This document shows, piece by piece, positions 1-64,000 of a stretch of 64,000 nucleotides of DNA (the first letter of the stretch is position 1; each line of letters begins with the position of its first letter). Source of the DNA: Shewanella yunxiaonensis (GTDB lineage: Bacteria; Pseudomonadota; Gammaproteobacteria; Enterobacterales; Shewanellaceae). The translations under genes were made by a program, and so were the position numbers. The notes under the pieces were generated by a model. It did no database searches. It was not told the origin of the DNA and worked only from the letters and a program-made list of their open reading frames with translations. Location of the stretch: positions 2,912,001-2,976,000 of the forward strand of contig NZ_CP073587.1 of assembly GCF_018223345.1 (NCBI RefSeq). The letters are read 5' to 3'.

Positions 1-2403
1 ATAATGTTCAGACAGCTTCTTCGCCAGATAGTTAGCGTTCAGCATGGCATTCTGCGTGGATAACCGCAGTCCTTTAGCACCCAACAGTTTGATGTACATC
101 CAGCTGATGGGCAGGATGCCAGCGCTACCGTATTGAGCGGCCGCAACGGCCCCGTTGTTGTCACTGGCTTTACCCAATTTCACTACGCTGTGACCAGCGA
201 CGAACGGTGCCAGATGTGCTTTGACACCGATAGGGCCCATACCTGGACCACCACCGCCATGCGGGATAGCAAAGGTTTTATGCAGGTTGAGGTGTGACAC
301 GTCAGCGCCAATAAATCCGGGTGAGGTAATCCCCACCTGTGCGTTCATATTGGCACCGTCGAGGTACACCTGACCACCGTGCTGATGGATGACATCGCAG
401 ATATCGCGAATAGTTTCTTCATACACACCGTGAGTCGATGGGTAAGTGATCATGATGCAGGACAGATTCGCTGCCATATCACTGGCTTTGGCGCGCAGAT
501 CATCCATATCCACGTTACCCAATTTGTCACATTCCACGACCACGACCTGCATGCCCGCCATGTGGGCGGATGCGGGGTTGGTACCATGAGCCGACTGTGG
601 GATCAGACACACGTTCCGGTGTGCATCGCCACGAGATTGGTGATAGCGGCGAATTGCCAGCAGACCTGCGTATTCGCCTTGGGCACCCGAGTTTGGCTGC
701 ATACATACCGCATCATACCCGGTGATTTCTACCAGCCAGTCACTCAGATTCTGGACCAGTTCATGATAACCCTCGGCCTGATCCTGCGGGCAGAATGGAT
801 GCAGGTTAGCAAATTCCGGCCAGCTGATCGGTTGCATTTCCACTGCGGCGTTGAGCTTCATGGTGCAAGAACCAAGGGAAATCATCGAATGGTTCAACGC
901 CAGATCTTTGTTTTCCAGGTGCTTGATATAACGCATCATCTCGGTTTCGCTGTGATAGCGATTAAACACCGGGTGACTGAGGATGGCATCATCACTCAGC
1001 AGTGCCGCAGGAATCGAGTTGCTGCCAGCTGCCACAATTGCGGCATCTAGTGCGGTGATATCCAGCCCATGAGCCGCACCGAGGATGATATCAAACAGTG
1101 TAGCGACATCGGCGCGAGTGGTCGTTTCATCTAGGCTCACACCCAGTGCACCATCAGCGTCGATACGCAGGTTGCTTTGTGCCGCCAGCGCCCGAGCCAC
1201 AACCGCCTCTTTGTCAGCCACGCGGAAAGTCAGGGTATCGAACCAGGTGTTGTTCAGCAGTGATACGCCTTTCGCTTTCAATCCGGCAGCCAGAATATCG
1301 GTCAGACGGTGAATACGGTTAGCGATGGTTTTCAAGCCATCCGGACCATGGTACACAGCGTAAAAAGATGCCATGTTCGCCAGCAGGATCTGTGCAGTAC
1401 AGATATTGGAATTGGCTTTTTCACGGCGAATATGCTGTTCACGGGTCTGCATCGCCATACGCAATGCTACATTGCCACGAGTATCTTTGGATACGCCGAT
1501 GATACGGCCAGGCATAGAGCGTTTGTGTTCGTCTTTAGTGACAAAATACGCGGCGTGTGGACCACCATAACCCATCGGTACACCAAAGCGTTGGGTGTTA
1601 CCAAAGGCAATATCTGCGCCCATGCTGCCAGGAGACTTCAGCAGTACCAGCGACATAATGTCGGCAGCGACGGTAACGACGGCTTTCTGTTCGTGCAGTT
1701 TGGCAAACAGCTCGGTGTAATCACGAATAGCACCCTGTTTGTTGCTGTACTGAAACAGTGCACCAAAAATTTCGTGGTTGACGGCTTCATCAGCCGGGCC
1801 GACCAGCACTTCAAAACCAAAACATTCGGCACGGGTTTTCACCACGTCGATAGTCTGTGGAAATACATCATCCGCCACATAGAAGATATTGGCTTTTTTG
1901 GCTTTGGACACACGTTTAGCCATTGCCATGGCTTCGGCAGCGGCGGTGGCTTCATCCAGCAGAGAGGCTGATGCCAGATCCAGGCCGGTTAAATCCATCG
2001 ACAGTTGCTGGAAGTTAAGGATAGCTTCCAGACGACCCTGGGCAATTTCAGGCTGATAAGGCGTGTAAGCGGTGTACCAGCCGGGATTCTCCAGCACATT
2101 GCGCTGGATAACTGCCGGTACCTCAGTACCGTAATAGCCCATTCCGATATAACTTTTGAAAACTTTGTTCTTGGCGGCAATCTGCTTGATGGACTCAGTC
2201 CCGGTGGCTTCGCCACAGGAGTCATCAAGTGCCAGTTCCCGATTCAGACGAATCGACCCCGGAACTATCTGCGCGGTCAAATCGTCCAGAGATTCGGCAC
2301 CGACATAATCCAGCATCTGCTGTTGCTGGGTCTCATCGGAGCCAATATGGCGGCGGATAAAGAGATCGTGCTGCTCTAGCTGAGTGAGGGTTTGCTTGGT
2401 CAT
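1..2403 (-). CDS. gcvP: Glycine dehydrogenase (decarboxylating), P protein, partial
   Basis: P protein of the glycine cleavage system: a PLP enzyme that decarboxylates glycine and passes the aminomethyl group to the lipoyl arm of GcvH. The first 801 residues are visible; the family is usually about 950-960 aa, so the C-terminus lies beyond the left edge. The PLP-binding lysine is in the motif [16 protein letters not shown], at about residue 709 (codon 277-279), close to the expected place. The ATG at 2401-2403 starts [11 protein letters not shown]. It is the last gene of gcvT-gcvH-gcvP, with a 110-bp gap after gcvH that contains a strong hairpin. No frameshift was seen. Several long open frames on the opposite strand here are shadows of this gene. 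Confidence 0.97.
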
Positions 2404-2476
2404 GATTAACCTTAGTTTCTGTAATCGCCGATATGCAGCCGTAGGGTGGCGCTGTATCGGTCTCTTTTTAAAACGC

Positions 2477-2501
2477 ACGAAGCCCTGTTAAAGGGCTTCG
2501 T
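2477..2501 (-). promoter_or_regulatory. Intercistronic hairpin between gcvH and gcvP
   Basis: A 10-bp perfect inverted repeat (acgaagccct / agggcttcgt) with a 5-nt loop lies just after gcvH. On the minus strand it is followed by a GCGTTTTAAAAAG tail, so it may be a leaky terminator or an mRNA-processing/stabilising hairpin that makes gcvH more abundant than gcvP. The structure is seen directly; the role is inference. Confidence 0.5.
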
Positions 2502-2513
2502 TGACAGCAACGA

Positions 2514-2903
2514 TTATTCTTCGTCGATGACAGCCTGATAGGCTTCTGCGTCCAACAGGTTGTCCAGTTCGGACTCATCTGAAGGCTTAATGCGGAAGAA
2601 CCAGCCATCACCGTAAGCATCGCTGTTAACCAGTTCAGGGCTGTCTTCCAGCGCTTCGTTAACCGCAATCACTTCACCTGACAGCGGCGCGTAGATGTCA
2701 GATGCGGCTTTTACAGATTCAGCCACGGCGCAATCATCTCCGGCGTCCAGGCTGTCACCCACGTCTGGCAGTTCTACAAATACCATATCGCCCAGCAGTT
2801 CCTGTGCGTGTTCAGTGATACCGATGGTGTAGCTGCCATCAGCTTCCTGGCGTACCCACTCGTGAGAGGATGTGTACAGTAATTCGTTAGGAATATCGCT
2901 CAT
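2514..2903 (-). CDS. gcvH: Glycine cleavage system H protein
   Basis: Lipoyl carrier protein that shuttles the aminomethyl intermediate between the P, T and L proteins. It is 129 aa, the normal family length. The lipoylated lysine is K65 in the motif AESVKAASD, exactly where E. coli GcvH carries it, and the flanking EWVR and GDMVFVELP segments are typical. The start ATG at 2901-2903 lies 23 bp after the gcvT stop, so the two genes are co-transcribed. The protein is acidic, as usual for H proteins. Confidence 0.97.
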
Positions 2904-2926
2904 TCTTATTGTTCCTTTCCCGTGTT

Positions 2927-4021
2927 TCAGAATGCTTGTTTGCCGTTGCGCACAAAGCTGGGCGCAATCACTTTGACTGCTACGCGTTTCTTGCGCATTT
3001 CCACCTCGGCCGACTCCCCGATTGAAGCGGGAACCCGTGCCATTGCAATAGAATAGCCTAATGTGGGCGAGAAGGAACCACTGGTGATCACGCCCTGCTG
3101 CTCGTTGCCTTCAGCATCGGTGAAGAACACCGGCATGTCGTGACGCAGTACGCCCTTTTCTTCCATCACCAGACCCACCAATTTATCGCTGCCCTGTGCT
3201 TTTATAGCCGTCAATGCAGCGCGACCAATAAAGTCACGGTCTGTAGGTTCCCAGGCGATGGTCCAGCCCATATTGGCGGCCAGCGGATTAATGGTTTCGT
3301 CCATATCCTGACCGTAAAGATTCATCCCGGCTTCCAGACGCAGAGTATCTCGCGCACCCAGACCACAAGGTGCAACTCCGGCATCCTTCAATGCCTGCCA
3401 CAATGCTTCGGCTTCACTTTCCGGTACCATGATTTCATAACCAGCTTCACCGGTATAACCGGTGGTGGCGATAAACAGGCTTTCCGCCTGAACGCCAAAG
3501 AAAGGTTTCATGCCTTCAACCGCCGATTTTTGGACATCACTGAAAACCGTGGCCGCTTTGGCTTTGGCATTCGGCCCTTGCACGGCAATCATCGCTAGCT
3601 GTGGCTGCTCGGTGATGGCAACCGCGAAGGCTTTGGCCTGGGCATTAATCCATGCCAGGTCTTTTTCACGAGTAGCGGAGTTCACCACCACTCGATAATA
3701 GGTGTCGCTCAGGTAATAAGTGATCAGGTCATCAATCACCCCGGCCTGTTCGTTCAGCATGCCGCTGTACAAGGCTTTACCAGGTTGTTTCAGTTTGGCC
3801 ACATCATTGGCCAGCAAATAACGCAAAAAGTCACGGGCACCATTGCCAGTTACGTCTACCACAGTCATGTGGGAAACATCGAACATACCAGCGTCTTTAC
3901 GAACAGCATGGTGTTCTTCAATCTGGGAACCATAGTGCAGAGGCATGTCCCAACCGTGAAAATCAACCATCTTGGCATTGCTTTCAAGATGCTTGTTAAA
4001 GAGTACAGTTTTATTAGCCAT
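2927..4021 (-). CDS. gcvT: Aminomethyltransferase, glycine cleavage T protein
   Basis: Tetrahydrofolate-dependent aminomethyltransferase that releases ammonia and makes 5,10-methylene-THF from the GcvH-bound intermediate. It is 364 aa, full length. Family signatures include the N-terminal [19 protein letters not shown], the YTGEAGYEI segment and [23 protein letters not shown]. It is the first gene of the operon; AAAGGGATAACA precedes the ATG at 4019-4021. I looked for a glycine riboswitch in the 240-bp leader and do not see one. A TATACT -10-like hexamer lies on the minus strand near 4090. YgfZ (42968-43927) is a distant relative with a different job. Confidence 0.97.
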
Positions 4022-4108
4022 TGTTATCCCTTTCTGTCGGGGCCTTCAGGTATTTATCACACCTGACATCAGTTTGAAGTGCCGGAAAAGTATACCCCGC
4101 GTAATAAA

Positions 4109-4120
4109 CATGTATACATG
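4109..4120. repeat. 12-bp perfect palindrome CATGTATACATG upstream of gcvT
   Basis: A perfect self-complementary 12-mer lies about 90 bp upstream of the gcvT start, between the putative promoter and the hairpin at 4129-4158. It could be a dimeric repressor or activator site. No known consensus was recognised. Confidence 0.3.
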
Positions 4121-4128
4121 GGAAATTT

Positions 4129-4158
4129 CTAATCCGAAAGTTTCGGATTAGTTTTTTT
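4129..4158 (+). terminator. Orphan plus-strand Rho-independent terminator-like hairpin
   Basis: An 8-bp stem CTAATCCG/CGGATTAG with a 7-nt loop is followed at once by seven T on the plus strand. No annotated plus-strand gene leads into it: gcvT to the left and ubiI to the right are both on the minus strand. It could end a small plus-strand RNA divergent from gcvT, or it may act as a DNA palindrome. Only the structure is certain. Confidence 0.45.
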
Positions 4159-4210
4159 AATCAAAATGCTGAATTTAATTCACGGTAAATTTGTGGCTGA
4201 AAAACAAAAA

Positions 4211-4241
4211 GCCCGGAAAAATCACGATTTCCGGGCTTTTT
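4211..4241 (-). terminator. Terminator of the ygfB-ubiH-ubiI operon
   Basis: A GCCCGGAAA / TTTCCGGGC stem with an 8-nt loop. On the minus strand it is followed by a T-rich tail (TTTTTGTTTT) directly after the ubiI stop. T residues also follow on the plus strand, so it could work in both directions. Confidence 0.85.
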
Positions 4242-4261
4242 TAAGGAGTTACTGAAAAATT

Positions 4262-5488
4262 TCAGCGGGCGTTATCTACTCGACAAAGCGGTGGTAAGTT
4301 GAATTTTTGTCCCATGGCCTGTTGCATGAACACAGTTTTCACAGGAGCAGCACTATTCACGAGGTTAAGACCAATATCGCGCAGCGCCTTCTTAAGTGGA
4401 TGACTGCCACTGAACAGCTGTTTCAGACCTTCCATCGCGCCAATCATCTGCATGGCATCGGCTTTACGCCAACGCTCCAACGGTCGCAGATTTTCATAAG
4501 CACCGATATCTTTCCCCGCGTCATGCAGCTTAGTAATGGTATCGATAATAGCGGCAGCATCGAGGAAACCCAGATTCACCCCCTGCCCCGCCAACGGGTG
4601 AATGGTGTGCGCCGCATCGCCAGCCAGTATGAGTCGATGCCGTGCAAAATGTCGCGAATAACGCATCCGCAGCGGAAAGCTCTGCCGCTCACTGGCAAGT
4701 TCACACAGACCCAATTTACCGTCAAAGGCGACGGTCAAGCGTTGACCGAACTGCGCTGGCGTTAACGCCAACAATTCGCTGACTTGCTCGGGCGGCAGTG
4801 ACCACACAATAGAGCATAAATGTTCATCATAGAGTGGCAAAAACGCCAGCGGGCCATCGGCTGAGAATACCTGCCGCGCACAATGGCCATGAGGTAATTG
4901 GGTCCGGATGGTAGCCACAAGGGCATGATGATCATAATCCCAGAAAGTCTGAGGGATCTGGCACTGCTGCCGTACCCAAGAGTTGGCACCATCAGCCGCA
5001 ACCACTAGCGTGGCCGAGAGACTGTCACCATTTTCTAATGTCAGCCAGGCTTCACGCTCGCCAAATGCCAGTCGTTGCAGACGGGTATTTTCCAGCAGCG
5101 TCAGCGTGTCCAACTCGGCGGCACGCTGCGCCAGAGCATAATGGATGGCATCGTTCTCGATAATAGCACCCAGGCTGTCAGCACTGAGCTGTTCCGCATC
5201 AAACTGAATTTGCCCTATGCCATCTTTGTCCCACACTTCCATCTGGCTGTATGGTGCCAGACGCGCGGTCGGCAAGTTACTCCAGGCGCCCAGATGCTCC
5301 AGTAATACCCGGCTGGCCTGATTAATGGCACTGACTCGCAACTTAGGCTCGCCACTGACCGCTGAGGCTGCCGAGGCATCTATCACTAACACAGATAATC
5401 CATCTTCGGCCAAACCGCACGCCGTCGCCAGCCCCACCATGCCACCACCGACAATAGCAACATCATAGCTTTGCGATTTAAACATCAT
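4262..5488 (-). CDS. ubiI: FAD-dependent ubiquinone biosynthesis hydroxylase, UbiI/VisC type
   Basis: Flavin monooxygenase of the UbiH/UbiF/UbiI (COQ6) family that hydroxylates the ring of ubiquinone precursors. It is 408 aa, full length. The N-terminal dinucleotide fold reads VAIVGGGMVGLATACGLA and the second FAD motif is GDAAHTIHPLAGQGVNLGFLDA near residue 285. The start ATG (5488) overlaps the ubiH stop by 4 bp, with AAGGAG inside the ubiH end, so translation is probably coupled. The assignment as UbiI rather than UbiF rests on position: in E. coli ubiI (visC) also follows ubiH and abuts gcvT. Substrate position (C5 or C6) cannot be read from the sequence. Confidence 0.9.
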   Translation of the reverse strand: MMFKSQSYDVAIVGGGMVGLATACGLAEDGLSVLVIDASAASAVSGEPKLRVSAINQASRVLLEHLGAWSNLPTARLAPYSQMEVWDKDGIGQIQFDAEQLSADSLGAIIENDAIHYALAQRAAELDTLTLLENTRLQRLAFGEREAWLTLENGDSLSATLVVAADGANSWVRQQCQIPQTFWDYDHHALVATIRTQLPHGHCARQVFSADGPLAFLPLYDEHLCSIVWSLPPEQVSELLALTPAQFGQRLTVAFDGKLGLCELASERQSFPLRMRYSRHFARHRLILAGDAAHTIHPLAGQGVNLGFLDAAAIIDTITKLHDAGKDIGAYENLRPLERWRKADAMQMIGAMEGLKQLFSGSHPLKKALRDIGLNLVNSAAPVKTVFMQQAMGQKFNLPPLCRVDNAR

Positions 5489-6729
5489 CGGCTCCTTGCT
5501 AAAGCGTTACAGGTATCGCGGCCATGCCACCCCATCGCCCGATGTGCCACCGGCACCTTCAATGGCGGTATCCAAGACAGCAGCCGCAGCCCCAGATTGC
5601 GTCCGACCACCAGCGGCCAGTATTGGTTGGAGAAACCACGCACCAGGAATTCGATACTGTTGATAGTCTGTCGCCGATCAGTTTCACGACAGGCCAGATA
5701 ATCATGAATAACCGATACACTGCCAACATCACCGTATTGTTGCAGCACTGGTTTCAGCACTGCCAGCAAACCGCTGATATCCCGGAGTCCAAGGTTAAAA
5801 CCCTGACCGGCTATTGGATGCAGCGTCTGCGCCGCATTGCCCAGGTATACGGTGCGATGAAATGCTGGCCGTGACATATAACTCAGTGCCAATGGGTAAC
5901 TGTAACGGCTACCGACAGCAGTAAATTGTCCGGCGCGGTTGCCAAATGCCTGCTGCAGCGCCTCGAGAAAGTCGCTATCCGTCAAGGTCAAGCGTTCGGT
6001 AATGGCAGCTTCTGGCATTGCCCATACCAGCGACAAGCGCGGTTTGCCATTGCTGTCAGCCATCGGCAATAAGGCAATCGGGCCGTGTTCGGTGAAGCGT
6101 TCCCAGGCCATGCCCTGATGTGGCCGATTGCTGGCAACATTGGCGATGATGGCACTTTGCCCAAACGCACTGATTTGCTGTGGTTGCTGCTGCAGTTGCC
6201 GCACCTTGGAGTTGGCACCATCGGCCGCTACCAACAACTTACAGTAGATTTTGTTACCGTTATTCAGTGTCAGCGTATGCCCCTGCACTTCGCTGTCGAT
6301 ACTGGCAAGCTGTGACGGACAAAAAACGGCAATATCGGTTTTCGCCAGCGCGGCAAACAGCACCTGTCCGACGCGTTCCAGTTCAACCACTTCACCCAAG
6401 GCATCAAGGTCAAAACTGCTGCTGTTAATTTCGGTCATACCAAAATGTCCACGATCGGACACATGGATATCACGGATAGGAGTACCGAGATTGGCCAGTT
6501 TCGGCCAGATGCCCATCTGCTGCAAAGCATGCCGGGAACCATGCGCGACGGCGATGGCGCGGGCATCAAAGCCGGACTGCCCTTGCCCAGGTTCATGGGC
6601 TTCAATCAAGGCTAGTTTTAGTGGCCGCTGCAGGGTTCGGCTCAAATTGCTCAATGCCAACGCCAACGAGGCGCCCACCATAGCGCCGCCGACAATGGCA
6701 ATATCAACTTCAGTGGATTGCGGATTCAT
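5485..6729 (-). CDS. ubiH: 2-octaprenyl-6-methoxyphenol hydroxylase
   Basis: FAD monooxygenase of aerobic ubiquinone synthesis, 414 aa. The N-terminal nucleotide-binding motif VDIAIVGGAMVGASLALALS and the C-terminal GNAAQTLHPIAGQGFNLGLRD are both typical of UbiH. It is the middle gene of ygfB-ubiH-ubiI and overlaps ubiI by 4 bp. It starts at the ATG at 6727-6729, only 34 bp after the ygfB stop, so no room is left for pepP, which occupies this place in E. coli. Confidence 0.93.
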   Translation of the reverse strand: MNPQSTEVDIAIVGGAMVGASLALALSNLSRTLQRPLKLALIEAHEPGQGQSGFDARAIAVAHGSRHALQQMGIWPKLANLGTPIRDIHVSDRGHFGMTEINSSSFDLDALGEVVELERVGQVLFAALAKTDIAVFCPSQLASIDSEVQGHTLTLNNGNKIYCKLLVAADGANSKVRQLQQQPQQISAFGQSAIIANVASNRPHQGMAWERFTEHGPIALLPMADSNGKPRLSLVWAMPEAAITERLTLTDSDFLEALQQAFGNRAGQFTAVGSRYSYPLALSYMSRPAFHRTVYLGNAAQTLHPIAGQGFNLGLRDISGLLAVLKPVLQQYGDVGSVSVIHDYLACRETDRRQTINSIEFLVRGFSNQYWPLVVGRNLGLRLLSWIPPLKVPVAHRAMGWHGRDTCNALARSR

Positions 6730-6763
6730 TCATCCCTCACTGGGCTGCCGCTAGCAGCCAGTA

Positions 6764-7339
6764 TTAATGCAGAATACCTTTGTCCTGAGATTCAGCGTCT
6801 GATTGCTGATGTAATACAAATTCGGAATAACACAGGATGGCTGACATGCGTACAAATTCCAGCAACTCCTGGAAGGCCTGCTCACATTCATCATCTTCGC
6901 TGACATTAAGATCGACCTGAGTGATTTCGGCTAAATCTTTAATCACCTCACGCACATCTTCGGATGCCTGATTTAGTGCTGGCTGAGCGATGGCAATGCC
7001 GGTAAGAAAACTCTGAGTCCACAGAGACAAGGCTTCCAGGCGCGTCGCCAGGGCCTCTTCCTCTTCCGGCAACAGCAGGGTAAACCCAAATTCAGCATCT
7101 TGCAGACGATTAACGGTATCCTGCGCTAATTCCTGAATTAACCCGGTCAACTCTTGAGGCAGCGGCTGCCCATCGTTCATCAGCTCGAGTAAGGGCTGAT
7201 GCCAGTCCTCTGACTGCACAGCGCCGCCACAGATAACACCCACCAGCGCACCGTGGACCTCGACCGGGTGTTGTCCGATCTCCGCACTGTCCAGCGCCGC
7301 CTGCAGACTGTCAATTCGCAATGAAGGGGGAGTAGCCAT
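6764..7339 (-). CDS. ygfB: YgfB/YecA (UPF0149) family protein
   Basis: Small all-helical UPF0149 protein, 191 aa from the ATG at 7337-7339. A TTG five codons upstream (7354) is an alternative start with an AAGG about 10 bp before it. The family hallmark EVHGALVGVICGG sits near the N-terminus and the acidic C-terminal half ends in the ECEQAFQELLEFVRM segment. YgfB of Pseudomonas is linked to regulation of beta-lactam resistance; nothing here shows whether that role holds. It is divergent from zapA and probably shares the 7340-7565 promoter region. Confidence 0.88.
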   Translation of the reverse strand: MATPPSLRIDSLQAALDSAEIGQHPVEVHGALVGVICGGAVQSEDWHQPLLELMNDGQPLPQELTGLIQELAQDTVNRLQDAEFGFTLLLPEEEEALATRLEALSLWTQSFLTGIAIAQPALNQASEDVREVIKDLAEITQVDLNVSEDDECEQAFQELLEFVRMSAILCYSEFVLHQQSDAESQDKGILH

Positions 7340-7565
7340 AACCAAATTGTCCAATAGATAAATACCTTGCCATGCTAACAGAACTGCAACTTAGCACCAA
7401 GTAGCGTGGGGAAATCTGCGGTCATTGACCGGTTTTGTGACGACTGTTCAGGGAATCAGCAATCGCGCCACAAAGGCAGCAAACTGTAGCCAGGGCAACT
7501 TGCACTTTACAGACGAGGCTTATATAGTCCGCCTCAAGAGCCGTCTAAAAGGAAACGTGCGTAAC

Positions 7566-7874
7566 ATGAGTAACTGTGCCGTAGATATCGCCCTGTTGGG
7601 ACGCACATACTCTATCGCCTGCCCGAAAGGACAAGAGCAAGCGTTGCAGGAAGTTGCCCGTAAACTGGAGCAGCAACTGGCACAGATCAAAGCGCGGACA
7701 CCGACGCTCAGCCGAGAAGATATGGTGTTGATGGCGGCGCTCAACATAGGTCATGAACTCTATGTCGAGCAGCGAAAAAATCAGGATTACATGCAACAGA
7801 TGGATGAACGCATTCGGCTGTTGCAACACACTCTTGAGCAAGCGCTGGTTGAGCGCAGCAACAGAGAAGACTAA
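7566..7874 (+). CDS. zapA: Cell division protein ZapA
   Basis: Z-ring associated protein that cross-links FtsZ protofilaments. It is 102 aa from the ATG at 7566 (MSNCAVDIALLG), the usual length. The frame is open 141 bp further upstream, but that extension is unlike the family, and AAAAGGAAAC lies just before the ATG chosen here. It shows the N-terminal beta hairpin (RTYSIACPKGQE) and a C-terminal coiled coil (about residues 60-100). The conserved trio zapA - 6S RNA - fau follows. Confidence 0.92.
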   Translation: MSNCAVDIALLGRTYSIACPKGQEQALQEVARKLEQQLAQIKARTPTLSREDMVLMAALNIGHELYVEQRKNQDYMQQMDERIRLLQHTLEQALVERSNRED

Positions 7875-7904
7875 ACTAGGATTAAGGGCAAACGCCCACC
7901 CGAA

Positions 7905-8092
7905 TTTGCTCCCTGGGGTGTACGATAGTCGGTAATGTCCCTGTGCCGATATTTTTGAAAATAGGGCTACTTTCTTACTGACATTGCGCATGCTCGGCTT
8001 GACCGAGAAGCCTTAGGAGGTAACCAGCAGCCCGCCTTGAACTGTTAGGTTCAAGGGCTTACACCGACACCGGCATCGCCGGGGAGCATCCT
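7905..8092 (+). ncRNA. ssrS: 6S RNA
   Basis: About 188 nt between zapA and fau, the standard place for ssrS. Recognised by the conserved strands GCCGATATTTTT, GCATGCTCGG...CCGAGAAGCCTTA and CCTTGAAC...GGTTCAAGGGCTTACA, which match the E. coli 6S RNA pattern. The closing stem pairs TGCTCCC near 7908-7913 with GGGGAGCA near 8081-8088. 6S RNA binds sigma-70 RNA polymerase and damps transcription in stationary phase. Exact ends are estimates. Confidence 0.93.
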
Positions 8093-8105
8093 AAATTTGG
8101 CGCCT

Positions 8106-8765
8106 ATGACCCTTTTGCAAGCGGCAACGTCTCCCAACCACCATGCGCAGCGTAATGACCTATGGTCAGCGCGTGATGAGGCTTGCCTGCTGCTCAGACG
8201 CCAGATCCGTAAACAGCGCCGCGAACTGTCTGAGGCATTTCAGCAACAAGCCGCTTCCGCTGCGCAAGCGCGACTGGTTGCGCTGTTAGAGCAGTTGCAG
8301 ACGACCGGACAAAAAATCAACACACTATCGCTGTATTTCAGTTGCGATGGTGAACTTAATACCCGCCCATTATTTGAAACTTTATGGCAGCGCGATATCC
8401 AGACCTGTTTGCCCGTATTACACCCCTTCACCCCCGGTAATCTGCTGTTTCTGCATTACCACGCCGATTCACCGATGACGTTTAATCGCTTTGGTATTCC
8501 CGAGCCTAAGCTGGAAACTCGCAGAATTGTACTGCCGGCACAATTGGATCTAATCCTTACACCATTGGTGGCGTTTGACGCTCAAGGTAATCGCATGGGC
8601 ATGGGCGGTGGCTATTATGATCGCACCTTGGCCAATCCGCAGGTAACAGCACTGGCAGTTGGATACGCCCATGACTGTCAACAAGCAGAAAGCCTGCCGT
8701 TAGCCCCATGGGACAAACCGCTCCCGGTCATCATCACGCCTTCCCAAACCCTCGACAATCGCTAG
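8106..8765 (+). CDS. fau: 5-formyltetrahydrofolate cyclo-ligase
   Basis: Converts 5-formyl-THF to 5,10-methenyl-THF with ATP. The catalytic/ATP-binding motif MGMGGGYYDRTL is near residue 165 and the N-terminal basic stretch RRQIRKQRREL is typical. It is 219 aa from the ATG at 8106. A TTG at 8097 is an alternative start, and the GGAG inside the 6S RNA 3' end would be well spaced for it. It is longer at the N-terminus than E. coli Fau (about 182 aa). It sits right behind ssrS and is probably read from the same transcript. Functionally it fits with the nearby one-carbon genes gcvTHP. Confidence 0.92.
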   Translation: MTLLQAATSPNHHAQRNDLWSARDEACLLLRRQIRKQRRELSEAFQQQAASAAQARLVALLEQLQTTGQKINTLSLYFSCDGELNTRPLFETLWQRDIQTCLPVLHPFTPGNLLFLHYHADSPMTFNRFGIPEPKLETRRIVLPAQLDLILTPLVAFDAQGNRMGMGGGYYDRTLANPQVTALAVGYAHDCQQAESLPLAPWDKPLPVIITPSQTLDNR

Positions 8766-8884
8766 TCCACTTTTGATTAATTGCTGAACCGCGTATTTAA
8801 GGATAAGCTGAAAAAGTGTCACAGATCACATTCTTGCCTATTATTTGACTGTGATTAAATCATTAACCAATGGAGAGGTTTTTT

Positions 8885-9412
8885 ATGATCAAAAAAGCAA
8901 TTGTTACCTTCGGTCTGGCATCACTGCTCTGTTCCGCTGCAACGATGGCGGCAGAAGCTGAAGTCAGCGTGTCCCTGCTCTCCGATAAAGGTGATACCCC
9001 CGTAGGTACGGTAACCCTGAGCGACTCTGCATATGGGCTGGTACTGACACCGAATCTGCACGGACTAACACCCGGGGTACATGGTTTCCATATTCATGCC
9101 AACGGCAGCTGTGGCCCGGCAACCAAAGATGGCAAAACTGTCCTGGGTGGCGCGGCTGGCGGTCACTTTGATCCGGATAAAACCGGTAAACATGGCTATC
9201 CATGGACAGACGGCAATCACAAAGGCGATTTACCACCGCTCTTTGTGACCGACGATGGCAATGCAATTGTGCCAGTGCTGGCGCCTCGCTTGAAAGTCGC
9301 CGACGTTAAAGGTCATGCGTTGATGATCCACGCGGGTGGAGACAACTTCTCCGACATGCCGAAAGCGTTGGGTGGCGGCGGGGCTCGTATGGCCTGCGGC
9401 GTAATCGAGTAA
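8885..9412 (+). CDS. sodC: Periplasmic Cu,Zn superoxide dismutase
   Basis: Dismutates superoxide in the periplasm. It is 175 aa from the ATG at 8885, chosen because GGAGAGG stands 6 bp before it; an in-frame ATG at 8870 overlaps that ribosome site. A Sec signal peptide (about residues 1-23) ends MAA-EAE. Metal ligands are visible: H69 and H71 in [11 protein letters not shown]94 in GGHFDP, H103, H112 with D115, and H149. Cysteines C76 and C171 form the conserved disulfide. It stands alone, facing the DUF808 gene, with a shared terminator. Confidence 0.94.
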
Positions 9413-9432
9413 CATCGACTGCGCATAAAAAG

Positions 9433-9455
9433 ACGCTGCATTGGCAGCGTTTTTT
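9433..9455. terminator. Bidirectional terminator between sodC and the DUF808 gene
   Basis: An ACGCTGC/GCAGCGT stem with a 4-nt loop; T6 follows on the plus strand and an A-rich stretch precedes it, so it can serve both converging genes. Confidence 0.8.
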
Positions 9456-9472
9456 ATGCGCTATCTGAGGAA

Positions 9473-10423
9473 TTATTTAGCACGAAACTTTGCTCGTATC
9501 CGGCTTAGCAAGGTTATCACGATCAACCCTATGGCCCCCGCGATCAGGCCATAGATAATCTGTAGCAACAATGGCAACAGATGCGATAATAGACTGCCGA
9601 CGTTGGCAATTTCAGCAGCGGCTTCTGCCAGGTGATGTTCCAATGCCGCCAATGGCGCAATGCCGTGAGCCAGGATGCCGCCCCCCACCAAAAACATTGC
9701 AATGGTGCCAATAACCGTCAACAACTTCATCAGCTTTGGTGCGGCACTCACCAAAGTCACCCCCACACGCCGTAACAGCGACCTAAAGGCTGAATGCCCT
9801 TTGCGACGACTGAGATAAAGCCCTACATCATCTAACTTAACAATGGCAGCGACGACCCCATACACTCCCGCCGTCATCACGACCGCAATAACTACCAGCG
9901 TCGCCAGTTGGGTAAAAAACACTTTATCGGCCACGATGCCCAGTGTCAGTACGATGATCTCCGCAGACAGCACAAAATCAGTACGGATTGCCCCTTTCAC
10001 TTTTCGCGCTTCCCATGCCTGCAGATCTTTAATCTGTTCCAGCGCTTTGGCTGCCTTGGCTTCTTCGTCCGCACCGCTTTCAGCCGGATGTGTCAGCTTA
10101 TGCCAGACCTTTTCAAAGCCCTCAAAGCTTAGAAACAAGCCCCCTAGCATCAACAATGGCAAAATTAACCAAGGCACTACGGCACTGATAAGCAGTGCTG
10201 CGGGAACCAGAATAGCCTTATTACGCAACGACCCTTTAGCGACAGCCCACACCACGGGTAATTCGCGATCAGCACTAAATCCGGTCACCTGTTGTGCGTT
10301 GAGCGCTAAATCATCACTCAGCATCCCAGCGGTTTTCTTGGCAGCAACTTTACTCATCACCGCCACGTCGTCAAGAATAGTGGCAATATCATCCAGCAGT
10401 GTCAGTAGTGTTGCACCAGCCAT
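9473..10423 (-). CDS. DUF808 (YedI family) inner-membrane protein
   Basis: 316 aa, with the DUF808 N-terminus MAGATLLTLLDDIATILDD and the DDLALNAQQVTGF segment. It has several hydrophobic spans: about 80-100, 160-210 (two), 230-255 and 285-308. The family includes E. coli YedI; its function is not established. The ATG at 10421-10423 is used. It is a single-gene unit convergent with sodC and divergent from rpiA. Confidence 0.88.
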   Translation of the reverse strand: MAGATLLTLLDDIATILDDVAVMSKVAAKKTAGMLSDDLALNAQQVTGFSADRELPVVWAVAKGSLRNKAILVPAALLISAVVPWLILPLLMLGGLFLSFEGFEKVWHKLTHPAESGADEEAKAAKALEQIKDLQAWEARKVKGAIRTDFVLSAEIIVLTLGIVADKVFFTQLATLVVIAVVMTAGVYGVVAAIVKLDDVGLYLSRRKGHSAFRSLLRRVGVTLVSAAPKLMKLLTVIGTIAMFLVGGGILAHGIAPLAALEHHLAEAAAEIANVGSLLSHLLPLLLQIIYGLIAGAIGLIVITLLSRIRAKFRAK

Positions 10424-10548
10424 GTCAGCTCCCTGTTGGCGTTGTTTTTTATCAAAATAATCAGCTCATGTTACCCAAGGGCGGTTTGCAAATCAGTAAA
10501 AATCAGTATTAACGCGCAAAAGCTTCCGCAAAGCCGCGACAGACAGTT

Positions 10549-10554
10549 TATAAT
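10549..10554 (+). promoter_or_regulatory. -10 element of the rpiA promoter
   Basis: A consensus TATAAT lies 38 bp upstream of the rpiA ATG. The -35 region is weak (TTCCGC about 19 bp further up). Confidence 0.45.
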
Positions 10555-10592
10555 GGCGTCAGCAACATTCCCCTTTCAAATGGACTTTACAC

Positions 10593-11249
10593 ATGACCCA
10601 AGATGAACTTAAAAAAGCGGTCGGCTGGGCTGCGCTCAAATATGTCGAACCCGACAGCATTGTCGGTGTGGGCACCGGTTCTACCGTTAACCACTTTATC
10701 GATGCTCTGGCGACCATGAAAGCTGATATTGAAGGTGCGGTCTCCAGCTCTGAAGCTTCTGCTGCACGTCTGAAAGCGGCTGGTATCCCCGTGTTTGATC
10801 TGAATTCTGTCGATTCACTATCGGTTTATGTCGATGGTGCCGATGAGATCAACGGTCACAACGAAATGATCAAAGGCGGTGGCGCCGCATTGACCCGCGA
10901 AAAAATCGTTGCAGCAGTAGCGAAGAAGTTCGTGTGTATTGTCGATGAAAGCAAGCAGGTAGATATTCTAGGCGCGTTCCCATTACCGGTAGAAGTGATC
11001 CCGATGGCACGTTCCTATGTGGCGCGTGAACTGGTAAAACTGGGGGGAGATCCGGTATATCGCGAAGGGGTGATCACCGATAACGGTAATGTCATTCTGG
11101 ATGTGTATAACCTGAAGATCCTTGATCCGAAGACACTGGAAAAGCAGATCAATAATATTGTCGGAGTGGTCACTGTCGGTCTGTTTGCCGCCCGGGGCGC
11201 AGACACGGTACTGGTAGGCACACAAAGTGGTGTTGTGACTAAAAACTAA
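10593..11249 (+). CDS. rpiA: Ribose-5-phosphate isomerase A
   Basis: Interconverts ribose-5-phosphate and ribulose-5-phosphate in the pentose phosphate pathway. It is 218 aa, the family length. Motifs in order: [15 protein letters not shown] (phosphate loop), [22 protein letters not shown] and [14 protein letters not shown], with the catalytic Asp/Glu/Lys set inside them. It is monocistronic with its own terminator at 11276-11303. In E. coli rpiA is next to serA; here serA is 30 kb away (41627). Confidence 0.97.
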
Positions 11250-11275
11250 CCCACTACACTTTCGCACCGCATAGC

Positions 11276-11303
11276 AAAACAGCCACAATTTGTGGCTGTT
11301 TTT
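11276..11303 (+). terminator. rpiA terminator
   Basis: A 12-bp stem AAAACAGCCACA / TGTGGCTGTTTT around a 3-nt loop, followed by further T. Confidence 0.85.
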
Positions 11304-11334
11304 GTTGCAACACGACTCTGATAGTGGCGGCTGA

Positions 11335-11646
11335 TTAGCGATAAAACACGGCCAGCCAGACAGTTAACTGTTCAGGCTCAGTCCAGCTAACGCGGTGACG
11401 ACAATGCGCAGGAATATCCAGACTGTCACCACGGTTGAGAACCACTTCAGTGCCATCTTGATACTGAATGCGTCCAGCCCCTTGCAGCACCAGCACCCAT
11501 TCATGTTCATCCTGATCGTACCACTGTCCTGTTGGCGTCACTTGCCCCTGTGACAAAATGCGCTCAATCCGTAAATTTGGACGCTGTAATATTGCATCAA
11601 ACTGTTCGTTCAGCAGTTGCCCAGGGAGCCCGGCAAACAGGTTCAC
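11335..11646 (-). CDS. Small cupin-domain protein
   Basis: 103 aa, one cupin barrel. Conserved elements: WYDQDEHEWVLVLQGAGRI (cupin motif 1, metal-binding E/H candidates) and GDSLDIPAHCRHRV (motif 2, with H). The substrate is unknown; such proteins are often sugar- or metal-binding or small dioxygenases. It starts with GTG at 11644-11646, which overlaps the upstream lipoprotein stop as GTGA, so the two genes are translationally coupled. Confidence 0.8.
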   Translation of the reverse strand: MNLFAGLPGQLLNEQFDAILQRPNLRIERILSQGQVTPTGQWYDQDEHEWVLVLQGAGRIQYQDGTEVVLNRGDSLDIPAHCRHRVSWTEPEQLTVWLAVFYR

Positions 11647-12188
11647 CGCAGCATCTCGGAACTACCAGAGGCCAGATCTGACTTGCTGATATCCATCACC
11701 CGATTATCAATCATCGTGATATAGCCGTTATCCGGATCCAGCATTAACTTCACGCTATATTTAAAAGGCCGCGGCTGAGTGTGTTCATCAAATACAACGT
11801 CCACATCGCAGTTATATTTGCTGCCTTTAAGCAATTCCTGCTGTAATTTGGCGAAACTTTGCTGGGCCTGAGGAGACAGCTCATATTGATAACGGGCACG
11901 TACCTCAGTCGTAAAAATCCAGCTTTTACGGATCGGCAGGATCTCTTTAGAGACCAGCTTCAACGGAAACTCCAGATGTTGTACCCCTTCAGCAGCTCGT
12001 ACCTGAGCTTTTAATGTGATGTCCTTTAATTTTACGAAATCATCTACCACCAAACGGGCCCGGATCTGACTGGGATCCAGCGCGGCAAAATCCTGTTCAT
12101 CAAAAGTGGCAAAATGGGTCAGGGTTGAAAAAGGAACGGCGGAACAGCCGGACAATAACAGCACAAACATCACAAGCAAATACTTCAT
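11643..12188 (-). CDS. Hypothetical lipoprotein
   Basis: 181 aa from the ATG at 12186-12188, chosen because GAGGAG lies about 10 bp upstream and it yields a clean lipoprotein signal (MKYLLVMFVLLLSGC, lipobox LLSGC). The frame is open 21 codons further up without a better start. The mature part is mixed beta strand with no domain I recognise. It overlaps the cupin gene by 4 bp, so the two form a small operon. Mature residues after Cys (SAVPF) suggest outer-membrane sorting, since no Asp stands at +2. Confidence 0.75.
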   Translation of the reverse strand: MKYLLVMFVLLLSGCSAVPFSTLTHFATFDEQDFAALDPSQIRARLVVDDFVKLKDITLKAQVRAAEGVQHLEFPLKLVSKEILPIRKSWIFTTEVRARYQYELSPQAQQSFAKLQQELLKGSKYNCDVDVVFDEHTQPRPFKYSVKLMLDPDNGYITMIDNRVMDISKSDLASGSSEMLR

Positions 12189-12394
12189 TAACTTTAATCT
12201 CCTCGCAACGATCCGTCTTGGGATCGCACGGTCAACTCGCCCCTGAGACAATACACAGGATCTTGCGTGCGTTGTAAAGACGTAAACAAATTATTTACAT
12301 GTTTTCTGTACTGTGAGGAATTATTGCTGAATTTTGTGGTCTCAGTCCGATTAACACGGTTAAAAAAGCGTCTTTATTGATCCGGATTAAATTT

Positions 12395-14119
12395 TTACAG
12401 CGGTTCCAACTGTTCGACTAACAACTGCAGCGAGATATTGCCCCGAAACTCATTGACATCGAGCTTATAAAGCAAGTGCACATGTTGAATTGTGGCATCA
12501 GGCCAGACGTTCAAATCGACGTTAAATGCAATTGCATCAGCCATCACCGAACCACACTCAGACTCCAACACCAGCTTGAGGTGTTTTTCGCCCACTAAGC
12601 GTTGCTGCAGAATCCGAAAATTACCGTCAAAAGTAGGTTCCGGAAATGCCTGTCCCCAAGGTCCGGCATCGCGCAGTAGCTGGGCAGTATCGAGCGTGAA
12701 ATACTCAGTTGGTAATTCACCATCCGACCACAATTGCCCTTGCAGATCTTCCGCTGCCAGCAGTTCATGGACGGTAGCATCAAACGCATTGGCAAAATCA
12801 CTGAACGCATGCTTGGGCAGCGTCATCCCCGCCGCCATCGCGTGACCACCAAATTTGATGATCATGCCTGGATGACGACTATTGATCAGTTCAAGCAAGT
12901 CACGCATATGCAGGCCGTTGATCGATCTCGCCGACCCCTTTATTTCGCTGTCTGAGGCTTCAGCAAACGCGATAACCGGCCGGTGATATCGGTCCTTGAT
13001 GCGCGAGGCCAGAATGCCGATAACCCCTTGATGCCAATCCGGTTGATAAAGCGCAATCCCCCAGGGCAACTGCTGTTCCGCGAAATCCAGCGTACGTATA
13101 TATTGCAGTGCTTCTTGTTGCATGCCGGCTTCCAGCTCGCGGCGTTCGGCGTTAAGACCATCCAGTTCAGCAGCCATCCGTCGTGCCTGATACAAGTCGT
13201 CACACAATAGCGTTTCTACACCGAGCGCCATGTCATCGAGGCGTCCGGCGGCGTTCAGTCTGGGGCCAACAGCAAAACCAAAATCTGCCGCCACTAATCG
13301 TTGTGGCTCGCGCCGAGCCACTTCCAGTAAGGCAGTGATCCCGGGACGACACTGCCCCGCGCGCACGCGTTTTATACCCGCTTCAACCATAATGCGATTA
13401 TTGGTATCCAGAGCCACCACATCGGCAACAGTCCCCAGAGCGACCAGATCCAACAGTTGTCCAAGATTTGGAATTGCTAGACCGTTTGCGGCGAAATAGT
13501 CGCGGCCGCGAAGTTCTGCCCGCAGCGCCGTCATCAGATAGAAGGCCACCCCAACGCCCGCAATCGATTTGGAGGCGAACGTGCAACCGGGTTGATTAGG
13601 GTTAACGATGGCATCGGCATCGGGTAATTGCCGCCCAGGCAGATGATGGTCGGTGATAATCACGGTCATACCGGCTGCTTTTGCCGCGGCTACGCCGTCA
13701 ATGGATGAAATACCGTTATCCACCGTCACTAGCACTTGTGCGTGCTGACGCGCAGCGACTGCAACGATCTCGGGGCTCAAGCCATAACCATAATCAAAAC
13801 GATTGGGGATCAGAAAACTGCACCGCTGAGCGCCCATCATACGTAACGCTAATAAACAGACACTGGTAGACGTCGCACCGTCAGCATCGAAATCGCCCAC
13901 AATCACGACATGTTGCTGTTGTATTATGGCCCCCGCTAACAGCGTTGCCGCCTGCGACAACCCCAGCATGGTTTCGGGGCGTAACATGCGGGTCAGCGTC
14001 AACTCACAATCGTCAGCCGCCAGCCCGCGACTGGCGTAAATCTGCTTGAGTAATGGAGGTAAATGGGCGGGTAAATGGCTGTCATCCACCCTCGGACGAC
14101 GTACAATTTTCTGATTCAC
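12395..14119 (-). CDS. recJ: Single-stranded-DNA-specific exonuclease RecJ
   Basis: 5'-3' ssDNA exonuclease of the DHH phosphoesterase family, used in recombination and mismatch repair. It is 574 aa, like E. coli RecJ (577). Metal ligands are in GDFDADGATS (D76-D80), VTVDNG (D134) and the DHH triplet (residues 157-159). The DHHA1 region carries GGHAMAAGMT near residue 425. It starts with GTG at 14117-14119. Order xerD-dsbC-recJ as in E. coli, but a terminator-like hairpin (14160-14188) separates dsbC from recJ. No clear terminator was seen after it. Confidence 0.95.
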   Translation of the reverse strand: MNQKIVRRPRVDDSHLPAHLPPLLKQIYASRGLAADDCELTLTRMLRPETMLGLSQAATLLAGAIIQQQHVVIVGDFDADGATSTSVCLLALRMMGAQRCSFLIPNRFDYGYGLSPEIVAVAARQHAQVLVTVDNGISSIDGVAAAKAAGMTVIITDHHLPGRQLPDADAIVNPNQPGCTFASKSIAGVGVAFYLMTALRAELRGRDYFAANGLAIPNLGQLLDLVALGTVADVVALDTNNRIMVEAGIKRVRAGQCRPGITALLEVARREPQRLVAADFGFAVGPRLNAAGRLDDMALGVETLLCDDLYQARRMAAELDGLNAERRELEAGMQQEALQYIRTLDFAEQQLPWGIALYQPDWHQGVIGILASRIKDRYHRPVIAFAEASDSEIKGSARSINGLHMRDLLELINSRHPGMIIKFGGHAMAAGMTLPKHAFSDFANAFDATVHELLAAEDLQGQLWSDGELPTEYFTLDTAQLLRDAGPWGQAFPEPTFDGNFRILQQRLVGEKHLKLVLESECGSVMADAIAFNVDLNVWPDATIQHVHLLYKLDVNEFRGNISLQLLVEQLEPL

Positions 14120-14159
14120 TGCGACTTCGCTGTCTTAAAAATGCTGCTGGCACGATAAC

Positions 14160-14188
14160 AAAAAGGCGAGCATTTGGCTCGCCTTTTT
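14160..14188 (-). terminator. Terminator/attenuator between dsbC and recJ
   Basis: A perfect 12-bp inverted repeat AAAAAGGCGAGC / GCTCGCCTTTTT with a 5-nt loop lies between the dsbC stop and the recJ start. It should end or reduce dsbC transcripts before recJ. Confidence 0.8.
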
Positions 14189-14207
14189 GAGGGTATTCGC
14201 ACGGTTG

Positions 14208-14924
14208 TTAGTGCATCTCGATACTTTGCAACAACTGCTTTGGCGGCAGGTAACCCGGCACCATAGTACCATCACTGAGGATCATGGATGGGGTGCCATT
14301 CACGCCCATCTGCTCGCCCAGTTGATACTGGCTAGCGATATCGGCATCGCATTTGGCAAGCAGCACCTTTTTGCCAACTTCGGCATCATTCATCGCTTGT
14401 TTCGGATCTTTAGAACACCATACCGATTCCATCTCATCAGCAACTGCGGAAGGTACGCCCTGACGTGGATAAGCCAGATAGCGGATGGTAATGCCTAAGT
14501 CGTTATACTGCTCCATTTGGCTATGCAGCTTACGGCAATAACCACAAGTGACATCAGTAAATACGGTTACCACATGCTTTTCATTCTTGGCTTTGTAAAC
14601 CAGCATCTTGCTCTCAAACGGCTTCAACATCTCCAACCGTGGGCCAGCCATTGCCGCTTCGGTGAGATCTTCCATGTCGTTGTTCACATCGTAGATATTG
14701 CCATGAAACAATTTGCTGCCATCTTCGGTTACGTACAGTACGCCGTGACTGGTAATGGCCTGTAGCAGACCAGGAATGGGTGCCGCTGAAAGTGACTGGA
14801 TCTTGATCCCCAGCACTTTAGTTAATCGTTGTTTTAATTGCGCGTTCTGATCAGAGGAAGCGGCATGCACTAAGGGCGTAACGGCTAACGCCAAACACAG
14901 TGTAAGAGTACGGGTTAACTTCAT
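14208..14924 (-). CDS. dsbC: Thiol:disulfide interchange protein DsbC
   Basis: Periplasmic disulfide isomerase, kept reduced by DsbD. It is 238 aa with a Sec signal peptide (residues 1-21, ending VHA-AS). It has an N-terminal dimerisation domain and a C-terminal thioredoxin fold with active site TCGYC (C127, C130). Two more cysteines (near 169 and 187) match the structural disulfide of E. coli DsbC. The cis-Pro loop GVNGTPSMIL is present. It lies between xerD and recJ as in E. coli. Confidence 0.95.
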   Translation of the reverse strand: MKLTRTLTLCLALAVTPLVHAASSDQNAQLKQRLTKVLGIKIQSLSAAPIPGLLQAITSHGVLYVTEDGSKLFHGNIYDVNNDMEDLTEAAMAGPRLEMLKPFESKMLVYKAKNEKHVVTVFTDVTCGYCRKLHSQMEQYNDLGITIRYLAYPRQGVPSAVADEMESVWCSKDPKQAMNDAEVGKKVLLAKCDADIASQYQLGEQMGVNGTPSMILSDGTMVPGYLPPKQLLQSIEMH

Positions 14925-15021
14925 GGAAATTCCTTGGTTAGGGTCTGCATAACAGCTGATATCAATTCAGACCTGTTCAGAAGTTGAAAGTTACAGCCAA
15001 GTGCCTAAGAAAGCAAATCCA

Positions 15022-15930
15022 TTACCCCCGTGGGTGATGCGCAGCATGCAAGGCTTGCAAACGGGCATTGGCTACATGGGTATAAATCTGCGTGGTTGAT
15101 AGAGAGCTATGCCCTAACAGCAGTTGAACCACCCTTAAATCAGCGCCATGATTGAGTAAATGTGTTGCAAATGCGTGGCGCAGCGTATGAGGAGACAAGG
15201 CTTTGCTGATCCCTGCACGCTGTGCATACAATTTAATGCGATACCAGAAGGTTTGACGAGTCATCATGCGCCCCCGACTTGACGGAAACACCACATCACT
15301 TTGCCCGTACTCCAGCAGCGCTGGCCGATTTTCACGTAAATAACGCTCCACCTCAGTGATCGCCAGCTCGCCCATTGGTACTAAGCGCTCCTTACCGCCT
15401 TTACCGGTGATCCGCACCAGTCCCTGACGTAAACTCACCTGCTCCAGAGTCAGGCCCACCAGTTCACTCACCCGTAATCCGGTGGCATACAGCAACTCCA
15501 GCATCGCCTTATCTCGCCCTTCTACGGTATCGGCAGCGTCAGGCTCAGCCAGCAGCGCATCGACATCGGCTTCACTCAGTGTATCCGGTAATTTTCGCGG
15601 TAATTTGGGGGAAGCGATCAACGCCAGCGGATCTTCACTGATCAATTGACGCGTCAGCAGAAAGCCATAAAAACGTCTGAGACTACTGAGTAGGCGGGCA
15701 CTGGAAGTACTGGCGACCCCCTGGTCGAAACGCAAGCCAAGGTAATCTTGAATGGCCTCGCGCCCAACATATGGCAAGGACAGCTGCCGTAGTTGCAGAT
15801 ACTGATCAAAGTGCTGCAGATCGCTGCGATAAGCGCTAAGGGTATTATCACTGAGTCCCTTCACGGACCATAAATCATCCAGAAAAGCTTCAATCAGCGG
15901 TTCTGGACGATAGCATTGCGCAAGCGCCAT
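15022..15930 (-). CDS. xerD: Site-specific tyrosine recombinase XerD
   Basis: Works with XerC at dif, activated by FtsK, to resolve chromosome dimers. It is 302 aa, the standard size. Catalytic residues: R153 (ATGLRVSEL), K177 (GKGGKERL), H248 and R251 (HTLRHAFATHLL), H274 (GHSSLSTT) and nucleophile Y283 (QIYTHV). It is assigned as XerD, not XerC or an integron integrase, by its neighbours dsbC and recJ. No attachment sites or cassette genes are nearby. Confidence 0.95.
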   Translation of the reverse strand: MALAQCYRPEPLIEAFLDDLWSVKGLSDNTLSAYRSDLQHFDQYLQLRQLSLPYVGREAIQDYLGLRFDQGVASTSSARLLSSLRRFYGFLLTRQLISEDPLALIASPKLPRKLPDTLSEADVDALLAEPDAADTVEGRDKAMLELLYATGLRVSELVGLTLEQVSLRQGLVRITGKGGKERLVPMGELAITEVERYLRENRPALLEYGQSDVVFPSSRGRMMTRQTFWYRIKLYAQRAGISKALSPHTLRHAFATHLLNHGADLRVVQLLLGHSSLSTTQIYTHVANARLQALHAAHHPRG

Positions 15931-15995
15931 GAATTCATAAATCCTCTATGCAGTAACGGCTTACAGCATAACGCCGCTACCGCACAGATGCCATA

Positions 15996-17390
15996 TCAGG
16001 CAGCAATCGGCGCTTTCTTACCGACGAAGAAACAGGCAACCACAACAATCATGGTGGGAACCAGCCATGCCATTCCCTGATCATACAGCGGCATTTTAGA
16101 GAGCACCGGCGAGACATTTTCAACGAAATGGACCAATGCGGTAGTCACCGCGCTTTCAGATTTGACATCGAAAGATGCTAATGAGGCCGCGGCGACTTTC
16201 AAACCATCAAAAATACCGAAGAACAGCGCGACAGTTAATGCGGCGCGATGTGCCAGACGAGGATTACGGAACCAATTATGCACAAAGGTTACCAGTACCA
16301 GTGCAATCGCCACTGGATACACCATCATCAACACTGGAATACTGATGGAGATTAATTGACTCAGTCCGACGTTAGCCACAACCGCACAGACCACACTCAG
16401 CAACACCACCAACATCCGATAGGTCACCCCGGGGATCATCGTGCCGAAAAAATCGGAACAGGCACTGACCAACCCGACCGCAGTGGTCAGGCATGCCAGA
16501 CTCACTACCACAGACAGTGCGATAGTACCAGCATAACCAAATTGATGAGTGACGTAGTTCGTCAGGATCTGCCCACCATTCGCAGTACCTTTTGCCAAAT
16601 CACCCGCGGTAGCCCCCAGAATAAACAGCGAAACGTAGACAAACGCCAATCCTGCGGCGGCAATAAAGGCGGCACGCACCAGATACTTGGTTTGCAATGT
16701 GGTGTCATGAATATCTTTTTGTCGAAGCAGATCAATAATTAACACCCCAAACATCAGCGACGCTAAGGTATCCATAGTGTTATAGCCTTCGACAATACCT
16801 TTACTCAGCGGATGAGCCAGATAATCACCAGTGGCCTCTGGCATTGGATTACCGATAAAACTGACAACCGACAAAGCCAACGCAATCAGTAGCAGAATGA
16901 GGATAGGCGTCAGCACCTTGCCCACACTGTCCATCAATCGCCCCGGGAAAGCGGCCAGCAGCATGACGACGGTGAAAAATCCAGCGGTGAAATAGAGTTG
17001 CGCTTTGTTAAGAACCAGCCCGGCAATAGTGATAGTGCTGTCCACATCCGATAGAAATGGCCGTGCGCCAATTTCAAATGCCACCAGACTGGTGCGCGGG
17101 GCAGCGAATGCGGGGCCGATAATGATATATATTGCTGAGGCAAATATCGTAGCCGCAGTAGCGGGCAACATATGCATCACCTGCCCTTTCGCCTTCGCAA
17201 CGGCAATCAGTCCTGCAAGTGGTAAGCCAACTGCCGTGATCAAAAATCCCAGCATGGCGGTGTAACTATGATCCCCCGCCTGATAGCCAGCGAATGGTGG
17301 GAAAATCAGGTTACCTGCCCCTAAAAAGAAAGCAAAGGTCATAAAACCTAAGCCCAGGGTATCACCGACGGTCAATTGTTTATCTTGCAC
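15996..17390 (-). CDS. brnQ: Branched-chain amino acid:cation symporter BrnQ
   Basis: LIVCS-family inner-membrane carrier for Leu/Ile/Val coupled to Na+ or H+. It is 464 aa with about 12 hydrophobic spans. The N-terminal signature GLGFMTFAFFLGAGNLIFPP is diagnostic. It starts with GTG at 17388-17390. It is probably a single-gene unit, with 65 bp between its stop and xerD. Substrate choice is known only at family level. Confidence 0.92.
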   Translation of the reverse strand: MQDKQLTVGDTLGLGFMTFAFFLGAGNLIFPPFAGYQAGDHSYTAMLGFLITAVGLPLAGLIAVAKAKGQVMHMLPATAATIFASAIYIIIGPAFAAPRTSLVAFEIGARPFLSDVDSTITIAGLVLNKAQLYFTAGFFTVVMLLAAFPGRLMDSVGKVLTPILILLLIALALSVVSFIGNPMPEATGDYLAHPLSKGIVEGYNTMDTLASLMFGVLIIDLLRQKDIHDTTLQTKYLVRAAFIAAAGLAFVYVSLFILGATAGDLAKGTANGGQILTNYVTHQFGYAGTIALSVVVSLACLTTAVGLVSACSDFFGTMIPGVTYRMLVVLLSVVCAVVANVGLSQLISISIPVLMMVYPVAIALVLVTFVHNWFRNPRLAHRAALTVALFFGIFDGLKVAAASLASFDVKSESAVTTALVHFVENVSPVLSKMPLYDQGMAWLVPTMIVVVACFFVGKKAPIAA

Positions 17391-17786
17391 AATCTGCCTC
17401 TGTACTTATTATATTTTTATTTAACTTTATGATTATAAAGGGTATTACATCAGTTACAGCGAGTATCCATCATGGGTTCAGAAAAATTGTGCAGTATCTG
17501 TGCTTGTAGTCATCATCATCTAAAAAGCGACAGCAAATGCCTGATTTCTTCTGTATCTGATGCTGCATTTTTTACCTATAGGTGTTTTCGGCTTCCACTA
17601 TTACCAAAGCCGACCGATAGGGGCAATAGCAAGCATAGAAAAATCCTCTCAGCAGCTTTACTATTTTTACTCGGTAGTCGCAGCACTTTTCGCTAAAAGC
17701 GGCCGTTATCTTAGTGAACGCAGGACAAAATTATTCCGCCCACTTACAATGGGGTGCTGCTATTTTTGTGTTTCAGGATATTAATC
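17391..17786. other. Intergenic region between brnQ and trmN6
   Basis: 396 bp between divergent genes; it must hold the brnQ promoter (AT-rich stretch 17400-17450) and the trmN6 promoter. Two overlapping 74-codon open frames at 17472-17784 show no recognisable protein features, so I do not call them genes. No hairpin with a T-tract, repeat or RNA motif was recognised. Confidence 0.5.
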
Positions 17787-18491
17787 GTGGGTTTTAGCTT
17801 CAAACAATTCCAAGTCGATGACAACGGCTGCGGCATGCCGGTCAGCACGGATGGGGTATTGCTAGGTGCCTGGGCACCATTACAAGCGGCGAGAAATATA
17901 CTGGATATCGGTGCCGGCAGTGGCTTGTTGAGCCTGATGGCAGCACAGCGCAGTGATGCGGTTATTGATGCGGTAGAACTCGATGCTCAGGCGGCCACTA
18001 TTTGTCAGGGTAATTTTAGTGCCAGCCGTTGGTGTGATCGCCTGCATCTGTATCAAAGCAGTATTCAACAATTTAACGGTATTGACGGCGGCTACGACCA
18101 CATTCTGTGTAATCCCCCCTATTTTGAACATGGCCCGAAATCCTCTTCGGTGAGCCGCGCCGCCGCTCGACACACACAGCATCTGAATTTCACCGAACTG
18201 GCTCAAGCGATCGCCAGGTTGTTACAACCTGAAGGGGTCGCCAGTCTGATCCTGCCTGTCGCAAGCATCGAATCCCTGAGGCAACAATTACAATCGCAAG
18301 GGTTATTGTGCTTACAACAAACGTTAGTGAGTGCTCGTCCCGACAAAAGCCCCAACCGTTGCTTATTGCTCATTGGCTGGCACACAGTCGCCAACCTACC
18401 GTTGTCTGGCCCACTATGGATCCGAGAGGCGGATGGCCAATATTCTGCAAAGATGCGCCAACTTACCCAGGATTTTTATCTTAAACTCTAA
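17787..18491 (+). CDS. trmN6: tRNA(Val) adenine-37 N6-methyltransferase
   Basis: Class I SAM-dependent methyltransferase (YfiC type) making m6A37 in tRNA-Val. It is 234 aa from a GTG at 17787, chosen because AGGA lies 8 bp upstream and the E. coli homolog aligns from FKQF. SAM motif I is ILDIGAGSGLLSLMAAQR near residue 45; catalytic motif IV is NPPYF near residue 110. trmN6 and srmB are also neighbours in E. coli, which supports both calls. Confidence 0.92.
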   Translation: MGFSFKQFQVDDNGCGMPVSTDGVLLGAWAPLQAARNILDIGAGSGLLSLMAAQRSDAVIDAVELDAQAATICQGNFSASRWCDRLHLYQSSIQQFNGIDGGYDHILCNPPYFEHGPKSSSVSRAAARHTQHLNFTELAQAIARLLQPEGVASLILPVASIESLRQQLQSQGLLCLQQTLVSARPDKSPNRCLLLIGWHTVANLPLSGPLWIREADGQYSAKMRQLTQDFYLKL

Positions 18492-18572
18492 TGCTTAAAC
18501 TTATCTCGCGATGCTATAAAGATCGCTGCTGAGCAGGTATACTGCCGCGCGATAATGACTGAGAGCCCCTGC

Positions 18573-19799
18573 ATGCAATTTGAAGAGTTCGAGTTGGAGC
18601 CAGAACTGCTGGCATCCCTGAAAAACATGGGTCATAAAACCCCTACCACAATTCAGCAACTAACTATCCCGGTCGCTATGGAACAGCGGGATCTGCTAGC
18701 ACATGCGCCTACCGGTACTGGCAAAACCGCCAGTTTCCTGTTGCCAGCGTTGCAACATCTGCTGGACTTCCCTCGGCGCTACCCGGGACAAGCAAGGGTG
18801 CTGGTGCTGACCCCAACACGAGAACTGGCAAGTCAGGTACATCGTTATGCCAGCCATTTAGCAACACATGTCGACCTGACCATGGGCATTGTCACCGGTG
18901 GTGTTCCTTATGGTCCTCAGGAACAAGCACTGCGTGGCAATATCGACCTGATGGTGGCCACACCTGGGCGTTTGATGGATTACCTCGACAAGGGGCTGTT
19001 TAGTGCCACCGAAGTGGAAATTCTGATCATTGACGAAGCCGACCGTATGTTGGATATGGGCTTTGCCCAAGTGGTCAAATCCATCGTGATTGAAGCGCAG
19101 AAACGTAAACAGACCATGCTGTTTTCTGCCACGCTGGAAGGTAATGGCGTACGCAACTTTGCTAACGAATTGCTAGAAGACCCGGCGGTTATTGAAGCCG
19201 AACCACCGCGCAGCGAAAAAGCCAAAATTCATCAGTGGCTTCATCTGGCAGATGATAAAGATCATAAATTTGCGTTGCTGTGTCATATCTTACGGCGCGA
19301 AGAGGTTTCCCGGGCGATTGTCTTTGCCAAAACCCGTGAAATCGTTGCCAGCCTTGAAGGCCAGCTGTTGCAGGCGGGCATTCCGGCGGCCTTTATGCGT
19401 GGTGATATGGAACAGAAAAAGCGCTTTCAGGCGCTGGGGCGCTTTACCAAGGGTGAAGTCAAAGTGTTGTTGGCGACCGATGTTGCCGCACGCGGCATCG
19501 ATGTAGAAGGTATCACCCATGTGATCAATTACGATATGCCACGCACCGCCGATATTTATGTGCATCGCATCGGACGTACTGGCCGTGCGGGTAATAAAGG
19601 CACCGCTATCTCGTTGGTGGAAGCCCACGATATGCTGATCGTCAGTAAGATCGAGCGCTATACCGAACAGAAGCTGAAACGTCGTGTCATTGATGAGCTG
19701 CGTCCTAAGCACAAAGAAGCCAAAATACCCGTTAAGAAGAAGCCGCAGAAGGCCGATAAGAAAAAAGCTAATAAAAACAAAGAAAAAATTAGCAAATGA
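18573..19799 (+). CDS. srmB: ATP-dependent RNA helicase SrmB
   Basis: DEAD-box helicase for early 50S ribosome assembly. It is 408 aa from the ATG at 18573 (GAGAG 8 bp before it); an ATG at 18555 would add six residues. Motifs: Q-motif with PTTIQQ, Walker A APTGTGKT (45-52), PTRELA, IDEADRMLDMGF, SAT, VLLATDVAARGID and HRIGRTGRAG. The DFPRRYPGQ segment and the VIDELRP motif followed by a lysine-rich tail match SrmB. The tail is shorter than in E. coli. A terminator follows at 19816-19840. Confidence 0.94.
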   Translation: MQFEEFELEPELLASLKNMGHKTPTTIQQLTIPVAMEQRDLLAHAPTGTGKTASFLLPALQHLLDFPRRYPGQARVLVLTPTRELASQVHRYASHLATHVDLTMGIVTGGVPYGPQEQALRGNIDLMVATPGRLMDYLDKGLFSATEVEILIIDEADRMLDMGFAQVVKSIVIEAQKRKQTMLFSATLEGNGVRNFANELLEDPAVIEAEPPRSEKAKIHQWLHLADDKDHKFALLCHILRREEVSRAIVFAKTREIVASLEGQLLQAGIPAAFMRGDMEQKKRFQALGRFTKGEVKVLLATDVAARGIDVEGITHVINYDMPRTADIYVHRIGRTGRAGNKGTAISLVEAHDMLIVSKIERYTEQKLKRRVIDELRPKHKEAKIPVKKKPQKADKKKANKNKEKISK

Positions 19800-19815
19800 T
19801 AATATAACAAGAACG

Positions 19816-19840
19816 AAAGGAACCTTAAGGTTCCTTTTTT
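19816..19840 (+). terminator. srmB terminator
   Basis: An AAAGGAACCTT / AAGGTTCCTTT stem followed by T residues. Confidence 0.8.
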
Positions 19841-19973
19841 CCAGGATGGCACTTACTTGTCACTATGCTGTTAGTTTTTGACACATTTTTTTTACAAAAA
19901 CTCATTTATAGGTTGTAGTGACTCTGGTAATTTAGGCCGCAGATCTCGCTGCCGGTATGGACAGAAAAAGCGT

Positions 19974-21185
19974 ATGAATATCTTTTTAAGAAGAGTACTC
20001 CCTCCCGTCATTATCGTAGTGGTTGCCGTATTGGTGGTGGGTGTTTTGCTCGCCACTAAGAAAACGCCGCCGCAAAAACCGGAAGAAAAGCCGATACCCG
20101 TTGTGGATGTGCAAACAGTGAAGCCACAAACCATGTCACTGTCGCTGGCTTCCTACGGTACCGTTAATCCTAAATATAAAACCCAACTGGTCAGCGAAGT
20201 AAAAGGTCGAATTGTTACGATCGCACCGAGTTTTGTCGCGGGCGGCATGGTGAGAGCCGGTGATGAACTAGCGGTAATCGAACCTTTTGATTATCAAGCT
20301 GATTTACGTCAAGCAGAAGCGACACTGGCGCAGAATAAAGCGGCGCTGGACGAAGAGATTGCCCGCGGGAAAGTGGCCAAAGTGGATTTTGCAGATTTCA
20401 AAGGTGTGCCACCGGATCTGGGGTTGCGCGTACCGCAGCTGAAAGAATCTCAGGCCAATGTCAAATATGCGCAAGCAGCGGTAGATCGCGCCAAGCGCAA
20501 TCTGGAACGCACAGTGATCCGTGCTCCATTTGACGGGTTAGTCCGCAGTCGCAATGTAGATTTGGGTCAGTATGTATCCGTAGGTACCGAGCTCGGCGAA
20601 CTCTATGACACCGCGATTGCTGAAGTTAGGTTGCCGCTGGCCAATAAAGATCTGGCCTATCTGGAATCTATCGATCATCCATTCACAGAGGTGACGCTCA
20701 GCACCCAACTCGGCGGTAAAAACATTAACTGGCGCGCCACCATCGTGCGCAGCGAAGGGGTTATTGATCCCGATAACCGCATGGTGTACCTGGTGGCGGA
20801 AGTAAAAGATCCTTATTTAAGACAATATCGCGCTCCTGGGCAGTTGCCACTGAAATTCGGAAGTTTCGTCGATGCAGCAATTCAGGGACGTACCGTTGAA
20901 GATGTAGTGAAACTGCCCAGCTATCTGGTGCGCAATAATTTGGTAGCCGTCATCGGCCCAGATAACAAGGTGGAAATGCGCAAAGTGACTGTGGTACGCA
21001 CCGACCTCGATTCCGTCTATATCAAGGATGGTCTCAAGGATGGTGAGCGGGTATCACTGACAACCCTCAATAACATGAGTACCGGACAGCTAGTCAAAGT
21101 CGCCGGTGATGAAAACAAAGGTTCGTCCCATCAACCGCAAGATGCTGAAGACGCACAGCGTTTGGCGAAAGCTGGGGAACGCTGA
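19974..21185 (+). CDS. RND efflux periplasmic adaptor (membrane fusion protein)
   Basis: HlyD/AcrA-type adaptor linking the inner-membrane RND pump to an outer-membrane channel. It is 403 aa from the ATG at 19974, which gives an N-terminal membrane anchor (residues 7-27, PPVIIVVVAVLVVGVLLA); upstream in-frame codons look non-coding. It has a lipoyl half (YGTVNPKYKTQLVSEVKGRI), a coiled-coil hairpin (about 105-175), the second lipoyl half (IRAPFDGLVRSRNVDLGQYV) and a beta barrel. The stop overlaps the RND start (TGATG). No outer-membrane TolC-like gene is in the operon. Confidence 0.9.
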   Translation: MNIFLRRVLPPVIIVVVAVLVVGVLLATKKTPPQKPEEKPIPVVDVQTVKPQTMSLSLASYGTVNPKYKTQLVSEVKGRIVTIAPSFVAGGMVRAGDELAVIEPFDYQADLRQAEATLAQNKAALDEEIARGKVAKVDFADFKGVPPDLGLRVPQLKESQANVKYAQAAVDRAKRNLERTVIRAPFDGLVRSRNVDLGQYVSVGTELGELYDTAIAEVRLPLANKDLAYLESIDHPFTEVTLSTQLGGKNINWRATIVRSEGVIDPDNRMVYLVAEVKDPYLRQYRAPGQLPLKFGSFVDAAIQGRTVEDVVKLPSYLVRNNLVAVIGPDNKVEMRKVTVVRTDLDSVYIKDGLKDGERVSLTTLNNMSTGQLVKVAGDENKGSSHQPQDAEDAQRLAKAGER

Positions 21186-24100
21186 TGGAAAAAGAAACTG
21201 GAATCATTGCCTGGTTTGCGCGTAATAATGTCGCGGCAAACCTGCTGATGTGGATACTGATCATCAGTGGTCTGGTGTCCGCATTTACAATCAATAAAGA
21301 AGTGTTTCCCACTTTTGATCTGAATTACCTGCGAATTTCGGTGGCCTATCCTGGTGCGGCACCTCAGGAAATTGAAGAAGGGATCACCATTAAGATTGAA
21401 GAAGCACTGCGGGATGTCCCGGGGATCAAAAAGATCACCTCGGTTGCAGGCGATGGCGTCGGTAACGTCACCATTGAAGTGCAGGACGGCTACGATCCGA
21501 AAGACGTACTGGACGAAGCTAAACTGCGCGTAGATGCAATCTCAACCTTTCCTGCCGCCATCGAAAAGCCCAACATTTACCGCATTCGCCCTGAAAACAA
21601 CGTTATCTGGGTTTCGGTATATGGCGACCTTGATCCGCATGAAATGAAAGAACTCGCGAAAACCATCCGCGATGAAATCACCAACCTGCCAGCAGTAACG
21701 CAAGCCAAGGTAACCGGTGTGCGTAACTATGAAATCGGCATTGAAGTTTCTGAAGACAAGATGCGTGAATACGGTCTGACCTTCACTGAAGTCGCCCAAG
21801 CCGTGCAGAATTCCTCGCTGGATTTGCCAGGTGGTGCGATTCGTGCGGAAGACGGCGACATTTTGCTACGTACCAAGGGACAAGCCTACACCGCTGACGA
21901 TTTTGCCAAAATTGTGGTCAAAACTCGCGCCGACGGCAGTCGTATTATGTTACCCATGGTGGCACAAATCAAAGATGGCTTTGAGGAGCGCCTGGATTAC
22001 ACCCGTTTTGACCGCAAGCCAGCGGCCATTATTGAAGTGACCAGTATTGACGAACAGAACGCGATTGCTATCGCCGATCAGGTGAAGGCTTATGTGGCTA
22101 AACGCAAGGCAACGCTGCCCGCAGGGGCCCAACTGGATTATTGGGGCGACCTGACCCACTACCTTAAAGGTCGTCTTAGCATGATGTTATCGAACATGCT
22201 ATACGGTGGTTTGCTGGTGTTTATCATTCTGGCGTTGTTCCTCGATATCAAACTGGCGTTCTGGGTCATGATGGGGTTGCCGGTGTGTTTCCTCGGGTCG
22301 CTGGCACTGATGCCGTTGGAACCGTTTAATCTGTCCATCAACATGCTCACGCTATTCGCCTTTATCCTAGTGCTCGGGATTGTGGTGGACGATGCGATCG
22401 TTATCGGCGAAAGCGCCCATACCGAAGTGGAAGAGCACGGTTTCTCAGTAGATAACGTGATCCGTGGGGCCAAGAAAGTCGCGATGCCGGCCACCTTTGG
22501 CGTGTTAACCACCATTGCGGCCTTCATCCCAATGCTGATGGTGCCCGGGCCGATGGGCATTATCTGGATCTCTATCGGTCTGATCGTGACCTTGTGTCTG
22601 AGTTTCTCACTGATTGAATCCAAGTTCATTTTGCCAGCACATTTGGCACATATGAAACAAAGCCACAGCAAACCCGGCTGGATGGGACGATTCCGGCAGG
22701 CGTTTAACAGTCGTGTACAGCATTTCATTAATCACAGCTACCGTAACTTTATGGAGCGGATGATCCCACACCGTTACAGCGTGGTCGCGGTGTTTATTGG
22801 AATTCTGCTGATCTCTATCGCCATGGTATACACCGGCAAAGTACGCTGGGTTTTCTTTCCGGATATCCCTTCCGACTTTATTCAGGTTCAACTGGAAATG
22901 GATGAAGGCAGTTCAGAAGCTAACACGCTGAAAGTGACCCAACAGGTGGAAGACGCGCTGTATGCCATGAACGACAAAATGGAAAAGGAGCTGGGCTATC
23001 CGGTGGTGAATCACAGCTTCATCAATATGGACAGTCGTACCTCAGCCTTCATCTTTGCCGAACTCACTAAAGCGGAAGACCGTGCCGTAGATGGCGTCGC
23101 GATTGCAGATGCCTGGCGGGCACAGTTGCCGGATCTGGTCGCGGTGAAGAACCTCAATATCAATGCCAGCACCAACGGTAGCAGCGGTGATATCTCGTTC
23201 CGACTGATCTCTTCAAATTTGCAGGAATTGTCTGCGGCGGCGGCTGACTTAAAACAAAAGTTGGGGACCTATGAAGGGATCTACGATATTACTGACAATT
23301 TCTCTTCCGGTAGCCACGAGATCCGTCTGAAAATCCGCCCAGAAGCGGAAGCCCTAGGCTTAACGTTGTCAGATCTGGCTCGGCAGGTACGTTACGGTTT
23401 CTATGGGTATGAAGCACAGCGTATTCTGCGAAATAAGGAAGAAGTGAAAGTAATGGTGCGTTACCCGCAAGACCAGCGACGCACCGTGGGTTATCTGGAA
23501 AACATGCTGATCCGCACCGCTAATGGTAATTCGGTACCATTCAGCAGTGTCGCATCTATCGATATTGGCGAGTCCTATAATGCGATTACCCGCGTCAACG
23601 GACGTCGCGCAATCACCATCACCGCCAATGCCAATAAGCAAAAAGTGGAGCCAGCGAAGGTTGTCAGTGAAATCCAGGAAAAATTCCTGCCTGAGTTGCA
23701 GAAGAAATATCCTGACATTTCCACCACCCTCGATGGTGCCAGTCAGGATGAACAGGATGCGGTTGTCGGTTTAGTAAAAGGCTTTATCTTTGCCATCTTT
23801 ACCATCTATGCCTTGATGGCAGTTCCGCTGCGGTCCTATAGTCAACCGCTCATCATTATGTCAGTGATCCCGTTTGGTATGATTGGTGCGCTGTTCGGGC
23901 ACTTAATCCTGGGGTTATCAATGAGCGTGCTAAGTTTGTGCGGTATTGTGGCGTTAGCGGGGGTAGTGGTGAACGACTCATTGATCCTGGTGGACTTTGT
24001 CAACCGCGCCCGGGAAGAGGGACATTCCACCCTCAAAGCGGCCATCAACTCCGGTTGTGAGCGTTTCCGGGCAATCATCCTGACCTCGCTGACCACCTTT

Positions 24101-24331
24101 GTTGGCCTAGTACCAATTATTATGGAAAAGAGCCTGCAGGCTAAAATCGTGATACCCATGGCGGTGTCACTGGCATTCGGTATTCTGTTCTCCACCGTAG
24201 TGACGCTCATTCTGGTGCCGATGCTCTATATTATTCTTGAGGACTTTAAACGAATCTTCCGTCGCTTCTTTGTATGGTGGTGGAAACCCCAGGATAAAAC
24301 TCAGCAGCAGACGACTGAACAAAAATCCTGA
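21185..24331 (+). CDS. RND family efflux permease
   Basis: AcrB/MexF-like (HAE1-type) inner-membrane pump, 1048 aa, full length. It has 12 membrane spans arranged 1+5 and 1+5 around two large periplasmic loops. The proton-relay aspartates of TM4 are D402 and D403 (GIVVDDAIVIGE). The C-terminal half carries GIVALAGVVVNDSLILVDFVN (TM10). The substrate is unknown; no adjacent regulator (TetR/LysR) is present, so the pair may be constitutive. A terminator follows at 24336-24365. Confidence 0.92.
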   Translation: MEKETGIIAWFARNNVAANLLMWILIISGLVSAFTINKEVFPTFDLNYLRISVAYPGAAPQEIEEGITIKIEEALRDVPGIKKITSVAGDGVGNVTIEVQDGYDPKDVLDEAKLRVDAISTFPAAIEKPNIYRIRPENNVIWVSVYGDLDPHEMKELAKTIRDEITNLPAVTQAKVTGVRNYEIGIEVSEDKMREYGLTFTEVAQAVQNSSLDLPGGAIRAEDGDILLRTKGQAYTADDFAKIVVKTRADGSRIMLPMVAQIKDGFEERLDYTRFDRKPAAIIEVTSIDEQNAIAIADQVKAYVAKRKATLPAGAQLDYWGDLTHYLKGRLSMMLSNMLYGGLLVFIILALFLDIKLAFWVMMGLPVCFLGSLALMPLEPFNLSINMLTLFAFILVLGIVVDDAIVIGESAHTEVEEHGFSVDNVIRGAKKVAMPATFGVLTTIAAFIPMLMVPGPMGIIWISIGLIVTLCLSFSLIESKFILPAHLAHMKQSHSKPGWMGRFRQAFNSRVQHFINHSYRNFMERMIPHRYSVVAVFIGILLISIAMVYTGKVRWVFFPDIPSDFIQVQLEMDEGSSEANTLKVTQQVEDALYAMNDKMEKELGYPVVNHSFINMDSRTSAFIFAELTKAEDRAVDGVAIADAWRAQLPDLVAVKNLNINASTNGSSGDISFRLISSNLQELSAAAADLKQKLGTYEGIYDITDNFSSGSHEIRLKIRPEAEALGLTLSDLARQVRYGFYGYEAQRILRNKEEVKVMVRYPQDQRRTVGYLENMLIRTANGNSVPFSSVASIDIGESYNAITRVNGRRAITITANANKQKVEPAKVVSEIQEKFLPELQKKYPDISTTLDGASQDEQDAVVGLVKGFIFAIFTIYALMAVPLRSYSQPLIIMSVIPFGMIGALFGHLILGLSMSVLSLCGIVALAGVVVNDSLILVDFVNRAREEGHSTLKAAINSGCERFRAIILTSLTTFVGLVPIIMEKSLQAKIVIPMAVSLAFGILFSTVVTLILVPMLYIILEDFKRIFRRFFVWWWKPQDKTQQQTTEQKS

Positions 24332-24335
24332 GTAA

Positions 24336-24365
24336 AATGCCAGTCCTTGTGACTGGCATTTTTTT
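24336..24365 (+). terminator. Terminator after the RND operon
   Basis: A 10-bp stem AATGCCAGTC / GACTGGCATT with a 5-nt loop and a T6 tail. Confidence 0.85.
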
Positions 24366-24387
24366 CGTCGTTATCTGGAGAGACACC

Positions 24388-24747
24388 ATGCCTGCACATG
24401 AGAAACTTAACTATCTTGAATTTCCCGCTGTCGCACCTGATGCTACCAAAGCATTTTTTGCTGCCGTTTTCGGCTGGCGTTTTGTTGACTATGGGCCGGA
24501 TTACACTGCATTTGAAGGCGCGGGCATGGATGGTGGGTTTTATCGCGCGCCCCTGGCATCAACCACCGATAAAGGTGCGGTACTGCCGGTTTTCTACAGT
24601 AGCGATATTCTCGCGACTCAGGCCAAAATTGAAGCGTCTGGCGGCAAAGTGATTAAGCCGCTGTTCTCGTTTCCTGGCGGTTATCGGTTTCATTTTCTGG
24701 AACCCAGCGGTAACGAATTTGCGGTGTGGTCAGAAACAGCTGACTAA
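24388..24747 (+). CDS. VOC (glyoxalase/bleomycin-resistance) superfamily protein
   Basis: 119 aa from the ATG at 24388, which follows GGAGAG. Single VOC domain with FPAVAPDATKAFFAAVFGWRF at the start and FLEPSGNEFAVW at the end, where the Glu of EPSGNEFAV is a usual metal ligand. Function unknown; relatives include stress and antibiotic-binding proteins. It stands alone between the RND terminator and the radical SAM gene. Confidence 0.85.
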   Translation: MPAHEKLNYLEFPAVAPDATKAFFAAVFGWRFVDYGPDYTAFEGAGMDGGFYRAPLASTTDKGAVLPVFYSSDILATQAKIEASGGKVIKPLFSFPGGYRFHFLEPSGNEFAVWSETAD

Positions 24748-24835
24748 CAGCACTAAGCAATTTTCTGATCTGCATGACATTACCTGCGGCGTCACTGGGC
24801 TACACTGCCAACATTGCTTTTTATGATGTAACGTT

Positions 24836-25450
24836 ATGACCAATCAGACCAGTGCTGCCACCCTCGTGTATGACATTCACGACAGCCGCTACCTGAACAT
24901 TACAGGACGCTGCACGTTGCGCTGTCGTTTCTGCCCCAAAAATAATGGCAGTAAGCAAGTTCACCAGTATCAACTGGCACTCGATCATCAACCAACCGCT
25001 GACGAAATTATCCCGTTACTTGGTGATGTCCATCAGTATGCAGAGTACGTTTTTTGCGGCTACGGTGAACCCACCCTCAATCTGGCAACATTGCTGACTG
25101 TAGCAACTGAGATCAAACAGCGTGGCGGCAGAGTACGCGTCAATACCGATGGTCTGGGCAATCTGTTTCATCGCCGTAATATTCTGCCGGAACTCGGTCA
25201 GTGTGTGGATGCCTTATCCGTGTCACTTAATGCGCAAAATGAACAACTTTACCTGCAACATTGTATGCCTAAACTAAAAGGCAGCTGGCAGGCTGTAAAT
25301 GACTTTATTCGCCTGGCCCCACAGTACATTGCCGACGTACAGGTATCGGCAATTGATGGCTTGGAAGGCGTGGATATCGCCGCCTGCCGAGCGATTGTCG
25401 ATGCTGCTGGTTGTGGTTTTAAACACCGGCACCTGGGTCTGGTGGGCTGA
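24836..25450 (+). CDS. TatD-linked-type radical SAM protein
   Basis: 204 aa radical SAM enzyme with the [4Fe-4S] motif CTLRCRFC (C26, C30, C33, the CxxxCxxC spacing) near the N-terminus, then FCGYGEPTLN (the GE motif for SAM binding) and VRVNTDGLGN. Length and layout match the small radical SAM proteins usually paired or fused with a TatD-family nuclease; no tatD lies in this window. Substrate unknown. The start ATG lies at 24836. It is downstream of the VOC gene (88 bp) but may have its own promoter. Confidence 0.82.
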   Translation: MTNQTSAATLVYDIHDSRYLNITGRCTLRCRFCPKNNGSKQVHQYQLALDHQPTADEIIPLLGDVHQYAEYVFCGYGEPTLNLATLLTVATEIKQRGGRVRVNTDGLGNLFHRRNILPELGQCVDALSVSLNAQNEQLYLQHCMPKLKGSWQAVNDFIRLAPQYIADVQVSAIDGLEGVDIAACRAIVDAAGCGFKHRHLGLVG

Positions 25451-25527
25451 TACGCTAAGCAGGACTGGCTGTTAACTTTTTTCGTGTTAACATACCCTTC
25501 AATTACAGTCGCAGTCCAAGTAGTTTG

Positions 25528-27741
25528 ATGTTGAAAAAAAGCCCCGCTTCTACGGACACACGGTTACTGTTCCATCTCCGAGGAGTCCACTGGTCCCGCC
25601 AACGGTTACTGGCAATAGCCAGCCAGCTGAGCATGCTGGTCATCACCGTATTTCTGATCACCAATGTGTTAATCACATTAGGCGAACGTCAGGTGCAGAA
25701 AGAATGGGCAGTGCAGCGATACAGCGAGCTACAGACGATTGGCACATTGCTGGCCGATAAAATCTCATTTCAGCAATTTCGTACACAGATGTTCTCCCGT
25801 GCTGAACCACTTAAGCACTTTCTCAATACCCCCGGCCATCAGGAAGAACAGCATCTGCTTCAAAGCTGGCAAAGCCTGAAAAGCAATATCCCAGAACTGA
25901 TGGATATTGCCTTGTATGACGCTAACGGTAAATTCCGTCTGGCCAGCAGTGGTAATTTCAGTAACACACCGCTCTCAAAAGCCTTGCTCGATAGCACGCA
26001 GAGTATGGGCGGGGATGATATCTATACCTCTAATGTAGAGTTTGCGCCGGTAGATGACCGACTTGAACCCTATGTCATGCAGATGGCGTGGTTGGAAAAT
26101 GCAGATCAGAGCGTTCGGGGTTACCTGGTCACCTACAACTCGCTGAGTCAGATGTTGCAATCGATCAAACCCGCGTTTTCCAGTAACGATTCACCGATGT
26201 TGTTGCTCGACAATCAGGGACAACTCTATGCAGGCGCCTCCAATCTGGACCCCTTACCGGGTATCCCGGATACCCTTGGTAGTAGCCTGCGGCAAAGTTA
26301 TCCATTGTTGTGGCGTGATCTGGCAAACAATAATTTTGGCGAGTTTCATGGGGCCTTGGCATCATTTGTCTATTTGAAAATTTCATTAGCCTCCGCCAGC
26401 CAACATGACGCCGACTACCTGCTACTGTCGTATATTCGCAATGAAGACATCAGTGAACGTTTTGCACAATGGCGTAATATTCTGCTCGTCACCTCGGTGA
26501 TAGTGACGCTACTGGCGGCGCTGACCATCTTACTTATCCATCTGTTCCGACTGGAACAACGAGCTCGGTTGGGCAGCATTCGCCTCGCCGATGGGCTGTT
26601 CCGTGCCGATTACGGCTGTTTGCTGATCAATGACTCGGGCCGCATAGTGTGTGCCAACGACACTGCTGCCACCATTTTGAAACAGCGCCAGCAAGATATT
26701 GAGAATCGGAGTCTGCAAAAATTATTGGAGCAGGAGCAACAATGGTATGACGATGTGCGGCATCAGTTGCAACAAAACAATGTATGGCAAGGCGAAGTGC
26801 AATTGCAGGCGCTGGATAACATGGTGTTGCATTTCAATATCCGCATTATCGGTCAAGGCAGCGATGGCTATGCGCTCATCTCCTTTGAGGATATCAGTGA
26901 GCTCAAACAGGTGCGGCAGGACGCTTTTCTCAATCAACTGCTGAGTGACTCAGCGGTAGCCACTGCGCTGCTGACCCCTAAAGGCAATTTAGTTCGGGTC
27001 AATGAAGCTTTTGACCAGATGCTGCAACTGGATGGTAATCTCGAACATACACTCACAGAATTGCTGCAGAACGACTTGGATAAGCAATGGCCGCGCATTA
27101 TGCAGTCAGTTGCCACACATGGTTTATGGCAAGGGCAGATCCTTTGCCAAGATAAACGACCCGGGTGTTTACAGGCAACCCTCAAGAGTTACCAGGACAG
27201 TGATGGCGAACTGAGTTATCTGATCTGTACGCTGGAGCGCGCGAGCAACATCCGTGAACTTCCCGGGCCTAAAATCCCTCATCGCATCAAAGTGATGCCT
27301 GAGCCGGATGATTTGGACAACTTTTTTAACGCCATGTCGCCACAGGAACAGCAACATAGCTGTCTGATGGTGCTGGATATCAGTCCGGAAGCGTTATTGA
27401 GTCATATGAGCGAAATTGAATCGCTGGAAACTCGCCAGCAACAGGTGGAAACGCAAGTACTGGCGGACTTACCGCGGGGTTACCAGATAGCCAACCTACA
27501 ACTCGGTAAAATTGCGGTGTTATTACCCAATACGGATGCCACTGCCAGTCACCATTTTGCGGCTCAAGTACTGGAAAACCTTGGACAACATGGTCTTGCG
27601 AATGGCGTTTGTATTGGCATCGCCGCTTATGTAGCCGGACAATCGCTACAGCAGTTTCTCAAAAATGCTGAAGTGGCGCTCAAGCGCGCCAAACAAAGCG
27701 GCGAACGCAATATCTGTCAGGCGTTTACCCGCCAGGCATAA
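25528..27741 (+). CDS. Membrane sensor with two PAS domains and a degenerate GGDEF domain
   Basis: 737 aa from the ATG at 25528. TM1 is about residues 27-51, then a roughly 265-residue periplasmic sensor region, TM2 about 318-340 (NILLVTSVIVTLLAALTILL), PAS1 about 355-460 (CLLINDSGRIVCANDTAA), PAS2 about 475-570 (ALLTPKGNLVRVNEAFDQML) and a C-terminal domain about 600-737. The last domain keeps the GGDEF fold landmarks (CLMVLDIS in place of the metal-binding strand; AEVALKRAKQSGERN at the end), but the signature is replaced by LQLGKIAVLLPN, so the GGDEF residues are gone. It is therefore unlikely to make c-di-GMP and may act as a GTP/c-di-GMP effector or protein partner (inference). Confidence 0.8.
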   Translation: MLKKSPASTDTRLLFHLRGVHWSRQRLLAIASQLSMLVITVFLITNVLITLGERQVQKEWAVQRYSELQTIGTLLADKISFQQFRTQMFSRAEPLKHFLNTPGHQEEQHLLQSWQSLKSNIPELMDIALYDANGKFRLASSGNFSNTPLSKALLDSTQSMGGDDIYTSNVEFAPVDDRLEPYVMQMAWLENADQSVRGYLVTYNSLSQMLQSIKPAFSSNDSPMLLLDNQGQLYAGASNLDPLPGIPDTLGSSLRQSYPLLWRDLANNNFGEFHGALASFVYLKISLASASQHDADYLLLSYIRNEDISERFAQWRNILLVTSVIVTLLAALTILLIHLFRLEQRARLGSIRLADGLFRADYGCLLINDSGRIVCANDTAATILKQRQQDIENRSLQKLLEQEQQWYDDVRHQLQQNNVWQGEVQLQALDNMVLHFNIRIIGQGSDGYALISFEDISELKQVRQDAFLNQLLSDSAVATALLTPKGNLVRVNEAFDQMLQLDGNLEHTLTELLQNDLDKQWPRIMQSVATHGLWQGQILCQDKRPGCLQATLKSYQDSDGELSYLICTLERASNIRELPGPKIPHRIKVMPEPDDLDNFFNAMSPQEQQHSCLMVLDISPEALLSHMSEIESLETRQQQVETQVLADLPRGYQIANLQLGKIAVLLPNTDATASHHFAAQVLENLGQHGLANGVCIGIAAYVAGQSLQQFLKNAEVALKRAKQSGERNICQAFTRQA

Positions 27742-27767
27742 ACGCAAACGGTGACGAAACCAGCCGG

Positions 27768-29228
27768 CTAACTCAGCTCTCGGGGCGTTGTGCTGTCATC
27801 CAGCCGGGTGGTTGCCGCTGGCAGCGTCGCTTCGTCCACTAGCTCATCAATTATCGGCAAAGTATCGGGGATCTCGCTCATACTCAAATCGACAATCTGC
27901 GACCAATTCATCGTGATTTTAAAACGCGCGTATTGTGGCGGCTGCTTTTCCTTACGGCACACCACGACCAGATTTATCTGATAACGCCGCTCGACCGCTT
28001 CGGACGAAATCGTGCCGTCCTGCTCGGAATAAATCTTATCTTTACCGCGTTCCAGATAGCGGGCAAACGGCACCAGACTGAACACCACCTGCTCTTGTAT
28101 GGTGTTATAACCCGAGAGGAAATCCGTATCTTCCACTTTGGTGCTGATACCATAATGCAGAATTTCTGCTTCGACTTTATTCTGGCTGTGACGTTGCCGC
28201 AAAATCTCTTGTACCGCCTCAGGGAGATCTTTCTGGCGCATAAATTCGAGCCAGACCAGCTGACGTGCAATCAAGTTCTGCGTGGTGGTGTCACGCAAGA
28301 TTCGGCTCCAGCGTGGGCGACCGCGCTGCACATAACGCCACATGGCATTACGAACATCATCCTTGAAAATTTCACGGGCGCCGTAGATTAAGGCCAATAC
28401 CAGTACCATCACCATGGTCACACCGTTAAACACGCCTTGAGCCTTAATAATTAACGATGACACCACCAACATCACCAAGGCAGTTGCCACCCCCGTTGTC
28501 AGCTTCTTCAAGCCAACACCTAAGGGTTTTAACTCCTCTTTAAGCACAACCCCCTGCTGGATTAAGCGTCTGAGCAACAGCATCTTGTTAGCGATGCGGT
28601 TAGGCTCTTTCATGGTTTGTGACGAGTTGTATTTGTGGTTTTCGCGGTGATGTTGCTCCATGTGACACAAAGACAATACCTTGTCACGGATGTGCTGATA
28701 CTGCTCATCTTGGGCAGCATCAGCCAACAGCTTCAGCAATTGCTGCTGGCAAAACCATGACAGATAATTATCCGCATTTTCAAAGTAATGCTTCCATTTC
28801 GTATCCGCCGGAGCATTGCGTCGGAAACGCCGCAGTAAGGTGGCACAATGGACCGTCAGTTCGTTGAGATCCTGATAAAACTGCTGCACATCCTGTTGGC
28901 GAGAAAGCTCTTTAGCATCGTTTTCCATCGCCACCACAAATTGGTAGGCGAACAGATTCATATACAAGCGATATTCTTCCAGCGTGCGCTTTTTCTGACT
29001 GATGAAGCGAGATTGCACCAGCGGCAGATGCAGCCCTTCTGAATAATAGGAGCGTCGTCCTAACACAGCACTGAAGTAATATTCCTCTTCATTCAGACTT
29101 TGCGGGCCAATACCCATCTCTTTGGGCAATGAAAAGTACAGATCAAGCTTACGCCGTTCACCGACCCCTAACAGATGGCTGAATTTGATCGAAAGTTGTT
29201 CTTCCTGCTTGATGCGTAATTTGGACAC
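27768..29228 (-). CDS. Uncharacterised 486-aa membrane protein
   Basis: Not recognised. 486 aa, starting with GTG at 29226-29228. It has a soluble, Gln/Arg-rich N-terminal region (about 1-245), two closely spaced hydrophobic spans (about 248-268 and 272-292, GVATALVMLVVSSLI and VTMVMVLVLALIYGA), then a charged cytoplasmic-type C-terminal half ending in an acidic tail. No catalytic motif was seen. It lies 93 bp downstream of the two ToxR-partner-like genes on the same strand, so co-transcription is possible. It is convergent with the PAS/GGDEF gene (26 bp gap, no terminator seen). Confidence 0.7.
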   Translation of the reverse strand: MSKLRIKQEEQLSIKFSHLLGVGERRKLDLYFSLPKEMGIGPQSLNEEEYYFSAVLGRRSYYSEGLHLPLVQSRFISQKKRTLEEYRLYMNLFAYQFVVAMENDAKELSRQQDVQQFYQDLNELTVHCATLLRRFRRNAPADTKWKHYFENADNYLSWFCQQQLLKLLADAAQDEQYQHIRDKVLSLCHMEQHHRENHKYNSSQTMKEPNRIANKMLLLRRLIQQGVVLKEELKPLGVGLKKLTTGVATALVMLVVSSLIIKAQGVFNGVTMVMVLVLALIYGAREIFKDDVRNAMWRYVQRGRPRWSRILRDTTTQNLIARQLVWLEFMRQKDLPEAVQEILRQRHSQNKVEAEILHYGISTKVEDTDFLSGYNTIQEQVVFSLVPFARYLERGKDKIYSEQDGTISSEAVERRYQINLVVVCRKEKQPPQYARFKITMNWSQIVDLSMSEIPDTLPIIDELVDEATLPAATTRLDDSTTPRELS

Positions 29229-29321
29229 GCTGGATTATTTCCCCACAAAATGCTTAGGAATCATTATGCTAGTTTAACAAGACTGGAAGAGAATAACGGG
29301 TTTAGCGCGCGATAGGAAGGA

Positions 29322-29822
29322 TCATTGTTGCAGGCGACAAGCGTAAACCCCATTACCGGGCTGAACTCTGATGGCGGCAAAATGCTGCTTATCGTCTGCA
29401 TCCAGCACTTCTAAGGTCATCTTGTGGACTGCGTGCTTTTTAAGATTAACATCGGTGATATATGACAGGAATCGCATGTGCTCCGGAGTCGGTCCGTCAC
29501 CCTGCTGTTCTTGTTTGTCATTGACCGCTATCTGGTAGTTCACCCCGGCGGCACCTCTGGTAATCTGTCCGCGTAGCAGGACACTGCCAGCAGGTGAACC
29601 ATTGGTGTTGAAGTAGCGATAGTTGATCAGCGCATCGTGCCCAGTTGCCTGTAAATCTAACAACAGAAAATATTTACTCTGTTGTTGCTCATCATGGTCA
29701 TAAAGTTCAGAACTGCAATTGAGCAGTAATTGTCGCGCTTTATGTTGGCCACTATAAAAGCCGTTAGCGACGGCAACTAATGCTATTAACGCCAGCAGCA
29801 GCCAAGGCCAGGCTTTAGTCAC
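29322..29822 (-). CDS. Small single-pass protein, second partner of the ToxR-like regulator
   Basis: 166 aa from a GTG at 29820-29822, chosen because it overlaps the upstream stop (GTGACTAA) behind GAAGAGG, as in coupled genes; a longer version would start at 29876. One N-terminal membrane span (residues 5-22, WPWLLLALIALVAVANGFY), then a periplasmic domain of about 140 residues with two cysteines (LLNCSSEL and VYACRLQQ at the very end) that could form a disulfide. No family recognised. Its place as last of the trio wHTH-TM / TM-periplasmic / TM-periplasmic suggests a ToxS- or TcpH-like role (inference). Confidence 0.65.
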   Translation of the reverse strand: MTKAWPWLLLALIALVAVANGFYSGQHKARQLLLNCSSELYDHDEQQQSKYFLLLDLQATGHDALINYRYFNTNGSPAGSVLLRGQITRGAAGVNYQIAVNDKQEQQGDGPTPEHMRFLSYITDVNLKKHAVHKMTLEVLDADDKQHFAAIRVQPGNGVYACRLQQ

Positions 29823-30309
29823 AGAGATGAACCTCTTCAAGCCACTGTTGATTGATAAATCCCATCTGCCGGCCACTATCTCCGGCTTTGATGTTGCGTA
29901 ATATCAACCGACCATTACGTTCCCCTTTGAGGGTAATGTTCAATATCTTCTTTTCCAGCGATATTGACAGGTAAACCTGTTCCCATGACGATTTATGGCA
30001 CTGCATCAGCGCTGCTGAAACCGTATCAGCAGCCGACTGCAACAGGTGGTTATTCACTCTGGAATCGGCAAACTGCAACAGCATAATCGATTGTCCGGAC
30101 GTCAGGGTTACAGTCTGCTGAGCCAACGGCAAGACCGCATCGCTCACCGGAAACTTCTTGATGAAATAGACACTAATACTGAGCATCAGCAACAGCAACA
30201 CAACCACCATCACCAAACGTGGTGCCGGATTGATTTGCTCGCGCAGCATATATTTGTTCGGCTGCGACTGTGACAGTGAATTAAGCATAAATTTCTGATT
30301 CGTTTCCAT
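29815..30309 (-). CDS. Small single-pass protein, first partner of the ToxR-like regulator
   Basis: 164 aa if started at the ATG at 30307-30309; other in-frame ATGs at 30357 and 30288 cannot be excluded because none has a good ribosome site. One membrane span (RLVMVVVLLLLMLSISVYFI, roughly residues 31-50) with a short cytoplasmic tail, then a periplasmic domain with cysteines in LMQCHKSSW and at the end (VHLCD). A TATACT -10-like hexamer at 30366-30371 supports a separate promoter inside the gap behind the regulator. Not recognised as a known family. Confidence 0.62.
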   Translation of the reverse strand: METNQKFMLNSLSQSQPNKYMLREQINPAPRLVMVVVLLLLMLSISVYFIKKFPVSDAVLPLAQQTVTLTSGQSIMLLQFADSRVNNHLLQSAADTVSAALMQCHKSSWEQVYLSISLEKKILNITLKGERNGRLILRNIKAGDSGRQMGFINQQWLEEVHLCD

Positions 30310-30374
30310 TAGCAACACAATGTTCTGGCAAAGGCACCCGATAAAGGTTTTTGCCATTGGCGATCAGTATAGGC

Positions 30375-30450
30375 AGTGATAACTACTGGTACTGTGATCG
30401 TCGTAACCTCAAATGATGGATTTTAGTGATCAATTTGCGAAATAGTGATC
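30375..30450. promoter_or_regulatory. Four AGTGAT/TGTGATC boxes upstream of the partner genes
   Basis: Repeats at 30375-30380, 30393-30399, 30425-30431 and 30444-30450. They form two pairs with 18-19 bp between members, and each pair is repeated 50-51 bp away, all in the same orientation. They sit between the ToxR-like gene and its partner genes. A candidate operator for the winged-helix regulator; TGTGA is also a CRP half-site, so CRP is the alternative. Confidence 0.45.
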
Positions 30451-30525
30451 CACGCCAAAGCTTGGAAATTTATGTTGACTGGCACTAGCTTTAGCAGAAG
30501 TTGTGAGCCTCGAGACGCGCTGAAT

Positions 30526-31059
30526 TTATTGATTTAGCGCTGATAATAAGTGGCATTGATGATCGCTATGTGCAAATAACGGCAGCATGGCGTCCTGCAA
30601 CTCAGTGCCGGAATACAGCCATAACGCAGAAGTCTGCGGCCACCATAATGGCAATTGCACCGGCAACTGATGCCAAAGCATCGTGACTGCCAGCAAAGTG
30701 ACCAAAATGATAGTGCAGTAATGATTCCAAGAAATGGGTAACCCACCAAACCAGCTAGCACGAAGCTGAGTCTTGACATGTTGATGCAAAATAAATCCTT
30801 CACTCGCGACCTTTTGCAGCAACACCCCACGGACATCATCCAGCTTTTGTTGCAAGCGTTGGATACTGCGATCCAGCAGCTGCTCATTAGGATGCCCCAG
30901 TATTTGCAACAACTGAAACCTGGACACGACTTTATCCCGTTGCTGGATCAGTTCAGCCAAAATACGCCGTTCAGCAACACTCAGCCGTTTATGAACATCC
31001 CCTACTAATGCCTGCAGTTCACCTAATTGTGCCGAGTACCAATAATTACCGAGTTGCAT
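30526..31059 (-). CDS. ToxR-like membrane-anchored winged-helix transcription regulator
   Basis: 177 aa. The N-terminal 100 residues form an OmpR/PhoB-type winged helix (LSVAERRILAELIQQRDKVVSRFQLLQILG, then LLDRSIQRLQQKLDD as recognition helix and VASEGFILH as wing). One membrane span follows (about 112-131, YCTIILVTLLAVTMLWHQL), then a short periplasmic tail of about 45 residues with one cysteine (HQCHLL). This is the ToxR/CadC/TcpP layout, so it would bind DNA from the membrane and respond to periplasmic signals. AGGTG precedes the ATG. It lies downstream of nhaD, with two single-pass genes behind it. Signal and targets unknown. Confidence 0.8.
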   Translation of the reverse strand: MQLGNYWYSAQLGELQALVGDVHKRLSVAERRILAELIQQRDKVVSRFQLLQILGHPNEQLLDRSIQRLQQKLDDVRGVLLQKVASEGFILHQHVKTQLRASWFGGLPISWNHYCTIILVTLLAVTMLWHQLPVQLPLWWPQTSALWLYSGTELQDAMLPLFAHSDHQCHLLSALNQ

Positions 31060-31221
31060 AAATCACCTGCCAATATCATTGCAGTGATTATAAAGAGCAA
31101 CGGCGCCGAAACTGAGAGATCCAGCACGGCGCCGCAGACTTTGACTGAGAAGCGTGATCCTCTTCTCAGGCTTTCGAGCAGTATGAAATACTGTCGAAAT
31201 ATTTTTCAAACAATTAGTTAA

Positions 31222-32676
31222 CTAAAACAAACCACTGTTGAGCAGGCGATGCACCACGATACTGGCGATATAGCCTAAAGCAATGGCTGGGGTCCAACGC
31301 AGATGCGAACCAAAGGTATAAATACCGCGCGCTTGTCCCATCAAGGCCACGCCAGCAGCACTACCGATAGATAACAAACTACCACCAACACCGGCGGTCA
31401 TGGTGACCAGCAACCATTGGCCGACTGACATATCCGGGTTCATGGTCAATACCGCAAACATCACAGGAATGTTATCTACCACAGAAGACAGCACACCAAT
31501 AGCGACGTTGGCATAAGTTGGGTTCCAGTGGCCATACAGAGTCTCAGAAACGCTTGCTAGATAACCGATAAAGCCCAGACCGCCCACACACATGATCACA
31601 CCATAGAAGAACAGTAAAGTGTCCCACTCGGCGCGAGCAATACGGGAAAACACATCAAATGGCACCAGTTCACCGACATTTGCCAGACGCTTGGTATCAT
31701 GTTCAGCTTCCGCTTCTTTACGAATGCGTGCGACAGCCTTATCGAAGTTACGACGCAGATAGAAGCCAAAGCACTGTAACAGCCCCAGACCTGTCATCAT
31801 ACCGAGAACTGGTGGCATCCCCATGAAGGAGTGAGCACACACCGCCAAGAAGATAGTAAACAGGAACAACAGCACAATGCGGCGAGCACCGGGTTTCATG
31901 TGTACTTTTTCAACCACTACATCGCTGGTATGGTTAGAAATAAAGAAGCTCATGATCGCTGCAGGTACAACGAAGTTAACCAACGCCGGAATAAACAGAT
32001 CGAAGAACTGAGAAAACTGTACAACCCCTTTCTGCCAAACCATCAGCGTGGTGATATCACCGAATGGACTAAATGCACCGCCGGCGTTAGCACCAACGAC
32101 AATGTTGATACAGGCGACGGTGATAAAGCGCTTATCATCACCCGCCATTTTCATTACCACAGCACACATCAGCAATGCAGTGGTCAGGTTGTCAGCAATA
32201 GGTGAAATGAAGAATGCCAGGAATCCAGTGATCCAGAACACCTGTCTTAGCGTAAAACCTTTGCTCACCATCCAGGCGCGCAAACCATCGAACAATCGCC
32301 GTTCTTCCATAGCGTTGATATAGGTCATCGCCGCCAATAAGAACAGGAATAGCTCGGCATATTCCATCAAATCATCTCTGAACGCGGTTTCTGCAATATC
32401 AGGCATACCGTGTTGAGTATAGATAAAACCGATCACACCCCAGATCAAACCCGCCGCCACAATCACTGGCTTGGATTTTCTGATGTGTAATTTTTCCTCC
32501 ATCATGACCATCAGATAAGCGAGGACAAACATCGCGATCGCGAAATAGCCTACGCCGGAGTGGGTCAGTGATAACTGTGCCTCAGCTTCAGTACCTGCCA
32601 AAACGGCGGGAGAAACCATGGCCAGCAAGCACGCCAGAACGACTGCAGGTCCTCGGTACATATGCTTCAACTTCAT
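31222..32676 (-). CDS. nhaD: Na+/H+ antiporter NhaD
   Basis: Sodium:proton antiporter of the IT superfamily, common in marine and halophilic bacteria. It is 484 aa with about 12 hydrophobic spans and a cleavable-looking N-terminus (VVLACLLAMVSPAVLAG). Conserved pieces include SPIADNLTTALLMC, NIVVGANAGGAFSPFGDITTLMVW and SVVDNIPVMFAVLTMNPDM, where buried Asp and Thr residues typical of NhaD lie. GAGAG stands 7 bp before the ATG (32674-32676). The 224-bp gap to the DUF481 gene holds a terminator, a CRP-like site and a structured-looking leader. Expected to export Na+ or Li+ at alkaline pH. Confidence 0.92.
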   Translation of the reverse strand: MKLKHMYRGPAVVLACLLAMVSPAVLAGTEAEAQLSLTHSGVGYFAIAMFVLAYLMVMMEEKLHIRKSKPVIVAAGLIWGVIGFIYTQHGMPDIAETAFRDDLMEYAELFLFLLAAMTYINAMEERRLFDGLRAWMVSKGFTLRQVFWITGFLAFFISPIADNLTTALLMCAVVMKMAGDDKRFITVACINIVVGANAGGAFSPFGDITTLMVWQKGVVQFSQFFDLFIPALVNFVVPAAIMSFFISNHTSDVVVEKVHMKPGARRIVLLFLFTIFLAVCAHSFMGMPPVLGMMTGLGLLQCFGFYLRRNFDKAVARIRKEAEAEHDTKRLANVGELVPFDVFSRIARAEWDTLLFFYGVIMCVGGLGFIGYLASVSETLYGHWNPTYANVAIGVLSSVVDNIPVMFAVLTMNPDMSVGQWLLVTMTAGVGGSLLSIGSAAGVALMGQARGIYTFGSHLRWTPAIALGYIASIVVHRLLNSGLF

Positions 32677-32833
32677 TTTTATCTCTCATTATGGGATAGG
32701 ATTTATTATTAGAAACTACCATCGTCCCGGATCGGCACAGCTCATTAGACTGCAACTTCTGGTGACTCGGCATAGCAGATAATCTGTGATCCAGCCACGC
32801 GATCAACTGTTTTTTGTGGTCACAATCCCATGC

Positions 32834-32849
32834 TGAGACCAAGATCACA
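32834..32849 (-). promoter_or_regulatory. CRP-like site upstream of nhaD
   Basis: TGTGATCTTGGTCTCA on the minus strand: TGTGA-N6-TCTCA, one mismatch from the CRP consensus TGTGA-N6-TCACA. It abuts the DUF481 terminator and may drive nhaD. Other GTGATC hexamers at 32786-32791 and 32876-32881 lie close by. Confidence 0.4.
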
Positions 32850-32870
32850 AAGGCACCATCAGGTGCCTTT
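32849..32870 (-). terminator. Terminator of the DUF481 gene
   Basis: A 9-bp stem AAAGGCACC / GGTGCCTTT with a 4-nt loop. The T-tract on the minus strand is weak (GTGATCTT), so some read-through into nhaD is possible. Confidence 0.6.
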
Positions 32871-32900
32871 GAGTTGATCACAGAATAAGCAGCCAGAAAC

Positions 32901-33638
32901 TCAGAATGAGTACAGCAACGTCATGTTGGTTTCAGTGTCAGTGCTTTTCTTATCATCTAGCGGATCACTGTTATAACGGACTATCACTGCAAATTTCATT
33001 GCCAATGAGCCGATGATATTGGCGGTAATGGAGGTTTCCGAACGGGCATTCAGTTTATCACCATAATCAGCTACAAACATCTGCTTAAATTTAGAAGTTT
33101 TACTGATTTCCACTTCGTAATTCAGTACGCCGTGGGCAACCCAACTACTATCAGAGGTATAACCTAGGTCCTGTTGCTGCTCGCTATCTAACCGCTGGTA
33201 TTGATAACCTGGACCAATCTCACCATCAAGAAAACTACCGCTGCCCTGGAAAATACGATAACCATAACCAGCTGCGGTGTTGAAGGTGTAATCGTATCCC
33301 GTAAACGGATCGACTTCATAGCTGCCAGTCGCAAACATATAACTGCGGCCATCGAACTTGTAATTTCCCTGAGCACTACCAACATAACGTTTAGCAGTCA
33401 CAACATTGGTGTCTTCTTTATAAAGGCCTTCAAGTACATACTGATTTTCCCACTTCCCAAGTTCCTGTTTTAAGGCCAAACGGCCTTTTATTGAAGTGGT
33501 GTCAGTGTTACCTGTGGTTAATGTCGCTCCCATCTCGGCCTCACCGGCAAATGTGGCGTCACCTTTCACAAAGTCAGATGCCGCATAAGCGGAAGGGGCA
33601 AAGGCAACCAACGCTGCCATCCCAAGCAGTGATTTCAT
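32901..33638 (-). CDS. DUF481 outer-membrane beta-barrel protein
   Basis: 245 aa from the ATG at 33636-33638 (GGAGAAG just upstream); ten further in-frame codons upstream are dropped. Sec signal peptide about 1-20 (APSAYA-ASD). The mature part is alternating amphipathic beta strands (GEAEMGATLTTGNTDTTSIKGRL is the DUF481 signature) and ends with phenylalanine (YSF), as outer-membrane barrels do. This family is often salt-inducible. It sits upstream of nhaD on the same strand. Confidence 0.88.
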   Translation of the reverse strand: MKSLLGMAALVAFAPSAYAASDFVKGDATFAGEAEMGATLTTGNTDTTSIKGRLALKQELGKWENQYVLEGLYKEDTNVVTAKRYVGSAQGNYKFDGRSYMFATGSYEVDPFTGYDYTFNTAAGYGYRIFQGSGSFLDGEIGPGYQYQRLDSEQQQDLGYTSDSSWVAHGVLNYEVEISKTSKFKQMFVADYGDKLNARSETSITANIIGSLAMKFAVIVRYNSDPLDDKKSTDTETNMTLLYSF

Positions 33639-33976
33639 ATACTTCTCCAATCGCACTAAATTTGTCAATTTCGGCGATACTTTAACATTTATTCGTAAAA
33701 ACTGTGAACCAAGTTACATTTGTTTACCTTTTGTGGCACAAAAGTCAGCTAAAAACTGCTTTATGTATATTAAAAATATCTTTTAGATACCTGTAGTTGC
33801 TTCATCCATATATCGCTGTATGACCACTTGAAATAAAACTTAGATAAAAACCACCATCTAACGCATATTCTAAAGCGATGATTGCTGGTAAATGGTTAAC
33901 GGTAATGGAGTAATAAAGTAACAAGCCCCAGCAATCAGACTTGCCAGGGCTTGAGCGATGCAGCGGAAGCATGTGA
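33639..33976. other. Intergenic region between the DUF481 and S46 peptidase genes
   Basis: 338 bp. The right-hand part holds the S46 terminator (33922-33953). The rest is AT-rich upstream sequence for DUF481, with no gene-like frame, repeat or RNA motif that I can support. Confidence 0.5.
33922..33953 (-). terminator. Terminator of the S46 peptidase gene
   Basis: A 13-bp stem containing two G-U pairs (CAAGCCCTGGCAA with TTGCTGGGGCTTG on the minus strand) with a 6-nt loop, followed by TTACTTTATTA. Confidence 0.65.
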
Positions 33977-36133
33977 TCAGTGAGTGATCACCATTTCATC
34001 CAATAGATTATCGGCATGGTCAAGATACTTCATCACCCACAGCATATAGCGGCTATCCAAATGAATTGAGCGGTTGATATTATCGTCATAATTCCAGTCA
34101 CCGATAATGCTCTCGTATACCCCGTCAAACAGCAGCCCCACCAGCTCTGCCCGACCATTCAGTGTCGGCGAACCAGAGTTCCCCCCAGTGGTGTCCACTG
34201 TTGACAGGAAGTTAACGGGCACTGAATCCAATGACTTGACATAGAAATCCCCGTAGGCTTTGTCTTTGATCAGCTTCAGCTCTGCCTTGGGCGCATCAAA
34301 CGGTTCAATTCCGGTGTCTTTCTGGGTAATTCCCTGCAAGCGGGTAAACGGCGTGGCATACAGACCATCTTTAGGAGAATAGCCCTTCACGTTACCGTAG
34401 GTAACCCGCAAACTGGAATTAGCATCGGCATATACAGGTTTGCCCTGGCTCTGATAGTAGGCGATGATCGCCGCCATATATTGTGGCCGTACTTTCATCA
34501 GTTCCCCGTCCAACTGTTTGTTGGTGTCACGCAGTTGCTTATTAGTGTCATACATGGCCACCGCAAAGCGGATCATCGGATCTTTAGACTGTTCAAACGC
34601 AGCCACGGACTTGTCCATCCAGCCCAATCTGACACGCTTATCAGCCAATGTTGTCGCCGCGTACATTTGGTCCAATTGCTGTTGTAGTTGTTGCAGATCC
34701 AGTTTGTCCTGAATACCGAAGAACTTATCCAGCGCGGGTAAACGGTCAGCCGCAGGTAACGCAGCATAGCGTTTCAATAGTTCCAGAGTCATTGCCTTAT
34801 CCACTGTTGCCGCATAACGCCGATCAATGCGTTCGAGCCCAGAGGTGAAACGATTCATATCACGCTGTTGGAACCCAGGTTCCCGTTGCATATCCGGCAA
34901 CTGTTTTTCATGGGCCAAACGCAGCAAACGTTCGGCGGTCGGTAACATGGTGGTATAGCCAAGGTAACCGAGGATCAGATCCCGCTGTTGATGTTGCTGT
35001 CCCTGCTGCACCAGCGTATCCAGTTGATGGAGCACTTGACCATACAGCTGCTCACGTTGTTTATCTGCCGCCAACCACTGCTGCAGCTGCTGCTCCTGCG
35101 CTTTTTTGTCATGCAGCATCGAAGACTTGCCATAAAACTCTATCATGGAGGTAAAGTTTTTGGCGTAGTTTGCCAATCCCGCCAGCATGCTTTCGTACTT
35201 GATCCGTGCTTCACTACCTTCTGCGGCAGTATCGCGGATGATGTTGATCAGTGTTTCTCGCAGTACTTTGGCAGCTGGATAGTAGTACTCAAACTGGTTC
35301 TGTACTTCTTCCGCGGTACGATAACGATTGGTACGCCCTGGATAACCGGCCACCATGACAAAGTCTCCATCAGCAACGCCTTTAGCCGAAACTTTCAGGA
35401 AACTCTTTGGCTGATAAGGCACGTTATCCAGGCTGTAATCCGCCGGTTTGCCATCCTTGCCAACATAAGCGCGGTAGAAGGAAAAATCACCGGTGTGACG
35501 TGGCCACATCCAGTTATCAACATCACCACCATATTTACCCACGCTGAGCGCTGGGTTATACACCAGCCGCACATCACGAATCTCCAGCTGTTTCACCAGA
35601 TAATATTCCAGCCCACCATGAAAACTGTATACCTGACAGCGGTAACCGGCAGCCTGCTCACAATCGGCAACCAGACTCTTCTCAGCCATCTCAACCGCAG
35701 TGTAAAAGTCGGCCCCAGTCAACTTGGCGGTATGCTGATTGACTTTATCCGTCACATTCGTCACCGCCTCAGTAACATAAACGCGAGAACCAGGCGCGGC
35801 GGGGAGTTCTTCTTTCAGCGAATGAGCCAGAAAGCCATTCTGCAACAAGTTTTTTTCCGGAGTGGAATTGTATTGAATCGAGCCGTAGGCACAGTGGTGG
35901 TTAGTCACGACCAAGCCTTTGGGCGACACAAAAGACGCAGTACAGCCGCCAAGGCTAATCACCGCATTCATTGGGAATTCTGTCAGTTTTGAAATGGACT
36001 TAGGATCAATCTCCAATCCTTTAGCTTTCAATTGCTCTGCCATTGCCGGTAACTGGTCGGGCTGCCACATTCCTTCATCTGCGAGTGCAGTAAAGCTGGC
36101 AATCACGGTGCCAGCGAGAATTAGTTTTCTCAT
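33977..36133 (-). CDS. S46 family dipeptidyl-peptidase, DPP7 type
   Basis: Periplasmic serine exopeptidase releasing dipeptides from oligopeptides. It is 718 aa with a signal peptide (1-18, TALA-DEG). The trypsin-like fold is split by a helical domain (about 280-560). The catalytic histidine is in TNHHC (H80) and the nucleophile is S653 in GGNSGSP. The residue 18 places after the nucleophile is Gly (FDGVYES); in this family Gly there marks DPP7-like preference for hydrophobic P1 residues, while Arg marks DPP11 (acidic P1). It is likely used for growth on peptides. Own terminator; single gene. Confidence 0.92.
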   Translation of the reverse strand: MRKLILAGTVIASFTALADEGMWQPDQLPAMAEQLKAKGLEIDPKSISKLTEFPMNAVISLGGCTASFVSPKGLVVTNHHCAYGSIQYNSTPEKNLLQNGFLAHSLKEELPAAPGSRVYVTEAVTNVTDKVNQHTAKLTGADFYTAVEMAEKSLVADCEQAAGYRCQVYSFHGGLEYYLVKQLEIRDVRLVYNPALSVGKYGGDVDNWMWPRHTGDFSFYRAYVGKDGKPADYSLDNVPYQPKSFLKVSAKGVADGDFVMVAGYPGRTNRYRTAEEVQNQFEYYYPAAKVLRETLINIIRDTAAEGSEARIKYESMLAGLANYAKNFTSMIEFYGKSSMLHDKKAQEQQLQQWLAADKQREQLYGQVLHQLDTLVQQGQQHQQRDLILGYLGYTTMLPTAERLLRLAHEKQLPDMQREPGFQQRDMNRFTSGLERIDRRYAATVDKAMTLELLKRYAALPAADRLPALDKFFGIQDKLDLQQLQQQLDQMYAATTLADKRVRLGWMDKSVAAFEQSKDPMIRFAVAMYDTNKQLRDTNKQLDGELMKVRPQYMAAIIAYYQSQGKPVYADANSSLRVTYGNVKGYSPKDGLYATPFTRLQGITQKDTGIEPFDAPKAELKLIKDKAYGDFYVKSLDSVPVNFLSTVDTTGGNSGSPTLNGRAELVGLLFDGVYESIIGDWNYDDNINRSIHLDSRYMLWVMKYLDHADNLLDEMVITH

Positions 36134-36187
36134 TAATTTCAGTTCCTTTGGAAAATTTGATCACTACCCAGGCAAATCACAGACAAT

Positions 36188-36213
36188 AAAAAAGCCGGGC
36201 CTGGCCCGACTTT
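36188..36213 (-). terminator. Terminator of the aromatic permease gene
   Basis: An 11-bp stem AAAGTCGGGCC / GGCCCGGCTTT (one G-T pair) around one base, followed by T6 on the minus strand, about 85 bp after the stop at 36297. Confidence 0.8.
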
Positions 36214-36296
36214 AACAAAAACACAACAGTACAACAGCAGTCTGACAAACTCGCTTACAAGGCTGTCATTGAGGAAAAATCCCCTTACAAATATCC

Positions 36297-37481
36297 TCAG
36301 AGTGCCGCGTATAACTGCGCCACAATAATGATCACACCAAGCAAGCTAAGCAACCATAGTGCAGGCTTACCGCCACCCACCTGATAACCTTCCTTGTCAC
36401 AGGTACGTTGTTTCAAGACAATCAGTACCGGCAAGAACACCGTAATCACTACCAGAGGAATTGCGGCGAAGCCTAACAGTGAGATAAATCCTGGTGCATA
36501 TAATGCGACAACCAAAGGCGGAATAAAGGTCAACAACCAGGTTTGTAAACGACCACTGAACGTATTTCGGGCACGGATCAGTTCCGCATTAAAATCAAAC
36601 AGACTTAAGGTTACACCGAGGAATGAAGTAATCAGCGCCAGATCCGCAAACAATCCAATAATCTTACCAATCACAGGTTGTGCAGAAATCTCCTGCAATG
36701 CGCTGATCATTTTTGCCAGCGAACCGTTGAAACTAGCAATAGCATCACCACCAACGGTGCCAAATGTCACCAATAACCACAGCACATAGCAGAACAGTGG
36801 CAACGTTGAACCAATCAGCAACACTTTACGTAATGAAGGGACATCACCTTTCAGATAACCGACTAAGGTTGCAATACAGACGTGAAAGCCAAATGAGGTA
36901 AACATCACCGGTATGGCACTCAGCCACACGCCCGTCATCGAGTCAGTGGCGGCCTTTGCAGCTAAACTGCTGTAACTCACTTCCGGCATCAAGAATACCA
37001 GTACCAGTACCAATGCGATGATCATGGCCGAGAACAGTGCCCGAGACACCTTATCGACCCAATGCACCCCCAGCGCAGCGAAACCGCCCAGGAATACCGT
37101 AAACAATAACACTGAGGAATGACTGCTCAGTTGCAAACCAAACCAGGCATCAGCTTTTTTACTTAACAGATCAGCACCACCACTGAGGTAAGCGGCAGTC
37201 AGTGCAAACAGCAAGCTGAGAAACGATAGACTTTGCACCACCTGACCGGCGCGACCGAGAGATTTACCGGTTATCGTGTGCAGGTTGTCACCAACACCAG
37301 AATGCAAGTTCACTTCCAGCATCAATAACGCGATAAAGGCAGACATGGCCCATATCACTAGCATCAGGAATATCGCAGGGATAAGGCCCATTGCGGCAGT
37401 TGCCATAGGTAAGGCCAGCATACCAGCACCAATCGCGGTACCGGCGACGATCGCAATCGATCCAATTATTTTAAGATTCAC
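36297..37481 (-). CDS. Aromatic amino acid permease (TyrP/Mtr, HAAAP family)
   Basis: 394 aa with 11 hydrophobic spans and no other domains. N-terminal signature IGSIAIVAGTAIGAGMLALPMATA, then FTSFGFHVCIATLVGYLKGD and FADLALITSFLGVTLSLFDF, as in the tyrosine/tryptophan:H+ symporters. It starts with GTG at 37479-37481. It is not possible to tell Tyr from Trp by eye; the short length and sequence are closer to TyrP. Probably a single-gene unit with its own terminator. Confidence 0.88.
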   Translation of the reverse strand: MNLKIIGSIAIVAGTAIGAGMLALPMATAAMGLIPAIFLMLVIWAMSAFIALLMLEVNLHSGVGDNLHTITGKSLGRAGQVVQSLSFLSLLFALTAAYLSGGADLLSKKADAWFGLQLSSHSSVLLFTVFLGGFAALGVHWVDKVSRALFSAMIIALVLVLVFLMPEVSYSSLAAKAATDSMTGVWLSAIPVMFTSFGFHVCIATLVGYLKGDVPSLRKVLLIGSTLPLFCYVLWLLVTFGTVGGDAIASFNGSLAKMISALQEISAQPVIGKIIGLFADLALITSFLGVTLSLFDFNAELIRARNTFSGRLQTWLLTFIPPLVVALYAPGFISLLGFAAIPLVVITVFLPVLIVLKQRTCDKEGYQVGGGKPALWLLSLLGVIIIVAQLYAAL

Positions 37482-37740
37482 GGAATAGGTCCTGTCTTTA
37501 ATTGTTATTTTTTTACTAATTGTTATTTTTTAGCGGCCGGATTTTCCATTGTAGGGAGCGGGTACAGTCAGCAAGATGCGAACAGCATTTACGGATGTGC
37601 TTCCGAAAAATCGACACAGATTTGACATTATCAGAGCAATTTGCTGCAAGCAAGAACTGATTTAGCCTTAAAATCGTAAAAAATATTGTCATTTATGCAA
37701 ACAATCTGCAATTTTGATTTTGTTACCGAGAATTTAAGGG

Positions 37741-37768
37741 TTGTTAAGCATAGCGTTCTGGATATAAT
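37741..37768 (+). promoter_or_regulatory. Promoter of the Mn-exporter transcript
   Basis: TATAAT at 37763-37768 with TTGTTA at 37741-37746 and a 16-bp spacer. A start near 37775 would put the riboswitch at the very 5' end of the message. Confidence 0.65.
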
Positions 37769-37774
37769 GGTCGC

Positions 37775-37955
37775 CTCTCTAGTTCTTGGGGGAGTAGCCG
37801 ACCTGTTAATCACAGGGGCATTCATCAACAGACTTGGCCATATGCCATGGTGAATGCAGCAAGCCTGACTTGCCTGGCAAGACCTGAGCACAGCGCACCA
37901 TTTAACAGGGGTGAATGGCGTGTTGTGCCCGGTTAAAGGTCACCCCTGAGGATCT
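37775..37955 (+). promoter_or_regulatory. yybP-ykoY manganese riboswitch
   Basis: Class hallmarks are present: the 5' core GGGGGAGTAGCC at 37788-37799 and the 3' core GGCAAGACC near 37876-37884, separated by two helical arms, directly upstream of a Mn-exporter gene, as expected for this Mn2+-sensing class. The expression platform appears to be a helix AGGGGTGA (37907-37914) with TCACCCCT (37940-37947) that ends one base before the ribosome site GAGG (37948-37951). This suggests control of translation start. The aptamer call is well supported; the mechanism is inference. Confidence 0.88.
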
Positions 37956-37959
37956 CATC

Positions 37960-38517
37960 TTGGAAGCGCTGTTCACTTCTGCTCTTACTGTCTCTGTTGC
38001 TGAAATTGGTGACAAAACCCAGTTATTGGCATTGCTATTAGCCGCAAGATTTAAAAACAAAACGGCCATTATCAGCGGTATTCTGTTGTCAACACTGGCC
38101 AACCACTTTATGGCCGCGTGGTTGGGTCATTGGGCTATCGCGTGGTTAACACCAGAAGTCGCTCGTTATCTGATTGCATTCAGTTTCTTCGCCATCGCCT
38201 TATGGATATTAGTGCCGGACAAAGCCGACGATGAAGATAGCCGTTTCTATCGATATGGTCCTTTTTTAGCAACCTTCGTGCTGTTCTTCCTGGCCGAGAT
38301 GGGTGATAAAACCCAGATTGCCACAGTGGTGCTGGCAGCTAAGTTCCACAATCTGCCATTAGTGGTAGTAGGGACCACGTTGGGAATATTGTTAGCCAAT
38401 GTGCCCGTAGTGCTCGCAGGCTCCTTTGGTGGCAGCAAGCTGCCGGTTAAGCTGATCCACCGAGTCTGTGCGGTGCTATTCTTGCTGCTGGGGATTGTCA
38501 CCTTAGTCTGGCATTGA
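37960..38517 (+). CDS. mneA: TMEM165/GDT1 family manganese exporter
   Basis: 185 aa from a TTG at 37960, chosen because GAGG lies 8 bp before it, it follows the riboswitch platform, and the protein then begins MEALFTSALTVSVAEIGDKTQ as usual for the family. Six membrane spans in two repeats, each with the family motif E-x-G-D-K-T (AEIGDKTQ near residue 14 and AEMGDKTQ near residue 109), which form the cation site. It exports Mn2+ when the riboswitch senses excess. An upstream frame (37915) would start inside the riboswitch hairpin and is rejected. Confidence 0.9.
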   Translation: MEALFTSALTVSVAEIGDKTQLLALLLAARFKNKTAIISGILLSTLANHFMAAWLGHWAIAWLTPEVARYLIAFSFFAIALWILVPDKADDEDSRFYRYGPFLATFVLFFLAEMGDKTQIATVVLAAKFHNLPLVVVGTTLGILLANVPVVLAGSFGGSKLPVKLIHRVCAVLFLLLGIVTLVWH

Positions 38518-38531
38518 TCGGCTAATGAGCT

Positions 38532-38558
38532 AAAAAGCCCGTCACTGACGGGCTTTTT
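38532..38558. terminator. Bidirectional terminator between the Mn exporter and catalase genes
   Basis: A 13-bp stem AAAAAGCCCGTCA / TGACGGGCTTTTT around a single base (effective loop a few nt); T-rich on both sides. Confidence 0.85.
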
Positions 38559-38572
38559 AGAATTAACGAAGC

Positions 38573-40033
38573 TTAAAGCTCCAGTTGCCGACGAATCCGT
38601 TCGCCATAATCAGCATCAGCTTTGGTGAAGTGTTCCACCATCTGTTGTTGTACATCATGGCTCACCTGACTCAGGGTGCCACAGATGTTGCTGACTAAAC
38701 GTGCCTTTTCTTCTTCGCTGAATAACCGATATAGATTGCCTGCCTGGGTATAGTCGTCTTGATCATAACGACTGTAGCGACTGGCCTCGCCTTCCAAACG
38801 CAACGGCGGTTCTTTGAACATCTCGGCATCAATCAAACCATTCACTGTAGAATTAGGCCCATAGTTTGGGCTGGCGTCGGCGCCAGTTTGGCTATGATGA
38901 TACGGGCACTGAGTTCCCGCCATCGCCCCCGCACGCTGGTGATGATTGGCCGCTGCCGCATGCGGGCAGTTCACGGGCAGCTGATTGTAGTTAGCGCCGA
39001 CCCGATAACGTTGGGCATCGGCATACGCAAACAACCGCGCTTGGAGCATTTTGTCCGGTGAGGCGCCAATGCCAGGCACCAGATTACTTGGTGCCAATGC
39101 CGCTTGTTCGACTTCTGCAAAGTAGTTTTGCGGTAAGCGATTCAGTTCCAATATGCCCACCTCCATCAGCGGGTAATCCTTGTGCGGCCAAACTTTGGTC
39201 AGATCAAATGGATTAATATGGTAATGATTCGCATCGGCCTCAGGCATTATCTGCACCTGTAATTTCCAACGCGGGAAATGACGATCAGTGATTGCGGCCA
39301 CCATATCTCGCTGCGCATGATCCGGGTCGATACCCTTTACAGTCGCGGCCTGGGCCTCGGTCAGATTGGCAATGCCCTGCTCACTCTTAAAATGGAATTT
39401 CACCCAGAAACGCTCACCCTGACCATTCCAGAAGGAAAAGGTGTGTGAACCATAGCCATGCATGTGCCGATAGTTGGCGGGAATACCGCGATCAGACATC
39501 AATATCGTTACCTGATGCATTGACTCTGGGTTCAATGCCCAGAAATCCCACATTGCTTGCGGATCTTTCAGGTTGGTCTGAGGGTTGCGTTTTTGTGTAT
39601 GAATAAAGTCGGGAAATTTAATACCGTCCCGTAAAAAGAAGGTTGGCGTGTTGTTACCGACGATATCGTGGTTACCGCGAGCCGTATAAAAACGTACAGC
39701 AAAGCCTCGCGGGTCACGCTCGGCATCTGCCGACCCCATCTCCCCACCCACGGTCGAGAAACGCGCGAATACTTCCGTTTGTTTACCAACACCATTGAAA
39801 TGATCGGCAATCGTATAACGGCTCAGATCATTGGTCAGGGTAAAAGTGCCGTAAACACCGGTGCCTTTGGCATGCACCACCCGCTCCGGAATACGTTCAC
39901 GATTGAAATGAGCCAGTTTTTCAATTAAATGAAAATCTTGTAACAACAGTGGGCCGCGTTCACCAGCAGACAGTGAATTCTGATCATCTGCTACGGGGGC
40001 ACCATTCTGGCTGGTAATGAAATGCTGTGTCAT
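38573..40033 (-). CDS. katB: Small-subunit heme catalase
   Basis: Converts hydrogen peroxide to water and oxygen. It is 486 aa, the size of clade-3 monofunctional catalases. The distal-heme histidine is in RVVHAKGTG, the Asn in VGNNTPTFFLRDG, and the proximal tyrosine in RLFAYADAQRYR. The family signature RFSTVGGEMGSADAERDPRGFAVRFYT is complete. The start ATG (40031-40033) lies 10 bp after the stop of a 17-codon ORF, and its ribosome site (TAAGGAG) overlaps that stop. The name katB is by analogy; an OxyR site is not obvious by eye. Confidence 0.95.
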   Translation of the reverse strand: MTQHFITSQNGAPVADDQNSLSAGERGPLLLQDFHLIEKLAHFNRERIPERVVHAKGTGVYGTFTLTNDLSRYTIADHFNGVGKQTEVFARFSTVGGEMGSADAERDPRGFAVRFYTARGNHDIVGNNTPTFFLRDGIKFPDFIHTQKRNPQTNLKDPQAMWDFWALNPESMHQVTILMSDRGIPANYRHMHGYGSHTFSFWNGQGERFWVKFHFKSEQGIANLTEAQAATVKGIDPDHAQRDMVAAITDRHFPRWKLQVQIMPEADANHYHINPFDLTKVWPHKDYPLMEVGILELNRLPQNYFAEVEQAALAPSNLVPGIGASPDKMLQARLFAYADAQRYRVGANYNQLPVNCPHAAAANHHQRAGAMAGTQCPYHHSQTGADASPNYGPNSTVNGLIDAEMFKEPPLRLEGEASRYSRYDQDDYTQAGNLYRLFSEEEKARLVSNICGTLSQVSHDVQQQMVEHFTKADADYGERIRRQLEL

Positions 40034-40043
40034 CTTGTGCTCC

Positions 40044-40097
40044 TTACGATTTTTTCTGGTTTAACCAAAGTTCGATCAAATCAACGATTGTGGCCAT
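40044..40097 (-). CDS. 17-aa ORF directly upstream of catalase
   Basis: An ATG at 40095-40097 after the strong site AAGGAGTGCAAC encodes MATIVDLIELWLNQKKS and stops at TAA (40044-40046). That stop is part of the catalase ribosome site TAAGGAGCACAAG. The peptide looks amphipathic with a basic tail. The tight spacing and two good ribosome sites argue for real translation and coupling to katB; it could also be a leader peptide. No homolog is recognised by eye. Confidence 0.6.
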   Translation of the reverse strand: MATIVDLIELWLNQKKS

Positions 40098-40300
40098 GTT
40101 GCACTCCTTAAACGACGTTAATGGGCATCGCGGCGTTGAGAAGATAATAGAGAACCCAGCAAAACCAATAAAACGATTAAAACTGATTATCACAATTCAT
40201 TTACTGAATTAAATTTGAAACAGCACGACTTAACCGATGTTCATAATTGTAGAAGTCACGGCCATCAGTGACGGTGAAAAATCTCGACACACTGAAATGA

Positions 40301-40325
40301 AGAAAGCAGCCTGCGGCTGCTTTCT
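40301..40325 (-). terminator. Terminator of the thioesterase gene
   Basis: An 11-bp stem AGAAAGCAGCC / GGCTGCTTTCT around a 3-nt loop, 18 bp after the stop at 40343. The T-tract after it is short (TCATTT). Confidence 0.6.
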
Positions 40326-40342
40326 GGTAGGCAATGGTGGCG

Positions 40343-40801
40343 TTAGCCCGCGTTTTTGGTATCGGGGCGTTTAACAACGGCGGCGGTCATCCGTGAAATA
40401 CAGGTGAGTTCATCCGCACTATTAAAGATTTTCACTTCCCAGACGGAAGTGCGCTTACCTAAATGGATTGGACGGGCAATAGCCTTGAGCTCACCATTAC
40501 GCGCAGCCCGAATATGATTGGCATTGATCTCCTGCCCGACACAGAAATAGTGTTCAAAATCCACCGCAAAATTGGCGGCATAACTGGCGACGGTTTCGGC
40601 CAACACCACATTTGCGCCACCATGCACCATACCGATAGGATTATGAATCGCCGGCGATGCGGGCATGGTTGCTACCAGATAATCATCGCCAATCTCGGTC
40701 ACTTTGATGCCCAAAGTCTGCATTAGCGTGCCTTTGCCCCCCTGTCCCAGATCCAGACGGGCACAGTCATCAAGGGTGATCTCTCTGAACCAGATACTCA
40801 T
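40343..40801 (-). CDS. Hotdog-fold acyl-CoA thioesterase, MenI/YdiI-like
   Basis: 152 aa, single hotdog domain. The sequence matches E. coli YdiI over HGGANVVLAETVASYAA (active-site Glu in the central helix), EINANHIRAARNGEL and PIHLGKRTSVWEVKIF. YdiI/MenI hydrolyses 1,4-dihydroxy-2-naphthoyl-CoA in menaquinone synthesis, and a menaquinone-using bacterium would need it; other PaaI-type substrates remain possible. The ATG at 40799-40801 is used. It is 47 bp downstream of the DUF2238 gene on the same strand. Confidence 0.85.
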   Translation of the reverse strand: MSIWFREITLDDCARLDLGQGGKGTLMQTLGIKVTEIGDDYLVATMPASPAIHNPIGMVHGGANVVLAETVASYAANFAVDFEHYFCVGQEINANHIRAARNGELKAIARPIHLGKRTSVWEVKIFNSADELTCISRMTAAVVKRPDTKNAG

Positions 40802-40848
40802 AGCTTAATAGTTCCTGTTGTCATACTGCCGGACAGTGTAACGCCTGA

Positions 40849-41472
40849 TTACTTGGCAGATATAGCCAATTCGGCTAATTGACGATCATGCAGCTTGGAT
40901 AAGCTGAGCACGGCACAAATCGCGCCAATCAGCGCAAACAGCATATCTGACTGTGTATCCCAGACATATCCCTGAGTACCAAGGAATGCTTCAGCGCCAT
41001 CATTGGTTAACACCGCCACCCACCATTCCACCAACTCATAAAATGCCGACAGCGCCAAAGCAAAACAGCAGCACAGAAAATTACACCAGCGACCTCGCGG
41101 TAACACCTGTTTACGCAGCAGCACCTCGCGGGCAATCATCGCCGGAATAAATCCCTGCGCGAAATGGCCTAACTTGTCATAGTTATTGCGTCCCCAACTA
41201 AACCAGTCAGATAACCAGTCGAATAATGGCACCTGGGCATAGGTGTAATGGGCACCGACAAACAGCACACAACAGTGCAGCAGGATCAGCACTGATAATA
41301 AGCTTGTTAAGGGAAATACTCGCCGGCACCACAGCAGGATAGGAACCGCTAGCAGTGCCGGAGCGGCTTCCATCCACCAGGTAAAGCCATCATGAGGCTG
41401 CCATGCAGACCACGACAGCACCATTGCATAAAACACTAGCCAGATCAGCGGATTTTTCAATTTTCGCCTCAA
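40849..41472 (-). CDS. DUF2238 (YjdF family) membrane protein
   Basis: 207 aa with about six hydrophobic spans. The DUF2238 signatures RNNYDKLGHFAQGFIPAMIARE, FYELVEWWVAVLTNDGAEAFLGTQG and VWDTQSDMLFALIGA are clear. Function unknown. It starts with TTG at 41470-41472 and has no strong ribosome site; later in-frame starts are possible. It is divergent from serA. Confidence 0.82.
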   Translation of the reverse strand: MRRKLKNPLIWLVFYAMVLSWSAWQPHDGFTWWMEAAPALLAVPILLWCRRVFPLTSLLSVLILLHCCVLFVGAHYTYAQVPLFDWLSDWFSWGRNNYDKLGHFAQGFIPAMIAREVLLRKQVLPRGRWCNFLCCCFALALSAFYELVEWWVAVLTNDGAEAFLGTQGYVWDTQSDMLFALIGAICAVLSLSKLHDRQLAELAISAK

Positions 41473-41626
41473 CTTGCAAATTGTTCATGAACAAAAATAA
41501 ACACTTCAGCCATCCGGACCTCCACATGTGCAAAAAAAGGTGCTAACGTGATCCTACAGCTTGGGGAAGCTTAACACACTACACTTTGTTCACTAGCAGA
41601 TACACGAAAGAAGGGGTACCGAGATC

Positions 41627-42856
41627 ATGGCGAAAGTTTCGCTGGACAAGGATAAAATCAAGATCCTGTTGTTGGAAGGCGTTCATCAATCAGCATTGGA
41701 TGTGCTGAAAAATTCCGGATATAACAATATCGAATTTCATAAAGGTTCCCTGTCCGGAGATGAACTGATTGATGCCATCAAAGATGCCCATTTTGTCGGT
41801 ATTCGCTCCCGCACACACCTGACCAAGGAAGTGTTGGATCACGCCGAAAAGCTGGTCGGTATTGGCTGTTTCTGTATTGGTACCAACCAGGTTGATCTGA
41901 AAGCGGCTGAATTGCTGGGCATTCCAGTATTCAACGCGCCATTCTCCAATACCCGCAGTGTTGCAGAGCTGGTGATTGGCGAAATTATCATGTTGATGCG
42001 TGGCATCCCACAACGTAACGCTTCGGCACATAAAGGTGGCTGGATTAAAAGCGCCAAGGGCAGTTACGAAGTTCGTGGCAAAACCCTCGGGGTTATCGGT
42101 TATGGTCACATCGGGACTCAGCTTGGCATTCTGGCTGAAACGCTCGGTATGCGAGTGATTTTCTACGATATCGAAGACAAACTGCCACTGGGTAACGCCC
42201 ATCAGCTGCGCTTTATGAACGAGCTGTTAGCACAGGCGGATGTGGTGAGTTTGCATGTTCCAGAAACCCCACAAACCAAACTGATGTTCGGTGCTGCGCA
42301 AATTGAAGCGATGCGTCCAGGAAGTTTCCTGATCAACGCATCTCGCGGCACTGTGGTGGATATCGATGCGTTGGCTGCAGCGCTGGAATCCAAACATCTG
42401 GCCGGTGCTGCGATCGACGTATTCCCGGTAGAACCTAAGTCCAATGACGATGAGTTCCAGACCCCATTGCGTGGTTTTGACAATGTGATTCTGACCCCTC
42501 ACGTGGGTGGCAGTACTGAAGAAGCACAGGAAAATATCGGTATTGAAGTGGCCGGTAAGCTGGCTAAGTACTCAGACAACGGCTCTACCGTGACCGCCGT
42601 GAACTTCCCGGAAGTGTCGCTGCCACAACAGCATGGCACCTCACGTTTGCTGCATATTCACCGCAACCGTCCTGGTATTCTGCTGAAAATCAACCAGGCA
42701 TTCTCTGAAAAAGGCATCAACATTGGTGGCCAGTATCTGCAAACTACCGCCGATATCGGTTACGTGGTGATGGAAGTTCATACCGATCAGGCAACTGAAG
42801 CCTTGGAAGAACTGAAAAACATTGAAGGCACTATCCGTACCCGTTTGCTGTACTGA
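41627..42856 (+). CDS. serA: D-3-phosphoglycerate dehydrogenase
   Basis: First step of serine synthesis: oxidises 3-phosphoglycerate with NAD. It is 409 aa, like E. coli SerA (410). NAD-binding motif GVIGYGHIGTQLGILAE near residue 155; catalytic Arg/Glu/His in NASRGTVVDID and HVGGSTEEAQ; a C-terminal ACT domain (about 335-409, RNRPGILLKINQAFSEKGINI) for serine feedback. AAGGGG lies upstream of the ATG. Serine made here feeds glycine and the gcvTHP/fau one-carbon genes. Terminator at 42881-42909. Confidence 0.97.
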   Translation: MAKVSLDKDKIKILLLEGVHQSALDVLKNSGYNNIEFHKGSLSGDELIDAIKDAHFVGIRSRTHLTKEVLDHAEKLVGIGCFCIGTNQVDLKAAELLGIPVFNAPFSNTRSVAELVIGEIIMLMRGIPQRNASAHKGGWIKSAKGSYEVRGKTLGVIGYGHIGTQLGILAETLGMRVIFYDIEDKLPLGNAHQLRFMNELLAQADVVSLHVPETPQTKLMFGAAQIEAMRPGSFLINASRGTVVDIDALAAALESKHLAGAAIDVFPVEPKSNDDEFQTPLRGFDNVILTPHVGGSTEEAQENIGIEVAGKLAKYSDNGSTVTAVNFPEVSLPQQHGTSRLLHIHRNRPGILLKINQAFSEKGINIGGQYLQTTADIGYVVMEVHTDQATEALEELKNIEGTIRTRLLY

Positions 42857-42880
42857 TATGTGAAGCAAGTAAATGTTTCG

Positions 42881-42909
42881 CAGGGCGCCTTCTTGGCGCC
42901 CTGTTTATT
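42881..42909 (+). terminator. serA terminator
   Basis: A 9-bp stem CAGGGCGCC / GGCGCCCTG with a 5-nt loop and a TTTATTT tail. Confidence 0.8.
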
Positions 42910-42967
42910 TGCGATAGATCCGTTACAATCGAAGCACTTTTGCTGTTGTTAATCTCAGGATGATCCT

Positions 42968-43927
42968 ATGAGTCTTACTGATCCCCAACTCACCTGGGCA
43001 CCGGATGCCCAGCTACCAGAACTGCTGATTTCACCGCTCTCCCATCTGGGCCTGATCCAGGTCACGGGTGAACAGAATCGCAGTTTTATTCATGGCCAGA
43101 TTACTGCCGATGTTAATGCGCTTAGCGCCGATGACTGGTGCTGGGGCGCCCATTGTGATCCCAAAGGTAAAATGCTGTCGGCATTTCGTTTGTTTGCAGT
43201 TGCCGATGCTCTGATGCTCTTAATGCCCAAAGACACTGTAGCCAGTGACCTGCCGGAGTTTCGCAAATATGCGGTATTCAGCAAAGCCGAACTCAATGAT
43301 GTTGCTGCAACTTGGACAATACTCGGTGTCGCCGGCAGTGCGGCTGCGGACTGGATTAAAGGTCATTTTCCGGCATTCAGCACTGACCACAAACTGATTG
43401 CGCTTGAACAAGGCGCGGTACTGAATGATGGTGAGCGGTTCTTAATTGTATTACCGACCGCAATTGCCTCAACGTTAGTAGAAGGTGAAGCCTTATATCA
43501 TCACAGTGCCTGGCAAGCTTTAGAGATATTAGCCGGTTATCCTGCACTTTCTGCAGCACATCAGGCGCAATTCGTGCCGCAAATGTGCAACCTGCAAGCA
43601 CTTAATGGCATCAGTTTTACCAAGGGCTGTTACATGGGGCAGGAAACTGTCGCGCGCATGAAATATCGCGGTGGTAATAAACGGGCAATGTACATTTTGA
43701 ACGGCACCGCCGACATTGAAGTCACGGCAGAATCTACGCTGGAACTGGCGTTGGAGGATGGCTTCCGTCCTCAGGGCACTATTGTGGAAGCGGTACAGAT
43801 TGATGGTCAACTCTGGCTGACAGCCGTTCTGCCAAATGATACCGAACGTGATGCTAAGTTCCGTATTGCCGAAGCGCCACAGAGTCAGCTCTCGGTAGTG
43901 CCGTTGCCCTACACTTTAGAAGAGTAA
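42968..43927 (+). CDS. ygfZ: Folate-binding protein YgfZ
   Basis: 319 aa, T-protein-like folate-binding fold that supports maintenance of certain Fe-S enzymes and tRNA modification by MiaB. The family motif K-G-C-Y-x-G-Q-E is present (FTKGCYMGQETVARMKYRG, near residue 219) with the key cysteine. The ATG at 42968 is used. Monocistronic, with its own terminator after it. Confidence 0.93.
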   Translation: MSLTDPQLTWAPDAQLPELLISPLSHLGLIQVTGEQNRSFIHGQITADVNALSADDWCWGAHCDPKGKMLSAFRLFAVADALMLLMPKDTVASDLPEFRKYAVFSKAELNDVAATWTILGVAGSAAADWIKGHFPAFSTDHKLIALEQGAVLNDGERFLIVLPTAIASTLVEGEALYHHSAWQALEILAGYPALSAAHQAQFVPQMCNLQALNGISFTKGCYMGQETVARMKYRGGNKRAMYILNGTADIEVTAESTLELALEDGFRPQGTIVEAVQIDGQLWLTAVLPNDTERDAKFRIAEAPQSQLSVVPLPYTLEE

Positions 43928-43935
43928 TCGACGTA

Positions 43936-43966
43936 GAGGGCACCGCTGGGTGCCTTCTGTTTTTTG
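43936..43966 (+). terminator. ygfZ terminator
   Basis: A stem AGGGCACC / GGTGCCTT (one G-T pair) with a short loop, then CTGTTTTTT. Confidence 0.75.
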
Positions 43967-44160
43967 CACCGGCTATGATGCCGATGCAGTCAAGCGATGA
44001 TGGGCGGGTCATACTGCCATCAACATTTAAAAAGCCTATTGCCTTAAGTGGCCGCTAGCCCAAAGACGTTTTTATCGTACCTTGATTCACTTAACTGTTT
44101 GCGCTACAGCAGATAAACTGATCTGCATCAGGTGCTATTTCGCAAATACAAGGACTGAAA

Positions 44161-44841
44161 ATGCCGCAATCCCACCAGCAGTCATTGGTTCAACTATCGC
44201 AAATCAGCAAAGGATTTAATGACGGCGATCAGTATCATCTGGTGTTGGACTGCCTCGACTTAATCATCCAGCAGGCAGAAACCGTGGCACTCACCGGTCC
44301 TAGCGGCAGTGGCAAGAGCACTTTGCTGAATATTATTGGCGGTTTTGAATACCCAGACACCGGCGAACTCCAGCTTCAGGGCGCTGATTGCCGTAAGTGG
44401 CATGATCCGCAATGGAGCCGTTTCCGCCGTCAGCATCTGGGGGTGGTATTCCAACAGTTCAATCTGCTGACCCCACTGAATGTCCGCGATAATATTCTGT
44501 TCCCGCTATCGCTGCTCGGGCAAAAATGGAATGACTGGTGCGATTACCTGCTACAGAAACTCGCCATCACTGAACTGGCACAGCGGCCAATCGAGCAGTT
44601 GTCCGGCGGTCAGCAGCAGCGGGTTGCCATTGCTCGAGCACTGGCACATCGTCCGGCATTGTTATTAGCGGATGAACCGACCGGCAATCTTGATGCTGAA
44701 GCCGCTGAGGAAGTGATGCAGCTGTTGTGTAAACTCGCCGCTGATGCTGGCACGGCGATTCTGATGGTGACGCACAGTGACAGTGCTGCCGCCCATATGC
44801 AACGGCGCTGGCATCTGCAACAGGGGAAAGTCCATGAGTGA
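44161..44841 (+). CDS. ABC transporter ATP-binding protein (LolD/MacB type)
   Basis: 226 aa. Walker A TGPSGSGKSTLLN, Q-loop FQQFNLL, signature LSGGQQQRVAIARAL, Walker B LLLADEPTGNLD and H-loop VTHSD. This subtype pairs with FtsX-fold permeases that push substrates out of the inner membrane rather than pump across it. First gene of a three-gene operon; its end overlaps the permease start by 8 bp. Confidence 0.92.
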   Translation: MPQSHQQSLVQLSQISKGFNDGDQYHLVLDCLDLIIQQAETVALTGPSGSGKSTLLNIIGGFEYPDTGELQLQGADCRKWHDPQWSRFRRQHLGVVFQQFNLLTPLNVRDNILFPLSLLGQKWNDWCDYLLQKLAITELAQRPIEQLSGGQQQRVAIARALAHRPALLLADEPTGNLDAEAAEEVMQLLCKLAADAGTAILMVTHSDSAAAHMQRRWHLQQGKVHE

Positions 44842-47362
44842 TTGGCGTCTGGGCTGGCAAGCGCTGCGGGTGTATTTAGCGCACTATCGCCAAGCCCCGC
44901 TGCAAGCGGGCGCTATTCTACTGGGTGTTGTGCTGGCAGTAACGTTGCTGATCGGGGTCAAAGCCACCAATGATAACGCCATTCACAGTTATCAGGACGC
45001 CGGCGAAGCATTAGCTCAGCAAGCGGCGCTGTTTATCAGTGCCCCTGGCCGTGGGGCCAGTGTTGATGAACAACTCTATTTCCGCTTAAAAAAACTCGGG
45101 CTACATGCTTTGCCGGTAGTGAGTGGCACGCTCGAAGATGCTCAAGGCCGTAAATGGCAGATTGATGGCAGTGATATCGTCGCAGCCTTACACAGTTTTC
45201 AGCAACAAGCGCCGAGATTTGAAGCGCAACTACCACTGGTCTCAATGCTGGCCGGCGAACCTTTGATACTCGCTAGCAAAACACAGGCGCAGTCGATGGG
45301 GGTTAATGACGCTTCCGACGCGTATTTCACGCTCGCAGGTCAGCAGCTAAAGGTCGATGTTTTACCTGACAGTGCCAATCTGGGGAACCGCTTATATCTG
45401 GATATTTCGGTTGCACAGTCGCTGTTGCAACTGCCCGGGCGTTTAAGTTACATCGCCTTATTTGGCGATGCAGCCCAATTAAAGCAGCAGTTAGCGCAAA
45501 GCGGGCTGCCGTTGGCGGGCTTGCAAATTACCGAACAGGATCAGGGCAAAGCGCTGACCGATCTCACCCGCAGTTTTCATCTGAATCTTAATGCCATGGG
45601 GATGCTGGCGTTTCTGGTGGGCTTATTCATCGCCTATAACGGTGTGCGCTACAGTCTGATGAAGCGCCAACGGCTGCTGTTACAACTATTACAACAGGGC
45701 CTCAGCCGCCGAGCCCTCATGCTGTCTCTGCTGCTCGAGTTGTTGCTGTTGGTGGCCATCGGTTCGTTTGTGGGTTTTTTACTGGCACTGCAACTCAGCC
45801 ATTGGCTGCAACCTATGGTAGCCGTCACGCTGGAACAACTTTATGGTGCCACCCTGTTGCCCGGTAACTGGCAATGGGCCTGGCTGGCAGAGGGCGCAGG
45901 ACTGACACTGATTGCGGCCCTGTTGGCCTGTGTGCCGTTATACCGACAACTGTGTCAGCGCAGTATTGCTCAGGGCACACAACGCTTTGCCCAGCAGGAA
46001 CATCATCGGCGCATTCACCGACGGCTATTTGCGCTAGGGATGCTACTACTGCTGCTGACAGCAGCACTCTACCCTTTCAGCCGCGCACATGGACAAAGTC
46101 TGGCATTAATGGGGCTGCTTACTATCGCCATGCCGCTGTTACTGCCACAGGTGTTGCAAACCAGCCTCAGCCTGTTGACGCCATGGGTGCCAGCCGGGTT
46201 GCCGCGTTATGCGATTGCGGAAACTCGCGAACTCACGGCGCCACTAGCGCTGGCAATGATGGCGTTACTGTTGGCATTATGCGCCAACATCGCTATGAAT
46301 ACGCTGGTTGGTAGCTTCGATCGAACCCTGCGCAGCTGGCTCAATACCCGACTGCATGCCGATTTGTATATTAGGCCCGGTAACAATGAGATGTCCGCAT
46401 TACAGCAATATCTCGACACCAATGCGCCTAAATTACCGCGTTACTATCAGTGGCAAGCGCCATTTTATGTGGCAAATGGCACTGAAGTGCAGTCAATTAA
46501 CCTGTTGAGTCGCGACCCGACCTCAATTGCGGAAACTACCGTGTTTAAACAACCTGATCAGTTGGCAAAGCAACGCCTGGCGGTACAACAGGTGTTGGCG
46601 GGCCAAGGCATCTTTATCAGTGAGCCATTGGCACTGAAACTGGCAGTCCAGACGGGAGATAATGTGCGTTTATGCCAGGATAACCGCTGCCAACACCCTC
46701 ACATGACCCAAATTGCGGGGGTCTATTTCGATTACGGCAATCCCAGAGGCGAGGCGTTGGCAGCACCAACGCTATGGCAACAGCTGCTGTTACCCGCACA
46801 ACCTTATAGTCTGGCCATCGGAGGCATCACTGCGGGGCAGGCAGCCATTGATAATCTCGGTGAGCAGATAGGCAATACGCTGGGACTCAACCCGGCACAG
46901 ATATACAGCCAGCAAAAAATTCGCACACAAGCCCTGAAGGTATTTAACAAGACCTTTAGTATCACCTTAGTGCTGAATACCCTGACATTGCTGGTCGCGG
47001 CAATCGGGTTATTCAGCGCCGTATTAATGCTGACCCAGTCAAGGCAAGCACCGCTGGCAATCTTGCGCAGTCTTGGCGTACCGCAAAAGCAGCTGTGGCT
47101 GATGCTGCTAGCCCAGATCCTGCTGGCGGTGTTCATCACCTGTCTCATGGCCCTGCCGTTAGGTGCCATCCTCGGCTATCTGCTGATCCATAAAGTGACG
47201 TTGCAAGCCTTCGGCTGGACCATCATGCAACACTGGGACTGGCTGGCTTATGGACGCGTTGTTGGCCTGTCATTAGGATGTTGTCTGCTGGCGGTGTTGC
47301 TGCCGCTTTACTGGCAAAGTCGGCGCTCAATGGTGTCAGCACTGCAGCAGGAGGTACTATGA
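44834..47362 (+). CDS. ABC transporter permease with two FtsX domains
   Basis: 842 aa from the ATG at 44834 (MSDWRLGWQALRV), which overlaps the ATPase stop; a longer reading is unlikely. One N-terminal span (residues 21-45), a periplasmic domain, three FtsX-type spans (about 250-370), a middle block of spans (about 400-510), a second periplasmic domain, and three C-terminal spans (about 715-830). Duplicated FtsX layout as in AttFG/YbbP-like permeases. The 3' end overlaps the lipoprotein gene as ATGA. Confidence 0.88.
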   Translation: MSDWRLGWQALRVYLAHYRQAPLQAGAILLGVVLAVTLLIGVKATNDNAIHSYQDAGEALAQQAALFISAPGRGASVDEQLYFRLKKLGLHALPVVSGTLEDAQGRKWQIDGSDIVAALHSFQQQAPRFEAQLPLVSMLAGEPLILASKTQAQSMGVNDASDAYFTLAGQQLKVDVLPDSANLGNRLYLDISVAQSLLQLPGRLSYIALFGDAAQLKQQLAQSGLPLAGLQITEQDQGKALTDLTRSFHLNLNAMGMLAFLVGLFIAYNGVRYSLMKRQRLLLQLLQQGLSRRALMLSLLLELLLLVAIGSFVGFLLALQLSHWLQPMVAVTLEQLYGATLLPGNWQWAWLAEGAGLTLIAALLACVPLYRQLCQRSIAQGTQRFAQQEHHRRIHRRLFALGMLLLLLTAALYPFSRAHGQSLALMGLLTIAMPLLLPQVLQTSLSLLTPWVPAGLPRYAIAETRELTAPLALAMMALLLALCANIAMNTLVGSFDRTLRSWLNTRLHADLYIRPGNNEMSALQQYLDTNAPKLPRYYQWQAPFYVANGTEVQSINLLSRDPTSIAETTVFKQPDQLAKQRLAVQQVLAGQGIFISEPLALKLAVQTGDNVRLCQDNRCQHPHMTQIAGVYFDYGNPRGEALAAPTLWQQLLLPAQPYSLAIGGITAGQAAIDNLGEQIGNTLGLNPAQIYSQQKIRTQALKVFNKTFSITLVLNTLTLLVAAIGLFSAVLMLTQSRQAPLAILRSLGVPQKQLWLMLLAQILLAVFITCLMALPLGAILGYLLIHKVTLQAFGWTIMQHWDWLAYGRVVGLSLGCCLLAVLLPLYWQSRRSMVSALQQEVL

Positions 47363-48468
47363 AACGGCATCACCTGTTTGGGCTGTTACCGCTGTTACTG
47401 TTAACCGCCTGCAGTCCCGCGGAAAAATCAGCCTCGATGGGACAGATATTAGGCCGAGCTGATACTGGCTTTGCCCAAGTATTGCCAGGCAAGAATTTTG
47501 CGTTTCCAGAGGATCATTTAGCGCATCCGAAGTTTCGTCAAGAATGGTGGTATCTCACCGCGAACCTGCACACCGCTGATGGAACGCCACTAGGATTACA
47601 GTGGACCCAGTTTCGCATAGCGCTGTCAGCCGCCGCCCCGGCAAGTTCCTCGCCCTGGGCCAGCAATCAATTGTATATGGCACACGCTGCACTGACGTTT
47701 AAGCAACAGCATCTCACCGCTGAACGTTGGGGTCGAGGCACTCACGGTGAGCAAGCGCCCGCACAGGTATCAGGACCGCCGTTATCGGTGCGACTGGATG
47801 ACTGGCAATGGCAGGCACAGGCAGGATCAGACAATCCCAACCACGGACTACTCCCTGCGACCCTCTCGGTGGCCGATGCCCAATTTGCCTACAACCTGCA
47901 ACTGTCAGCCAACGCGCCGTTGGTATTGCAAGGTGATCACGGCTACAGTCGCAAAAGTGCTGATGGTAAAGTCGCGTCCTATTACTACAGTCAGCCGTTT
48001 ATCAATGTTGATGGTACAGTGCTGCATCAGGGACGTTGGCAACATGTCAGTGGTATCGCCTGGTTAGATCGTGAATGGAGTTCTGAGTTTCTCAGTCGCC
48101 AACAACAGGGTTGGGACTGGTTTGCGCTGCACCTTAACGACGGCTCTGCCCTGATGCTGTTTCAGCTAAGGGGAACGGATAAAAGTGACAAGGCGTTTTA
48201 TAGCGGTAAACGTATGTTTCCAGATGGTCGTAGTCACTCACTAAGCGCCAAGGATATTCGCATGCAAGCCACTGCCTGGCAGCAGACCACCAGCGGTCGC
48301 TATCCGGTAAGCTGGCATCTGTCATTGCCAACGGAACAACTGGAACTCGACATTACCCCGCTCAATCGCAACGCAGTAATGCCGTTATCGGTATCCTACT
48401 GGGAAGGCCCCATCAGCATCAGCGGCAGTCAACAGGGCGCGGGTTATCTGGAACTGACCGGCTATTGA
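47359..48468 (+). CDS. Lipocalin-like (AttH/CrtC domain) lipoprotein
   Basis: 369 aa from the ATG at 47359; earlier in-frame codons belong to the permease. Lipoprotein signal MKRHHLFGLLPLLLLTAC with lipobox LTAC. It then matches the AttH/CrtC-type two-lipocalin fold (COG5621): FAFPEDHLAHPKFRQEWWYLTANL near the N-terminus and GIAWLDREWSSEFLS in the second half. Together with the ATPase and permease it forms an AttEFGH-like operon. The substrate is unknown, probably a hydrophobic or lipid-like molecule (inference). Confidence 0.87.
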   Translation: MKRHHLFGLLPLLLLTACSPAEKSASMGQILGRADTGFAQVLPGKNFAFPEDHLAHPKFRQEWWYLTANLHTADGTPLGLQWTQFRIALSAAAPASSSPWASNQLYMAHAALTFKQQHLTAERWGRGTHGEQAPAQVSGPPLSVRLDDWQWQAQAGSDNPNHGLLPATLSVADAQFAYNLQLSANAPLVLQGDHGYSRKSADGKVASYYYSQPFINVDGTVLHQGRWQHVSGIAWLDREWSSEFLSRQQQGWDWFALHLNDGSALMLFQLRGTDKSDKAFYSGKRMFPDGRSHSLSAKDIRMQATAWQQTTSGRYPVSWHLSLPTEQLELDITPLNRNAVMPLSVSYWEGPISISGSQQGAGYLELTGY

Positions 48469-48492
48469 GTTTCACGGTCAGCATCAAGCCAT

Positions 48493-49665
48493 TCACATCG
48501 GGCGACGAGTTGCCATATGTTCGCGCTGGTGATAATAACTCAGGGTTTGCAGCGCCAGCAGAAAGACATCTGCACTGTTATCACCATCAACATTCTTGAC
48601 AACGGTGACCGCGCGATGATGTTCAGTACATAAGATAGTCATGGTAATGCCGCCCATACTACCGCCTGAGTGCATCACGGCATGAGGCATCGCGTCCATC
48701 AGCGCTAACGCCTGGGTATCATTCTTATATTGTTTGCGCTGCCGATAATCATCAAAACCGATAAACCAGCCAATGCCAACATTCACCGGCTTACCATCGT
48801 TGAGATGCGCTTTGGTCAGCATCAACTTACTAACCTTTGGCTTCAGGTAATGACCATCAATCTGCGCCACCGCAAAACGCGCAACATCTGCGGCACTGGC
48901 AATAATGCCGCCGGCCGCCCATTTGTAGCTATGGTCAGTCTGCGGCGAATTGATCAGCTTACCATCGCGCACGCTGTACGGCCGGACGCGATTGGGAATA
49001 ATCTGCGATTGCTCATCAAACGCGGTGTCATTAAGGCGCAATGGCGTAAACACTTCATCTTGCATAATCTGCTGAAAATTTCGTTTTCCATCAGCCCCTT
49101 CCATTGCCGCACTGATCAGCGTCCAGCCCAAAGTGGAATAGCTAAAAGCCGTTCCCGGGACGAATAGCAATGGATCATCTTTGAATAAGGCCAGACTGGC
49201 GCTGACCGAGGGAAAATGCTCGTTGAGCAGAAATTCATTCGCGCCTTCCTTGTAGTGGCGCACGCCTGCCGTATGGGACGCCAGTTGCCGCAGGGTAATC
49301 ACAGGTTTGTCGTTGGGCCAGGCTGTCACATAGTCAGTCACCGGTTTATCCAGGTTGATTTTTCGCGCCTGATACAAACGCATTAATCCGGCAGCGGTCA
49401 TCACCTTGGCAACACTGCCAATCCGCAGTTTGTCTTCGACACGCATCGGTAATCGATTTTCCACATCAGCAAAGCCGTACCCCTGAGCCCACTGCACGCC
49501 GTTGGCATCTGCCACCGCCACACTGATGCCAGGCACAGTATCAGCTGTCACCGCTTGGCGATACAGCGCATCCAGTTGTGGCGGAATCGGCTCACCGAAA
49601 ACAGAGAAGCTCAGTGCGACTAACGTCAGCGGTAATAAAACGGCACGTAAACAATAGAATGGCAT
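48493..49665 (-). CDS. Secreted serine hydrolase, beta-lactamase (class C-like) fold
   Basis: 390 aa with a signal peptide (1-24, FSVFGEP). Active-site motifs: S84-V-A-K87 (RIGSVAKVM), tyrosine motif YST in FSYSTLGW where class C enzymes have YxN, and HSGG near the C-terminus. The changed second motif means it is more likely a penicillin-binding-protein-like esterase or D-Ala carboxypeptidase than a true cephalosporinase. It converges on the lipocalin gene with a 24-bp gap and no terminator. No ampR-like regulator is nearby. Confidence 0.82.
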   Translation of the reverse strand: MPFYCLRAVLLPLTLVALSFSVFGEPIPPQLDALYRQAVTADTVPGISVAVADANGVQWAQGYGFADVENRLPMRVEDKLRIGSVAKVMTAAGLMRLYQARKINLDKPVTDYVTAWPNDKPVITLRQLASHTAGVRHYKEGANEFLLNEHFPSVSASLALFKDDPLLFVPGTAFSYSTLGWTLISAAMEGADGKRNFQQIMQDEVFTPLRLNDTAFDEQSQIIPNRVRPYSVRDGKLINSPQTDHSYKWAAGGIIASAADVARFAVAQIDGHYLKPKVSKLMLTKAHLNDGKPVNVGIGWFIGFDDYRQRKQYKNDTQALALMDAMPHAVMHSGGSMGGITMTILCTEHHRAVTVVKNVDGDNSADVFLLALQTLSYYHQREHMATRRPM

Positions 49666-49826
49666 TTCAACAAGCTCACTAACAACGGATAAGCAGTCAA
49701 GATACTGCTAAAGATGATGGATTTTCAAATGACTAACGCCAAACATTTACGCAATACTTTGTCATCAACCTGTTTCCCAATACTGTCACCATCGAGACAG
49801 AAACGGTCCGCTTAATCGGCTTGGGG

Positions 49827-50762
49827 TTAACTGGTAACGCTGATTTTTCTGCATTCACCATACTGCTGCAAATAGGCCATAAACTGGCGGGCTGGCATCG
49901 GGCGACCAAGATAATAGCCTTGTACTTCATCACACCGGTATTGCGCCAATAACGCCATGGCTTCCGCAGTCTCAACCCCTTCAGCAATGGTTTTCAGCCC
50001 CAGTCCTTTGGCGACTTGCACGATAGCCCTTACGATAGCCGCATCATCTTCGTCTTCGGTAATATCCCGCACAAATGACTGATCAATTTTTAATTTATCA
50101 ACCGCAAAGCTTTTGAGATATTGCAGACTGGAATATCCGGTACCAAAATCATCAATGGTGAAAGCAAAGCCTTTTTGCTTGAGCCGCTTTACCGTTGCCA
50201 GCACGCTCTCAGTGTTATGAAGCATGATGGATTCCGTCAGCTCTAACTCCAGCATTTGCGGGGTGATCCCAGCGCTGGCAACCGCATCACTAACCGCCTG
50301 CTCGATATTACCTCGGGCGAACTGCAATGCGGACAAGTTAACCGCCACCACCGGGTTACTCATGCCCGAATCGCGCCAACGGGCCGCTTCTCGACAAGCT
50401 TCCTGTAACACCCAGTTACCAATTGGCACAATCAAACCAGAGGCCTCTGCAACCGGAATAAAGCTGGCAGGAGACACCATCCCTAACTCCGGATGAAACC
50501 AGCGAATTAACGCTTCGACTCCCACTATCTTTCCGGTGGTCATCTCCAACTGTGGCTGATAAAACAGTTGAAACTGGTTCAACTCCAGCGCTTTACGTAA
50601 ACCCACACGGATATTCAGTTGTTCAGTCGCTTCATAGTTCATCTCTTCGTTGAAGAAACGATAGGTATCGCGTCCTTTAGACTTGGCGCGATACATTGCC
50701 ATATCGGCCTTTTTCAATAGCGTCTCAAAGTCACCACCATCAGACCAACGAGATATATGCAA
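49827..50762 (-). pseudogene. 5'-truncated GGDEF-EAL protein with an intact EAL domain
   Basis: 311 codons. The first 35 residues are the very end of a GGDEF domain (DFETLLKKADMAMYRAKSKGRDTY); the GGDEF body and any sensor are missing. The EAL domain is complete (VEALIRW, ELTESIML, DDFGTGYSSL, KIDQSFVRD, EGVETAEAM and a QGYYLGRPMP end), so a phosphodiesterase could still be made. The first available start is TTG at 50760-50762, without a ribosome site; an internal ATG after GAAGAG near residue 41 is possible. It begins only 6 bp past the MFS terminator, so a deletion probably removed the front half. Confidence 0.72.
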
Positions 50763-50767
50763 AGCAT

Positions 50768-50799
50768 AAAAAACGGGGGCGATAATTGCCCCCCGTTTT
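50768..50799 (-). terminator. MFS gene terminator
   Basis: An AAAACGGGGG / CCCCCGTTTT stem, loop of about 10 nt, with T6 following on the minus strand right before the truncated GGDEF-EAL frame. Confidence 0.85.
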
Positions 50800-50802
50800 C
50801 CA

Positions 50803-52032
50803 CTATTCTTTTAATCGTTGTCGGTTTCGCACCTGAGGGAACATCACCATCCACGCGGCCACGACCACTAACGTGCCAATCCCCCCAATGACCGTTGCAC
50901 CTACCGCCCCCACTAATGCCGCTAACACCCCAGATTCAAATTCTCCGAGTTGGTTAGAGGTGTTAATGAAAATTGAGTTAACCGCGGTAACTCGTCCACG
51001 CATCTCATCAGGGGTTTCTAATTGCACTAGCGCGCCACGGATCACCATACTGACCATGTCAAAGGCACCCAGTGCGGCCAATGCCACTAGCGACAGCCAT
51101 ATATTAGTTGATAACGCAAACACCAATGTTGCCAGACCAAAACCCGCAACGGCACCAAACATGGTCATTCCCACCCGGCGCTGCAACGTATGCCGAGCTA
51201 ACCAGAATGACATCAACAAGGCGCCGACTGCGGGAGCAGCCCGCAGCAAACCCAGCCCCCAGGGGCCTGTATGCAGAATATCGCGGGCAAAAACCGGCAA
51301 TAATGCCGTGGCACCACCTAACAATACCGCAAACAGATCGAGTGAAATCACGCCAAGGATCACCGGCCGCGCCCGAATAAAACTCACGCCTGCAAACAGC
51401 GTGTTCAAGGTCATGGGTTGGCGCACCGATGGCAGATAATGGTATTGCAGTTTCAGCAGCACGGATAACGACGTCAGATACAGCAATGCCGAAAGACCAT
51501 AAGTTAACACCGGGCCACCAATATATAACAACCCGCCCAACGCTGGTCCGGCAATGCTTGCCATCTGCATTCCTGACGCATCCAATGCCAGTGCTCTTGG
51601 TAATAAGCTTTCAGGGACTAACGATGGCACCATGGATTTTAACGCCGGGAACTCAAACGCCTTAAAAGCGCCGATAACAAACACCAGTGACAGGATGAGT
51701 CCCTCACTCAGGAATCCTTGCCAACTGCCTATCACCAGCAGCAATAGTGCTAACCACTGGCAAGTCTGTGTCACCAGCACAATTTTGCGACGCGGAAACT
51801 GGTCAGCAACATGGCCGGCTGGCAGCGCCAATAAAACTGATGGCACAAACTGCGCCAGGCCAATCAACCCTAAATCCAACGGATCGCGTGTAATATCGTA
51901 AACCTGCCAACCGACGGCTACCGATAACACCTGAAATCCAAAAGATGATGCTAATCGCGCACACCAATAACGCATAAAGGCGGGATATGCCCGCAGTGAC
52001 TGCAACGCATCCGCGGTAGTGGGAGTACTCAT
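50803..52032 (-). CDS. MFS transporter, EntS/TMS05-like
   Basis: 409 aa, 12 hydrophobic spans. The N-terminus FMRYWCARLASSFGFQVLSVAVGWQVYD and the loop PAGHVADQFPRRKIV are typical of this drug/siderophore exporter branch; EMRGRVTAVNSIFINTSNQLGEFESG near the C-terminus is a family mark. Substrate unknown. No siderophore genes are next to it. Terminator at 50768-50799. Confidence 0.88.
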   Translation of the reverse strand: MSTPTTADALQSLRAYPAFMRYWCARLASSFGFQVLSVAVGWQVYDITRDPLDLGLIGLAQFVPSVLLALPAGHVADQFPRRKIVLVTQTCQWLALLLLVIGSWQGFLSEGLILSLVFVIGAFKAFEFPALKSMVPSLVPESLLPRALALDASGMQMASIAGPALGGLLYIGGPVLTYGLSALLYLTSLSVLLKLQYHYLPSVRQPMTLNTLFAGVSFIRARPVILGVISLDLFAVLLGGATALLPVFARDILHTGPWGLGLLRAAPAVGALLMSFWLARHTLQRRVGMTMFGAVAGFGLATLVFALSTNIWLSLVALAALGAFDMVSMVIRGALVQLETPDEMRGRVTAVNSIFINTSNQLGEFESGVLAALVGAVGATVIGGIGTLVVVAAWMVMFPQVRNRQRLKE

Positions 52033-52112
52033 AAGGGAAATTAATGAAATGCTTATAGAGGATTGATGCTACCACAGGGGCAATTTAAGGTGCCAGCAAC
52101 AAGCACAATAAA

Positions 52113-52166
52113 CCGCCAAAGTTAGCGGACCGGCAAGATGCTTGGAACGCCATCCGCTAACGGCGG
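52113..52166 (-). repeat. Long bulged hairpin between the lipoprotein and MFS genes
   Basis: CCGCC + GTTAGCGGA (52113-52129, with a 3-nt bulge) pairs with TCCGCTAAC + GGCGG (52153-52166): 14 bp with a 23-nt loop. It could end lipoprotein transcripts (TTTATTGT follows on the minus strand). The arms resemble integron core bases only loosely and in the wrong order. Confidence 0.5.
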
Positions 52167-52202
52167 ATATACAGCCGATGGCACTCCATAGGTTAACGCA
52201 TC

Positions 52203-52805
52203 TTAACGACCATCTTCAGGCGACAAGGTCCGTTTACTAATGTCGGCGGCTGATTTCTGTTGCCACTGTAACCAGTATTCTTGCTGTTTGGCTTTTACAC
52301 TCGTTTTATTGGCGTCATACCAAGCTTGAGCCGCCGGGGACAATTCCACCAGCTTGGTACTGCGCTTCCAGTCAGCAAAATCTTTACTGTCCAGTTTGTA
52401 CTCGGCATAGGCACCGGCCTTAACCGGCCACATCGAAAAGCGGGCTTTCCATAAGCCCATACGCGGCGTGATGATGCTGTAATAGGTTTTTCCCGCTGCC
52501 AGCTGTGCTTCCATAAAGTCCGCGGCTTCCGAGACCACCATAAACACATGCTGACCGGGATTCACCAGATACGCCAGTTTGGTGCCGTTATCCAGAATGC
52601 CGATAAACATTGGCTCACCATCACTGACATCGTATACCGAAGAACTGATTGCACTGCCAACAAAGGAATCGCGCATAAAGACGACCTGTGCTTTGTCAGA
52701 AGGCGCTGGATTGACATCGACTTGATTGGTCGCGGTCATTGGAACAGACGCACAGCCTGCAACTAACAAGCAGCAAAACATGAGAACAAGCTTAATTTTG
52801 TTCAT
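52203..52805 (-). CDS. Hypothetical lipoprotein (DUF2846-like)
   Basis: 200 aa with lipoprotein signal MNKIKLVLMFCCLLVAGC (lipobox LVAGC). The mature protein has the beta-rich pattern NPGQHVFMVVSEAADFMEAQLAAGKTYYSI seen in DUF2846-type lipoproteins and a charged helical C-terminus. Function unknown. Single gene; the long hairpin at 52113-52166 lies after it. Confidence 0.75.
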   Translation of the reverse strand: MNKIKLVLMFCCLLVAGCASVPMTATNQVDVNPAPSDKAQVVFMRDSFVGSAISSSVYDVSDGEPMFIGILDNGTKLAYLVNPGQHVFMVVSEAADFMEAQLAAGKTYYSIITPRMGLWKARFSMWPVKAGAYAEYKLDSKDFADWKRSTKLVELSPAAQAWYDANKTSVKAKQQEYWLQWQQKSAADISKRTLSPEDGR

Positions 52806-53204
52806 TGATGTTCCTTAAATGCCGAATATCTGAATGCCATTAATAAAATATGGCGGACGACAGCAGCCCGGCCCTATTTCATCAGGCGGATGGGCGATAA
52901 TCTTAAGGGTTACCGCACAGCTCGATTATCACCTGAGTAATATTTTAGTTGGTGCGCCACAAATTCATCATAAATACCGAACAGCCGAGCTTTATTAGCA
53001 ATCATTAACCGACCCATTCAGTTGTCCTTAACTGTCACAACAATAGGAAAAATCATCATAAATTTAGACAATTAAAGTTATTGGTTGTGGAAATGGGTAG
53101 GATGTTACTGCATTATGTCCGGGTAACGGCATTCACTAATGTCGCGACCGATAAGCGTGTCACCAAACGTCGCGACCGGCAGTAACCCGACTAACAGGTA
53201 TGCT
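52806..53204. other. Intergenic region before the diguanylate cyclase gene
   Basis: 399 bp between divergent genes. AT-rich around 53030-53090. Near the right end it has two copies of GTCGCGACCG (53141-53150, 53169-53178), each containing the palindrome GTCGCGAC. No gene-like frame is supported. Confidence 0.5.
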
Positions 53205-54575
53205 ATGTCCTCTCAGATGAGTCAAAAAGAAAAGCTGTTCTTTTTACTTTTCACTCTGGTGTTTTTTTGCTTATCCGTGCTGATTGTCAATACTGTCACG
53301 CAGGTCTTTGTCGCCAAAGAAATCAACTATAAAAAGGAAGAAATTAAAGGCCATCTGGCACTGGTTCGCTCCAATATTGAAGCGATTATTTTCAAAGATA
53401 CCTATCTTGCCGATAGTCTCGCCACCGTTGTGACGCTTGATCCCGCCTTCGCCATTAAAAACTGGTCGATGATTGCAGGTAAATTAGTGCAAAAGGCCCA
53501 ATATGTGCGCAACGTTGGTCTGGCACCAGATAATATCATCAGTCACATCTATCCCGTCGCCGGTAATGAATCGGCTATTGGCTTTGATTTTCGTACTAAA
53601 CCTGAGCAACTTAAAACCGTGCTACTCGCCAAGGAGCTTCAGGGAGTTTATATCGCCGGGCCGCTGGAGTTAGTGCAAGGCGGCGTTGCCATTATCGCCA
53701 GGTATCCGATTTTCTCTGATTATCCGACCAATCTGGACTATTGGGGTACTGTCAGTGTCGTTATCGACTATGACAAGCTATTAGATAAATCGGGGATTAA
53801 ATATTTTAAAGGCGCCAGTATTTCGCTACGAAAACATGCTGAAAATCTCACGAATGCTGGCAAGATTTTTTACGGTGACGCAGATAATTTTAAGCAACCG
53901 GATGTTGAATATCCTATCAACCTGCCTAATGGTAAATGGGAATTAGGCGCCAAAGTCGATATGAAAAGCATAGGAAATATGATGCTGACCCAGCGCATAC
54001 TCAACAGCCTGGGTGGACTTACCGCAATTCTGGCTTATATATCGATCATCTTGCTGTATCGTAACTACAAATATGCCCATACCGCCGCATTACACGACGA
54101 ACTTACCCACCTGCCAAACCGCCGTTTTATGATGAATCTGTTAGGCAGAACAGTGACCAAAGGCGATGATAAAGCATTGTTCACGCTATTAAATGTGGAT
54201 CTGAATGACTTTAAACGTGTCAATGATGAACTTGGTCATGAAGCGGGTGATGAATTGCTGCGCCATGTGGCGCGCCAGCTCAAGGAGCATATCCGAGCTA
54301 CCGATATTGTCGCCCGTATCGGCGGCGATGAATTTATTGTAATCCTTGAAGGTATTACCGATGAAGCCATGGCGGCACACGTTATCCAGAAGCTCCGCTA
54401 TCAAGTAGAAGCCAGTGCCTTAACTTGGGCAGGCAAGCAACTACACCCATCGCTCAGTATTGGCAGAGCCATCTACGCAGGGCAAAAAATCACGGTGAAA
54501 CAACTGCTGTCCGAGGCGGACCAGGCAATGTATGCCGAAAAACAGAAACGCAAACACGCAGACTGGGTGATCTAG
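53205..54575 (+). CDS. CHASE-sensor diguanylate cyclase
   Basis: Makes c-di-GMP from GTP. It is 456 aa from the ATG at 53205 (AGG about 6 bp before it); an upstream in-frame ATG at 53139 is less likely. TM1 about 10-30, a periplasmic CHASE-type domain (about 40-260; ESAIGFDFRTKPEQL and GPLELVQGGVAIIARYPIF), TM2 about 268-286, then a GGDEF domain with intact GGDEF at 373-377 and the inhibitory-site RxxD (R364-A-T-D367) exactly five residues before it. The enzyme should be active and product-inhibited. Confidence 0.9.
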   Translation: MSSQMSQKEKLFFLLFTLVFFCLSVLIVNTVTQVFVAKEINYKKEEIKGHLALVRSNIEAIIFKDTYLADSLATVVTLDPAFAIKNWSMIAGKLVQKAQYVRNVGLAPDNIISHIYPVAGNESAIGFDFRTKPEQLKTVLLAKELQGVYIAGPLELVQGGVAIIARYPIFSDYPTNLDYWGTVSVVIDYDKLLDKSGIKYFKGASISLRKHAENLTNAGKIFYGDADNFKQPDVEYPINLPNGKWELGAKVDMKSIGNMMLTQRILNSLGGLTAILAYISIILLYRNYKYAHTAALHDELTHLPNRRFMMNLLGRTVTKGDDKALFTLLNVDLNDFKRVNDELGHEAGDELLRHVARQLKEHIRATDIVARIGGDEFIVILEGITDEAMAAHVIQKLRYQVEASALTWAGKQLHPSLSIGRAIYAGQKITVKQLLSEADQAMYAEKQKRKHADWVI

Positions 54576-54744
54576 CCGTTTTTTCTGACAGCATGGTTGC
54601 GAGCGCTAGCGTCTTCAGAAACTGCCGCTAATTTTTTAATGCCTTGATTTAAAAGCCTCTGAAATACTCTGTCACAAAGACAACGCTAATTTTCTGAAAG
54701 CTGTCATTATAATGAGTGACGAAATTTTCCCGTTTGGAGTCTCA

Positions 54745-55959
54745 ATGCATTTCCGTCTGCTCTGTATTTCGCTGCTGGGCTTATCCCTCAATGCTCAAGC
54801 TGCCTTTTCAATTCCTGGCTTTGAGCTAGTCCAAACTGCACCGGTAGAAACGACCCTCAGCAACTCGGACTTAGCCGATCCGGTTACGGTTTGGTGTCAG
54901 CAATTCGATGCTGCTAAAAATACGATTGATATCGCTCAGTTCTACGTCACCAGTGAGCCGGGCGAGCCCCTGGAGCCGGTGCTTAAGCACTTACGGCAGG
55001 CCGGTGAACGCGGTGTCAAAATTCGTTTCTTAATGGACTTGCACGGTGTACGTATGTCCAATGAACCGACGCTGGCAGCCATCAAAAGCATCCCCAATCT
55101 GACTTTTCAATTGATTGATTTCGGTAAAATCGGCGGCGGCATTGTGCACGCCAAATATATCGTGGTGGATGGCAAAAGCGCCTTTGTTGGCAGCCAGAAC
55201 TTCGATTGGCGGGCCCTGAAACATATTCATGAAACCGGACTGCTGATCACTGATAGTAAAATTGCCGCACAAGTGCAAGCCATCTTCAATGTTGACTGGC
55301 AAGCACAGCAACTATTAGCCGAGGGCAAAGCCGTACCGGTATTGAATCACCAGGTAGTGGCAGCCGACGAATCCCAGAGCGCCTATCTGGTAGCCAGCCC
55401 GAACGCCTATAATCCAGCCGGTGTTGGTGACTCCGAGAGTGAACTGCCCAAGCTACTGGCCAAAGCTGAACACGAAGTTTATATCACGGTGATGACCTAT
55501 GCTCCGCTGTCCTACAGCTACAAAAAGCCTGCGCCTTATTATGCGGTTATCGATGATGCCATCCGGGCAGCGGCTCAGCGCGGTGTCAAAATTCACCTGA
55601 TGATTTCCGCCTGGAATACCGGCAAGCCTTACATCGATTATCTTAAAAGCCTACAGGTACTGCCCAACATCGACGTTAAAGTCGTCACTATTCCGGAAGC
55701 CAAGCAGGGCTTCATTCCCTTTGCTCGCACCTTGCACAGTAAAACCATGGAAATTGACGGCAAGATTGCCTGGATAGGCACCAGTAACTGGGAAGGTGGC
55801 TATATGAATAACTCGCGCAATCTGGAGCTGGTGTTACAAAATTCGGCGATGGCAAACCGCCTGCAACAGCTGCAACTTCAGCTGTGGAACAGCGTCTATG
55901 CTGCACCGTTGGATATTAATCAAGAATATCCCAACCCCCATCCCGCCAGCGCCAACTAA
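54745..55959 (+). CDS. Secreted phospholipase D family protein
   Basis: 404 aa from the ATG at 54745 (GGAG upstream); signal peptide 1-20 (LNAQA-AF). Two HxKxxxxD motifs: H135-K137-D142 (HAKYIVVD) and H331-K333-D338 (HSKTMEID), each followed by GSQNFDW or GTSNWEGG. The two-HKD layout with a signal peptide resembles eukaryotic PLD3/4-like and bacterial periplasmic PLDs; it could cleave phospholipids or act as a nuclease. Monocistronic, with a terminator at 55973-56001. Confidence 0.86.
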   Translation: MHFRLLCISLLGLSLNAQAAFSIPGFELVQTAPVETTLSNSDLADPVTVWCQQFDAAKNTIDIAQFYVTSEPGEPLEPVLKHLRQAGERGVKIRFLMDLHGVRMSNEPTLAAIKSIPNLTFQLIDFGKIGGGIVHAKYIVVDGKSAFVGSQNFDWRALKHIHETGLLITDSKIAAQVQAIFNVDWQAQQLLAEGKAVPVLNHQVVAADESQSAYLVASPNAYNPAGVGDSESELPKLLAKAEHEVYITVMTYAPLSYSYKKPAPYYAVIDDAIRAAAQRGVKIHLMISAWNTGKPYIDYLKSLQVLPNIDVKVVTIPEAKQGFIPFARTLHSKTMEIDGKIAWIGTSNWEGGYMNNSRNLELVLQNSAMANRLQQLQLQLWNSVYAAPLDINQEYPNPHPASAN

Positions 55960-55972
55960 ACTTGCTAGACAA

Positions 55973-56001
55973 AAAAAGCCGCTGAAACTCAGCGGCTTTT
56001 T
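55973..56001. terminator. Bidirectional terminator between the PLD and ester hydrolase genes
   Basis: A 13-bp stem AAAAAGCCGCTGA / TCAGCGGCTTTTT with a 3-nt loop; T-rich on both strands, between converging genes. Confidence 0.85.
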
Positions 56002-56046
56002 GGTGGAAATAAGTGTCAACTTATTTTAGGACTAGACCCAAAACCA

Positions 56047-57945
56047 TTACTTGGCAATCGGCAGCTCAATGTTAGAGGAGTGGAACACACTCATCGTCGC
56101 CTTTTGATAATCGCCTTTCTTGGCAAAGAAGATGTTATCAACATAGGTTTGTGGGTTACGGTCATACAGCGGGAACAAGCTTGATTGTACCTGCACCATG
56201 ATCTTATGCCCTGGCAGGAACACATGGTCGACGTTAGGCAAACCAAAGTGATAATGCTCTACCTTGCCTGGCGTTAACGCTTCAGGCTTGTCAAAACCTT
56301 TGACATAACGGCCGCGGAAAATCTCAATGCCAATCGGCAGTTCAAAACCGGTCATTTCCGGTCCGACATATCCCTGAGATGCACCTTCAGAGGTGGTATT
56401 GGGATAAACGTCCACCAACTTCACTACCCAGTCAGCATCTGTGCCAGAGGTGGCGGCAAACAGATTCACCATCGGTGCGCCCATAATGTGTACTGGTTTA
56501 TTGAGTACATCGCTGGTGTATACCAGCACATCTGGACGACTAGAAACAAAGCGTTGATCATGCACCAACCAAGGTTTCCACTGGTGAGAGTCACTCATAT
56601 TGATCGGTCGAGGAATAAACGGTACCGGTTTCGCAGGATCAGACACATAATCATCATGGGCATTTTCATTAGCCGCAGGTTTGAATGACAGTCCCATGTT
56701 GTCGGTCATATAGATCTTTTCTGCTTTACCCATTGGCCATTTGGGTGACACATTCCAATGATTTTCACCGGTGGCATAGGTCAGCACTGGCGGCGTTTTT
56801 GGATCAGGCGCGCCTTTCAGGTAATGGTCGAAAAACGGCTTCATATACTTCACGCGGAACTCGTGTGCGGTATCACCAGTAAAGGTCAGTGCCCCGAGTT
56901 TGTAACCATAATGGTTGACGCCGGAATGCCGCCAAGGACCGATGACCAGCGACACCATGTTATTATGTTTATCCTTAGGCTCAATGGCGTTATAAACCGC
57001 TGGCGCACCATAAGAATCTTCCTGATCCCATTGTCCTACCACCAACATGGTGGGGACTTTTAGCGGCTCCTTCGCCATGATCTTATCAACCGCCTGTAGT
57101 GACCAGAAATCGGTATAAGCAGGATTTTCGGTCATCTTGCGAATGAACGGATAATTTTCAAAGCCCCACTTTTTCAGGTAATCACCGGTTGAGCCAGCCT
57201 CCAGAAAACGACTGTAGTCATCACCGGCACCCACCGCAATGCCACCACTTTCAGCTTTGGCGGTACCCTGCATGACGGTATAACCGATATTCACATTACG
57301 AAACGCGCCATTGTGGAACCAGTCATCGCCCATCCAGCCATCGACCATCGGGCTTTGCGGTACTGCGGCTTTCAGTGCTGGATGTGGGTGGATCTCTGCC
57401 ATCAAGGTGGTGAATCCCAGATATGAAGAACCCACAATACCCACCTTGCCATTCGACTCAGGCACATGATTTACCAGCCAGTCGATGGTGTCATAAGCGT
57501 CGGTAGACTCATCGATACCAGTATCATTCTGTGGGCCCGCCAACGGACGGTTTGTGACATATTCCCCTTCGGAATTGTGCATCCCGCGGATGTCCTGATA
57601 GACGCGGATATAGTTATCCTCAACAAACTCCACATCCATCACCGGCACGATATCTCTGATATGCTGACTGCCGGTACGTTCCGCATCGCCCTTGGCGTCG
57701 TAGGGACTACGGCTCAGCAGGATTGGCGCATTCGTGGTGCCCTTTTTCATTAGGATCACGGTATACAATTTAGTGCCATCGCGCATCGGCACCATTTCAA
57801 CCCGTTTGATAAAGTCAGCTTCTGGCCGGATTTTTTGATAGCTGGCAACACCATCAGGTGTCATCGGTGTCACAGCGTCAGCCGCATATGCTGCTGGTAG
57901 CACGGCAGTTGCTGCCAGTGCCAACATCAGTGGATGTAGTTTCAT
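56047..57945 (-). CDS. Alpha-amino-acid ester hydrolase (CocE/NonD, S15-like), copy 1
   Basis: 632 aa, signal peptide 1-21 (AAYA-AD). Alpha/beta hydrolase with a jelly-roll C-terminal domain. The nucleophile elbow is GSSYLG with S174; acid and histidine are D307 (GQWDQED) and H340 (GPWRHSG); the acidic cluster D208, E309, D310 (GDDWFHNGAFR and WDQED) that binds the substrate alpha-amino group is complete. These positions match those known for the Xanthomonas enzyme. The family hydrolyses or transfers alpha-amino acid esters and beta-lactams with a free amino group. Copy 2 is at 59720-61618. Confidence 0.9.
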   Translation of the reverse strand: MKLHPLMLALAATAVLPAAYAADAVTPMTPDGVASYQKIRPEADFIKRVEMVPMRDGTKLYTVILMKKGTTNAPILLSRSPYDAKGDAERTGSQHIRDIVPVMDVEFVEDNYIRVYQDIRGMHNSEGEYVTNRPLAGPQNDTGIDESTDAYDTIDWLVNHVPESNGKVGIVGSSYLGFTTLMAEIHPHPALKAAVPQSPMVDGWMGDDWFHNGAFRNVNIGYTVMQGTAKAESGGIAVGAGDDYSRFLEAGSTGDYLKKWGFENYPFIRKMTENPAYTDFWSLQAVDKIMAKEPLKVPTMLVVGQWDQEDSYGAPAVYNAIEPKDKHNNMVSLVIGPWRHSGVNHYGYKLGALTFTGDTAHEFRVKYMKPFFDHYLKGAPDPKTPPVLTYATGENHWNVSPKWPMGKAEKIYMTDNMGLSFKPAANENAHDDYVSDPAKPVPFIPRPINMSDSHQWKPWLVHDQRFVSSRPDVLVYTSDVLNKPVHIMGAPMVNLFAATSGTDADWVVKLVDVYPNTTSEGASQGYVGPEMTGFELPIGIEIFRGRYVKGFDKPEALTPGKVEHYHFGLPNVDHVFLPGHKIMVQVQSSLFPLYDRNPQTYVDNIFFAKKGDYQKATMSVFHSSNIELPIAK

Positions 57946-58028
57946 TGATTGCCTCGATATTTTTATTAGATTTTAAGGACGTGAAACACGCCGCTTTTTC
58001 TTACATTAACGCGATAGCGCTGACTCAG

Positions 58029-58048
58029 CAAAAGACAAAATGTTACAT
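58029..58048 (-). repeat. Shared upstream 20-mer, copy 1
   Basis: A 20-mer 84 bp upstream of ester hydrolase copy 1 that matches 17 of 20 bases of the element at 61721-61740. On the gene strand it reads ATGTAACATTTTGTCTTTTG. Confidence 0.5.
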
Positions 58049-58151
58049 GAAGTGAACCCCGAGAGCTTCACAACTCTCGGAGCAATAACATTTTGGAAAA
58101 TCAGCGAAAAATGACAGATTTATCCGTGAACATGCGAGCACACAGCTTGTA

Positions 58152-59531
58152 TCACAATACCCATGCACGGAAAGATTTTCCTTTTAGTTTGCCTTTGGAT
58201 AACTTCGCCGCGGCGGCTTTAGCTAAGTTGCGGGTGACCGCCACATAAGACCAGATATCATGCACCTGAATTTTGCCGACATCGTTACCACTAATGTCGT
58301 TACCCGCCGTCAGCGCACCCAGAATATCGCCGGGACGCAGCTTATGCTTCTTGCCCCCTTCGATACGAACACAGCTCATGGTGGCAGTTAACGGTGTGGT
58401 ATTACTGACTTGCGGTAACTCCGCAAAAGTCAGCTCACCATATCGGTCTTCTAACAGTGCCAGCCGCATACCATCATTGGCAGCCACCAGACTCAGCGCC
58501 ATGCCTTTAGCACCCGCCCGCCCAGTACGCCCAATGCGATGCACATGCGCTTCTTGCTCAAATGCCAACTGATAATTGATCACCAAATCCAGCGCATCGA
58601 TATCCAAGCCACGAGCGGCGACATCGGTGGCTACCAACACCACGGCACTTTTCAGCGCAAATGCGACAAGCGCCTGGTCACGTTGACGTTGATCCAAGTC
58701 GCCATGCAGTGCCACGGCATCAAAACCTTTACCTAAGAGAAAATCGGCAACGTCCTGAGTTTCCTGCTTGGTGTTGCAAAACACCACCGCACTTTGCGGC
58801 CGATGTTGTAGTAATAATTGGTATACCGCCAGCTTACGCTCAGCCATATTTGCAATGCGATAAAACCGCTGCTGGATCTGATGGTCATCGGTAGCATCTT
58901 CGACCTTAACTTCCAGCGGTTGCTGCAATGTTTGCTTGGCTAATGCCACAATGGCCTCAGGGAAAGTGGCACTGAACAACAGATTTTGTCGACGTTTGGG
59001 CAAGTAACTGCGGATCTGGTCTAAGGCTTCAGTAAAGCCCATTTCCAACATACGGTCAGCTTCATCCAGCACCCACTGTTTTACTTCCTCGAGATTTAAG
59101 CGCCGCTGTTGCAGATGCTCCAGCACCCGTCCGGGCGTCCCAACGATAATATGGGCACCGTGTTCCAGAGAACCAATTTGCGGGCCGATTGGGGTGCCGC
59201 CGCACAAGGTCAGGATCTTAATATTGTGAATACCACGGGCGAATTTACGCAGTTCACTCGCCACTTGGTCCGCCAGTTCGCGGGTAGGACACAACACTAG
59301 CGATTGCACCCGGAAACGGCTGACATCCAACTGCTGTAAGATCCCCAAGCCAAAAGCACAGGTTTTACCGGAGCCGGTTTTCGCCTGCGCCAGCACATCC
59401 CGGCCTTGTAAAATGGCGGGCAAACTGCGCGCCTGAATGGGCGTCATTTGTGCAAACCCCAAGTCGGCCATGGTGGCAATCAGTGAGGGATTAAGGGGTA
59501 AAGAGGCAAAATCGGTGGCAATGGTGGTCAA
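58152..59531 (-). CDS. dbpA: ATP-dependent RNA helicase DbpA
   Basis: DEAD-box helicase for 50S assembly that recognises 23S rRNA hairpin 92. It is 459 aa, as in E. coli (457). Motifs: Q-motif TPIQARSLPAILQGRD, AKTGSGKT, PTRELADQV, LDEADRMLEMGF, FSAT, DVAARGLD and HRIGRTGRAG. The C-terminal RNA-binding domain is present (VRIEGGKKHKLRPGDILGALT). It starts with TTG at 59529-59531 behind AGGA. It sits between the two ester hydrolase copies on the same strand, with large gaps, so it is probably not in an operon with them. Confidence 0.94.
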   Translation of the reverse strand: MTTIATDFASLPLNPSLIATMADLGFAQMTPIQARSLPAILQGRDVLAQAKTGSGKTCAFGLGILQQLDVSRFRVQSLVLCPTRELADQVASELRKFARGIHNIKILTLCGGTPIGPQIGSLEHGAHIIVGTPGRVLEHLQQRRLNLEEVKQWVLDEADRMLEMGFTEALDQIRSYLPKRRQNLLFSATFPEAIVALAKQTLQQPLEVKVEDATDDHQIQQRFYRIANMAERKLAVYQLLLQHRPQSAVVFCNTKQETQDVADFLLGKGFDAVALHGDLDQRQRDQALVAFALKSAVVLVATDVAARGLDIDALDLVINYQLAFEQEAHVHRIGRTGRAGAKGMALSLVAANDGMRLALLEDRYGELTFAELPQVSNTTPLTATMSCVRIEGGKKHKLRPGDILGALTAGNDISGNDVGKIQVHDIWSYVAVTRNLAKAAAAKLSKGKLKGKSFRAWVL

Positions 59532-59644
59532 AGTAGATCCTGATGAACGCTAAATAAAGTGAATAGTAATTGCTGCGGCTATTGTAACAGCATTTGCCCG
59601 ATATTCCTGTTACGCCGACAAAAGATGTGCTAATGGTTTAGGGT

Positions 59645-59680
59645 TAAAAATAGCAAGGCGCCCCTTAGGAACGCCTTTTT
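59645..59680 (-). terminator. Terminator after ester hydrolase copy 2
   Basis: An AAGGCG / CGCCTT stem with an 11-nt loop and a GCTATTTTT tail on the minus strand; the plus strand also has T5 after it. Confidence 0.6.
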
Positions 59681-59719
59681 ACCACAGTTAACATCAAGCG
59701 ATGGTGGTACTTAACGGCT

Positions 59720-61618
59720 TTACTCCGCCACAGGTAATTCAATGTTGGAGGAGTGGAACACGCTCATCGTCGCCTTCTGGTAATCGGCCTTCTGGGCATA
59801 AAAGATATTGTCGACAAAGGTCTGCGGGTTACGGTCATAGAGCGGGAACAGCGTTGACTGTACCTGTACCATGATCTTATGACCCGGCAGGAATACATGA
59901 TCCACATTCGGCAAGCCAAAATGATAGTGCTCAACTTTGCCCGGGGTTAACGGTGTGGGTTTATCAAAGCCGTTAACATAGCGACCGCGGAAGATTTCGA
60001 TCCCCACCGGCAATTCAAAACCGGTCATCTCCTGTCCGACATATCCCTGAGATGCGCCTTCAGAGGTGGTATTGGGATAAACATCCACCAGTTTCACCAC
60101 CCAGTCGGCATCAGTGCCAGAGGTCGCGGCAAACAGGTTCACCATCGGCGCGCCCATGATATGTACCGGCTTATCCAGCGCATCACTGGTGTATACCAGC
60201 ACATCTGGACGATTGGAAACAAAGCGTTGGTCATGCACTAACCAGGGGCGCCACTGAGCAGGATCATTCAGATTTATCGGACGCGGCACAAATGGCACCG
60301 GCTTAGCGGGATCAGACACATAATCATCATGCGCCTTATCGTTACCGTTTGCGGTAAATGACAGGCCCATATTGTCTGTCATGTAGATTTTTTGCGGTTT
60401 ACCCATTGGCCATTTAGGTGACTCATCCCATTGATTGGCACCGGTCGCGTAGGTCAGCACTGGCGGGGTCTTAGGGTCTGGCGCGCCTTTCAGGTAATGG
60501 TCGAAAAACGGCTTCATATACTTCACGCGAAACTCGTGCGCGGTATCGCCAGTAAAGGTCAGCGCACCCAGTTTGTAACCATAATGATTAACACCGGAAT
60601 GCCGCCAAGGACCAATGACCAGCGACACCATATCATTGTGTTTATCCTTAGGCTCAATGGCGTTATAAACGGCTGGCGCACCGTAGGAATCTTCCTGATC
60701 CCATTGGCCGACGACCAACATGGTGGGCACTTTTAACGGCTGTTTAGCTATAATCTTGTCAACCGCTTGCAATGACCAGAAATCGGTATAGGCAGGATTT
60801 TCAGTAAATTTGCGGATCATCGGGTAGTGGTCAAAGCCCCACTTTTTCAGGTAATCACCGGTTGACCCGGCTTCCAGAAACCGGCTGTAATCATCCGCAG
60901 CACCAACGGCAGTCCCATCACTTTCCGCTTTCGCGGTACTTTGCACTACCGCATAGTTGATAACGGCGTTACGAAATGCGCCATTATGAAACCAGTCATC
61001 CCCCATCCAACCGTCAACCATCGGACTTTGTGGCACCGCGGCTTTCAACGCCGGATGTGGGTTAATCTCTGCCATCAAGGTGGTGAATCCCAAATATGAA
61101 GATCCAATAATGCCCACCTTACCATTCGACTCTTTGACGTTGTTCACTAGCCAATCAATGGCATCATAGGCATCGGTAGATTCATCAATACCGGTGCTAT
61201 TTAATGGGCCAGACAATGGACGATTGCCAATGAAAACACCTTCTGACTTATGCACACCCCGCAAATCCTGATAAACGCGGATGTAATTGTCTTCCACGTA
61301 ATCCACGTCCATTACCGGTACGCTCTCGCTGAGCTTCTGACTGCTGGCTCGCATAGCGCTGGCTTCTGCATTGTAAGGCGTCCGACTCAATAAAATGGGC
61401 GCATTGTTAGTGCCCTTTTTCATCAGGATCACAGTGTACAGTTTGGTCCCATCACGCATCGGTACCATCGCCACCCGCTTAATAAAATCGGCTTCTGGAC
61501 GAATTTTTTCGTAACTGGCTACGCCATCAGGCGTCATTGGCGTGACGTTATCTGCAACAGCAACAGCTGGGAAAAGTATGGTAGCGGCCAGAGCCAGCCA
61601 CAAAGTATTCGGTTTCAT
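59720..61618 (-). CDS. Alpha-amino-acid ester hydrolase (CocE/NonD, S15-like), copy 2
   Basis: 632 aa from the ATG at 61616-61618, which gives a signal peptide (1-22) and the same length as copy 1; an earlier ATG at 61681 would spoil the signal. The same active-site set is kept: S174 in GSSYLG, D208, D307/E309/D310 in GQWDQED, H340 in PWRHSG. Identity to copy 1 is high by eye across the whole length; differences cluster at residues 80-145 and around 215-235. A gene duplication with later divergence is the simplest reading. Confidence 0.9.
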   Translation of the reverse strand: MKPNTLWLALAATILFPAVAVADNVTPMTPDGVASYEKIRPEADFIKRVAMVPMRDGTKLYTVILMKKGTNNAPILLSRTPYNAEASAMRASSQKLSESVPVMDVDYVEDNYIRVYQDLRGVHKSEGVFIGNRPLSGPLNSTGIDESTDAYDAIDWLVNNVKESNGKVGIIGSSYLGFTTLMAEINPHPALKAAVPQSPMVDGWMGDDWFHNGAFRNAVINYAVVQSTAKAESDGTAVGAADDYSRFLEAGSTGDYLKKWGFDHYPMIRKFTENPAYTDFWSLQAVDKIIAKQPLKVPTMLVVGQWDQEDSYGAPAVYNAIEPKDKHNDMVSLVIGPWRHSGVNHYGYKLGALTFTGDTAHEFRVKYMKPFFDHYLKGAPDPKTPPVLTYATGANQWDESPKWPMGKPQKIYMTDNMGLSFTANGNDKAHDDYVSDPAKPVPFVPRPINLNDPAQWRPWLVHDQRFVSNRPDVLVYTSDALDKPVHIMGAPMVNLFAATSGTDADWVVKLVDVYPNTTSEGASQGYVGQEMTGFELPVGIEIFRGRYVNGFDKPTPLTPGKVEHYHFGLPNVDHVFLPGHKIMVQVQSTLFPLYDRNPQTFVDNIFYAQKADYQKATMSVFHSSNIELPVAE

Positions 61619-61983
61619 AGTGTTCTCGTTTTTTATGATTTTAGGGGTCAACGCAACTGCGATAGCAACGCCATAACGCACTGAAAAGTGTGAATACCAT
61701 ATACCGGTTATTTCAACTCACAAAAACAAAAATGTTACATATGGTTAACGGTTAACAATCACTGAGGTAATTCTGAAAAGCATCAGCGAATTTTTACTGT
61801 TTGTTTTTAAAACGGCCTTACTAACTGTCTATTAGCGTTAAATAGGCATGGGCATAATCTGCGACATCTGGCGAAACCTAGGGTGAAATCACCTTGGCTT
61901 GAGTTTCAATACCTCAATGTGTACAACAGAATGTGCAGCATGGAATCTGTATGAATTAACGGATGTTAACAAAAGGAATTGGT
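61619..61983. other. Intergenic region between ester hydrolase copy 2 and the 220-aa protein gene
   Basis: 365 bp between divergent genes. Holds the shared 20-mer (61721-61740) and two tandem GGTTAAC units just after it (61743-61756). No further gene or RNA is supported. Confidence 0.5.
61721..61740 (-). repeat. Shared upstream 20-mer, copy 2
   Basis: The counterpart, 103 bp upstream of ester hydrolase copy 2; gene strand ATGTAACATTTTTGTTTTTG. ACTCA precedes the plus-strand copy in both places. Confidence 0.5.
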
Positions 61984-62646
61984 ATGAATAACAAAATATT
62001 ATTGTGGATTTTGGCGATTTTAGTCGTGGCTCAGGGGATTTATCTGGTCGTTAATCATACACGGCACGACAGCAACGCAAGTATACAACCACCAACAGCA
62101 ACGCCTGTTGCAAACCGCCAGTCGGCGACTACTGCCAATCTGCCACCAATCACAGCCACACCAGCGTTAGGCCAGCAACATAGCCTACAATTGACTGTTG
62201 CTTCTCAACCCGAACCACAACCTGAAATGATGAGTATTGAAACTGCTGGGGTGATTGATGCTAAACAACTCCAAATGGTATTGGCATCTGAAGATTTCCA
62301 TGAGCTCACCGCCAGCTATGCTAATGCTAACAATAAGAGCCTTGAAACCGGCACTTTTGAAAGCCAGCTCAATGCTTATCTGACTCATTCCCCTGTCAGC
62401 AATCAGTTGAGCGATTATCAAATCGGCTGTGATGACCGTATCTGTTGGGGCTATATGCGCGCCAGCGACCGAGGCTCTCTGGAAAAGGCTTTAAAGCAAT
62501 TTGCTGCCGAAGCGCCATTACACAGTGCCGGTTACTTCACAGCATATGAAGTTGACCAAGCCGATGCCGAATTTGAATATCGCTTTTCTTTTAATGCTGA
62601 CCCACACATTACGTCCATAAAAGTAGAAAAGTCTCATAGCCGTTGA
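61984..62646 (+). CDS. Uncharacterised single-pass membrane protein
   Basis: 220 aa from the ATG at 61984 (AAGGA six bases before it). N-terminal membrane span about residues 5-22 (LLWILAILVVAQGIYLVV), then a proline/threonine-rich linker (about 30-85, PPTATP, PPITATP) and a small C-terminal domain with two cysteines in GCDDRICWGYMR. No family recognised. It faces the GDPD gene. Confidence 0.7.
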   Translation: MNNKILLWILAILVVAQGIYLVVNHTRHDSNASIQPPTATPVANRQSATTANLPPITATPALGQQHSLQLTVASQPEPQPEMMSIETAGVIDAKQLQMVLASEDFHELTASYANANNKSLETGTFESQLNAYLTHSPVSNQLSDYQIGCDDRICWGYMRASDRGSLEKALKQFAAEAPLHSAGYFTAYEVDQADAEFEYRFSFNADPHITSIKVEKSHSR

Positions 62647-62692
62647 GTTATACAGCGGTTAAAACAATGGCTGTAGTGCGTCACCTTAAGCG

Positions 62693-63958
62693 CTATAGCC
62701 CCATGCAGTTGGCGTAATAGGTCACCGTCCCGGGCCAGTCAGCAAAAATTGCACTTACGCCGACTTGCTTTGCCAAAACATCAAGCAGCACCATCATGTC
62801 ACCATCATGGTTAATCGCGTTGCTGATGGTCTGATAATACCAACCGCCGCCATTCGCTAATGGACCCGAACGTTCAAAGCTCCAGGCAATAATTTTCAAA
62901 CCTGCCTTTTTCGCTTCTATCGCATAACGACTAGGTACAATTTTTTTGGCGTCATTCAACGTAACCAGCATCCACATCGCCGGAGCTATGGTGGTAACAC
63001 CTTGCCGTTTCAATTCTGCCATGGTCCATTTCCAGGTCCGAGGCTGCATCGGGTCAAAATCAGGACTGTTGGTCCCCTCATCCAAAAAAATGGCCTGTTT
63101 TCCAAAATCCGGATCCTGTTTTAGCCAGTACAACAGATCATCCAGATTGAATGACTGTGGCAACAACTGTTGAGTTGGAATGCCGGCGACGCGGTAGGCA
63201 TCCACCAATTTTTGCGCGTAATCCTGCTGCGTCATACCATCAAAAGGCATCGGCACCATCGGCTTTTTCAATTCTGGCGATTGTTTTACACCCAATTTTT
63301 TAAAAAGTACGATGGAGTCCTGCAAAGTCATCAAGGTGCCGGTCTGCGCGTAAAGATCAGTACGCCATGATGGCGTTCCCTGAACATACTCTTCTGCGGT
63401 TTGTGCCTTGGGGTTAAAACCGTCCATCTTGCCTTTCAACTGTTTAAACTGCGCCAATGTGATGTCTGACGTACAGCAAACGGCAGCAGCGGGAGCGCCT
63501 GTTTTGCTGTTAGCCGGCGTAAATGGCTGCGAACACTGCATGGCGATATCGGAGTGCAACAGAATGTCGGTGGTATTGGCGAGATCGCACTGACTGTGAC
63601 GACACACCAGCGCTTTATCTTTGGTGAAGGTGACATCGCACTCTAAAGTGCCCGCCCCCATTCGTGCACCAGCGAGATAACCTTCTTTGGTGTGTTCCGG
63701 AAATTGTAATGGAGCGCCACGGTGCGAAATGACAAAGTTACTGCGATAAAACGGTCCAGTACTACATTGTTCCAGCTGACGTTTAAGCTCGCTGGCAGCC
63801 ATATCATCCACCAGATAAAAAGGCCGAACGCCAACTTGCGCCGCGATTCTTGATTCAGCTGTAGTTTGGGTGGATGCAGGAGTGACGCCAGCGCACCCAA
63901 CCAGAAGTAAACCGGATAATGTACCCAGCATTCCACACTTCACTGATAACTTCGTCAT
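62693..63958 (-). CDS. Lipoprotein glycerophosphodiester phosphodiesterase
   Basis: Splits glycerophosphodiesters to glycerol-3-phosphate and an alcohol. It is 421 aa from the ATG at 63956-63958; a TTG two codons upstream is also in frame. Lipobox LLVGC within the first 25 residues. GDPD motifs: ISHRGAPLQFPEHT (catalytic His/Arg and Glu/His), TLECDVTFTKDKALVCRHS (Glu-Asp metal ligands and second His). The C-terminal barrel end reads ISAIFADWPGTVTYY. The cysteine-rich insert (AAAVCCTSD) is unusual. Its distance from glp genes suggests use in lipid scavenging. Confidence 0.88.
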   Translation of the reverse strand: MTKLSVKCGMLGTLSGLLLVGCAGVTPASTQTTAESRIAAQVGVRPFYLVDDMAASELKRQLEQCSTGPFYRSNFVISHRGAPLQFPEHTKEGYLAGARMGAGTLECDVTFTKDKALVCRHSQCDLANTTDILLHSDIAMQCSQPFTPANSKTGAPAAAVCCTSDITLAQFKQLKGKMDGFNPKAQTAEEYVQGTPSWRTDLYAQTGTLMTLQDSIVLFKKLGVKQSPELKKPMVPMPFDGMTQQDYAQKLVDAYRVAGIPTQQLLPQSFNLDDLLYWLKQDPDFGKQAIFLDEGTNSPDFDPMQPRTWKWTMAELKRQGVTTIAPAMWMLVTLNDAKKIVPSRYAIEAKKAGLKIIAWSFERSGPLANGGGWYYQTISNAINHDGDMMVLLDVLAKQVGVSAIFADWPGTVTYYANCMGL

Positions 63959-64000
63959 TATCAACTCATTGTTTTCTTAGTTCTTATTCGAATTGCCAGA

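Follow-up and report, generated by a model that had tools for sequence, protein, structure and literature searches.

Behind nhaD (31222-32676) in the window, by which we mean the whole 64,000-nucleotide stretch of DNA analysed, lie three minus-strand open reading frames (P1, P2 and P3) that raise the question of whether a membrane-anchored transcription factor can be served by a sensor on a different polypeptide. The way in which ToxR- and VtrA-type receptors relay a periplasmic signal to DNA along a single membrane helix is a standing question, and sensor and DNA-binding halves that occur naturally as separate chains could each be deleted, tagged or mutated alone, which would show whether covalent linkage is needed. 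The original prediction read the cluster as a ToxR-like regulator with two single-pass partner proteins. All three genes are present where it placed them, with coordinates confirmed from the open reading frames:

30526-31059, minus strand: P1, 177 aa, derived from the regulator RegA; winged-helix DNA-binding domain at residues 1 to about 98 (Pfam Trans_reg_C), membrane span at about residues 113-134, and a vestigial, unconserved periplasmic tail at about residues 141-177
29815-30288, minus strand: P2, sensor half derived from the regulator RegB, 157 aa from start 30288; span at residues 21-45 and a periplasmic alpha-beta domain, DNA-binding domain absent
29322-29822, minus strand: P3 (ParB), partner in the ToxS/VtrC position, 166 aa from GTG 29822; membrane span and a predicted lipocalin-like beta-barrel
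27768-29228, minus strand: downstream gene with no family match, syntenic with RegA or ParB

P1 matches Trans_reg_C at 28.5 bits (cut-off 26.2) and has a single hydrophobic stretch near residues 116-134, as had been proposed, and the single spans of P2 and P3 are likewise borne out by prediction. The listed frames of P2 and P3 are longer (29815-30357 and 29322-29876, respectively); with P3 beginning at GTG 29822, the reported 8-bp overlap of the last two genes is reproduced exactly. Cysteines were claimed for every periplasmic part and are found in all three proteins (C115 and C169 in P1, C97 and C156 in P2, C36 and C162 in P3). The P2 pair is invariant in a family alignment of 54 sequences and the P3 pair invariant or nearly so in the family alignment, but the P1 tail cysteine is not selected for, as shown by a frameshift that disrupts the tail in both closest relatives.

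Pfam and NCBIfam searches with P2 and P3 gave nothing useful; a CBM-like Pfam match of P3 (15.9 bits, under the cut-off) and a PptA match of P2 were disregarded, and a PDB sequence search with P1 returned chance armadillo-type matches only. Searching the genus with P2 gave matches in the C-terminal half of proteins of 250-290 aa, with P2 homologous to residues about 93-248 of full-length RegB, and about 50 congeners encode full-length ToxR-type regulators with this membrane-and-periplasmic half. This homology rules out P2 as a novel partner family, so the description of both small proteins as partners of unfamiliar sequence fails: P2 is a regulator's own sensor half, and of the two P3 is the partner. 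A single ToxR-type regulator, P1, with two dedicated partners would account for the gene order, the one span per protein and the cysteines, but it conflicts with the origin of P2 and with the lack of conservation in the P1 periplasmic tail, where partners would bind, and we consider it very improbable. The locus instead encodes a two-protein sensor and a sensorless DNA-binding protein. Scanning genome contigs with single proteins found no match; an alignment-based scan recovered 64 loci, every one in Shewanella.

Structure prediction is consistent with these assignments. The P3 model (pLDDT 89) matched VtrC with Z-scores of 13.2, 13.1 and 12.7 (the best over 118 residues) and ToxS with 10.4 and 9.4, the next unrelated fold scoring 8.4, and the top five Foldseek matches were all VtrC. 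P3 is thus predicted to be a ToxS/VtrC-position partner with a lipocalin-like periplasmic barrel; this part of the proposed likeness to ToxR/ToxS stands, as does the common ancestry, whereas the scheme of one regulator with two partners does not. The periplasmic part of the P2 model (pLDDT 86.6) matched VtrA best (Z 8.2 over 85 residues, and 7.7), with ToxR at 6.6 and 6.4 and unrelated ribosomal hibernation factors at up to 6.6, and Foldseek gave no significant match. Weak when taken alone, a VtrA/ToxR-like fold for P2 becomes credible together with the P3 match, the gene order and the homology to whole regulators.

At the loci of relatives, RegB is an ordinary ToxR-type regulator followed by its P3-like partner ParB, and in many species a second pair, RegA/ParA, lies upstream. 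The ancestral order read from these loci is DUF481, NhaD, RegA, ParA, a divergent split-Soret cytochrome c gene, RegB, ParB and, last, a conserved gene without a family assignment. The window and genomes G036 and G054 all lack the cytochrome ortholog, ParA, the RegA periplasmic domain and the RegB winged helix. A tree of the winged helix and span places P1 inside RegA (support 100/99), and a tree of the span and periplasmic domain makes the five P2 proteins without a winged helix (from the window, G036, G054, G126 and G106) monophyletic at 95/92; both are single-gene trees with few columns and long branches, so their deeper joins are unsure. Since the five form one clade, the P2 winged helix was probably lost once. 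We are highly confident of the domain anatomy, namely that the output half of RegA survives as P1, the sensor half of RegB as P2, and ParB as P3. A single deletion fusing RegA to RegB was considered and rejected, because the truncated P2 is shared by G126 (S. mangrovi) and G106, which retain the cytochrome gene and an inverted full-length RegB/ParB pair alongside P2/P3, with RegA missing. In S. mangrovi, the translation of a stretch between the cytochrome gene and P2 (locus L043, about 8287-8900) starts like a lipoprotein (MNKLALSLLLGTALVSGCGGDS); we presume that it may be the remnant of a multihaem cytochrome gene.

Salt and pH had been suggested as signals from the position behind nhaD. That link is unspecific, because RegA persists next to DUF481 in species where nhaD is absent there, and the guess is a weak one. 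Periplasmic redox, the other signal suggested, is neither favoured nor disfavoured by the results. RegB/ParB are tied instead to the split-Soret cytochrome gene that the window clade has lost: P3-type partners occur in 109 of 129 genus genomes, of which 99 also have the cytochrome ortholog, and all 20 genomes without a partner lack it (raw counts, uncorrected for phylogeny). The window's genome, G036 and G054 have only a 43-44% paralogue elsewhere; in the window's genome this distant split-Soret paralogue (43%) is at G000:C1:2432310-2433170, and the copy at the locus is gone. The MR-1 split-Soret gene is SO0939 (PMC3623810), SO_4142 having proved a wrong lead, and our search of the literature on SO0939 found nothing on its regulation.

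Reciprocal loss on this scale could reflect decay. Reading the cluster as a dying relic of deletions would explain the missing parts of RegA, RegB, ParA and the cytochrome and the frameshifts in the P1 tail of relatives, but in P1 residues 1-140, P2 and P3 alike pN is much lower than pS, and the P2 start and promoter block are conserved across three species; the selection data led us to reject this reading, to which we give almost no credence. Omega is about 0.11-0.12 for P1 residues 1-98 where dS is measurable (G054-G036 and window-G054), about 0.05-0.15 for P2 from codon 24 of its long frame and about 0.07 for P3, values that are rough because dS is near saturation in several comparisons. 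P1 without its tail, P2 and P3 are thus under purifying selection. Constraint on P1 extends to residue 140 and ends with the tail from about residue 141, which a frameshift makes unalignable between species. The evolutionary rate of P1 exceeds that of P2, especially in the lineage of the window. In the long P2 frame, codons 1-23 are neutral (omega about 0.8-1.1) and constraint sets in after them, so 30288 and not 30357 is most likely the true start; P2 of S. mangrovi begins at the equivalent methionine.

The promoters carry a shared element, GATCAC, placed as follows:

31087-31121, minus strand: P1 promoter, with GATCTC at 31116-31121 and -10 TATAAT at 31087-31092
30445-30450, minus strand: upstream GATCAC (GGATCACTATTT), conserved in all five P2 promoters
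30426-30431, minus strand: third GATCAC, in the window genome only (the two closest relatives have GATCTG and GCTCTA here)
30366-30399, minus strand: P2 promoter core, with GATCAC at 30394-30399, 22 bp, and -10 TATACT at 30366-30371

GATCAC occurs in 64 of 75 RegB upstream regions (3.3 expected), mostly near -65, in 22 of 33 RegA upstream regions (1.3 expected) and in all five P2 promoters, counts that are not independent because the set contains close relatives. It was found upstream of none of 44 genes for the downstream protein, none of 37 DUF481 genes and none of 25 radical-SAM genes, and a regulon search before nhaD, DUF481, the downstream gene and the cytochrome gene gave no clear enrichment. 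The element precedes the -10 hexamer by about 28-29 bp, and the combined pattern is present at three places in the genome. In the P1 promoter, GATCTC is replaced by GATCAC in G054 and GATCGC in G036, at the same spacing to the -10 hexamer as in the P2 promoter. Where a full-length RegB promoter has two GATCAC copies, their site-to-site spacing is 39-40 bp; it is 51 bp in the window clade and 61 bp in G126 and G106. These spacings change in near-whole helical turns, which suggests helical phasing.

The RegB promoter was therefore retained through the loss of the RegB winged helix, and its sites now require another reader. The genome encodes 14 PF00486 proteins, 13 of them receiver-domain response regulators and the other P1; as the only one that is not a response regulator, P1 is the natural candidate for this role. 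Each of P2 and P3 has one copy in the genome. CRP could be a rival reader: GATCACA is a CRP right half-site, and TCAC precedes the -10 hexamer by about 26 bp, matching the CRP class II position (about -41.5). In every promoter inspected, the left half of the palindrome TGTGA-N6-TCACA retains 0-3 of the five bases of TGTGA. CRP does act through a degenerate site upstream of the ToxR-family gene sirR (PMC6976685). Likened by its description, the product SirR (SO_0490) of Shewanella oneidensis is a ToxR-family activator with an upstream TCACA half-site; unlike the split P1/P2/P3, it is reported to be a single, CRP-controlled activator of sulfite respiration (PMC6976685).

The GATCAC-like site before P1 or RegA also sits between the arms of an inverted repeat (window 31100-31135; L045 and L047), and the arms differ by clade: GGCGCCG/CGGCGCC in the window and, in S. 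indica, ACACCCAT/ATGGGTGT followed by a run of T. This repeat possibly doubles as the nhaD terminator.

Because two neighbouring regulators lost opposite halves, we propose, with somewhat better than even confidence, that the locus encodes a split co-component regulator in which P2 and P3 sense and drive P1 in trans. P1 is a winged-helix protein with a membrane anchor and a decayed sensor domain, and P2 and P3 would form a periplasmic receptor that works through the membrane spans or the short P1 tail to alter how P1 oligomerizes or how active it is; P1 would then act at the GATCAC sites of the P2-P3 promoter and probably at its own promoter. The sensor must probably signal across the membrane to a DNA-binding protein of different regulator descent, and we infer contact between P1 and P2, the direction of signalling, P1 binding to GATCAC and a ligand. 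A fuller version, with halves from two paralogous regulators and the receptor without a winged helix and its lipocalin partner controlling sensorless P1 through membrane-helix contacts, falls a little short of an even chance. Oligomerization is how known receptors of this kind act; VtrA requires both its membrane span and the C-terminal domain (PMC5693285). P1 resembles a VtrA from which the periplasmic domain has been cut.

The gene content of G126 and G106 counts against the split regulator: both have P2/P3 without RegA and beside full-length RegB, so a RegA-type protein is not a necessary partner for P2/P3. The faster evolution of P1, CRP as a possible reader of GATCAC, the narrow margin of the P2 fold match over ribosomal hibernation factors and the near-saturated dS values weigh on the same side. 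P2 is also not the sole sensor in these genomes, because the complete RegB/ParB pair can sense for itself. In the main rival explanation, P2/P3 are a modulator rather than an input, restraining or stabilizing a winged-helix-bearing protein like a natural dominant-negative; in the window clade this protein would be P1, and in G126 and G106 the copy of full-length RegB. We consider this reading rather unlikely. It fits those two genomes at least as well as the split regulator does, and P2 is very strongly conserved there: between them, dN is 0.042 for the truncated P2, against 0.173 for the corresponding sensor half of full-length RegB, so the truncated form is the better conserved. However, no full-length relative that could be restrained survives in the window clade, and P1 itself lacks a sensor domain.

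A further alternative is that P1 works alone, as a sensorless activator set by its abundance in the manner of VtrB, with P2/P3 in an unrelated role such as ligand binding or guarding another membrane protein. VtrB is an earlier example of a winged-helix membrane protein that acts downstream of a receptor pair (PMC4933562), and in other Shewanella a short sensorless RegA beside full-length RegB is constrained up to its span (omega about 0.07-0.17 where measurable). We judge this unlikely, though, as P2 retains the RegB promoter and its sites, a position directly after P1 and the overlap with P3, and VtrA lacking its periplasmic domain is found in the membrane and does not respond to bile (PMC5693285).

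The split regulator descends from, and would work like, the ToxR/ToxS and VtrA/VtrC co-component systems (PMC9214523) without their defining one-chain architecture: relatives' RegA and RegB join winged helix, span and periplasmic domain on one chain, and neither P1 nor P2 does. VtrA/VtrC of Vibrio parahaemolyticus (PMC9214523, PMC4933562) is the closest comparison by predicted fold, VtrC being the best match of the P3 model and VtrA that of the P2 periplasmic model, and the two genes overlap as those of P2 and P3 do; VtrA, however, carries a winged helix with its sensor domain, and P2 has two invariant cysteines, unlike VtrA. ToxR/ToxS of Vibrio shares the architecture of full-length RegA and RegB and has conserved periplasmic cysteines, ToxS matching P3 and the ToxR periplasmic domain, weakly, P2, whose C156 corresponds to the cysteine that ToxR-type regulators conserve towards the C-terminal end of this domain; in the window, the DNA-binding and sensor halves are separate proteins of different ancestry. 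The likeness of P1 to V. parahaemolyticus VtrB is one of placement beside a VtrA/VtrC-type receptor, and P1 is sensorless, with a winged helix, a terminal membrane helix and a tail that after residue 140 is unconserved and frameshifted. VtrB is switched on transcriptionally by VtrA through the latter's own winged helix; lacking one, P2 cannot itself drive such a cascade. Among open-licence PMC papers, we found no description of a receptor without a winged helix paired with a sensorless regulator. The locus also shows that reciprocal domain loss can rewire fast-evolving two-gene cassettes, a change that annotation relying on domains alone would miss.

The downstream gene (27768-29228) encodes a protein of 486 aa with two hydrophobic stretches that matched no Pfam or NCBIfam family. 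Its synteny is held in nearly every congener read, and it is a possible member of the P2-P3 operon.

Other Shewanella loci show further variants. RegA proteins of 134-166 aa that end at or soon after the span stand beside full-length RegB in L049, L050, L051 and L052-L056, and sensorless regulators probably arose more than once in the genus. In G108 (L059, 4986-5748), a short RegA is followed by a ParA fragment without RegB or the cytochrome gene, apparently a pair in decay; with this case at hand, we do not tie short RegA to the presence of RegB. A third regulator/partner family (MRLKxFEFD...) is found in L063-L078 (for example L068, L071 and L074), without a GATCAC site near the start, and in several species it lies beside a split-Soret gene. 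In L005, L016, L079 and L080, the RegB/ParB/cytochrome block adjoins, instead of nhaD, an acetate-transporter-like gene that we take to be SatP.
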